Assembly: GCA_015065685.1 (NCBI GenBank)
Contig: SVPU01000015.1
Span: 1 to 36,649, forward strand
Source of the DNA: Oscillospiraceae bacterium
GTDB taxonomy: Bacteria; Bacillota; Clostridia; Oscillospirales; Acutalibacteraceae
Length of the DNA: 36,649 nucleotides
Reading direction: 5' to 3'
A program made the translations under genes and the position numbers. Positions within the stretch are counted from its first letter, which is position 1. Every line of letters starts with the position of its first letter. The notes below the pieces were generated by a model. The model saw only the letters and a list, made by a program, of their open reading frames with translations, ran no database searches and was not told where the DNA came from. Of the stretch, positions 1 through 36,649 are shown in pieces.

Positions 1-298
1 TAAAATCACCACATATCACTCTTGCATTTTTATATTGCGATAAATTATGTGTCGCTCTATCTATTGTTTTTGAGGATAAATCAATGCCAACAAATTCTTT
101 GCAGCGCGGTACGGTTTTTAATGCGAGACGACCTGTGCCAACGCCTATTTCCAAAACGGTTTTTGTTTTATCGAGTTTCATTATATCAATAAAAACTTGA
201 CCGTCCCACTTATTCATATACTCTTTCAAGGGTTCAGGGTCATATACAGGGTCATTATTTTCATCGATTAGTTTATCATAATGCTCAATTATGTTCAC
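1..298 (-). CDS. SAM-dependent class I methyltransferase, 3' part cut by window edge
   Basis: The first 99 codons of a gene that runs off the left edge. It starts with GTG at 298, preceded by a clear GGGAG ribosome site about 7 nt upstream; there is no ATG start. Translation begins MNIIEHYDKLIDENNDPVYD. Around residues 47-58 it has the glycine-rich SAM-binding motif I (VLEIGVGTGRLA), followed by the acidic motif II end (FVGIDLSS), as in the Methyltransf_11/25 families. The substrate cannot be read from this fragment. The gene lies 74 nt downstream of the four-helix-bundle gene on the same strand and is probably co-transcribed with it through the hairpin-rich spacer. Family is well supported, function unknown. 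Confidence 0.8.
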   Translation of the reverse strand, partial: MNIIEHYDKLIDENNDPVYDPEPLKEYMNKWDGQVFIDIMKLDKTKTVLEIGVGTGRLALKTVPRCKEFVGIDLSSKTIDRATHNLSQYKNARVICGDF

Positions 299-372
299 AA
301 AATTTTTCTCCCTTCGTATAGAACCAGCATCGCATTTGTCTGTACAAATGCTTTTGGGCTAAGCCCAAACCC
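299..372 (-). other. Hairpin-rich spacer after the four-helix-bundle gene; candidate structured RNA
   Basis: Read on the minus strand, the sequence just after the TAG stop of the four-helix-bundle gene has two consecutive inverted repeats. The first is TTGGGCT/AGCCCAA (354-368, one-base centre). The second is GCATTTGT-ACAG-ACAAATGC (332-351, 8-bp stem). A conserved-looking tail GATGCTGGTTCTATACG then runs straight into the ribosome site of the methyltransferase gene. Neither hairpin has a U-tract, so they do not look like an intrinsic terminator. A structured 3' UTR or small RNA linked to the upstream gene is inference. Confidence 0.4.
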
Positions 373-723
373 CTATTTTGATTTTATGGTTTTAAGCGAA
401 GAAATTAACATTCTACGGATTGCACCGCAATCGTTTTGTAATACTTTATAATTTTCTTCGTTCATACAATTTGTTTCAAAAAGCAGTTCAAGCCAATATT
501 CAGTTTCGTAACATTCTTTTTGTGCTATCTCAAGTTTAGAAATAAAATCCTTTGTTCCTTGCGCATATTGTGCTTCGTGTAAATTAGCACCTATTGAAGT
601 AGCAGAACGAAGTAATTGATTTATTAAAACCGATTCTTTGTGATTTGATTTCATATCACGACAGAGAAAGACAACAGTTTTTGCAAACTCTTTTGCTTTA
701 TCCCTTAAAACGCTATCAGCCAA
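373..723 (-). CDS. Four-helix-bundle protein, S23/bAvd family (TIGR02436 type)
   Basis: A 116-residue all-helical protein with the family hallmark QLLRSATSIGANLHEA (about 37-52), then KDFISKLEIAQKE and ETEYWLELL. The family includes proteins encoded in 23S rRNA intervening sequences and the Avd accessory protein of diversity-generating retroelements, a basic pentamer that binds RNA and reverse transcriptase. I chose TTG at 723: it has GAGGTG 6 nt upstream and lies just downstream of a consensus promoter (743-771). The open frame extends to an ATG at 771, but that codon lies upstream of the expected transcript start. No reverse transcriptase, template repeat or variable repeat is visible nearby. 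The hairpin array at 771-945 begins exactly at the promoter's -35 box. Family is confident; role here is unknown. Confidence 0.85.
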   Translation of the reverse strand: MADSVLRDKAKEFAKTVVFLCRDMKSNHKESVLINQLLRSATSIGANLHEAQYAQGTKDFISKLEIAQKECYETEYWLELLFETNCMNEENYKVLQNDCGAIRRMLISSLKTIKSK

Positions 724-742
724 AATTATCACCTCGAAAACT

Positions 743-771
743 ATTATACATAAAAAATGATAGTCTTTCAA
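743..771 (-). promoter_or_regulatory. Sigma-A-type promoter of the four-helix-bundle gene
   Basis: On the minus strand TTGAAA (771-766), a 17-nt spacer, then TATAAT (748-743). The predicted start near 736 leaves a leader of about 12 nt that contains the GAGGTG ribosome site. The outermost base of the -35 box is also the first base of the hairpin array. Confidence 0.7.
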
Positions 772-945
772 GTGATATTCCGACTCTGTCGGAGTGATAT
801 TATTGCCCTATGGCAATAGTGATATTGAAACCTTACGGTTTCAGTGTTATTTTATTTGCCTACAAAACTTGCGAAGCAAATACCACTCGGCATAAGCCGA
901 ATATCACTGCGAAGCAATAGAACTCGCCGCAAGGCGAATAAAACT
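771..945. repeat. Array 1: seven short hairpins separated by inverted GATAT-type linkers
   Basis: Left linkers AGTGATATT at 771-779, 793-801 and 818-826, and AGTGTTATT at 843-851. Right linkers in the opposite orientation: AATACCACT 879-887, AATATCACT 900-908, AATAGAACT 916-924, AATAAAACT 937-945. Between them are TCCGAC-TCT-GTCGGA (779-793), ATTGCC-CTAT-GGCAAT (802-817), GAAACC-TTAC-GGTTTC (827-842), a central TATTTGC...GCAAATA (853-882), TCGGC-ATAA-GCCGA (887-900), TGC-GAA-GCA (908-916) and TCGCC-GCAA-GGCGA (924-937). Left and right linkers are mutually complementary (perfect for 818/900), so a branched stalk with side hairpins is possible. No coding potential. It lies between the glnN terminator hairpin and the four-helix-bundle promoter. 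Confidence 0.9.
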
Positions 946-973
946 GCGAGACTTCCTTATGAGAAGTCTCGCA
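945..973 (-). terminator. Intrinsic terminator-like hairpin of glnN, bordering array 1
   Basis: An 11-bp inverted repeat TGCGAGACTTC / GAAGTCTCGCA with a 7-nt loop, 20 nt after the glnN stop. On the minus strand it is followed by GTTTTATT, an imperfect U-tract that doubles as the first linker of array 1. Confidence 0.65.
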
Positions 974-992
974 AGAATGGTCTTTTTAAATT

Positions 993-3080
993 TTAAATAC
1001 TTGATAATATCTCGCCATAGCTTGGATACGGCCAATATTTTGAAGGCACAACGCTTTCAGCACTGTCGGCATATTTTCTTATATCACTCATAAGCTTTAA
1101 TACCTCATCGTGATAAATTTTAGCCTTTTCAAGAACCTCTTCTGTTCTCTCAGCTCGTGCCACGGTCATCTTTAGCTTTTCACTCAAGGAATAAATTTCT
1201 TTATTCGCAGCAGAGAGTCGAGAAATAAACTCGCGTTCAACAGTTGAATTTATTCCGCCAATGCTATTCTTATCAAGTACCGCTGTGCAAAGAACATTGG
1301 TGTATTCAACTATCGCCGGCATAACCTCGCGGTTCATCATTTCAAGAATGGTTAAAGCTTCAATGTGAATTATTTTAGAATAGTTTTCGAGAATAATATC
1401 AATTCGTGAGTTTATTTCCGAGCTATTCAAAACCTTGTGCTTTTCAAAAAGGCTTACATTCTTTTCACTGCTGAGCAGCGGTATTGCATCAACCGTGCTC
1501 GCAAGATTGAGGAGCCCTCTCTTCTCGGCTTCCTTTTTCCATTCTTCAGAATATCCATCGCCGTTGAAGATAATGCGCTTGTGGTTTTTCATAACATCCT
1601 TGATGATGGCGTTGATTTCGCCTTCAAAATCAACGGCTTTTTCAAGTCTGTCCGCAAATCTCGAGAAAATTTCAGCAACCATTGTGTTAAGCATAACATT
1701 AACATCTGAAATTGACGAAGCCGAGCCTAACATTCTGAACTCAAATTTATTACCCGTGAAAGCAAAGGGAGATGTGCGGTTGCGGTCAGCATTATCCTTT
1801 CTGAAAGAAGGTATAATATCTGCACCCATATTCATTTTTTCACGCTTTGCGCTGTCGTGATGTTCGCCGTTTTCAATTGCCTCTAGGATACCCGTGAGTT
1901 CATCGCCCAAGTAAATTGAAATAATTGCAGGCGGTGCTTCATTTGCACCTAATCGGTGGTCATTTCCTGCAGTTGCAACCGCTATTCTTAATAATTCCTG
2001 ATACTCATCAACTGCAGCAATAACAGCCGCGAGAGAAATCAAAAACAACGGATTTTCATCAGGCTTTTTGCCGGGTTTTAAGAAGTTAATTCCCGTATCT
2101 GTAGAAAGCGACCAGTTGTTGTGCTTACCGCTTCCGTTAACACCGTCAAACGGCTTCTCGTGAAGCAAGCAAACAAGCCCGTGCTTGAGCGCTATTTTCT
2201 TCATCATTTCCATTGTGAGCTGATTATGGTCAGCCGCAATATTTATGGTGGTGAAAATCGGTGCTAATTCGTGCTGTGAGGGCGCCGCCTCGTTATGCTC
2301 GGTTTTAGCAAGCACACCAAGCTTCCAAAGCTCATTGTCAAGCTCGCGCATAAAGGCCGCCACACGCGGTTTTAAAACACCGAAATAATGGTCATCCATT
2401 TCCTGACCCTTAGGCGGCATAGCGCCAATAAGCGTTCTTCCGCAGAAAATAAGGTCTGGCCTTTTTTCATACATATTTTTTTCAACAAGGAAATATTCCT
2501 GTTCGGGTCCCACCGTAACATTAACGCGCTTAACATCCTCGTAGCCGAATAATTTAACTATTCTGAGCGCCTGTTTGTTTATTGCTTCCATACTGCGAAG
2601 CAAAGGGGTTTTTTGGTCAAGCGCTTCGCCCGAATATGAACAAAACGCGGTAGGAATGCAAAGGGTTTCATCCTTTACAAATGCGTAAGAGCTTGGATCC
2701 CAGGCGGTGTATCCCCTCGCTTCAAAGGTGGCTCTGAGTCCGCCTGACGGAAAAGAAGAGGCGTCGGGTTCACCCTTAATTAACTCTTTTCCCGAAAATT
2801 CCATTATAATATGTCCGTCACCAACAGGACTAATAAAACTATCATGCTTTTCGGCTGTTATGCCTGTAAGCGGCTGAAACCAGTGGGTGAAATGTGTTGC
2901 GCCCTTTTCAATCGCCCAGTCCTTCATAGCGGTGGCAACTGTGTCGGCAATGCTGCTGTCAATCGTTTTGCCCTCTTTAATGGTACTTTTGAGTATGTTA
3001 TAAACATCCTCGGGTAAGCGTTCTTTCATAACCGAATCGTTAAAAACATTCAGCCCGAAAATTTCATCAACCTTGCTCAT
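993..3080 (-). CDS. glnN: Glutamine synthetase, type III
   Basis: ATP-dependent condensation of glutamate and ammonia to glutamine in the cytosol, central to ammonium assimilation. At 695 residues it matches the large GSIII class (about 700), not the 440-470 residues of GSI. It carries the GSIII signature [19 protein letters not shown] (about 113-131), the metal/glutamate-binding GPEQEYF (191-197), [12 protein letters not shown] (263-274) and the ATP-site region [10 protein letters not shown] (315-324). ATG start with AAAGGAG 7 nt upstream. It stands alone with a consensus promoter upstream and a terminator hairpin downstream. No GlnR box or P-II gene is seen nearby, so nitrogen regulation cannot be read here. 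Confidence 0.96.
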
Positions 3081-3121
3081 ACTCTCAACTCCTTTGCTTC
3101 TCCGTTTTTATTATTGTAATT

Positions 3122-3150
3122 ATTATAATATCGCATAAAACCTTTGTCAA
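3122..3150 (-). promoter_or_regulatory. Consensus sigma-A promoter of glnN
   Basis: Minus strand TTGACA (3150-3145), exactly 17 nt, then TATAAT (3127-3122), both perfect consensus. The leader is about 35 nt. The -35 box overlaps the last codons of the upstream lipoprotein gene. Such a strong core promoter fits a highly expressed assimilatory enzyme. Confidence 0.85.
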
Positions 3151-4355
3151 TTATAAATGAGGGTTAAAACATTTCTTTCAATTACATAGCTTTCAATCGT
3201 AATATTCTTGAGTTTTTTTTGTATTATTCTTATGAATCCCATATCATCCCTTTGGAACTGCTCTTGCAAATCTTGGGGTCCTAAAACAAAGCTACTTGAA
3301 GTCTTTCCATTTCCGAAATCCTCTTCAATAATAGCCTTGGCTTTATCGCTGTAATCCATACCTAAAACGAGGTCGTTTTTTACAAAATAGTTGTTTTTAT
3401 CTGCGTTGCAGTTGAATTTTTGAAAATTGAAGATTGTCATGTTGGGCAACTCTTCGTTGCTCACTTCACTCACCAACGGTGTGAAAGTTCTGTCCTTTAA
3501 CGCTTCTTGCTCATTTATGTTAAAATAAACATATGTAGGAACCTCGTAATTATCGTTCCAGGTAACATCGGTGTAATAATATTCATTTTCAATTTTCACC
3601 GCATTCCACATATGTCCGATATCTCGGCTTTTTCCAACCACCAGTTCGCATTTAATCTTTTCGCTGTTGCAAAGCAGTTTGAAGGCCTTCGAATAGCCCT
3701 CGCACAAGGCACTTCCGAGCATAAGACAACCGTATGCCGTGTCAGAAAACTCAGCAGCTTTATCGTATTTTGTGTTCTGACAGATAAAATCATTGAAAAA
3801 CTTCTCTTTTTCATATGCGTTTTCTTTTTTTGCCGATAACGCCAATATGCTATCAAGTTTTGCTTCAAACTGTTTTCGCATATCGTCTCGTTCGGCTTTA
3901 GTCACAGGATAATGTGATGTCATTTCATCATCAGAATACTCAAAAGCAATCAACTTATCTTTACCCGACTGCCCTATTATATATGTGCTCGGCATCCAGA
4001 ACACTTCTACCCTGTCATAAAGAAAAGCATTATAACTTATTGCAATGTCATTTTCAATTTCGGCATATTCTCTGCCGAGACTTATAAACCCTTCGGTCAT
4101 TTTTTCTGCCGCCACACAGAAAATTTCATAAAGCTTTTTCTGTTTATCGTTAAGAGAGCTGTAACAACCGTTAAAGAACGGCTTATTTGTGAAGTTACCC
4201 TTTATTTTAAGCTCGGTAACCCCGCTTTCTATGTTTGGAATAAATCCAAGCATATTATCGGAAGAATCGGATCCAAATGGGAAACTTGTTAATCTGCATC
4301 CCGTTACCGATAAAAGCATAACTACCACTAATAAAAACGCTAATAACCTCTTCAT
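3147..4355 (-). CDS. Transglutaminase-like lipoprotein
   Basis: 402 residues. The N-terminus MKRLLAFLLVVVMLLSVTGC is a lipoprotein signal ending in lipobox SVTGC, with Cys20 the predicted lipid anchor, so the protein should sit on the outer face of the membrane. A transglutaminase-like catalytic triad can be seen: Cys218 in ALCEGYSKAF, His248 in GHMWNAV and Asp263 in YYTDVTWND. The spacing and surrounding motifs match the bacterial transglutaminase-core superfamily, which contains peptidases and cross-linking enzymes. Substrate unknown; cell-wall or surface-protein processing is an inference. Its start lies 12 nt after the stop of the upstream small membrane protein gene, so the two form an operon. 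Confidence 0.85.
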   Translation of the reverse strand: MKRLLAFLLVVVMLLSVTGCRLTSFPFGSDSSDNMLGFIPNIESGVTELKIKGNFTNKPFFNGCYSSLNDKQKKLYEIFCVAAEKMTEGFISLGREYAEIENDIAISYNAFLYDRVEVFWMPSTYIIGQSGKDKLIAFEYSDDEMTSHYPVTKAERDDMRKQFEAKLDSILALSAKKENAYEKEKFFNDFICQNTKYDKAAEFSDTAYGCLMLGSALCEGYSKAFKLLCNSEKIKCELVVGKSRDIGHMWNAVKIENEYYYTDVTWNDNYEVPTYVYFNINEQEALKDRTFTPLVSEVSNEELPNMTIFNFQKFNCNADKNNYFVKNDLVLGMDYSDKAKAIIEEDFGNGKTSSSFVLGPQDLQEQFQRDDMGFIRIIQKKLKNITIESYVIERNVLTLIYN

Positions 4356-4367
4356 TTTACACCCCTC

Positions 4368-4985
4368 TTAATTAACAATTACCACTGTTTTGCAAACCGC
4401 CTTAATACTGTCACTCCAATAATAACAATCGGGCACCGTGAGATTGGTTTCGCTGTTTTCTATAATATATAGGAAATCCTTTTTGCCAAGTCCTTTTTGT
4501 GCGATTTTAGAAATTATTTGTTTTATAATATACCTTTTTTCTTCACTGTTTGTGGTGGTTGTAAGTTCTGCTACCACTTGGCTTCCCATAAAACTTAACT
4601 TTTCGCCTTCTTTTTCGAGTTCTATCCCGTCAAGCAAGTCAACTATCCCGCCGATTAGATTATGGTCTGCCGTAATCGTATAATCCACAGTGTAGCCATA
4701 AATCTCATCCTCATAAGAATAGTTTTCCTCGCAGAAAACAAGGCTTATCGACTCTCGTTCAAAATCGAGAAATGTGAAAACCAGATTGCCCGAAATATCG
4801 AATAACACTCCCGCACTGTCGGGCGTGTAACTATAATAAGGCACACTAGGTACTTGGTTGTCAACCTTCTCCTCGGGAAATTCAAGATAAATATACCCCG
4901 TGAGCACGAAAAACGCACAACACAAAGCACAAATTAGGTAAGTTTTCAATAATACTTTTGTTTTTTTCTTCAAACTAATCACCAA
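4368..4985 (-). CDS. Membrane-anchored protein of unknown function
   Basis: About 205 residues: a basic N-terminus (LKKKTKVLLK), one hydrophobic segment (about residues 16-34, TYLICALCCAFFVLTGYIYL), and then a mixed, mostly hydrophilic domain predicted to lie outside the cell. I recognise no family. The start is uncertain: TTG 4985, GTG 4982 and TTG 4973 are all in frame, and only a weak GGTGAT precedes the last of these; no in-frame ATG is near. Twelve nt separate it from the transglutaminase-like lipoprotein downstream, which suggests a shared surface function. It follows the ftsH terminator. Confidence 0.7.
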   Translation of the reverse strand: MVISLKKKTKVLLKTYLICALCCAFFVLTGYIYLEFPEEKVDNQVPSVPYYSYTPDSAGVLFDISGNLVFTFLDFERESISLVFCEENYSYEDEIYGYTVDYTITADHNLIGGIVDLLDGIELEKEGEKLSFMGSQVVAELTTTTNSEEKRYIIKQIISKIAQKGLGKKDFLYIIENSETNLTVPDCYYWSDSIKAVCKTVVIVN

Positions 4986-5018
4986 AAGTATTATTGCCAG
5001 AAAGACACGGTTAATATC

Positions 5019-5049
5019 AAAAAACGGCGCAAAAATTGTGCCGTTTTTT
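5019..5049 (-). terminator. Intrinsic terminator after ftsH
   Basis: Inverted repeat ACGGCGC / GTGCCGT with A-run and T-run flanks on both sides, 4 nt after the ftsH stop. On the minus strand one A-C mismatch lies in the stem; on the plus strand that position is a G-U pair. It closes the long minus-strand block. Confidence 0.75.
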
Positions 5050-5052
5050 AAA

Positions 5053-6891
5053 TTATTCCGCTTCCATTATGCTTCTGAACTCATCGCCCGAAATCTTTTC
5101 ACGCTCAAAAAGAATCTTTGCCACCTCGTGAAGCTTGGGCATAGCGTTGTTAAGCAATTCCAAAGCCTTGGCATATTGATTCATAACAACATTTTCAATT
5201 TCTTCATCAATAACTGCGGCTGTTTTTTCAGAATAGTTAGGTGTTGAAGAGAAATCGCGGCCTAAGAACACCTCGTTATTATCGTTTCCATAGGTTACAA
5301 GACCCAATCTGTCGCTCATACCGAATTTAGTAACCATTCTGCGTGCTAAATCGGTTGCGCGGTCAATATCGTTAGAAGCGCCCGTGCAAACATCATCCTG
5401 TGTGAGCTGCTCAGCAGCACGGCCTCCGAGGAGTGAACAAATCTGCTCAAGCATCTGCTTTTTAGAAACATGGCCCTTTTCATCGGTGGGCAAATACATG
5501 GTATAACCTGCGGCCATACCTCGTTTTATGATTGAAATCTGATGAACGGGGTCTTGTGTGGGCAAGAAATAAGAAACAATTGCATGGCCTGCCTCGTGGT
5601 AAGAGGTTATCATCTTATCACGCTCTTTTACAATGTGTGATTTCTTTTCTGCGCCCATAACAACCTTAATTGTAGCCTCTTCGATTTCTTCCTGTGTTAT
5701 AGCTTTTTTGCCGTGCCTTACAGCAAGCAAGGCCGATTCATTAAGAAGATTTTCAAGGTCGGCTCCTGTGAAGCCTGAGGTTGATTTTGCAATAGTTGCA
5801 AGATTAACATCGGGGCCCAATGGCTTTCCGCGCGAATGCACCTTGAGTATTTCTTCTCTGCCCTTAACATCGGGATAGCCCACTGTGATTTGTCTATCAA
5901 ATCTGCCGGGGCGCAAAAGCGCTTTATCAAGTATATCGGGGCGGTTGGTTGCCGCCATAACGATTACGCCCTCATTAACACCGAAGCCATCCATCTCAAC
6001 GAGGAGCTGGTTGAGTGTTTGTTCGCGCTCATCATGACCGCCGCCAAGACCCGCTCCACGCTGACGGCCAACAGCATCAATTTCATCTATGAATATAATA
6101 GCGGGGGCTTCCTTTTTAGCTTCACCAAAAAGGTCGCGCACACGCGAAGCACCAACACCAACAAACATTTCAACAAAATCGGAACCCGATATTGAGAAAA
6201 ACGGCACACCCGCCTCGCCCGCAACTGCACGGGCAAGCAAGGTTTTACCTGTTCCGGGAGGGCCCACAAGTAAAACGCCTTTGGGTATTCTTGCGCCCAA
6301 ATCGTTAAACTTTTTGGGGTCCTTAAGAAAGTCAACAATCTCTGCCATTTCTTCCTTTTCTTCATCGGCGCCCGCAACATCGGCAAAGGTGGTTTTCTTT
6401 TTGCCTGTGTCTCTTCTGGCCTTTGATTTTCCAAAGCCCAGAGTTTTATCTGCACCCATTGAAGAGTTCATTTTCTTCATAAAGAAAATCCAGAATGCCG
6501 CTAAGAGAACGACCATTAAAACGGTCGGCAAAAGGTTAACAATCCAAGCTCCCTCGCCGCCTCTGTCATAATCGAAGGTGATATCTTTCGATGTTCCCGC
6601 ATACTCTTTCTTGATTTGCATAACCGCATCTTCAACATCATGTATGAAAAGCGAGGGGTCTGCTACAGTGTAGCGGTAAACCTTGTCATCTGCCCTTTTG
6701 GTATAGGTGAGTTGACCGCTGTAAAGGTTTAGAGTGTATTCCGAAACCTCGTTATTCTTAACCATTTCAACAATTTCGGAATATTTCATTTCTGCCGTGT
6801 TTTTAGTAATTAGAGAAACCGATACAACCGCAATAATAAATATTATCGGTATTCCTAAATAAAGTAACACATTTTTTAAATTCTTTTTCAA
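5053..6891 (-). CDS. ftsH: ATP-dependent zinc metalloprotease FtsH
   Basis: Membrane-bound AAA+ protease that extracts and degrades misfolded or short-lived membrane and cytosolic proteins. 612 residues, normal for Firmicutes. Order: TM1 (about 9-28), extracytoplasmic domain, TM2 (about 116-137), Walker A GPPGTGKT (210-217), Walker B IIFIDEID (265-272), second region of homology with arginine fingers near RPGRFDR (327-333), zinc motif HEAGH (432-436) and a downstream Asp ligand near 508. The start is TTG, with AGGAG 7 nt upstream. It is the last gene of the tilS-hpt-ftsH group, an arrangement common in Firmicutes, and is followed by a terminator. Confidence 0.97.
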
Positions 6892-6906
6892 GAGACTGCT
6901 CCTTTC

Positions 6907-7446
6907 CTATTTGCCACAATAAGCCTTAGGTGATAAGACTCCAACATAGGGTAAATTTCTGTATTTTTCGTTATAGTCAAGTCCATACCCAACAACAAAC
7001 TCGTCAGGTATTACTGCACCAACATAATCTGCTTTTATATCTGCTTTTCGGTTTGCGGGTTTATCAAGCAAAGTGCAAATCTTAATACTCGCCGCATTTC
7101 TTTGAAGAAGAACCTCTTTTAAATATGCAAGCGTTATGCCTGAATCCAAAATATCCTCAACAAGCAGAATATCGCATCCATCAGGATTAATATCCAAATC
7201 CTTTTTGAATTTAACAACGCCTGTTGTTTTTGTTCCTTCATAGGATGAAACTGCCATAAAGTCTATTTCGCACTCACAGGTGATGTTGCGCATAAGGTCA
7301 GCCATAAAAACTACTGCACCCTTTAACACGCTCACAAGCAATAGCTTTTTTCCCGCATAATCGCGCGAGATTTCTTTTCCTAATTTTTGGCAAATTTCTT
7401 CAATTTCTTCTTTTGATACTAATACCTTTTCAATGCACTTTTCCAT
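6907..7446 (-). CDS. hpt: Hypoxanthine-guanine phosphoribosyltransferase
   Basis: Purine salvage: transfers phosphoribose from PRPP to hypoxanthine or guanine, giving IMP or GMP. 179 residues, usual length. The PRPP-binding loop is [13 protein letters not shown] (94-106), and the pyrophosphate-loop region [13 protein letters not shown] (39-51) is also present. ATG start with AAGGGG upstream. It lies between tilS (10-nt gap) and ftsH (15-nt gap), the usual Firmicutes order. Confidence 0.96.
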
Positions 7447-7456
7447 AAAAATCCCC

Positions 7457-8773
7457 TTAATTTTCCTTAGCCTTTTTCTCTGTTTCTATAACATAAATGT
7501 TCTCTGTGTCAGAGTTCACCGCACACCTGTGCGCAACACCTATGCCATATATCCATACAACACCCTTATCATCCGATAAAACAGGTAAATTTTCTCTATC
7601 CGCCTGCGGCACTTTATATTCGTTATAAAGCTTATTAAGAGTTTTTGTGCAACCACGATTTTTAAGCCGCACGCTATCTCCCGCATTTCTGGTTCTGATT
7701 TCCAAGTTGCCTATAATTTTATCACAATCAAGAGCGTTTTTTAATAACAAATTATTAATATTTTTAAAAAAATCTTCGTTTTTTCTCACTTTTGTTATTT
7801 TTGTGAAAAATTGCGACTGTTCTTCCTCTTGGCCGCTTTTCAAAACCTTTAACCTGCCGCCTTGCACCTTGGCAATAAAGCCATTGGGTAAATTAACGCT
7901 GCCCGTGTTGTTTATTATATTTAAAATCGCATCAATATGCACTGCCTCAAGCGAAATATCGGCATTTATTTTTTTAACATAATTTATTATTACCCGTTTT
8001 GCAAGTGATAGGTGCAAAATGCTAAAACTATTTAAAATAAGTTCGTTATCGCAAGATGTGTTCTCATTTATATAATCTTGTGCAAGCTCACCCAAAAAAA
8101 TGGTATCTTCCTTTAAAGAAGCGGTTGTTCTCAAAACAGCCCTTTCAACACTAGGGTTAATGCTTTTTAAAACAGGAATCACATTATGCCTTATTTTGTT
8201 TCTTGCATATTCATCGGTTAGATTCGTGCTATCGGTTACGAATTCGATGCTTTTTTCCTTGCAATATTCCTCAATCTGCTCTCTTGTGCAAAAGAGCAAT
8301 GGACGCACAAAAATATCGCGCTTTATAGGTATTCCACAAAGCCCTGCAGCAGAGCTGCCACGGGTTAAATTGAAAATCACAGTTTCCAAATTATCACTCG
8401 CGGTGTGGGCAGTTGCTATAACTCCCTCGTTGATATCCTCTAAAAAGTTATATCTGAGTTTTCTGGCGGCAAGCTCTGTGCTAAGGCCGTTCTCACTTGC
8501 GAATTTTGGCACATCGGCACCACCGCAAAAAAGCTCAACCCCTCTTTTTCGGCACTCTTCTTTCACAAAGCTCTCATCTCTTTCGGCTTCTTCGCCTCTG
8601 ATATGATGATTAAAGTGTGCCGCTTTAACGGTTATCCCCAATTTTGCCTTTACTTCGAGCAAAGCGCAAAGCAAAGCCATTGAATCGGCGCCGCCCGAGA
8701 GTGCCACCGTTACAACATCGCCTTTTTTAAATAGTTCGAGATCTTCTATTGCTTTTAAAACTGCATTTTCCAT
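7457..8773 (-). CDS. tilS: tRNA(Ile)-lysidine synthetase
   Basis: Adds lysine to C34 of the CAU-anticodon tRNA(Ile) so that it reads AUA; essential for decoding. 438 residues. The N-terminal PP-loop SGGADSM (26-32) is the ATP-pyrophosphatase signature, followed by the conserved HFNHHIRG (about 54-61) and TAHTASDN (about 120-127). The C-terminal third ([27 protein letters not shown]) is the TilS C-terminal domain that grips the tRNA acceptor stem. Its ATG immediately follows the dnaB stop codon, so translational coupling is likely. Confidence 0.96.
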
Positions 8774-10144
8774 TTATCTGAACACATCCATAGAAGTAAA
8801 GCGTGTGAACTGTCCATCCCAATAAAGGTCAACCGTTCCGATTTCACCGTGGCGGTTCTTAGCAACAATGCATTCTGCCTTGTTTGGATCGCCTCTGTCT
8901 TCATCATCGGTCTTTTCGTTATCGTAATAGGTTTCTCTGTAAAGGAACAAAACTATATCTGCATCCTGCTCGATTGAGCCCGATTCTCTAAGGTCTGAAA
9001 GCATAGGCTTGTGCGATTTTCCCTTTGTTTCTGTTCCACGCGAGAGCTGTGCACAAACAATAACAGGCACTTTGAGCTCCTTAGCCATTATTTTAAGATT
9101 TCGTGTGATTTCAGAAACCTCTTGAACACGGTTTTCGGTGTTTTTGGCAGATTTCATAAGACCCAAATAGTCAACAACCACCAAATCAACCTGCTTCATT
9201 CTCCTGAGCTTTGCCTTCATTTCAGGCACTGTTATAGCCGAGCTTTCATCAAAATAAATGTTAGCCTTTGAAAGATTTTCACCGGCTTGGGCTAGTCTTG
9301 TCCACTCAGCGTCATCAAGCTCACCTGTGCGAAGCTTTTCGCTCTTGATTCCCGCCTCACTTGAGAGAAGTCTCTGTGCTAATTGGTCGCGGGTCATCTC
9401 AAGCGAGAAAAAGCAGACTGTTTTACCCGTTCCAACAGCCACATTTCTGACAATATTAAGCGCAAACGAGGTTTTACCCATACCGGGGCGCGCACCTAAA
9501 ATAATAAGGTCAGACTTATTAAGACCGGTTATCATTTTATCAAGCTCGCCAATGCCGCAGGGTATGCCGATATAATCCGCTCTGGTTGCGGGGTCTGCCA
9601 TTTTAGCCAAACGGTCATAGGTTTCGTTTTCAATAACCGACTTAATATGGGTAAGACCGCTTATTTCTCTGCCTTGGCGAATTTCATAAATTCTCTGCTC
9701 GGCAGAATCAAGCAGCTTGCCAGAATCAAATGAATTTTCGTTGATATCCTTAATTATATCCTGCGCGGCGGTCATAAGCGAACGCGCATAATAACGCTCA
9801 CGGATAATTGCAACATATGTAAGCACATTGGCTGCAGACGGAACTGTCTGCACCAACTGTGTTAAATATGCCTTTCCGCCCGCTTCGTCATAAACACCGT
9901 CTTTTTTAAGCTTTTCCAAGAGGGATACGAAATCGATGGTTTGACTCAGTTCATACATTGAAGCCATTGCGGCATAAATCTCTTTATGCTGAGGAATATA
10001 AAAATATTCAGTTTTAATTCCCACCGCAATTTCGTTAAGGCACTTGGGGTCGATAAGCACAGAGCCCAAAACCGCCTGCTCTGCTTCTACTGAATATGGC
10101 AATCTTCCGCCATCAAGATTGTAGATAAGCTTTTCGTCATTCAT
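8774..10144 (-). CDS. dnaB: Replicative DNA helicase
   Basis: Hexameric 5'-3' helicase that opens the replication fork (the B. subtilis orthologue is called DnaC). 456 residues. The N-terminal primase-interacting domain (about 14-115, starting PYSVEAEQAVLGSVL) is followed by a linker helix and a RecA-like ATPase with Walker A GARPGMGKT (217-225), Walker B VVVDYLGLM, and the C-terminal DLRESGSIEQDADIVLFLYR motif. No intein interrupts it. ATG start with GGAGTAAT just upstream, 4 nt after the rplI stop. Confidence 0.97.
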   Translation of the reverse strand: MNDEKLIYNLDGGRLPYSVEAEQAVLGSVLIDPKCLNEIAVGIKTEYFYIPQHKEIYAAMASMYELSQTIDFVSLLEKLKKDGVYDEAGGKAYLTQLVQTVPSAANVLTYVAIIRERYYARSLMTAAQDIIKDINENSFDSGKLLDSAEQRIYEIRQGREISGLTHIKSVIENETYDRLAKMADPATRADYIGIPCGIGELDKMITGLNKSDLIILGARPGMGKTSFALNIVRNVAVGTGKTVCFFSLEMTRDQLAQRLLSSEAGIKSEKLRTGELDDAEWTRLAQAGENLSKANIYFDESSAITVPEMKAKLRRMKQVDLVVVDYLGLMKSAKNTENRVQEVSEITRNLKIMAKELKVPVIVCAQLSRGTETKGKSHKPMLSDLRESGSIEQDADIVLFLYRETYYDNEKTDDEDRGDPNKAECIVAKNRHGEIGTVDLYWDGQFTRFTSMDVFR

Positions 10145-10148
10145 AATA

Positions 10149-10589
10149 TTACTCCGTTACTTTAACATTAACTTTTGCAATAATTCCTTGGTGAAGCTTT
10201 ACCTCTGCGGTATATTCACCAAAATTTTTAATATCTGCCACGCTCATTTTCTTTTTATCGATTTCGACACCGAGTGTGGCTTTAATTTGTGCTGCAATTT
10301 CCTTTGAGGTTACAGAACCAAAAAGTCGACCGCCCGCTCCCGCCTTTGCTTTGATGGTAACAGTTTTGCCATCAAGCTTAGCTGCGGTTTCTTTTGCGGC
10401 TTTAAGCTCTTCAGCCTTATGATGTGCAACCGATTCTTCGCGGTTTTTAAGCTCGTTTAACGCCGCGTTATCAGCTTCAACAGCCAATTTTTTCGGGAAA
10501 AGGAAATTTCTTGCATATCCATCTGAAACATTGCAAAGCTCACCCTTTTTGCCGTGGCCTTTAACATCTGCCAATAAAACTACCTTCAT
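10149..10589 (-). CDS. rplI: 50S ribosomal protein L9
   Basis: 146 residues, the standard length. The N-terminal rRNA-binding domain has the L9 signature [21 protein letters not shown] followed by [10 protein letters not shown] long connecting helix (about 50-75, rich in E, K and A) joins the C-terminal domain ([19 protein letters not shown]). It sits directly upstream of dnaB, as in most Firmicutes. The gene usually found before it, gdpP, is replaced here by the RNase J gene. Confidence 0.97.
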
Positions 10590-10627
10590 ATTAATTTCTC
10601 CTTAGCCAAAACATTTAAAATTAAAAC

Positions 10628-12457
10628 TTAAACTTCCATAATAACGGGAAGTATCATAGGACTGCGCTTTGTTCTTGTGAACAAGAATCTTGAAACGCCA
10701 TCCTTTATCCTTGTTTTGAGTGTGTTCCAATCACGCACATTATTTATATAACAGCGTTCTAAAATATCGCAAACAAGCTCGTTTATTTCGCTCATAAATT
10801 CTTCGGATTCTTTAACATATATAAATCCACGCGAAACAACATCGGGGCCGGATAAAACCTCGCGTGTGAGCTTATCAATGGTAACAGTAATAATAATTAT
10901 GCCATCATCCGAAAGATGCTTTCTGTCTCTGAGCACTATGCTTCCCACATCGCCAACGCCGAGTCCGTCAACCAAAACTCTGCCCGCAGGCACAACCTCA
11001 CTACAGGTCATTTTATCGTTTGTAAGTTCAATAACCGAGCCGTTTGTGCCAATCAGAATATTTTCCTTTTCAATTCCCATTTGTTCTGCGAGCAACGCAT
11101 GCTTACTAAGATGCTTTTGTTCGCCGTGAACGGGGATTACATATTTAGGATTCGTAATGCTCATCATAAGCTTTAATTCTTCCTGACAAGCGTGTCCCGA
11201 AACATGCACATCATACATTCTCTCATAAACAACATTAGCGCCGCGCTTCATAAGCTCGTTTATAACCTTACTTACAAGCTTTTCGTTACCCGGAATGGGT
11301 GTTGCAGAAATAATTATCATATCCCCGGGGATTATTTCAATCTGCCTATGGTCAGAAAAAGCTATTCTGTGCAATGCAGAAAGCGGTTCTCCCTGACTAC
11401 CCGTTGTTATAACCACAATATTTCCGGGTTCATAATTGTTTATATCTTCAACATCAATTAAAATTCCATCGGGCAATTTTAGATAACCGAGCTCTGCCGC
11501 AACATTCACAACATTTATCATGCTGCGACCCGAAACGGCAACCTTTCTTCTGCAGTTTGCAGCCTCATCAATAATCTGTTGAATTCTGTGAATGTTGGAT
11601 GAAAATGTTGCAACGATTATTCTGTGTCCCTTTGCTTTGTTGAAAAGGTTTGAGAAGGATTCGCCAACCAATCGCTCAGAAGCGGTATATCCTGCTCTCT
11701 CGGCATTGGTAGAATCGGAAAGTAGCGCCAAAACGCCCTTTTTGCCGTATTCTGCAAACTTGCCGATATCAATCACATATTCATCAATAGGTGTTGTATC
11801 AATCTTAAAATCTCCCGTGTGAATAACCGTTCCCGCATCGCAGCTTATCGCAAAGGCAACCGCATCGGGAATTGAGTGGTTAACATGGATAAAATCAATT
11901 GTGAATTTACCGAGGTTTATCTTGCTGGAAGGCTTAATCACATTAAGCTTTGCATCGCCTAATAGCTTGTGCTCTTTGAGCTTACCTTCAATAAGACCGA
12001 TTGTCAGTCTTGTGGCATAAATCGGAAGATTAAAATTTCTTAACAAATAAGGTATTGCACCAATATGATCCTCGTGGCCGTGGGTTACAATCAAGCCGCG
12101 AATTTTATCCTTATTCTCGAGTATATAGGAAAAATCGGGTATTACAATATCTATACCCGGCATTTCTTCATCCGGAAAGGACATTCCGCAATCAACCAAG
12201 AACATATCCCCATCATATTCATAAAGGGTGATATTCTTTCCTATTTCGCCAAGACCGCCAAGCGGAATAATCTTTATTGGCTTGCTAACCTTTTTAGGCT
12301 TTCTCTGATTTTCATACGCTTTTTTGCCAACATTGGATTTTTGAATTTTTCCGTTATTTTTAACGCCCTTTGGGGCTGTTTTTTTACCTTTTTGTGTCGT
12401 TTGCTTTAAATTTCCATAGCTTTTACTGCTTCTTTTTTTCTGCTTTTCTTTATCCAA
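10628..12457 (-). CDS. rnj: Ribonuclease J
   Basis: Metallo-beta-lactamase/beta-CASP ribonuclease with 5'-3' exonuclease and endonuclease activity, a main RNA-decay and maturation enzyme in Firmicutes. 609 residues. The first 60 are a Lys/Gln/Ser-rich low-complexity extension ahead of the core, which begins IKIIPLGGLGEIGKN. The zinc motif HGHEDH is at 126-131, followed by the HSIPDA and HTGDFK motifs and the C-terminal beta-CASP motif VHGEQKHL. TTG start with AGGAGG about 9 nt upstream. The basic extension is typical of clostridial homologues and may bind RNA. Whether it is J1 or J2 is not decided. Confidence 0.94.
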   Translation of the reverse strand: MDKEKQKKRSSKSYGNLKQTTQKGKKTAPKGVKNNGKIQKSNVGKKAYENQRKPKKVSKPIKIIPLGGLGEIGKNITLYEYDGDMFLVDCGMSFPDEEMPGIDIVIPDFSYILENKDKIRGLIVTHGHEDHIGAIPYLLRNFNLPIYATRLTIGLIEGKLKEHKLLGDAKLNVIKPSSKINLGKFTIDFIHVNHSIPDAVAFAISCDAGTVIHTGDFKIDTTPIDEYVIDIGKFAEYGKKGVLALLSDSTNAERAGYTASERLVGESFSNLFNKAKGHRIIVATFSSNIHRIQQIIDEAANCRRKVAVSGRSMINVVNVAAELGYLKLPDGILIDVEDINNYEPGNIVVITTGSQGEPLSALHRIAFSDHRQIEIIPGDMIIISATPIPGNEKLVSKVINELMKRGANVVYERMYDVHVSGHACQEELKLMMSITNPKYVIPVHGEQKHLSKHALLAEQMGIEKENILIGTNGSVIELTNDKMTCSEVVPAGRVLVDGLGVGDVGSIVLRDRKHLSDDGIIIITVTIDKLTREVLSGPDVVSRGFIYVKESEEFMSEINELVCDILERCYINNVRDWNTLKTRIKDGVSRFLFTRTKRSPMILPVIMEV

Positions 12458-12478
12458 ATAAATTCCTCCTTTTATATT

Positions 12479-14089
12479 TTATTTTTTTCTTTTTCGAGTA
12501 TTTTCGCCACTGTTTTCGGGCTCTTTCTCAGGCGGTTGTGTAGAATCCTCTCCACCCTCTTCTGATGATGTGCTGTCAGAAGGCTTGCTGGGTTCATCGT
12601 CGCCCTCTTCTGTTCCGCCTTCTTCAGAGCTTGTTTCATTATCATTATCACTATCGCTTTCGTTTCCACTCTCATTGCCCGAGCTTGTTGTTTCATCCGT
12701 GGATGATTCATTGCTCGAAGAATCCTCAGGGTCTTCTGTTTCTTCATCATCTGAGGTAACTGGCTCATCGGTTTCGTCGTCATCATCAGACGAGCCCTGT
12801 GTGGTTGAAGATACAGTACTACTGTCGCCAAACTTCTTTCTGTACCAATCGTTCTTTTCAACACCGTTTTCATCTATATAGTCTTGCGGTGCAATATCTT
12901 CATAAATAAATTTGTGAATGAGCTTCTCTGCAAACTCAAGGTCATAATAAACAACCGAGCCCGCACTGGTTTTAGGTGAAGTCATCTGATACTCCTGCTG
13001 CGGAACTCGCGCCTGTTCAAAGGTGGGAGAATGCAAGAGAATATCAAAAGCCAAGCCCATTATTTCAGTATAAGAAAGTGAGGTTTCGCTACAAGGTATA
13101 AGCGATTTTGCAAGCTTCACATACTGTGTTTTTTCAAGTGTTATGGCCTTATTAAAAAGCTGCTCCATAACATAACGCTGACGGTCGGTTCGGCCGTAGT
13201 CATTAGTTGTTCCCCAAATATTTGCAACATATCTTATGCGTGAATAAGCCACTGCCTGAATTCCGTTAAGGTGCTGCTTTCCGGGGGTATAAATATAATA
13301 ATCCTTGGGGTCTTTCCCTAAATTATCGCAAATTTCTTTAATGCAGCCGTTAATCTGATGCTGGGTTCCATCGTATTTCGCAACTTCCTTCTGGGTAAGC
13401 TCTGCATCTATTCCGCCAACCGCATCTATAATATCAATCATCCCATAGAAATTAACTGTTGCATATTCGGAAATATCCAAATTGAAAATGGTATTAAGGG
13501 TTTTGATTGCAAGTTCAGGACCGCCGCGTGAATAAGCGCTGTTTATTTTACTGTAAACAGTTTTGCCGTTATAGGTAATAGGTACCAGTGAATCTCGCAA
13601 AACGGAAATGATTTTAACCTTTTTAGTCTCGGTGTTAAGGCTCAAAATCATTATACTGTCAGAGTTGCCCTTAAAGGATATCGTGCTTCTTGTATCAATA
13701 CCAAAGAGCGCAACATTAACAATATTTTTATCAAGCACATTTTCAAAGCCCAAATCCTCGGGCGTATCGGTTATATCGTTATAATTGTAGTCAAACACAA
13801 CCCTTATTATACCGAACAGAATGGCAAAAACCAAAAGGAAAGAAACTGCAGTTATCATTGAAGCCTTTTGCCATGTTTTTCTCTTTCTCCACCAATAAGC
13901 GCACTTTCCGAAAAAGCCGCGGGGCTTTTTGGCATATCTGTGCTTTCCCGAAAAAGAAGATAAATCCACCGAATTACTGTAAATATCACGGTCCGTTTTC
14001 CCCGAATCAGATACAATATCCTCAAACTCGTTTGTATTTGAATCTTCTTCAATATAAAACATAAAATCCGAATTATTTTTCTTTTCCAT
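12479..14089 (-). CDS. LytR-CpsA-Psr (LCP) family protein with long acidic tail
   Basis: LCP enzymes transfer teichoic-acid or polysaccharide precursors from lipid carriers to peptidoglycan outside the membrane. 536 residues: an acidic/basic cytoplasmic N-terminus, one TM segment (about 76-98) and an LCP domain from about 122. Conserved motifs are ALFGIDTRS (127-135), SDSIMIL, SVLRDSLVP (162-170) and KINSAYSRGGPELAIKTLN (181-199). Residues 422-536 are a low-complexity Ser/Thr/Asp/Glu tail that ends abruptly in RKRKK. The next gene is a close paralogue without the tail. Substrate unknown. Confidence 0.92.
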   Translation of the reverse strand: MEKKNNSDFMFYIEEDSNTNEFEDIVSDSGKTDRDIYSNSVDLSSFSGKHRYAKKPRGFFGKCAYWWRKRKTWQKASMITAVSFLLVFAILFGIIRVVFDYNYNDITDTPEDLGFENVLDKNIVNVALFGIDTRSTISFKGNSDSIMILSLNTETKKVKIISVLRDSLVPITYNGKTVYSKINSAYSRGGPELAIKTLNTIFNLDISEYATVNFYGMIDIIDAVGGIDAELTQKEVAKYDGTQHQINGCIKEICDNLGKDPKDYYIYTPGKQHLNGIQAVAYSRIRYVANIWGTTNDYGRTDRQRYVMEQLFNKAITLEKTQYVKLAKSLIPCSETSLSYTEIMGLAFDILLHSPTFEQARVPQQEYQMTSPKTSAGSVVYYDLEFAEKLIHKFIYEDIAPQDYIDENGVEKNDWYRKKFGDSSTVSSTTQGSSDDDDETDEPVTSDDEETEDPEDSSSNESSTDETTSSGNESGNESDSDNDNETSSEEGGTEEGDDEPSKPSDSTSSEEGGEDSTQPPEKEPENSGENTRKRKK

Positions 14090-14110
14090 AAAAACTCCTG
14101 CCTTTTTCGG

Positions 14111-15268
14111 TTACTTTACAACCTCAATATCCGCACTTTCGGTGCTTTGTGTAATTTCCTCTTCTATATTTATACTAGGCGCAACAAAGCCTAGTCTATA
14201 CCAATCGTTCTGTTCAATTCCGTTAGCCGCGATATAATCTTCGGGTTTAATATCCTTATAAATAAAATTGTGAATTAGCTTTGCCGCAAAGTTAAGGTCA
14301 TAATAAACGATTGACCCAACCCCCGCATTGGGACTCGGCATTTTATATTCAATAAGCGGAACTCTGCTTTCTTCAAAGGTTGGCGAAGAAAGTAAAACCT
14401 CTACCGCAAGATTTAAAATTTCACTGTATGACAGTGAGGTTTCGCAATAAGGCGACAGTAATTTTATGAGGTCGATATACTGCGACAAACCCATTTGAGT
14501 AGCCTTGTTGAAAATTTGCTCCAGCACATAGCGTTGGCGGTCGGTTCTGCCATAATCATTATTTGTGCCTTCGGCATTTGGCACATATCTTATTCTCGAA
14601 TATGAAATTGCTTGAACACCGTTTAAAAGCTGTTTTCCCGCAGAGGAAAGCTTTGGCGGCTCGCCCTGTAAACCGAAATCCGTGTAATAAGTAGTAACCA
14701 TTCCGTTAATCATCGAAACTTCTTTGCTGGTTACCTCAATTTCGATTCCGCCCACCGCATCGATAATCTCAACCATTCCGCTGAAATTAACCGTTGCATA
14801 TTCGGAAATATCTAAATCAAAAATAGTATTAAGTGTTTTTATTGCAAGCTCGGGGCCACCCGTAGCGTAAGCACTGTTTATTTTATTAAATGTATTTTTT
14901 CCGTTCTTTTCAATCGGCACCAAAGAATCTCTGAGCACCGAAATAAGCCTAACCTTTTTGTCGGTAGTATTAACGCTAAGTATAATAATAGAATCAGAGC
15001 GCCCTTTAAAAGTGTTTTTCGCCCTTGTGTCCACACCAAAAAGTGCAATATTCACAACATTATCGCTCTTAACCTCTTCGAAGCCTAACTGCTCAGGCTC
15101 TGATACTATTTCATTATAATTATAGTTAAAATTTTTCTTTATATAATTAGTTATGCAAAGAAAAGCCGTTGCCAACAAAATTAATATAACCGTTAATACT
15201 ATACCTATTTTTATAAAGGTTTTCTTTTTCTTATTGAGAGATTTATATTTATCTCCAATTTTACTCAT
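14111..15268 (-). CDS. LytR-CpsA-Psr (LCP) family protein
   Basis: Cell-wall glycopolymer ligase family, 385 residues from ATG 15268, which has AAGGTG about 10 nt upstream. The frame stays open to 15367, but that would overlap the end of rsmI by 71 nt and add a region with no family match. One TM segment (about 19-41) and the LCP core motifs ALFGVDTRA, SDSIIIL, SVLRDSLVP and KINSAYATGGPELAIKTLN. Long stretches are identical to the downstream LCP gene, so the pair looks like a tandem duplication. This copy has only a short C-terminal extension. Confidence 0.9.
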   Translation of the reverse strand: MSKIGDKYKSLNKKKKTFIKIGIVLTVILILLATAFLCITNYIKKNFNYNYNEIVSEPEQLGFEEVKSDNVVNIALFGVDTRAKNTFKGRSDSIIILSVNTTDKKVRLISVLRDSLVPIEKNGKNTFNKINSAYATGGPELAIKTLNTIFDLDISEYATVNFSGMVEIIDAVGGIEIEVTSKEVSMINGMVTTYYTDFGLQGEPPKLSSAGKQLLNGVQAISYSRIRYVPNAEGTNNDYGRTDRQRYVLEQIFNKATQMGLSQYIDLIKLLSPYCETSLSYSEILNLAVEVLLSSPTFEESRVPLIEYKMPSPNAGVGSIVYYDLNFAAKLIHNFIYKDIKPEDYIAANGIEQNDWYRLGFVAPSINIEEEITQSTESADIEVVK

Positions 15269-15296
15269 AACCCAAATACACCTTGCTCTGTACGCA

Positions 15297-16121
15297 TTAT
15301 TCGATAATTTTTTTGTAAATTTCGCCTTTTTTAATTCCCGTGATATTTGCAGCTTCCTTTGCTGCAAAAGAAGCTGAATTTCCTTCTTCTATCAGCTTTT
15401 TGGCAATTTTTTCGGCATCCTCTAATGTGAAGCTTTGTTCTTTTTCTTCTTCCTTACCCTTAACAATCAAAACAAACTCGCCCTTTGGCGCGGCTTCCTC
15501 ATAGTGCTTGATTGCTTCCTGCAGGGTTGTTTTAAAAACATTTTCGTGAAGCTTTGTAAGTTCTTTTATAAGCACTATTTCCCTATCGCCAAAGTAATTC
15601 AGCATATCCTTTAAGGTTGCGGGCAATTTATGCGGTGCTTCATAAAAAACCATTGTGCGCCGCTCGTTTTTAAGAAATTCAAGATGCTCTCTTCGGCTGA
15701 TTTTATTCATAGATAAAAAGCCCTCAAAGCAAAATCTTCCGCAAGGGAATCCCGAAATGCTGATGGCAGTTATAAGCGCACTCGGTCCCGGAACAGATTC
15801 AACCTCAATTCCAAACTTTCTCGCATCGCACACCAATTCTTCACCGGGGTCTGAAATCGCAGGCATTCCCGCATCTGAAACCAAGGCACAGCTCTCGCCC
15901 TTTTGAAGTCTTTCAATTATAAGATTTCCCTTTGAATTTTTATTATGCTCATAATAAGAAAGCATTTCCTTTTTTAAACCGAAGTGGTTGAGTAGCTTCA
16001 CGGTAACTCGGGTGTCCTCCGCGGCGATAAAATCAACCTTTTCGAGTGTTTCAACCGCTCTCGGACTCATATCCCCTAAATTACCAATCGGCGTGCCAAC
16101 AACATAAAGCTTACCGCTCAT
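15297..16121 (-). CDS. rsmI: 16S rRNA (cytidine1402-2'-O)-methyltransferase
   Basis: Methylates the 2'-O of C1402 in the decoding centre of 16S rRNA using SAM. 274 residues, with the tetrapyrrole-methylase fold. Motifs: GTPIGNLGDMSPRA (8-21), AAEDTRVT (about 33-40), LVSDAGMPAISDPGE (about 79-93) and the VPGPSALITA SAM-site segment. The C-terminal region (KIAKKLIEEGNSASFAAKEAANITGIKKGEIYKKI) is a small helix-turn-helix-like tail usual in Firmicutes. Its ATG directly follows the stop codon of the TrmN6-like gene. Confidence 0.95.
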   Translation of the reverse strand: MSGKLYVVGTPIGNLGDMSPRAVETLEKVDFIAAEDTRVTVKLLNHFGLKKEMLSYYEHNKNSKGNLIIERLQKGESCALVSDAGMPAISDPGEELVCDARKFGIEVESVPGPSALITAISISGFPCGRFCFEGFLSMNKISRREHLEFLKNERRTMVFYEAPHKLPATLKDMLNYFGDREIVLIKELTKLHENVFKTTLQEAIKHYEEAAPKGEFVLIVKGKEEEKEQSFTLEDAEKIAKKLIEEGNSASFAAKEAANITGIKKGEIYKKIIE

Positions 16122-16853
16122 TTAAAGATATGCCTCCTTATAGCATCCGTAAATTTCTAACATTTCACTTGAAAATTCGCCGTTTTCCTCCACATAAAGT
16201 GTCGGCTCAATTCTCATTCCCTTGTTGGCACATCTTTTGCCCTCTAAAAGAATGAGCCACGGTTCCTCACCCTTGCGCTGACAAACCAATCTCAGTCTCT
16301 TAGGCTCAACCTTGTATTTGGTCATCAGACAAATCATTTCAGAAAGTCTCTCGGGGCGCTGGCACATACAAAGCCTTCCGCTCGTTTGCAAAAGCTTTGC
16401 CGCCACTGCGATTATATCTTCAAGCGTGCATTCGGTTTCGTGGCGTGCTACCCGTTCAGTTATATCGGGGTTGGTAAGGCCCGCACCCTCTGCTTTATAA
16501 GGTGGGTTGCAGGTAACAAGCGTGTGGCAACCAAAATCTATCTTGCCCTTAAGGTTTTTCAAATTACTGTTTATAACCTTAAAATTATCGAGCCCGAGCT
16601 GATTTACAGTAAGCTCGGCCAAATCGGTAGCCTCACGGCTTATATCAACGCCAACTGCACTTTTAAGCTTTTTATCTCTGAGCATAATAAGCGGAATTAT
16701 TCCACAGCCCGTTCCTAAATCCACCAATGTGTCCTTCGGTTTTGCCTTTGCAAAATTGCTAAGCAGCACCGCATCTGTACCAAATGTGTGATGCGGCGAC
16801 ACATTAACAAAGAAATCTTTTCCGAGTGGCTCGCGTTTTATATTCTGCTCCAT
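16122..16853 (-). CDS. TrmN6-like tRNA1(Val) (adenine37-N6)-methyltransferase
   Basis: 243 residues. Class I SAM fold with motif I LVDLGTGCGIIPL (43-55) and the N6-adenine/N5-glutamine catalytic tetrad NPPY (116-119). The opening (LGKDFFVNVSPHHTFGTDAVLLSNFA) is typical of the YabB/TrmN6 group, and the gene order before rsmI matches the yabB-yazA-rsmI region of Bacilli. The exact target is inferred from family. The start codon overlaps the end of cysS by 16 nt, so the two are translationally coupled. Confidence 0.85.
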   Translation of the reverse strand: MEQNIKREPLGKDFFVNVSPHHTFGTDAVLLSNFAKAKPKDTLVDLGTGCGIIPLIMLRDKKLKSAVGVDISREATDLAELTVNQLGLDNFKVINSNLKNLKGKIDFGCHTLVTCNPPYKAEGAGLTNPDITERVARHETECTLEDIIAVAAKLLQTSGRLCMCQRPERLSEMICLMTKYKVEPKRLRLVCQRKGEEPWLILLEGKRCANKGMRIEPTLYVEENGEFSSEMLEIYGCYKEAYL

Positions 16854-18223
16854 TTTACGCCTTGCGGGGTGTCCTCTAAAACAATACCCATTTCCTTTAA
16901 TTTATCACGAATTTTATCTGCGGTTTTGAAATCCTTTGCTTTTCTTGCCGCAGTTCTTTGTTCAATAAGAGCCTCAATTTCACTGTCAAGGCTATCATCC
17001 TTGCGGTTATAAACCAAGCCCAACACACCTGTTAACTGGTCAAAAATATCCGCACAAGCGTTTAAAGTATCCTTACCTGCGCCGTTTGCAATAGCGGTAT
17101 TTATATCTCTAACGAGCATAAATACAGCCGCCAAAGCGTCAGCGGTGTTAAGGTCATCATCCATAGCGGTGATAAACTCATTCTTTCTTTCTTCAATAAA
17201 TGCGGGAATCTCGCCGCCGTCATTTGCATTTTTAAGTGCAAAATCAATGTTTTCGCGGCAATTATAAAGTCTCTCGAGTGAATTTTTAGCCTGCTCGATA
17301 ATATCTACAGAATAGTTTATCGGGCTTCTATACTGTGAAGAAATAAGGAAATAACGAATCGGCTCATAGCCAAACTCATTTGCAACATCACGAACAGTAA
17401 AGAAATTGTTAAGCGACTTAGACATTTTATGATTATCAACATTGATGAATCCGTTATGCATCCAATAATGCGCAAAATCGCAGCCGTTTGCGCACTCGCT
17501 TTGTGCAATTTCGTTTTCGTGGTGAGGGAATATAAGGTCAAGACCGCCACAGTGAATGTCGATAGTCTTACCTAAATATCTTCCCGCCATAGCAGAGCAT
17601 TCAATATGCCAACCGGGACGGCCCAGTCCCCAAGGAGACTCCCAATAAGGCTCACCCGGCTTAGCGCCCTTCCAAAGACAGAAGTCCATTGGGTCTTCCT
17701 TGATATCTCCCGAATCAACGCGCTCGGAAGCGCCCATTTCCAAATCCTCTAAAGGCTGATGTGAAAGCTTGCCATATTCTTGGAACTTCTTGGCTCTGAA
17801 ATATACATCGCCCTCTGCTTCATAAGCGAAGCCTTTTTCAACAAGAGCAGATATTATGCCCTCTATCTGCTCAATATTCTCTGTTGCTCTTGGGTGAACG
17901 GTTGCCTCTTTAACATTAAGGCCCTTCGCATCAACCCAGAATTCTTTTATATATCTCTCAGCTACCTCGGGTACAGTTATGCCCTCTTCGTTTGCCTTTT
18001 TTATTAACTTATCATCAATATCGGTGAAGTTCTGAACAAAATTCACCTTATATCCGCGCCATTCAAAATAACGGCGCAAAACATCGAAAACACAAAGCGG
18101 TCTTGCGTTTCCTATGTGAATGTAATTATAAACTGTGGGTCCGCAAGCATAAATTTTAACCTCACCCTCGGTTATGGGTTTAAAATCATCCTTGCTTCTT
18201 GTGAGCGTGTTAAAAATTTTCAT
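16838..18223 (-). CDS. cysS: Cysteinyl-tRNA synthetase
   Basis: Charges tRNA(Cys) with cysteine. 461 residues, standard. Class I signatures: HIGN (36-39, HIGH motif) after [10 protein letters not shown], and KMSKS (266-270). Zinc-site residues include Cys27 in ACGPT, the Cys in WHIECSA and the HHENE segment. The C-terminal end is the usual anticodon-binding helical bundle. It lies 11 nt downstream of cysE, the cysE-cysS order known from Bacilli. I see no room for a T-box leader. Confidence 0.97.
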
Positions 18224-18234
18224 AGATTTTCTCC

Positions 18235-18870
18235 TTACTTATCGCCAATGAGCTTTTCGAGCTCTAAAATTCTGTTTTCCAAGCTCTCCATTTTTTGCTT
18301 AACAGGGTCGGGAATATTTATTTGGTCAAGTGTTTTTGAAGCTTCTATCTTCTTCCCATCCTGACGCACAACACGGGCAGGAACACCAACAACGGTGGAA
18401 TTCGGCGGCACCTCTTCAAGCACAACCGCACCTGCGGCAACTCGTGAGTTATCGCCTATTTTAAACGGTCCCAACACCTTGGCGCCGGCCGAAATCATAA
18501 CATTATTGCCAATGGTCGGGTGGCGTTTTCCCGTATCCTTACCTGTACCACCTAAGGTTACACCCTGATAAATCAAAACATCATCGCCAATTTCGGTGGT
18601 TTCACCAATAACAATACCTGTTCCGTGGTCAATAACCAATCTTCTGCCGATAGTAGCACCGGGGTGAATTTCAATTCCTGTTATTCTCGCCGCTCTTTGC
18701 GAAACATAACGCGCCAAAAACATAAGCCCGTGCTTATAGTAAAAATGGGCGCGTCTATGCATTCTTATCGCCTTAACGCCGGGATAAAGCAGAAACACTT
18801 CCCAAAAGCTTTTGGCTGCGGGGTCGCGGTCTCTAACGGCGTTAACATCCTCAATCATCCTTTTAAACAA
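18235..18870 (-). CDS. cysE: Serine O-acetyltransferase
   Basis: First step of cysteine synthesis: acetyl-CoA plus L-serine gives O-acetylserine. About 211 residues. The N-terminal helical part (MFKRMIEDVNAVRDRDPAAKS) is followed by a left-handed beta-helix of hexapeptide repeats (about 60-165, containing IEIHPGATIGRR, DHGTGIVIGE, GVTLGGTGK and NSRVAAGAVVL). I prefer TTG 18870: AGGTG lies 6 nt upstream and the product then aligns with the usual MFxRM start. GTG 18879 is the alternative. A basic C-terminal extension with a coiled, charged end (KQKMESLENRILELEKL) is longer than in B. subtilis. Confidence 0.93.
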   Translation of the reverse strand: MFKRMIEDVNAVRDRDPAAKSFWEVFLLYPGVKAIRMHRRAHFYYKHGLMFLARYVSQRAARITGIEIHPGATIGRRLVIDHGTGIVIGETTEIGDDVLIYQGVTLGGTGKDTGKRHPTIGNNVMISAGAKVLGPFKIGDNSRVAAGAVVLEEVPPNSTVVGVPARVVRQDGKKIEASKTLDQINIPDPVKQKMESLENRILELEKLIGDK

Positions 18871-18886
18871 AGTTATCACCTACTGT

Positions 18887-19477
18887 TTATTTTGCATTTG
18901 CAATATACTGTCTTCCGCCATAAATATAAATTGCACCTGAAATAATGCAAAGCACAGCTGAGAGCCAGAAAAGTGCAATTATAATCACATCAAACACACC
19001 AAAAATTGACTGTGGTATAGCAACTATCTCGTTAAAAGCATATACTGCGAGGGCTAAAACAATGCCAACCATCTGACTCACGGTTTTGCATTTACCCCAC
19101 ATATTTGCCGCAACAACCTTGCCGCCCGCAGTAACTGCTACAAGGCGGATTGAAGAAACCGCAAATTCTCTGAACAAAACAATAAAGGTTATAACAACAA
19201 TATGCCAGCCGAATCTTGTGCCGCCATAGATAAACATAAAACCTAAATAAGCACTTGTGGTGAGCATTTTATCTGCCAAGGGGTCCATAAACTTTCCAAA
19301 ATCGGTTACCATATTATATTTTCTCGCCATGTGTCCGTCAATCGCATCTGTAAGCGATGCCGCAATAAAAAGCACAAGCGAAACGGCATAATGATAAGGG
19401 AAAGCGATAAGCATAACAGCCATAAAAATAGGTGTTGCTATCATTCGGGCTAATGTTAATTTATTCGGTGTGTTCAT
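18887..19477 (-). CDS. pgsA: CDP-diacylglycerol-glycerol-3-phosphate 3-phosphatidyltransferase
   Basis: Membrane enzyme that makes phosphatidylglycerol phosphate, the first committed step to phosphatidylglycerol. 196 residues with several TM segments. The CDP-alcohol phosphatidyltransferase signature D-x2-DG-x2-AR-x8-G-x3-D-x3-D is complete (residues 44-69, DAIDGHMARK...FGKFMDPLAD). Its ATG overlaps the rimO stop (ATGA). It lies between rimO and cysE on the recA strand. Confidence 0.95.
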   Translation of the reverse strand: MNTPNKLTLARMIATPIFMAVMLIAFPYHYAVSLVLFIAASLTDAIDGHMARKYNMVTDFGKFMDPLADKMLTTSAYLGFMFIYGGTRFGWHIVVITFIVLFREFAVSSIRLVAVTAGGKVVAANMWGKCKTVSQMVGIVLALAVYAFNEIVAIPQSIFGVFDVIIIALFWLSAVLCIISGAIYIYGGRQYIANAK

Positions 19478-20799
19478 TCTTCTAATTCTCCTAACAAATC
19501 ATAATCTATACAGTCATTTATTCTAACCTTCACATAATCCCCGATTTTAAGCGGTCTTGTTGACATAAAGAAAACCTTTCCGTCAATCTCGGGGGCATCT
19601 GCAACAGTTCTTCCAAAATAGCATTTAATATAATCGTCCCAGCCTTCAACCAAAACCTCTGTGAGAGTTCCAATCTTTTCTTGATTTTTCTCAAGGGCAA
19701 TGGTCATTTGAAGCTCCATTATATTTTCCATTCTGTCGGTCTTTGTTTGTTCATCTATCTGACCGTCAAGCTCGGCCGCAACTGTTCCCTCTTCTGCAGA
19801 ATAGGTGAAGCATCCAAGGCGGTCAAACCTTTTATCGCGAACGAACTCTGCCATTTCGCAGAACTGTTCCTCGGTTTCTCCGGGGAAGCCTGTAATAAGA
19901 GTGGTTCTTAAAGTGATTTCGGGGATTTTTGCCCTTATTTTATCAATTAAACAAGATAAGCTTTCTTTATCCCCCTTGCGGTTCATTCGCTTTAAAATAT
20001 CGCCGTTTACATGCTGAAGCGGAATATCAAGATATTTTATAAGTTTTTCTTCACCCGCTATCACATCGAGTAACTCATCGGTTATCTTATCGGGATAAGT
20101 ATAAAGCGTTCTTATCCAGTGAAGTCCTTCAATTTTGCAAAGCTCACTTAAAAGCTCTGGCAATCTTGATTCGCCGTAAATATCCATACCGTAAGCCGTG
20201 GTATCCTGCGCCACAACAATAAGCTCTGTAACACCGTTTGCGGCCAACCTTTTTGCCTCGGCAACGCAATCCTCTATTGTTCGGCTTCTCATTCTGCCTC
20301 TGATTTTCGGAATTGCACAATAGGTGCAGCAGTTATCACAACCGTCTGCAATTTTAAGATAGGTGCTAAACGGATAACCACCTAAAATTCTTTCCCCATT
20401 TAAGTCGAGGTCTGTTTTTTCGCCATAGCTGTTTTCCTTTTTGCCCTCGATAGCATTTTTAACTATCTCAGCAATTTTACTGTTCGAGCCTATTCCCACG
20501 CAAACATCAACCTCGGGAATTTCCTCGGTAACATCATCGCGGTAGCGCTCTGCAAGACAGCCCGTAACAATAAGAGCTTTACAGTTTCCCTCAGCCTTAT
20601 AATTCGAGGCTTCTAAAATGTTTTCAATAGCCTCAGCCTTGGCAGCTTCGATGAAACCGCAAGTGTTAATAATTATTGCATCAGCCTCGGCCTCTGCGGA
20701 GCATATCTCAAAGCCCGCATTTTTTAAACTACTCAGCATCATTTCGGCATCCACCTGATTTTTAGGACAACCGAGAGACACCATACAAACCTTATACAT
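19474..20799 (-). CDS. rimO: Ribosomal protein S12 methylthiotransferase
   Basis: Radical-SAM enzyme that methylthiolates Asp88 of ribosomal protein S12. 441 residues. The N-terminal cluster cysteines are C11, C47 and C81; the radical-SAM cluster is C154-x3-C158-x2-C161 (GCDNCCTYC); a TRAM domain ends the protein. A TTG one codon upstream is also open, but ATG 20799 overlaps the recX stop (TGATG) and has GAGGAA about 5 nt upstream. The SLGCPKNQVD opening separates it from MiaB. Confidence 0.95.
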   Translation of the reverse strand: MYKVCMVSLGCPKNQVDAEMMLSSLKNAGFEICSAEAEADAIIINTCGFIEAAKAEAIENILEASNYKAEGNCKALIVTGCLAERYRDDVTEEIPEVDVCVGIGSNSKIAEIVKNAIEGKKENSYGEKTDLDLNGERILGGYPFSTYLKIADGCDNCCTYCAIPKIRGRMRSRTIEDCVAEAKRLAANGVTELIVVAQDTTAYGMDIYGESRLPELLSELCKIEGLHWIRTLYTYPDKITDELLDVIAGEEKLIKYLDIPLQHVNGDILKRMNRKGDKESLSCLIDKIRAKIPEITLRTTLITGFPGETEEQFCEMAEFVRDKRFDRLGCFTYSAEEGTVAAELDGQIDEQTKTDRMENIMELQMTIALEKNQEKIGTLTEVLVEGWDDYIKCYFGRTVADAPEIDGKVFFMSTRPLKIGDYVKVRINDCIDYDLLGELEE

Positions 20800-21425
20800 C
20801 AAATTTCCTCGCTAAACTCAAGTTCTTCATTGAATTTTTTAAGTGCCGCCTTAATTGCAGAAAAATCAAAACCTTTTCTTGCAAGTGCGGCAAACACTTT
20901 CTCTGTTCCTCTTTCTTCAAGAAGTTTTCGAGCATATTTTCTCTCAATCAAAGCATTTATCTGTGCCTCTTCATCAGTTTCAAGCTCTTCGGTAACCTGC
21001 TTTGCCAAATCATAAGGAATTCCTTTTTGGAGCATCTTGTGAACGCACTCTCGTTTTGAGATGTTACTTTCCTTGCAGCGTTCGGCAAATCTCTCGGCAT
21101 AGCGAACATCATCAACCAAATCAAATTCCTTAAGCCAAGCCAAAACTTCTGCCGAAATCTTCTTGGAAAATCCCGCTTTGATTAGTTTGTCAAACAGGTT
21201 TTTTTCGGTGTAATCCATTCTGTCAAGATACCAAAGTGCCCGCGATTTTGCCCGTTTATAATCCGATTCGTGCTTTAATTCCTTAAGCCTTTGCGAATCT
21301 ATTTCCGCACCGCTTTTTAAACAGTTTTCGGCACAAACATCGTTATCAAGCAAAACCTCTTCTCCATTTGAGAGCAAAAGCTTTGTTAAATGCTTTTTAT
21401 CTTTTTTAAGGTCGGTTATAAGCAT
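20799..21425 (-). CDS. recX: Regulatory protein RecX
   Basis: Small helical modulator that binds RecA filaments and usually inhibits them. 208 residues with the repeated three-helix units of the family (ALWYLDRMDYTEKNLFDKLIKAGFS, then RYAERFAERCKESNISKRECVHKMLQKGI, then ALARKGFDFSAIKAAL). Its ATG overlaps the recA stop codon (TAATG), so translation is coupled to recA and expression of the two is linked. Confidence 0.93.
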   Translation of the reverse strand: MLITDLKKDKKHLTKLLLSNGEEVLLDNDVCAENCLKSGAEIDSQRLKELKHESDYKRAKSRALWYLDRMDYTEKNLFDKLIKAGFSKKISAEVLAWLKEFDLVDDVRYAERFAERCKESNISKRECVHKMLQKGIPYDLAKQVTEELETDEEAQINALIERKYARKLLEERGTEKVFAALARKGFDFSAIKAALKKFNEELEFSEEI

Positions 21426-22561
21426 TATTCATCAACCGCAATGTCTATATCCACTGTTTTATGAGGTCTTGCAACAGGGTCTTGCGGCATAATTTCTATT
21501 TCCTCATCGCCGGAAACCGCAACAATTTCTTCGCCCTCGTTAACAGCGCTCATAATTAGGTTTTCAATTTCTGTGGCGAGCTCGGGGTTATCCTCAAAGA
21601 GCTTTTTAACATTGTCTCTTCCCTGACCGAGCCTTGTCTCGCCATAATAGAACCACGCGCCCGACTTCTTTAAAACACCAAGCTCAACGCCCGCATCAAC
21701 AATCTCGCCCGTGTGCGAAATTCCCGTGCCATACATAATATCAAACTCAGCGGTCTTAAATGGGGGTGCCACCTTGTTCTTAACAATCTTTGCCTTTGTG
21801 TGTGTTCCCACTATGTCACTGCCCTCTTTGATAGGCTCGCCCTTGCGAACATCAATTCGAACACTCGAATAGAACTTAAGTGCGCGTCCACCGGGGGTGG
21901 TTTCGGGGTTGCCATACATAACACCGATTTTCTCACGAAGTTGGTTAATAAATATTGCGGCACAGTTTGATTTTGAAAGTGCACCCGCAAGCTTGCGAAG
22001 TGCCTGAGACATAAGTCTTGCTAACTGACCAACATGGCTGTCGCCCATTTCGCCATCAATTTCGGCTCTGGTTACCAATGCTGCAACCGAGTCAACAACT
22101 ATTATATCTACTGCGCCCGAACGAACAAGCGCCTCTGCAATCTCAAGTGCCTGCTCACCTGAATCAGGTTGTGAAACCAAAAGACTGTCAATATCAACGC
22201 CCAAGTGTGCGGCATAAACAGGGTCAAGCGCGTGCTCAACGTCAATAAACGCTGCAGTGCCGCCCGCTTTTTGTGCTTCTGCAACACAGTGAAGCGCAAC
22301 GGTGGTTTTACCCGAAGATTCGGGTCCGTAAATTTCAACAATTCTTCCCTTAGGAATACCGCCGATACCAAGCGCTATATCAAGCATAAGTGAGCCGGTT
22401 TTAATGCATTCAACATTCATTGCTGCATTCTCGCCGAGTCTCATAACCGCGCCCTTACCAAATTTCTTTTCAATTTGGTCCATCGCGGTTTTTAGAGCCT
22501 TTTGCTTTTCTTCATCCTCAACTCTTCTAACAGGAACCTTTGTGCTTTGAACTTTAGCCAT
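21425..22561 (-). CDS. recA: Recombinase RecA
   Basis: Strand-exchange ATPase for homologous recombination and SOS induction. 378 residues. Walker [10 protein letters not shown] (79-87), the DNA-binding loop region [22 protein letters not shown], and [30 protein letters not shown] are intact. The acidic C-terminus (VDIDIAVDE) is normal. No intein or intron. It lies 10 nt after prmC with no SOS box or promoter visible in that gap, so it is read from the upstream operon or from an internal promoter within prmC. Confidence 0.98.
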
Positions 22562-22571
22562 ATCTTTTTCC

Positions 22572-23417
22572 TCACTTTATCTTTGTTGCCGAAACCGCTC
22601 TTTCGATTCCGCCTAAATCTTTTTTAATTTTTATATCACTAAAACCTTTGTTTTTCAAAAGCTTTGCAACCGCTTCGCTTTCACCTTTTCCAACCTCGAA
22701 ACAAATCATTCCGCCAATTGTTAGATAATCGGTGTAGTTTTCTATAATTGCTTTATAAAACTGCATTCCACCGTCTTCCGCTAAAAGTGCCGTCTCAGGC
22801 TCAAACCTTGTTTCGGGTGAAATCTCGCTCATTTCATTTGCGGGAATATAAGGCGGATTGCTCACAATAAGGTCGTATTTTGCGTATTCTGCAGTCGGTG
22901 CTAAAACATCATCTTCCAAAACCGCTGCATTCTCGGAGTTGTTGCGTTTTATATTTCTTTCGGCATATCTTGCTGCCTCGGGAAATTTTTCCACCATTGT
23001 AACGCGTGAATCGGCAACCTCTTTCGCGAGTGTTATGCCAATCGCACCGCTTCCTGCGCAAAGGTCAAGAACATTTTTCCCTTGGCTTTTTTTGAGAAAA
23101 TCAATGCATTCTTCCACAACCGTTTCGGTGTCTGCTCTTGGAACTAAAACACCGGGGCCCACAAAAAACGGTCGGCCGTAAAAATCCCATTCACCGAATA
23201 TGTACTGCAGAGGGTATCTGATTTCTCTTTGCCTTGTAATTGCAACCAAATTCGTTTCTTGGAATTCGGTTAAATTTTTATTGTAATTGCTGAGAATCTG
23301 CGGTGCGGTAAAGCCTGTTATATGCTTTATAATCTGTTTTGCTTCGAAAACAAAGTCTTCAATTCCCGCAGCCTCTAGCTTTTTCTTTGTTTTGTTATAA
23401 GCTTCAAATATTGTCAT
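22572..23417 (-). CDS. prmC: Peptide chain release factor N5-glutamine methyltransferase
   Basis: Methylates the glutamine of the GGQ motif in release factors RF1 and RF2. 281 residues: an N-terminal helical domain (about 1-80), then a SAM fold with [13 protein letters not shown] (116-128) and catalytic NPPYIP (187-192). The start overlaps the end of the DUF1385 gene by 14 nt. Its usual partner prfA is not in the window; in Clostridia the DUF1385 gene often precedes prmC, which fits. Confidence 0.95.
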
Positions 23418-24378
23418 TATCTGTTTCCTTGTCTATGCTTCTGTCAACGTCTGGTGTCTCAGGCTCGCAAGCTTTGAGCGCCGCAATTGCAATTTCAATC
23501 ATTTTATCCTCAGGCTCTTTTGTGGTTATTCTCTGAAGCCAAAGACCAGGGGCTGAAATTATGCGGGTTAAAAGATTATCATATCTTCCGCAAACCTTTA
23601 GTACCTCATATCCCACACCGCACACAAACGGCACGAGCAAAATCTTAACCGCAACCCATACGAGTGCCAAATTATAAACGCTCGGGAAAATAATTTGCAC
23701 AACGGTTGAAAAAATAACGCTTATTAAAATCATAAGTATCATAAAAGAGGTTCCGCAACGGGGGTGAAAGCGTTTTTGCTCACGCACATTTTCCACAGTG
23801 AGCTCTAAACCCTTTTCATAGCAAAAGATTGTTTTGTGCTCTGCTCCGTGATACATAAACACTCGTTTTATATCCTTCATAAATGAAACAAGCCAAACAT
23901 AAAACACAAAAACCGCAAGCTTTAAAAACTGCTCTATGAAAGAACGCACGAGCTTCGAAAACTCGGCCCCAGCAAGCCACTCGAGCCCCGCCACAAAAAG
24001 TCTCGGCAAGAGCATAAACAAAACAACCGATATTGCCACTGCAAAAACTGTTGCCACAACCATAAGCACAGTAAAGAACGCACTCTTTTTCTCTTCATCT
24101 GTTTTGTTGTTTTCTTCTTCCAAATCGGTAAATCCCGATTTATCTGCTGAAATCATCATTGCCTTATAGCCTTGAAGCATTGATTCAACAAATGAAACAA
24201 CTCCTCTTATTACAGGCAATTTTAAAAATTTGAATTTTTCTTTAATGCTTTTTTCTTCGAAATATGAAATATCAATTTCTCCGTCGGGCATTCTCACGGC
24301 CATTGCGGTTTTTTCGGGACTTTTCATTAAAATTCCCTCAATAAGCGCCTGACCTCCGATAGAAGTATATTTAGCCAT
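23404..24378 (-). CDS. DUF1385 membrane protein (YqhQ-like)
   Basis: 324 residues of a conserved Firmicutes membrane protein family with unknown biochemical role. The opening YTSIGGQALIEGILMKSPEKTAMAVRMPDG is the family hallmark, and YHGAEHKTIFCYEKG and RFHPRCGTSFM are conserved His/Cys-bearing motifs. About four TM segments lie near residues 99-132, 150-168, 208-232 and 236-262. It overlaps the histidine kinase gene by 8 nt and prmC by 14 nt, so all three are probably expressed together. Confidence 0.9.
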   Translation of the reverse strand: MAKYTSIGGQALIEGILMKSPEKTAMAVRMPDGEIDISYFEEKSIKEKFKFLKLPVIRGVVSFVESMLQGYKAMMISADKSGFTDLEEENNKTDEEKKSAFFTVLMVVATVFAVAISVVLFMLLPRLFVAGLEWLAGAEFSKLVRSFIEQFLKLAVFVFYVWLVSFMKDIKRVFMYHGAEHKTIFCYEKGLELTVENVREQKRFHPRCGTSFMILMILISVIFSTVVQIIFPSVYNLALVWVAVKILLVPFVCGVGYEVLKVCGRYDNLLTRIISAPGLWLQRITTKEPEDKMIEIAIAALKACEPETPDVDRSIDKETDNDNI

Positions 24379-25816
24379 TATCTTTTTCCTCTGAAATTTC
24401 TTTTTCTGTTGTTTCTTCCTCGCAAAGCGGAAGCACTATGGTTACGGTTGTTCCTGCATTCTCGATACTTTCAACAATCAAAAGGCCCTGATGCTGTTTA
24501 ATAATTTCATCTGCCACAGCAAGACCGATTCCCGACCCTCTGACAGTTTTATTTGCCTTATAGAATTTTTCTTTAATGCGGTCAATATCCTGCGCGGGAA
24601 TACCCACACCTGTATCACTAACCACAATGCGAATACAGTTTTCTTCTTTTATTTGATTTATAAGTACCTGACCGCCGCTTTCGGTGTATTTCACGGCATT
24701 GTCAATAATATTTATAAATACCTGCTTAATTCTGTTAGCATCGCCCATAATCTCAATTTCTTCTGTGGGCTCGGTATAAATCAGCTCTATGCCCTGCTTT
24801 TTAGAAAGCTCTGCATACATATCGGCAGATTCAGATAAAAGCCTTGAAACATTGATTCGCTCGGAGGTAACACTCATTTTACCGCTCTGCATTCTCGAAA
24901 AATCGAGCAGCTCTTCAACAAGGCTTGAAAGTCTATCCGCCTCAGAGAGCACCACGTCAAGTCCGCGGTTAACCAGTTCCTCATCCATTCCAACCGACAT
25001 TTTCGCCGTTTCACCCCAACCGCGTATCGCAGTAAGCGGTGTTCTCAATTCGTGGGAAACCGATGAAATAAAGTCGTTCTTCATATTTTCGGCTTCACTT
25101 AATTCCGCCGCCATATAGTTAATCGTATCGCAAAGCTCGCCGATTTCATCGTTCTTCTTAATCTCAATCCTCGAGTCAAAATCGCCCATGGCAATCTTTC
25201 GCGCAATATTACTTACATCTCTTATCGGGTGAACTATTGACTTTATAAAGAATAAGCCCGAAAATGCGAAAAAGCCCAAAATCATTAAAACGCCAACCGC
25301 AACCATAAGAACGATATTAAAGGTTGTTCTGTCAACAGGCCGCAACGAAGTTACCCAACGGTATGCACCGAGCCATTCGCCGTTAACATCATAAATAAGA
25401 GTGGTGCCGGACATAATCCTCTCGCCATCATCCGTCTCGCCCTTTTGAACATTAAACTTGCCCGTTTCTTTTGCTTTGTAATAATCGGGCATAGTCTGGT
25501 CGGGGGAATTGAAGCCGGTTGTTGAAACAACAAGGTTATCATTACTGTCAATAACCTGAACCTCCAGCTTATCCTTATATTTAAAGCTGCCTGCAATATC
25601 AATTGCGGTGTCGTTAAAGGTCATTCGGTTTGTGCCCGAAAGCGCGTAAAACTCATAAGCATAGTCATTAGCCAATGCTTCAATTCTTTCAACATAAATC
25701 GCATTGCAAAGCGCCGAGAAAGCAATTGCCGCCGCTGATATTACAATTGCAACCAAGAGAAATATGTTCATAAACCATCTCGCTGCTATACTTTTGAATT
25801 TAAGTTCGAACTGCAT
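24371..25816 (-). CDS. Two-component sensor histidine kinase
   Basis: 481 residues: TM1 (about 14-40), an extracytoplasmic sensor region of about 125 residues, TM2 (about 167-190), HAMP (191-243), HisKA with phosphoacceptor His255 (SSVSHELRTPLTAIRGWGE), and an HATPase_c domain with N-box IDNAVKYTE and G-boxes DTGVGIPA and GSGIGLAV. It acts with the response regulator encoded 32 nt upstream. The signal is unknown; the lipoprotein gene at the head of the operon is a candidate accessory sensor. Confidence 0.94.
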   Translation of the reverse strand: MQFELKFKSIAARWFMNIFLLVAIVISAAAIAFSALCNAIYVERIEALANDYAYEFYALSGTNRMTFNDTAIDIAGSFKYKDKLEVQVIDSNDNLVVSTTGFNSPDQTMPDYYKAKETGKFNVQKGETDDGERIMSGTTLIYDVNGEWLGAYRWVTSLRPVDRTTFNIVLMVAVGVLMILGFFAFSGLFFIKSIVHPIRDVSNIARKIAMGDFDSRIEIKKNDEIGELCDTINYMAAELSEAENMKNDFISSVSHELRTPLTAIRGWGETAKMSVGMDEELVNRGLDVVLSEADRLSSLVEELLDFSRMQSGKMSVTSERINVSRLLSESADMYAELSKKQGIELIYTEPTEEIEIMGDANRIKQVFINIIDNAVKYTESGGQVLINQIKEENCIRIVVSDTGVGIPAQDIDRIKEKFYKANKTVRGSGIGLAVADEIIKQHQGLLIVESIENAGTTVTIVLPLCEEETTEKEISEEKDNG

Positions 25817-25848
25817 TTGCTCTCTCCTTTCTGAAATTTTTCATAAAC

Positions 25849-26550
25849 TTAGTTGCTGTTCCACTTATAACCCATTCCCCAAACGGTAACAAGATATTTG
25901 GGGTCTGAAGGGTCATCCTCGATTTTTTTGCGAAGTCTTCGCATATTAACATCAACAATTTTTTCTTCACCGAAATAGTTGCTGCCCCAAACGCGATTCA
26001 GAATGTCAGTTCTATCGAGTGCAACGTCGGGATTCTGGAAGAAATATTCAACCATCTGGAACTCAACCTGAGTGAGTTCAATATTTTTTCCGCCTTTAAG
26101 CAAGGTTCTCTTTCTGAGATTTAAGGTGAAATCTCCGAGAACAATCTCATCAATCGCCACAACGGTTTTCTGATTGTGCATTTCAACCCTTCTGTAGAGC
26201 GAATCAACTCTTGCTAAAAGCTCTGTGGGACTAAAGGGCTTGGTTATGTAATCATCAGCACCAAGCATTAGCCCGCTTATTTTATCCATTTCCTGTGTTC
26301 TTGCAGTGAGCATAATAATGCCTAAGGTTTGGCTTCTCTTTCTGAGCTCCTTGCAGAGAGTAAAGCCATCCATACCCGGCATTGAAATATCTAGCAATGC
26401 TATATCAAAGCCCTCCGTAGCGCTATCAAAAATTTCTAACGCCTCTTCGCCCGAGCCAGCTTCTTCAACATTATAGCCAACACGCTTGAGGTTAATTGCC
26501 TCAAACTCTCTTATTGCTGCCTCATCTTCTACTATAAGAATTTTTTTCAC
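25849..26550 (-). CDS. OmpR/PhoB-family response regulator
   Basis: 233 residues. Receiver domain with acidic pair E8-D9, phosphoacceptor Asp54 (ALLDISMPGMDG), Thr82 and Lys104 (YITKPFS), then a C-terminal winged-helix DNA-binding domain (about 130-230, ending VDVNMRRLRKKIEDDPSDPKYLVTVWGMGYKW). Encoded between the lipoprotein and its kinase, probably one operon from the promoter at 27.9 kb. Regulon unknown. Confidence 0.94.
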   Translation of the reverse strand: MKKILIVEDEAAIREFEAINLKRVGYNVEEAGSGEEALEIFDSATEGFDIALLDISMPGMDGFTLCKELRKRSQTLGIIMLTARTQEMDKISGLMLGADDYITKPFSPTELLARVDSLYRRVEMHNQKTVVAIDEIVLGDFTLNLRKRTLLKGGKNIELTQVEFQMVEYFFQNPDVALDRTDILNRVWGSNYFGEEKIVDVNMRRLRKKIEDDPSDPKYLVTVWGMGYKWNSN

Positions 26551-26561
26551 TTTGCTCTCTC

Positions 26562-27878
26562 CTATTCAAAAAGCTTGAAATTAGCCTTAACGTTTTCTAT
26601 TGTTAAACCTTCATTGATGGCCGCCTGAGAAATTCGGCAGATAAACACCGTTTCTCCGCTTGTGGCTATTTCCACTGCACCATCTGCGCCGTATTTACCC
26701 TTTTCCCAATCCTTTTTCGGAACGGCTTTTATATAAATAAGGCTTTCGCCAACGGTTGATTCCTGTGGATTATATCTATATAACTCCCTCAGACGATTGC
26801 TCGTATCCTTTAAAACCGCAATGCTTCCAATCCATTTTTGCGGCACTGTGTAACGGTACCCGTCATCAACATTCATCATGGCTGTTAGCTGTGTTGTGAG
26901 AGTTTCACCGTTAAAGGAGCACCATCTTGTAAGATAAAGCTTCTCACTCACCTCACTGCTTGTAACAGAGGGAATATTTTCCTGAACGGGAATTTCCATT
27001 ATCCCGTCGCCGTTAATATCATCAATACTGAAGAAAACCGAGCGCAAGGTTGCAACCGTTTCTCTCTTATCTGCCTGGAACAACGGATTCACAAGGTTTC
27101 CTTTTTCCACAAATAAAACCTCGGTAACCGCACCCACGCCTTTGATTTCATCAATATAAACTGCGGGCTTTCCGTTTGAAAGGGTTGCTATCACAGGCTC
27201 ACTTATGGTTTTTGCCGTGCTGTCAAGCTCGCAGAAGGATGTTTCTGTTACACCCTCGGGGGAAATAAGGAAAAGGGATGCCGAATTAATCTGCTCTGCT
27301 GAAGAGGTTTTAATAACCAGAATTTCGTTTTTGCTATCCTCATCCAAATCGCAGGTAACAAAATGTGTATATTTTTGAAGCATTCTCTGTGTCAGCGTGT
27401 TTTCGCCGATGCTGTAAACCGCAAGCTGCATCTCGCTTGTTCCGTAGATTTCCCAACCAACAAGAATTTCCTTAATGCCATCGTTATCAAGGTCGCAGAA
27501 ATCGAGCATATCGATTCCGCCGGCAATTATTTTGTTCTGCGCAACCGAATTCCACTCGCCGCCCACGTTGGAAATGGCATTAATGTGCATCGTAACAATT
27601 TCGCCATCGGTCATACTGTAAAAAGCGAAGGCTTCTAAAATACCATCGTTATTAATATCTTCACGCACAACTGCCGAACGGTAATTTCCGCGAGAAGGAT
27701 ATTTCAAAGTATATTCTCCGCTAACACTTTTGGTTATTGCTTGTGCAATATCCTTCAGGTCTCCCGAAAGGTCCGGCGGAGATAAAAGCTCTGCAGTGTC
27801 AGCAACGAATAAATCACAACCGCAAAGCGAAAAAACTATTATAAAGCTCATCAAAATGACCAAGATTTTTCTTGCCAC
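26562..27878 (-). CDS. Lipoprotein with FG-GAP/VCBS-like calcium-type repeats
   Basis: 438 residues. GTG start with GAGGTGA 6 nt upstream. Signal MARKILVILMSFIIVFSLCGC with lipobox LCGC and Cys21 as the predicted lipid anchor. Four D-x-[DN]-x-[DS]-G-like loops occur at roughly regular spacing: DINNDGI (74-80), DLDNDGI (129-135), DLDEDSK (177-183) and DINGDGI (287-293), each followed by E-I/A and a hydrophobic strand, as in integrin-type beta-propellers. The protein should be outside the membrane and may bind calcium. Its gene leads the two-component system 12 nt downstream, so a sensing role is possible but unproven. Confidence 0.8.
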   Translation of the reverse strand: MARKILVILMSFIIVFSLCGCDLFVADTAELLSPPDLSGDLKDIAQAITKSVSGEYTLKYPSRGNYRSAVVREDINNDGILEAFAFYSMTDGEIVTMHINAISNVGGEWNSVAQNKIIAGGIDMLDFCDLDNDGIKEILVGWEIYGTSEMQLAVYSIGENTLTQRMLQKYTHFVTCDLDEDSKNEILVIKTSSAEQINSASLFLISPEGVTETSFCELDSTAKTISEPVIATLSNGKPAVYIDEIKGVGAVTEVLFVEKGNLVNPLFQADKRETVATLRSVFFSIDDINGDGIMEIPVQENIPSVTSSEVSEKLYLTRWCSFNGETLTTQLTAMMNVDDGYRYTVPQKWIGSIAVLKDTSNRLRELYRYNPQESTVGESLIYIKAVPKKDWEKGKYGADGAVEIATSGETVFICRISQAAINEGLTIENVKANFKLFE

Positions 27879-27915
27879 AGAACATCACCTCACAAAACAT
27901 AAATATACATTGTAA

Positions 27916-27944
27916 ATTATACCACAAACTTTTATAAAAATAAA
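27916..27944 (-). promoter_or_regulatory. Promoter of the lipoprotein/two-component operon
   Basis: Minus strand TGGTATAAT (extended -10, TATAAT at 27921-27916) with a poor -35 TTTATT 17 nt away, and a very A+T-rich upstream stretch (27940-28000) that could act as an UP element. It drives the gene starting at 27878. Confidence 0.6.
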
Positions 27945-28040
27945 GATATTTTATTAATATTTTATTATATATTTATATTTTCTTAAAATAAGCCAATTTT
28001 TTGCGTTTTAAAGGCCTATTTTTCTTCAATTTCACATAAA

Positions 28041-28073
28041 AAAACGGTCCGGATTATACCGGACCGACAAAAA
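28041..28073 (-). terminator. Intrinsic terminator of the copper operon
   Basis: Perfect 8-bp stem CGGTCCGG / CCGGACCG with a 6-nt loop (28045-28066), about 27 nt after the copZ stop. On the minus strand it is followed by a run of seven T. A-rich and T-rich flanks on both sides mean it could act in both directions. Confidence 0.9.
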
Positions 28074-28092
28074 ATCAAAAAACTTCTGGAAT

Positions 28093-28290
28093 TTAAATAT
28101 TTTGCGGGGCGAAGCCTAAATCCTCAAGCTCCGAAATTGCAGTTTTAAGACAATGCTCACAGCCATCAACCAAGACCGTTTTGCTTTGCAAATCAACCTC
28201 GAATTTTATGCCTGTTTCTTTAAGCGCATTGTCAATTCTTTTCACACAGTTTTCACAGTGCATATCTTCAACTAAAATTTTATAAATCAT
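28093..28290 (-). CDS. copZ: CopZ-like heavy-metal-associated chaperone
   Basis: 65-residue single HMA domain that would carry Cu(I) in the cytosol and pass it to CopA. The metal site is MHCENC (C12 and C15), as in copper chaperones. Unusually, a second Cys pair, GCEHC (C44 and C47), lies in the part of the fold that normally lacks cysteine. The gene is 10 nt downstream of csoR and last before the terminator. Confidence 0.85.
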   Translation of the reverse strand: MIYKILVEDMHCENCVKRIDNALKETGIKFEVDLQSKTVLVDGCEHCLKTAISELEDLGFAPQNI

Positions 28291-28300
28291 TTTCTTTTCC

Positions 28301-28600
28301 TCATTTCATTAATTTTTGCAGAGTGTCAATCAGTTCATCAATAATTTCATCATTTCCGCTTTTAATGTTGTTCACAACACAGGTATTTATATGCTCTGTG
28401 AGCAGCTTTTTATTGAAGGAATCCAAAGCCGACTGCACCGCCTTAACCTGAATTAGAATGTCGGTGCAATAAGCATCCCGCCCTATCATATTTTTAATGC
28501 CTCTTATCTGCCCTTCAATTCGGTTTAATCGGTTTATCAGCGCCTTATATTCCTTTTCTTCTCTGTGCTTCAGTTTATTTTCACATATGCATTCGCTCAT
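28301..28600 (-). CDS. csoR: Copper-sensing transcriptional repressor CsoR
   Basis: 99-residue helical repressor of the CsoR/RcnR family. The Cu(I) ligands Cys45, His70 and Cys74 have exactly the C-x24-H-x3-C spacing of M. tuberculosis CsoR (Cys36, His61, Cys65). The NRLNRIEGQIRGIKNMI helix is the basic DNA-contact region. It overlaps the copA stop by the ATGA tetranucleotide and would autoregulate through the operator at 30847-30863, releasing DNA when copper binds. Confidence 0.93.
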   Translation of the reverse strand: MSECICENKLKHREEKEYKALINRLNRIEGQIRGIKNMIGRDAYCTDILIQVKAVQSALDSFNKKLLTEHINTCVVNNIKSGNDEIIDELIDTLQKLMK

Positions 28601-30804
28601 AGTTTTTTACCTCGCAATCTAAGTGCGTTTCCAACCACAAAAACCGAGCTCAGCGACATTGCAAGTCCACCAAGCATGGGGCTTAGCAGCGGACCTGAAA
28701 AAATGTGCAAAACACCCGCCGCTATCGGTATGCAAACCGAGTTATAGCAAAACGCCCAGAATAGATTCTGCTTTATGTTTTTAATGGTCATTCGGCTCAA
28801 GTTTATCACCCTTGCCGCATCGCAAGGGTCGTTTTTCATAAGCACAATATCGGCAGATTCTATAGCAATATCGCTGCCGTCTCCAACAGCGCAGCCAACA
28901 TCTGCCGCACTCAGTGCGGGTGCATCATTGATTCCATCACCAATCATCATAACACGGCCGTATTTTTTCCTGATTTCAGATATAATTTGTGCCTTCCTAT
29001 TAGGCAAAACCTCGGAATAAACCTCATCAGCCGAAAGAAGCCGTGCTGTGTTTTCTGCACAAAGCTTGTTATCGCCCGATAAAAGCACTGTTTTTATGCC
29101 CATTTTTCTTAAATTCTCGAAGGCTTCCTTAGCCGAGGGCTTGAGCTGGTCGAATGTTGCCAAAATACCCAAAACCTCGTTGCCGTATGCTACAAAAATA
29201 ACGGTTTTTCCCTCGCTTGAGAGTCGCTCGGCATCCTTTTGATAGGCTTTTGTTTTAAGACCGTTTTCCTCTAAAAGCAAAGCGCTTCCCAGCAGAATTT
29301 CCTTGTTTTCGTAAACGCATTTAACGCCCTTGCCAACAAGGTTTTGAAAGCCCTCTGCCCCCTTAATTTCCTCGGCATTCGCAAACTGCAAAATCGCTTT
29401 TGCAAGCGGGTGCGAGGAGCCACTTTCTGCCAAAACCGCATATTTCAACAGCCTTTCACTATCGCTTGAAATAACATCCGTAACCACAGGCTTGCCAACC
29501 GTTACCGTGCCGGTTTTATCAAAGGCTATTGCTTTAATTTTGTGGGTTATTTCCAAAACCTCGCCGTTTTTAATCAATATTCCGTTTTGTGCGCCAAGTC
29601 CCGTTCCAACCATAATCGCAGTCGGTGTTGCAAGACCCAATGCGCAAGGGCACGCAACCACCAAAACACTTGTGAAAATTTTAAGTGAAAATGCAATGTC
29701 CCTTTGGAAAATAAACCACAAAACCGCCGATAATACGGCAATAACCGTTACCACAGGAACAAAAATTCCCGCAACCGCATCTGCTGTTTTTGAAATGGGC
29801 GCTTTTTTGCCCTGCGCTTCTTCAACAAACCTTATTATTTTAGCAAGAGTTGTGTCATCCCCTATATTTTGAACCTCGGCATATATAAGACCGTTAAGGT
29901 TAATGCTTCCACCTATAACGCGGTCTCCCTTGTGCTTTGCCACGGGCATACTTTCCCCCGTGAGCATCGCCTCATTACATTCACACTCACCGTCGCAAAC
30001 AATGGCATCAAGCGGGATTTTCTCCCCCGCCTTAACAACCAAAATTTCGCCCTTTTTAACCTCCTCGAGCGGCACTAATTTCTGGATGTTTTCCCTTAAA
30101 ACAACTGCATATTCGGGAGAAAGCTCCATTAGCTTTTCAATCGCGGCAAGGGTCTTTTTTCGGCTTCTGCGCTCTAAAAATTTACCCAGCATAACAAGTG
30201 TTATAACCACCGCAACCGATTCATAATAAAGATTGTGCACCGCGTGTGGATTGCCGCTTATTGTGTAGGTCATAACGATACTGTATACAAGCGAAGCTCC
30301 CGCCCCCAAGGCCACGAGCGAATCCATATTCGGATGTCCCTTAAATAGAAGGGGTATTCCGTTTGTGAAAAATTTTCTTCCGAAGAAAAGCGCCGGCAAG
30401 CATAATAACAGCTGGGTTAGCGCAAAGTTAAAGGGCTGCTTTTCCATATCAATTACCGCCGGCAACGGAATATTTTCAAAAAGCATCTGCCCCATAGAAA
30501 TATATAATAAAACCGCACTGAAAACGGCAGAAGTAAGCACCGGAATAATGGATTCCTTCTCTGCCTTTACCGCTTTCTTTTGCTTCTTTTCCTCATCCTT
30601 TTCTATGCCAAAGCCCGCCTTTTCAACAACCCGTTTAAAGTCGCTTTCGCAAACACTTTGTTCATCAAAAAGCACCGTCATTATCCCTGTTACAAGGTTA
30701 ACATCGCAGGTGCTCACACCGTTAAGTCTTGAGACCACTCTCATAACCGAGGCCGAGCACGCCGCACACGACATTCCGCTTATTTTATAACGCTCTGTTT
30801 TCAT
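28597..30804 (-). CDS. copA: Copper-exporting P1B-type ATPase
   Basis: 735 residues: one N-terminal HMA domain with GMSCAAC (10-16), eight expected TM segments, actuator motif TGES, the transmembrane CPC site (385-387), phosphorylated Asp429 in DKTGT, and the hinge GDGINDAP. It exports Cu(I) from the cytosol. I start it at ATG 30804, with AAAGGG upstream. The frame is open further, to 30870, but that stretch contains the promoter and operator, so it cannot be in the mRNA from that promoter. First gene of copA-csoR-copZ. Confidence 0.95.
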   Translation of the reverse strand: MKTERYKISGMSCAACSASVMRVVSRLNGVSTCDVNLVTGIMTVLFDEQSVCESDFKRVVEKAGFGIEKDEEKKQKKAVKAEKESIIPVLTSAVFSAVLLYISMGQMLFENIPLPAVIDMEKQPFNFALTQLLLCLPALFFGRKFFTNGIPLLFKGHPNMDSLVALGAGASLVYSIVMTYTISGNPHAVHNLYYESVAVVITLVMLGKFLERRSRKKTLAAIEKLMELSPEYAVVLRENIQKLVPLEEVKKGEILVVKAGEKIPLDAIVCDGECECNEAMLTGESMPVAKHKGDRVIGGSINLNGLIYAEVQNIGDDTTLAKIIRFVEEAQGKKAPISKTADAVAGIFVPVVTVIAVLSAVLWFIFQRDIAFSLKIFTSVLVVACPCALGLATPTAIMVGTGLGAQNGILIKNGEVLEITHKIKAIAFDKTGTVTVGKPVVTDVISSDSERLLKYAVLAESGSSHPLAKAILQFANAEEIKGAEGFQNLVGKGVKCVYENKEILLGSALLLEENGLKTKAYQKDAERLSSEGKTVIFVAYGNEVLGILATFDQLKPSAKEAFENLRKMGIKTVLLSGDNKLCAENTARLLSADEVYSEVLPNRKAQIISEIRKKYGRVMMIGDGINDAPALSAADVGCAVGDGSDIAIESADIVLMKNDPCDAARVINLSRMTIKNIKQNLFWAFCYNSVCIPIAAGVLHIFSGPLLSPMLGGLAMSLSSVFVVGNALRLRGKKL

Positions 30805-30841
30805 TGTTTTACTTGCCCTTTCGTTCGTATTACCAATCATT

Positions 30842-30870
30842 ATTTTATACTCCCTAGGGGTATTTGTCAA
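30842..30870 (-). promoter_or_regulatory. Promoter of copA-csoR-copZ
   Basis: Minus strand TTGACA (30870-30865), 17-nt spacer, TAAAAT (30847-30842). The spacer is filled almost entirely by the CsoR operator, so bound repressor would block RNA polymerase directly. Confidence 0.85.
30847..30863 (-). promoter_or_regulatory. CsoR operator
   Basis: 17-bp near-perfect palindrome ATACCCCTAGGGAGTAT (minus strand), the T-A-CCCC/GGGG-T-A type of site known for CsoR repressors, placed between the -35 and -10 boxes of the copper operon. One position breaks the symmetry. Confidence 0.88.
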
Positions 30871-30876
30871 TACTAA

Positions 30877-31689
30877 TTAGAGGCGTATGCTAATTTCTCC
30901 GGAAGAGAGAAACTCGCGCTTTTTATTGCCATATTCCACCTGCAATCTGCAGTTCTCATCAATGTCAACAACCACCGCTTCGAGCATCTTTTCGCCCTTT
31001 AAAACGGTTATATTTTTCCCAATCACAGCGCTTTTTTTGCGATAGGTCTCAATAAATGTTTTATCCTCAATCTCGGAATAATATCTCATAAACCTATTGA
31101 TTATTTCGGCTATAAGCTCATTTTTAAGATTGCTTTGCTTTCGCTCGAAAACCGCATCTGCGATATTCTTGATTTCTCCCGCAAAATCGTTTCTTGGGCG
31201 GTAAACATTAACGCCGATTCCAACTATAGCATTTTGGAATTTTCCACTCCTTAAATCAATGCTTCCCTCGGTTAGAATGCCACACACTTTTTTGTCATCA
31301 ATCAGCACATCATTAACCCATTTAATCTTGGTTTCACGGCTGCCGAGCGCCTCGCACGCTTCACTCACAGCCACCGCCGCAGCAGCAGTAATTAAAACGC
31401 TTTTCTCGGCTTCAAGTGTGGGTTTTAAGAAAATGCTCATATAAATTCCCGAGCCTTTAGGTGAGAAAAATTTTCTGTTATACCTGCCTCTTCCCTTTGT
31501 TTGCGAGAGGGCTATAACCACCGTACCCGTGGCAGTGTTTTCCGTTGCATTCTTCTTTAAAAATTCGTTTGTTGAATCTAATTTTTTAAAAATTTTAACA
31601 TCTGTGTTTTTGTCATTAAGATTTTTAAGAATTCCTTTTTTGGTTATTTTGTCAACAAAACAAAAAATAATAATCACCACCCAACTCAT
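30877..31689 (-). CDS. birA: Biotin-[acetyl-CoA-carboxylase] ligase, short form
   Basis: Activates biotin with ATP and attaches it to biotin carrier proteins. The catalytic domain has STNEFLKK, the biotinoyl-AMP loop QTKGRGRYNRKFFSPKGSGIYMS, and KWVNDVLI, then a C-terminal SH3-like cap. There is no N-terminal winged helix, so it should not be a repressor. The start is doubtful: family similarity begins near DVKIFKKLDSTN, but the only in-frame ATG near the promoter (31689) gives an odd hydrophobic leader MSWVVIIIFCFV and lies within about 3 nt of the predicted transcript start. The frame is open to 31758. Confidence 0.9.
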   Translation of the reverse strand: MSWVVIIIFCFVDKITKKGILKNLNDKNTDVKIFKKLDSTNEFLKKNATENTATGTVVIALSQTKGRGRYNRKFFSPKGSGIYMSIFLKPTLEAEKSVLITAAAAVAVSEACEALGSRETKIKWVNDVLIDDKKVCGILTEGSIDLRSGKFQNAIVGIGVNVYRPRNDFAGEIKNIADAVFERKQSNLKNELIAEIINRFMRYYSEIEDKTFIETYRKKSAVIGKNITVLKGEKMLEAVVVDIDENCRLQVEYGNKKREFLSSGEISIRL

Positions 31690-31698
31690 TTTACACCA

Positions 31699-31727
31699 AT
31701 GATACACCAAAAAAGCGCAATTTGCAA
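31699..31727 (-). promoter_or_regulatory. Promoter of birA
   Basis: Minus strand TTGCAA (31727-31722), 17 nt, TATCAT (31704-31699). Transcription would start near 31692, giving a nearly leaderless mRNA if ATG 31689 is used. Confidence 0.6.
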
Positions 31728-31746
31728 GAAATTGCTTTTTTATGAT

Positions 31747-31776
31747 TTGACTGCGCACCCTTTTATATGTTAAAAT
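31747..31776 (+). promoter_or_regulatory. Promoter of rlmD
   Basis: TTGACT (31747-31752), 18-nt spacer, TAAAAT (31771-31776), about 30 nt before the start codon. It is divergent from the birA promoter, with the two -35 boxes 19 nt apart. Confidence 0.65.
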
Positions 31777-31806
31777 AAATTATCTATTAATTTGTGTGGA
31801 GAAATT

Positions 31807-33162
31807 ATGAAGAAAAACGATGAAATAATTCTTGAAATAACAGACATCACCCGCGAGGGAAGTGGCGTTGGAAAATATAACGATATGGTTATTTTTGTGC
31901 CGCTCACCGCTATCGGAGACATTGCAAGAGTTAAAATTTTAAAGGTTAAAAAGAGCTTTTGCTATGGCAAGGCAGAAGAAATTTTGACCCCCTCGAAAGA
32001 CCGCATAACACCCGATTGCGATGTTTTTAGTAAATGCGGCGGCTGTGTTTACAGACATATGGCTTATTCTGCCGAATGTGCACTTAAAGAAAATCAGGTA
32101 TATGAGGTTATAAAAAGAATAGGCAAAACAGACCTTAAACCAAACAAAATCATCGGTGCCGAATATACCGAGCGCTATCGCAACAAGGCTCAATTTCCCA
32201 TAAGCTGTGATGGCAAAGCGGGTTTTTATGCCTTTCATTCGCATAGAATTATTCCTTGCAACAACTGCTTGCTGCAGCCCGAAATTTTCGCAGCTATCGT
32301 TGCTGTTTTTGAAGAATGGATAAGTGATTTTGGCATAAATATTTATGATGAAACCGCTCACACCGGACTTCTTCGCCATATTTATATCCGCTTGGCTGAA
32401 AAAACGCAGGAAATAATGGTTACCGCCGTTATAAACGGCAATTCTCTTCCCCATTCAGACCAGCTTGTTGAGAGACTTAAAAATGTTTGCGGCAGCGCGC
32501 TTAAAAGCGTTCAACTCAACATAAACAAAACCGATACAAATGTGATTTTAGGCGATAAATGCAAGGTGTTATACGGCCAAGAATACATAACCGACATTCT
32601 TTGCGGTGTGAGAGTGCGCCTTTCCCCGCTCTCATTTTATCAGGTAAATAGAACCATGGCTGAACGCCTTTATGAAAAGGCAGCAGAATATGCAGAACCC
32701 ACAAACAAAACCGTTCTCGACCTTTACTGCGGTGCAGGAACAATCGGACTTTCAATGGCCAAAAGAGCCAAGAAAATAATAGGTGTGGAAATCGTTCCGG
32801 AGGCTGTGGAGGATGCAAAATTCAACGCAAGGCTCGGCAGCATCCAAAATGCCGAATTCATTTGTGCAGATGCGGCCGATGCTGCAGAAAAGCTTGCAAA
32901 ATCGGGCATTTCTGCCGATGTTGTGATAGTAGACCCACCACGAAAGGGCTGCTCTGAAGAGCTTATTGGGACCATCGCAGAAAAGTTCTCACCCGAAAGA
33001 GTGGTCTATGTTTCGTGCGACCCCGCAACACTCGCGCGTGATATGGAAATCTTTTCTCACCTCGGATATACTCTCAAAGAATATACCCCCGTTGATTTAT
33101 TCCCGAGAACAGCGCATGTTGAGACTGTTGCACTTTTAGTGCAAACAGTCTCATCGATATAA
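31807..33162 (+). CDS. rlmD: 23S rRNA (uracil-5-)-methyltransferase, RlmD/RlmCD type
   Basis: Makes 5-methyluridine in 23S rRNA. 451 residues from ATG 31807, which has GGAG about 6 nt upstream. Order: TRAM domain (1-60), iron-sulfur ligands C71, C77, C80 and a later Cys in PCNNC (about 151-154), SAM fold with FYQVNRTMAERLY and DLYCGAGTIGLSM, and the nucleophile Cys in YVSCDPATLARD. The family normally ends just after HVETVALL; here a few extra codons (VQTVSSI) follow, encoded by the right arm of a hairpin and the first linker of array 2. Confidence 0.93.
   Translation: MKKNDEIILEITDITREGSGVGKYNDMVIFVPLTAIGDIARVKILKVKKSFCYGKAEEILTPSKDRITPDCDVFSKCGGCVYRHMAYSAECALKENQVYEVIKRIGKTDLKPNKIIGAEYTERYRNKAQFPISCDGKAGFYAFHSHRIIPCNNCLLQPEIFAAIVAVFEEWISDFGINIYDETAHTGLLRHIYIRLAEKTQEIMVTAVINGNSLPHSDQLVERLKNVCGSALKSVQLNINKTDTNVILGDKCKVLYGQEYITDILCGVRVRLSPLSFYQVNRTMAERLYEKAAEYAEPTNKTVLDLYCGAGTIGLSMAKRAKKIIGVEIVPEAVEDAKFNARLGSIQNAEFICADAADAAEKLAKSGISADVVIVDPPRKGCSEELIGTIAEKFSPERVVYVSCDPATLARDMEIFSHLGYTLKEYTPVDLFPRTAHVETVALLVQTVSSI
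33121..33152 (+). terminator. Terminator-like hairpin overlapping the end of rlmD, bordering array 2
   Basis: GAGACTGTT-GCACT, loop TTT, AGTGC-A-AACAGTCTC: a 14-bp stem with one bulged A. The left arm is the conserved rlmD coding sequence for VETVAL. No U-tract follows; array 2 starts at the next base. Terminator function is therefore uncertain. Confidence 0.5.
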
Positions 33163-33329
33163 ATCTCTTAGAGATTTTCTATATATCCTAAAGGATTCGA
33201 TATGTGCTCCCGCACTCGATATGTTGCCCTACGGCAACGAGATTTATATCATATCGAAATCGAACAACGCGAGTTTATATCGAATTTTACGAAGTAAAAT
33301 ATATCGGACACGCATAGCGTGTATATCGA
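33153..33329. repeat. Array 2: seven short hairpins separated by inverted TCGATAT-type linkers
   Basis: Left linkers: TCGATAT at about 33154-33160, TCTATAT 33178-33184, TCGATAT 33197-33203 and 33216-33222. Right linkers, inverted: ATATCGA 33251-33257 and 33277-33283, ATATCGG 33301-33307, ATATCGA 33323-33329. Hairpins: AAATCTC-TTA-GAGATTT (33161-33177), ATCC-TAAA-GGAT (33185-33196), GTGC-TCCC-GCAC (33204-33215), GTTGCC-CTAC-GGCAAC (33223-33238), an imperfect one at 33258-33276, ATTTTAC-GAA-GTAAAAT (33284-33300) and ACACGC-ATA-GCGTGT (33308-33322). In addition, 33157-33167 pairs perfectly with 33239-33249. It ends 37 nt before the ASCH gene. Same layout as the array at 771-945. Confidence 0.9.
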
Positions 33330-33366
33330 CAATAAAATTTAATTACGGATTATCGGAGTTTGTAAA

Positions 33367-33708
33367 ATGACACATAACATGAAATTGCACTCATCACCTT
33401 TTGAAAAGATAAAAAGCGGTGAAAAAACCATAGAACTTCGTTTATACGATGAAAAGCGGAGGCAAATAAAAGTCGGCGATAAGATTATTTTTACAAATAC
33501 TACTACCGGTGAAACACTCAATACAACCGTTGCGAAATTACACCGCTTTGATGATTTTGAAGAATTATACAAATCGTTACCGCTTTTGCAATGCGGATAT
33601 ACACCCGAAGATATTGACAAAGCAAAGCCGTCTGATATGGAACAGTATTATTCTTTGGAAGAACAGAAAAAATACGGTGTAATCGGTATTGAACTCTGTG
33701 TACCTTAA
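33367..33708 (+). CDS. ASCH-domain protein
   Basis: 113 residues. ASCH is a PUA-like beta-barrel found in RNA-binding and RNA-processing proteins. The pattern is visible: MKLHSSPFEKIKSGEKTIELRLYDEKRRQIKVGDKIIF (about 5-42) with the conserved K..IE.RL.D.KR and the GD turn, and later CGYTPEDIDKA and YGVIGIELC. ATG 33367 has GGAG 8 nt upstream. It follows array 2 directly and has no clear promoter of its own; it may be read from rlmD or from within the array. Substrate unknown. Confidence 0.85.
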   Translation: MTHNMKLHSSPFEKIKSGEKTIELRLYDEKRRQIKVGDKIIFTNTTTGETLNTTVAKLHRFDDFEELYKSLPLLQCGYTPEDIDKAKPSDMEQYYSLEEQKKYGVIGIELCVP

Positions 33709-33717
33709 AGAAAACAC

Positions 33718-33737
33718 GGAATTTCCGCCTTTTTAGG
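33718..33737 (+). terminator. Weak terminator candidate after the ASCH gene
   Basis: Short repeat CGG-AATTT-CCG followed by CCTTTTT, 10 nt after the stop. The stem is only 3-5 bp, so termination here is doubtful. Confidence 0.3.
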
Positions 33738-33838
33738 TATAAAATATATAAAAGATACATCGAATTTGTTTATTTTATTATTAAATATAACTTTTTTTGG
33801 AAATTTTGCAAAAAAGCCTTTATTTTCAGGAAAAAAAT

Positions 33839-33847
33839 TGTTATAAT
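33839..33847 (+). promoter_or_regulatory. Extended -10 promoter of ppdK
   Basis: TGTTATAAT (TGn plus perfect TATAAT) with no good -35 (TTTATT at 17 nt) and A/T-rich upstream DNA. The predicted start near 33854 gives a leader of about 70 nt. Confidence 0.65.
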
Positions 33848-33854
33848 AATTTGG

Positions 33855-33901
33855 ATACTCTAATAGAGTATTTGGAAAATGTTAAAAATGGATAATATCC
33901 A
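33855..33901 (+). promoter_or_regulatory. Two inverted repeats in the ppdK leader
   Basis: ATACTCTA-A-TAGAGTAT (33855-33871, perfect 8-bp arms) lies right at the expected transcript start. TGGATA-A-TATCCA (33889-33901) lies upstream of the AGGAGG ribosome site. The one-base centres fit operator half-sites better than RNA hairpins. The binding protein is unknown. Confidence 0.45.
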
Positions 33902-33924
33902 AAAAAATAGGAGGTTGACTTAAA

Positions 33925-36558
33925 ATGAGTCAAAAGTTTGTTTATCTTTTCTCTGAAGGCGACGCAAGCATGCGTGAACTTCTCGGCGGTAAAGGTGCTA
34001 ACCTCGCAGAAATGACCAAAATCGGTCTTCCTGTTCCTCAAGGTTTCACTGTTACCACAGAGGCTTGTACTCAGTATTATGAGGACGGCAGAAAAATCAA
34101 TGATGACATTCAGGCAGAAATCATGGAGTACATCGACAAAATGGAAGGCATCACCGGTAAGAAATTCGGTGATAAGGAAAATCCCCTTCTCGTTTCTGTT
34201 CGTTCAGGTGCCCGTGCTTCTATGCCCGGTATGATGGATACCATCCTCAACCTTGGTCTTAACGAAGAGGTTGTTGAAACAATGGCTGCACAGTCAGGTA
34301 ACGCTCGTTGGGCTTATGACTGCTACAGAAGATTCATTCAGATGTATTCTGACGTTGTTATGGAAGTTGGTAAGAAGTATTTTGAAGAGCTTATCGACAA
34401 AATGAAGGAAGAAAAAGGCGTTACTCAGGACGTTGAGCTTACAGCTGACGACCTTAAAGAGCTTGCAAATCAGTTCAAGGCTGAATATAAGAGCAAAATC
34501 GGTAAAGACTTCCCCTCTGATCCTAAGGAGCAGTTGATGGGCGCTGTTGAAGCTGTTTTCCGTTCATGGGACAACCCCCGTGCAAACGTTTACCGTCGTG
34601 ATAACGATATTCCTTATTCATGGGGTACCGCTGTTAACGTTCAGATGATGGCTTTCGGTAACATGGGTGATGATTGCGGTACAGGTGTTGCATTCACACG
34701 TGACCCCGCTACCGGTGATAAGGGCCTTATGGGCGAGTTCCTTACAAACGCTCAGGGTGAAGACGTTGTTGCAGGTGTTCGTACACCAATGCCTATCGCA
34801 GAGATGGCTAACAAGTTCCCCGAGGCTTTCGAAGAATTCAATAAAGTTTGTGCTATTCTTGAAGACCACTACCGCGATATGCAGGATATGGAATTCACAG
34901 TTGAGCACGGCAAGCTCTTCATGCTTCAGACTCGTAACGGTAAGAGAACCGCTAAGGCTGCTCTCAAAATCGCTTGCGACTTAGTTGATGAGGGTATGAT
35001 CGATAAGAAACAGGCTGTTGCTATGATCGACCCCAGAAACCTTGACACACTTCTCCATCCTCAGTTCGATGCTAAGGCTCTCAAGGCTGCAGTTCCTGCA
35101 GGTAAGGGCTTAGGCGCTTCTCCCGGTGCTGCTTGCGGTAAGGTTGTATTCACTGCAGAAGATGCAGAAGAGTGGAACAACCGCGGCGAGAAGGTTATCC
35201 TTGTTCGTCTTGAAACCTCACCTGAAGATATCACAGGTATGAAGGCTTCTCAGGGTATCCTCACAGTTCGTGGCGGTATGACCTCACACGCAGCCGTTGT
35301 TGCTCGTGGTATGGGTACCTGCTGCGTATCAGGTTGCGGCGAAATCATTATGGATGAAGAAAACAAGAAATTCACTCTCGCAGGCAAGACCTATGTTGAG
35401 GGCGACTATATTTCAATCGACGGTTCAACAGGTAACATCTACGGTGAAATCATTCCTACTGTTGACGCTGAAATCGCAGGCGAATTCGGCAGAATCATGC
35501 AGTGGGCTGATGAGTTTAGAACTCTTAAGGTTCGTACCAATGCTGATACACCTGCTGATGCTAAGAAGGCTCGCGAGCTTGGTGCTGAGGGTATCGGTCT
35601 TTGCCGTACTGAGCATATGTTCTTCGAGGCTGAAAGAATTGCTGCTTTCCGTGAGATGATCTGTGCTGACACAGTAGAAGAGCGCGAGGCTGCTCTCCAA
35701 AAGATTCTCCCCTATCAGCAGGGCGACTTTGAGAAGCTTTACGAAGCACTCGAAGGCAACCCCGTTTGCATCCGTTTCCTTGATCCTCCTCTCCATGAGT
35801 TCGTTCCCACTGAAGAGGCTGACATTAAGGCTCTCGCAGATGCACAGGGCAAAACTGTTGCTGACATTAAAAATATCATTTCTTCACTCCACGAGTTCAA
35901 CCCCATGATGGGTCACCGTGGCTGCCGTCTTGCAGTTACCTATCCTGAAATTGCAAAGATGCAGACTGCTGCTGTTATCCGTGCAGCTATCAATGTTAAG
36001 AAGGCTCATGCTGATTGGAACATCGTTCCCGAAATCATGATTCCTCTTACAGGCGAAGTTAAAGAATTAAAGTATGTTAAGGATGTTGTTGTTGCAACTG
36101 CTGATGCTGAGATTGCTGCTGCAGGTGTTGAACTCAAGTACGAAGTTGGTACTATGATGGAAATCCCCAGAGCTTGTCTTACAGCTGATGAAGTAGCACG
36201 CGAGGCTGAGTTCTTCTGCTTCGGTACAAACGACCTTACTCAGATGACCTTCGGCTTCAGCCGTGATGATGCTGGTAAGTTCCTTTCTGCTTACTATGAT
36301 GCTAAGATTTATGAAAACGATCCATTTGCTAAGCTTGACCAGACAGGCGTTGGTAAATTAATGGATATGGCTGTTAAAATGGGTAAGGTAACCCGTCCCG
36401 AAATCCACTGCGGTATCTGCGGTGAGCACGGCGGCGACCCCGTATCTGTTGAATTCTGCCATAAGATTGGTCTTGACTATGTATCATGCTCACCTTTCCG
36501 TGTGCCGATCGCAAGACTCGCTGCAGCACAGGCTGCTATCAAATATGGGGAGGACTAA
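33925..36558 (+). CDS. ppdK: Pyruvate, phosphate dikinase
   Basis: Interconverts pyruvate, ATP and phosphate with phosphoenolpyruvate, AMP and pyrophosphate; in anaerobes it serves pyrophosphate-linked glycolysis or gluconeogenesis. 877 residues. N-terminal nucleotide-binding domain (GGKGANLAEM at about 20-29), phosphotransfer His455 in GGMTSHAAVVARGMG, and a C-terminal PEP/pyruvate barrel with catalytic Cys832 in HCGICGEHGGDP; these positions nearly equal those of the Clostridium symbiosum enzyme. Strong AGGAGG 9-10 nt upstream. Codon use is strikingly biased to GCT, GGT, GTT and CGT compared with all neighbours, the mark of a very highly expressed gene. Confidence 0.97.
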   Translation: MSQKFVYLFSEGDASMRELLGGKGANLAEMTKIGLPVPQGFTVTTEACTQYYEDGRKINDDIQAEIMEYIDKMEGITGKKFGDKENPLLVSVRSGARASMPGMMDTILNLGLNEEVVETMAAQSGNARWAYDCYRRFIQMYSDVVMEVGKKYFEELIDKMKEEKGVTQDVELTADDLKELANQFKAEYKSKIGKDFPSDPKEQLMGAVEAVFRSWDNPRANVYRRDNDIPYSWGTAVNVQMMAFGNMGDDCGTGVAFTRDPATGDKGLMGEFLTNAQGEDVVAGVRTPMPIAEMANKFPEAFEEFNKVCAILEDHYRDMQDMEFTVEHGKLFMLQTRNGKRTAKAALKIACDLVDEGMIDKKQAVAMIDPRNLDTLLHPQFDAKALKAAVPAGKGLGASPGAACGKVVFTAEDAEEWNNRGEKVILVRLETSPEDITGMKASQGILTVRGGMTSHAAVVARGMGTCCVSGCGEIIMDEENKKFTLAGKTYVEGDYISIDGSTGNIYGEIIPTVDAEIAGEFGRIMQWADEFRTLKVRTNADTPADAKKARELGAEGIGLCRTEHMFFEAERIAAFREMICADTVEEREAALQKILPYQQGDFEKLYEALEGNPVCIRFLDPPLHEFVPTEEADIKALADAQGKTVADIKNIISSLHEFNPMMGHRGCRLAVTYPEIAKMQTAAVIRAAINVKKAHADWNIVPEIMIPLTGEVKELKYVKDVVVATADAEIAAAGVELKYEVGTMMEIPRACLTADEVAREAEFFCFGTNDLTQMTFGFSRDDAGKFLSAYYDAKIYENDPFAKLDQTGVGKLMDMAVKMGKVTRPEIHCGICGEHGGDPVSVEFCHKIGLDYVSCSPFRVPIARLAAAQAAIKYGED

Positions 36559-36649
36559 TCTGTACTTCAGTTTTAAGGTTAATTTCGACCAAGCAGAAGC
36601 ATACAGAAAATCAACAGACCAATATCTTCGTGCAAAACAGTGGGAAGAT
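36545..36649 (+). CDS. Start of an unidentified gene, cut by the right window edge
   Basis: An open frame enters the right edge, reading LYFSFKVNFDQAEAYRKSTD from about codon 6. The first in-frame ATG (36545) overlaps the ppdK end by 14 nt but has no ribosome site. A perfect GGGGAGGA (36547-36554) lies 5 nt before an in-frame CTG (36560), so CTG may be the true start. Too short to assign a family. Confidence 0.5.
   Translation, partial: MGRTNLYFSFKVNFDQAEAYRKSTDQYLRAKQWED

Follow-up and report, generated by a model that had tools for sequence, protein, structure and literature searches.

An array of heptamers and hairpins at the end of an RlmD-type gene

We analyzed a 36,649-nucleotide stretch of DNA, here called the window, which is one contig of a draft genome (G000; 1.48 Mb, 91% complete) of an Oscillospiraceae bacterium. 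Its forward strand carries a methyltransferase gene (PF05958, positions 31792 to 33162), which we take to be of the RlmD/RumA type, and the open frame of this host gene ends inside a structured element on the same strand. The element begins with a terminal hairpin, h0 (33120 to 33153), whose left arm is formed by the HVETVAL codons of the host gene and whose right arm has a 1-nt bulge. It continues as an array of 176 nt (33154 to 33329) made of eight copies of one heptamer, four direct and then four inverted, with seven hairpins between them and the orientation switch at the center. The forward linkers L1 to L4 read TCGATAT (33154 to 33160), TCTATAT (33178 to 33184), TCGATAT (33197 to 33203), and TCGATAT (33216 to 33222), and the reverse linkers R1 to R4 read ATATCGA (33251 to 33257), ATATCGA (33277 to 33283), ATATCGG (33301 to 33307), and ATATCGA (33323 to 33329), with one change each in L2 and R3. 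The hairpins are h1 (33161 to 33177, AAATCTC..GAGATTT), h2 (33185 to 33196), h3 (33204 to 33215), the apex h4 (33223 to 33238), h5 (33257 to 33276), which is imperfect in the window's copy, h6 (33284 to 33300), and h7 (33308 to 33322). Between h4 and R1 lies the central GAGATTTATATC (33239 to 33250), a repeat of an h1 arm that the L1/h1 left arm may use as a second partner. Since h1's first arm can also pair with this repeat of its partner, a switch is possible; the repeat is indistinguishable from a duplication. An ASCH-domain gene (33367 to 33708, forward strand) follows the array directly, and no IVP gene lies beside it.

The seven hairpins and four plus four linkers described in the first-pass annotation are real: in one uniform scan of 317 contig segments, this array scored highest, with 14. 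Next came a first array at 772 to 944 on the reverse strand, with 12, and all remaining segments scored 10 or less. As that annotation had also proposed, the first array follows the same plan, central switch included, but its linkers are of the GTGATAT type, and since the linker words differ, the two arrays of the window belong to different classes. The first array lies 5′ of an IVP gene (23S_rRNA_IVP, PF05635; 373 to 723, reverse strand), which, with the TTG start picked by a script, encodes 116 aa, and its own h0 (946 to 972, reverse strand) lies 3′ of the gene at 993 to 3080. The larger hairpin h0 next to the array at 33154 to 33329, its central h1-arm repeat, and the link to IVP had gone unlisted in the first-pass annotation.

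A dispersed family with a covarying fold

The proposal that the arrays belong to a dispersed family was borne out. The window's own genome holds four loci of the TCGATAT class, with only half an array at the one on contig C3, and two loci of the GTGATAT class; the first window array and an array on contig C18 are each the leader of an IVP gene. A strict TCGATAT pattern matched 16 of 60 related genomes, although the single matches in G010, G039, and G050 look like chance, and the reversed control pattern matched none. One relative, G009, carries about a dozen TCGATAT ladders, one of them adjoining an IVP gene of the TCGATAT clade.

We aligned 20 TCGATAT copies, chosen from the fetched ones as fairly complete. 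The consensus fold from RNAalifold pairs L1 with R4, L2 with R3, L3 with R2, and L4 with R1, and places hairpins on both sides of each junction, so that linkers and hairpins together are predicted to form a ladder of four-way junctions. Such pairing would account for the order of the linkers, four direct and then four inverted. There is little linker variation within the TCGATAT class, and the pairing is argued from the fold and the inverted order rather than from covariation. The hairpins, in turn, carry compensatory changes. Across the six alignable hairpins of the 20 copies, 97.0% of cells were paired, compared with 75.2% after shuffling; both sides had changed in 26 of 32 base pairs; and 152 cells were double changes, against 48.0 in shuffles. 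Sliding the columns by 1 to 3 positions destroyed this signal. An earlier reading of the two arrays as selected for structure and not sequence therefore holds in part: the hairpin stems change in step, but that reading was too narrow for the linkers, which keep their sequence: they are nearly the same throughout an array and differ between classes. G-U pairs made up 2.4% of hairpin pairs, compared with 10.2% in folded tRNAs; the comparison is rough, and we take it as a hint of folding at the DNA level or of palindrome correction.

Ladders are linked to IVP genes

IVP genes were found in 44 of the 60 related genomes and in none of 14 control genomes. We worked with 117 loci containing 120 IVP frames, the IVP matches left out being mostly weak or partial. 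Among the 113 IVP genes with at least 250 nt upstream, a ladder scoring at least 9 stood just upstream of 71, and one scoring at least 10 upstream of 61. Dinucleotide shuffles of the same 113 segments never reached 9, and two reached 8. With a stricter version of the score that required exact 6-mers, 53 of 113 reached at least 7, while the maximum in 339 shuffles was 5. The linker words at IVP genes were TCGATAT, GCGATAT, GTGATAT, ATGATAT, RTGATGT, RTGAAGT, RTGAAAT, ATGAATT, and AGCTAAA, plus two further kinds of opposite sense. A second set was built with a TCGATAT-clade IVP as query and comprised 80 loci kept from 498 GTDB relatives plus 3 viral loci. In this set, which had no shuffle control, 59 of the 79 loci with enough upstream sequence (76 GTDB and 3 viral) scored at least 9, mostly with TCGATAT- or GCGATAT-type words. 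When IVP genes were taken from other families in the phylum, 4 of 24 scored at least 9, three of these through direct repeats alone.

Each IVP clade has one heptamer word, with two small exceptions. When the 11 heptamer classes were placed on a tree of 114 of the 120 IVP frames, of which 60 were labeled by hand (L072 and L165 by eye) and 54 were left unlabeled, the labels required 10 changes, the minimum possible, compared with 43.5 for shuffled labels. The exceptions were RTGAAGT and one opposite-sense class, neither of which forms a single IVP clade. This pattern could come from co-inheritance of ladder and IVP alone. One IVP clade (L238, L240, L242 to L250) has ladders that are mostly of opposite sense, with ATATCAT first and its complement second.

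Other arrangements were seen as well. In G056, the IVP gene sits between two half-ladders. IVP genes lacking a ladder yielded 16 strongly periodic flank segments, 14 of them with a period of 7. At nine such loci (L335, L339, L341, L343, L096, L106, L116, L118, and L193), the IVP is flanked by close-packed tandem heptamers, which in L335 and L116 lie on both sides of the gene. The IVP family has a solved but uncharacterized relative, 2RLD. IVP itself is not known to have a catalytic site; no recombinase or reverse transcriptase was found within the element.

Ladder placement at gene 3′ ends

Ladders sit at gene 3′ ends, those of tRNA genes included, and on the sense strand. In the 60-genome set, 31 of the 71 ladders lay within 260 nt 3′ of a tRNA gene on the same strand, and none followed only a tRNA on the opposite strand; where the sequence was read, the first linker often abutted the tRNA terminator hairpin. 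IVP genes without a ladder also followed tRNAs, in 14 of 42 cases, and placement at tRNAs may thus belong to IVP genes in general. In the second set, none of the 59 ladders lay at a tRNA and 20 lay at the 3′ codons of genes with a RumA/RlmD-type end motif. Random points, which were drawn in this second set and not in that of the 71 ladders, fell at a tRNA in 0 of 219 cases. An automatic test for a hairpin abutting the first linker, across all classes, was positive in 58 of 115 arrays and at 124 of 570 control points, a weak to moderate difference that may partly reflect divergent first linkers missed by the detector.

At the ends of RlmD-type genes, h0 takes its left arm from conserved coding sequence and its right arm from the element, and this right arm is fitted to the codons of its own host. 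From 34 candidate sites, three of which showed no clear h0 (L124, L208, and L265), we assembled a test set of 33 by leaving out these three, cutting L295, and adding L150 and L165. The h0 duplex energy averaged −21.0 kcal/mol for a site's own arms and −9.5 kcal/mol for swapped arms, and the own arm was best in 18 of 33 sites and among the top three in 27, with weak fits in L252 and L303, where it ranked 13th and 18th of 33. In pairs of sites encoding the same peptide with other codons, the own arm was better in 56 of 68 comparisons, equal in 4, and worse in 8, the pairs being ordered and non-independent. A 1-nt bulge recurs in h0 copies, and in L159, L199, and L211, the usual gene end can still be read in the inner right arm. 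The arm pattern is compatible with compensatory changes that were inherited or with fold-back copying that starts at a weak native seed.

We also considered h0 as a native terminator of rlmD and rejected this by comparing fold energies at occupied and empty gene ends, whose ranges almost meet. In the 60-genome set, fold energies ran from −11.7 to −21.0 kcal/mol at six RlmD-type ends taken as occupied and from 0 to −11.5 kcal/mol at 22 ends taken as empty. Only three of the six (L122, L133, and L135) have a full ladder by score; judged by eye, L125 and L141 hold short or decayed pieces, and L150 little beyond h0 and the first linker. Conversely, L124, counted as empty, holds part of an ATGAATT ladder.

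Further gene ends were noted as sites. In L277, L279, L284, L287, L290, and L293, TCGATAT ladders stand right after one apparently conserved gene end, perhaps a second favored target. IVP ladders of two other linker classes (L199 and L111) follow what appears to be the same gene end (KIED.[FY]NWTY[KQ]L*). In two species (L044 and L089), an IVP gene and ladder lie at the 3′ end of presumably dusB-like genes, with h0 beginning at or near the stop codon.

Apparent movement of the element and probable loss of IVP

The spread of the element is uncoupled from the descent of its host genes. As would be predicted for a mobile element, IVP and host-gene distances were uncorrelated (Mantel r = 0.028, n = 27; 709 of 2000 permutations were as high) in a set chosen by likeness to one IVP clade and mixing RlmD paralogues. 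Mapped onto a tree of 54 host genes, occupied and empty states required 7 changes, 4 of them forced by well-supported branches, compared with 17.3 for shuffled states; the named rows in this tree are all occupied, as they were fetched by IVP, their IVPs belong to one clade, and paralogues are included. The element thus seems to move, although among the copies examined, we saw no exact empty site, target duplication, excision, or transcript.

A relative, G016, has the order rlmD, ladder, IVP, and ASCH gene, while the window has rlmD, ladder, and ASCH gene. The window's ladder is therefore probably a derivative in which IVP was lost at the rlmD site and the ladder and ASCH gene were kept. The ASCH gene directly follows IVP in two relatives (G016 and G007; loci L135 and L118) and may be cargo or a partner; because this order was seen at just two loci, we rejected it as general cargo. 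Viral spread was likewise set aside, with just 3 IVP relatives in IMG/VR.

Relation to Gut-1 RNA

The closest described RNA is Gut-1 (Rfam RF01706), reported in 2010 from the human gut only, marked "Y" for RNA and listed as being, most likely, a noncoding RNA (PMC2864571). Its 77-nt consensus consists of three hairpins with GUGAAAU-type heptamers between them. It thus resembles the window arrays in having hairpins separated by one repeated heptamer, but corresponds to half a ladder of a single linker class, and the part of the 2010 account available to us names no protein, target, or mobility (PMC2864571). In scans with Rfam's covariance model, nothing in the window passed the Gut-1 gathering cut-off: the first array (772 to 944) reached 47.7 bits where 50 are required, and the array at 33154 to 33329 had no Rfam match at an E value of 1 or less. 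The genome as a whole has four Gut-1 matches, at least one of which is the GTGATAT array on contig C10. Two scans of 20 array loci each placed 4 and 5 over the cut-off. Among the relatives, 44 of 60 had Gut-1 at an E value of 0.001 or better and 39 of 60 over the cut-off, with up to 48 matches in one genome (G059), while 1 of 14 control genomes had a match, below the cut-off. Of the 30 best listed Gut-1 loci, 24 hold a ladder scoring at least 10, a count made without a shuffle control, and 2 have an IVP gene nearby. Ladders of the Gut-1 type (RTGAAAT-like) are plentiful, and most of those inspected lack IVP.

One alternative is that the ladders are RNA elements in 3′ or 5′ untranslated regions, bound by IVP, that control RNA stability or IVP synthesis. 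We consider this unlikely, though it fares best among the alternatives. Ladders do form the leader of IVP genes and are found 3′ of same-strand housekeeping genes, the h0 arms are kept paired, and Gut-1 was itself listed as an RNA, but a regulatory RNA does not sit well with the patchy spread and many Gut-1 matches per genome, the untied descent of IVP and host gene, the class-specific places of the ladders, or the paucity of G-U pairs.

Relation to known mobile elements and their helpers

The IVP family is known from the 23S rRNA intervening sequence (IVS). In Coxiella, the IVS has heptamer repeats before the S23 open reading frame and inverted ends that form a stem, and it was called selfish (PMC4990558). 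It shares with the ladder element the S23/IVP protein family and heptamers just before the open reading frame (PMC4990558), and the first window array stands beside an IVP gene as in the rRNA IVS, unlike the array at 33154 to 33329. Ladders, by contrast, are found not in rRNA but at the 3′ ends of genes, tRNA genes among them; hairpins separate their heptamers, and IVP mostly lies 3′ of the ladder, whereas the rRNA IVS holds its reading frame within the stem loop. The IVP between half-ladders in G056 resembles the latter arrangement. Excision by RNase III is a further hallmark of rRNA IVSs. That the arrays are themselves rRNA IVSs was rejected, there being no rRNA match in the window. The TAACTGA repeats of Beggiatoaceae, Cyanobacteria, and Bacteroidetes are also intergenic heptamers of patchy spread, for which a binding protein was considered as the possible mobile part (PMC4679880), but they are direct repeats, in contrast to the direct and inverted copies in ladders. 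A 2023 survey mentions IVP in a legend (PMC10910872). Among open-licence PubMed Central papers, we found none that joins IVP, heptamers, and hairpin arrays.

Two kinds of helper in trans were weighed. In the first, a group IIC or DGR-like reverse transcriptase, with IVP as an Avd-like helper, would copy ladder RNA into terminator hairpins. Avd of DGRs and IVP are related four-helix bundles (PMC10053308), the DGR target carries a hairpin or cruciform, and group IIC introns insert short distances 3′ of terminator stem-loops (PMC3240598); by eye, the ladder lies 3′ of a stem-loop in the window and in many copies, set against the weak to moderate outcome of the automatic hairpin test, and many ladders lie 3′ of tRNAs and their terminators. 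DGRs pair their reverse transcriptase with an Avd-like protein, but in G000 no RVT_1 was found, and no intron family exceeded its cut-off in the window or the scanned array loci. The RVT_1 profile matched 16 of 60 genomes, including ladder-bearing G027, G046, and G056, but not ladder-bearing G000, G002, G003, G005, G009, G013, G054, or G055, the drafts of G003 and G005 being only 72% and 57% complete. We regard this route as improbable. Slightly less probable still is that a DNA transposase, for example a Y1/RAYT enzyme, mobilizes the ladders as MITE- or REP-like repeats. Ladders are short, hairpin bearing, and multicopy, and Y1_Tnp occurs in 37 of 60 genomes, several of them ladder bearing (G003, G005, G009, G013, G027, G046, and G056), but REP/RAYT systems are expected to have a Y1 transposase in the genome, and this, the transposase family searched, was not found in ladder-bearing G000 (91% complete), G002, G054, or G055; the stable link of ladders is to IVP instead. 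Since each is absent from some ladder-bearing drafts while present in others, we rejected reverse transcriptase and Y1 transposase as required helpers, within the limits of these drafts.

Group I intron-like splicing, with h0 as the P1 helix, was considered since the host supplies one pairing arm and the element the other; it was dropped because no intron family exceeded its cut-off and because, in a few copies viewed by eye, the normal gene end is not re-created by what follows. Finally, AT-rich intergenic DNA does form hairpins and h0 at tRNAs looks like a normal terminator, but ordinary terminators plus chance palindromes between genes are a most improbable source of arrays whose score no shuffle of the 113 upstream segments attained, whose reversed pattern is absent, and whose covariation lies far above shuffles.

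A minimal selfish element

The reading that we favor, with a probability of roughly 0.64, is that the array at 33154 to 33329 is a copy, lacking IVP, of a minimal selfish element built around an IVP-linked heptamer ladder. By the mechanism that we propose, IVP, as a relative of Avd, would bind the heptamers on a folded strand, and the complex would carry the ladder to a gene-end hairpin. There, fold-back copying of the target strand might generate the h0 arm, or selection might fit the arm to the site; host enzymes would finish the insertion, and ladders without IVP would be non-autonomous copies or relics. A broader view, which we advance tentatively and hold to be somewhat less than an even bet, is that such elements constitute a transposase-free mobile class. 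In it, a four-helix-bundle protein and a ladder of its own heptamer would home to hairpins at gene and tRNA 3′ ends, the recognition arm would be copied from the target by fold-back synthesis, each copy would be an antisense record of its host site, and the rRNA IVS and Gut-1 would be fragments or offshoots.

On this reading, the array may represent a novel kind of very small mobile element, perhaps one that needs no known transposase and is common in gut Clostridia. It would tie together several orphans, namely Gut-1 RNA, which would gain a context, the unexplained S23/IVP proteins of the 23S rRNA IVS, and possibly intergenic heptamer repeats. It also offers testable partners (IVP and its heptamer) and a target rule (the 3′ ends of tRNAs and RlmD-type genes). 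The codon-fitted h0 arm was unexpected and points to an odd process of copying or selection. In G027, near-alike TCGATAT ladders occur on four contigs (C20, C66, C127, and C134; L152 to L155), three of them near contig ends; some have an extra hairpin unit, and they are perhaps recent copies.
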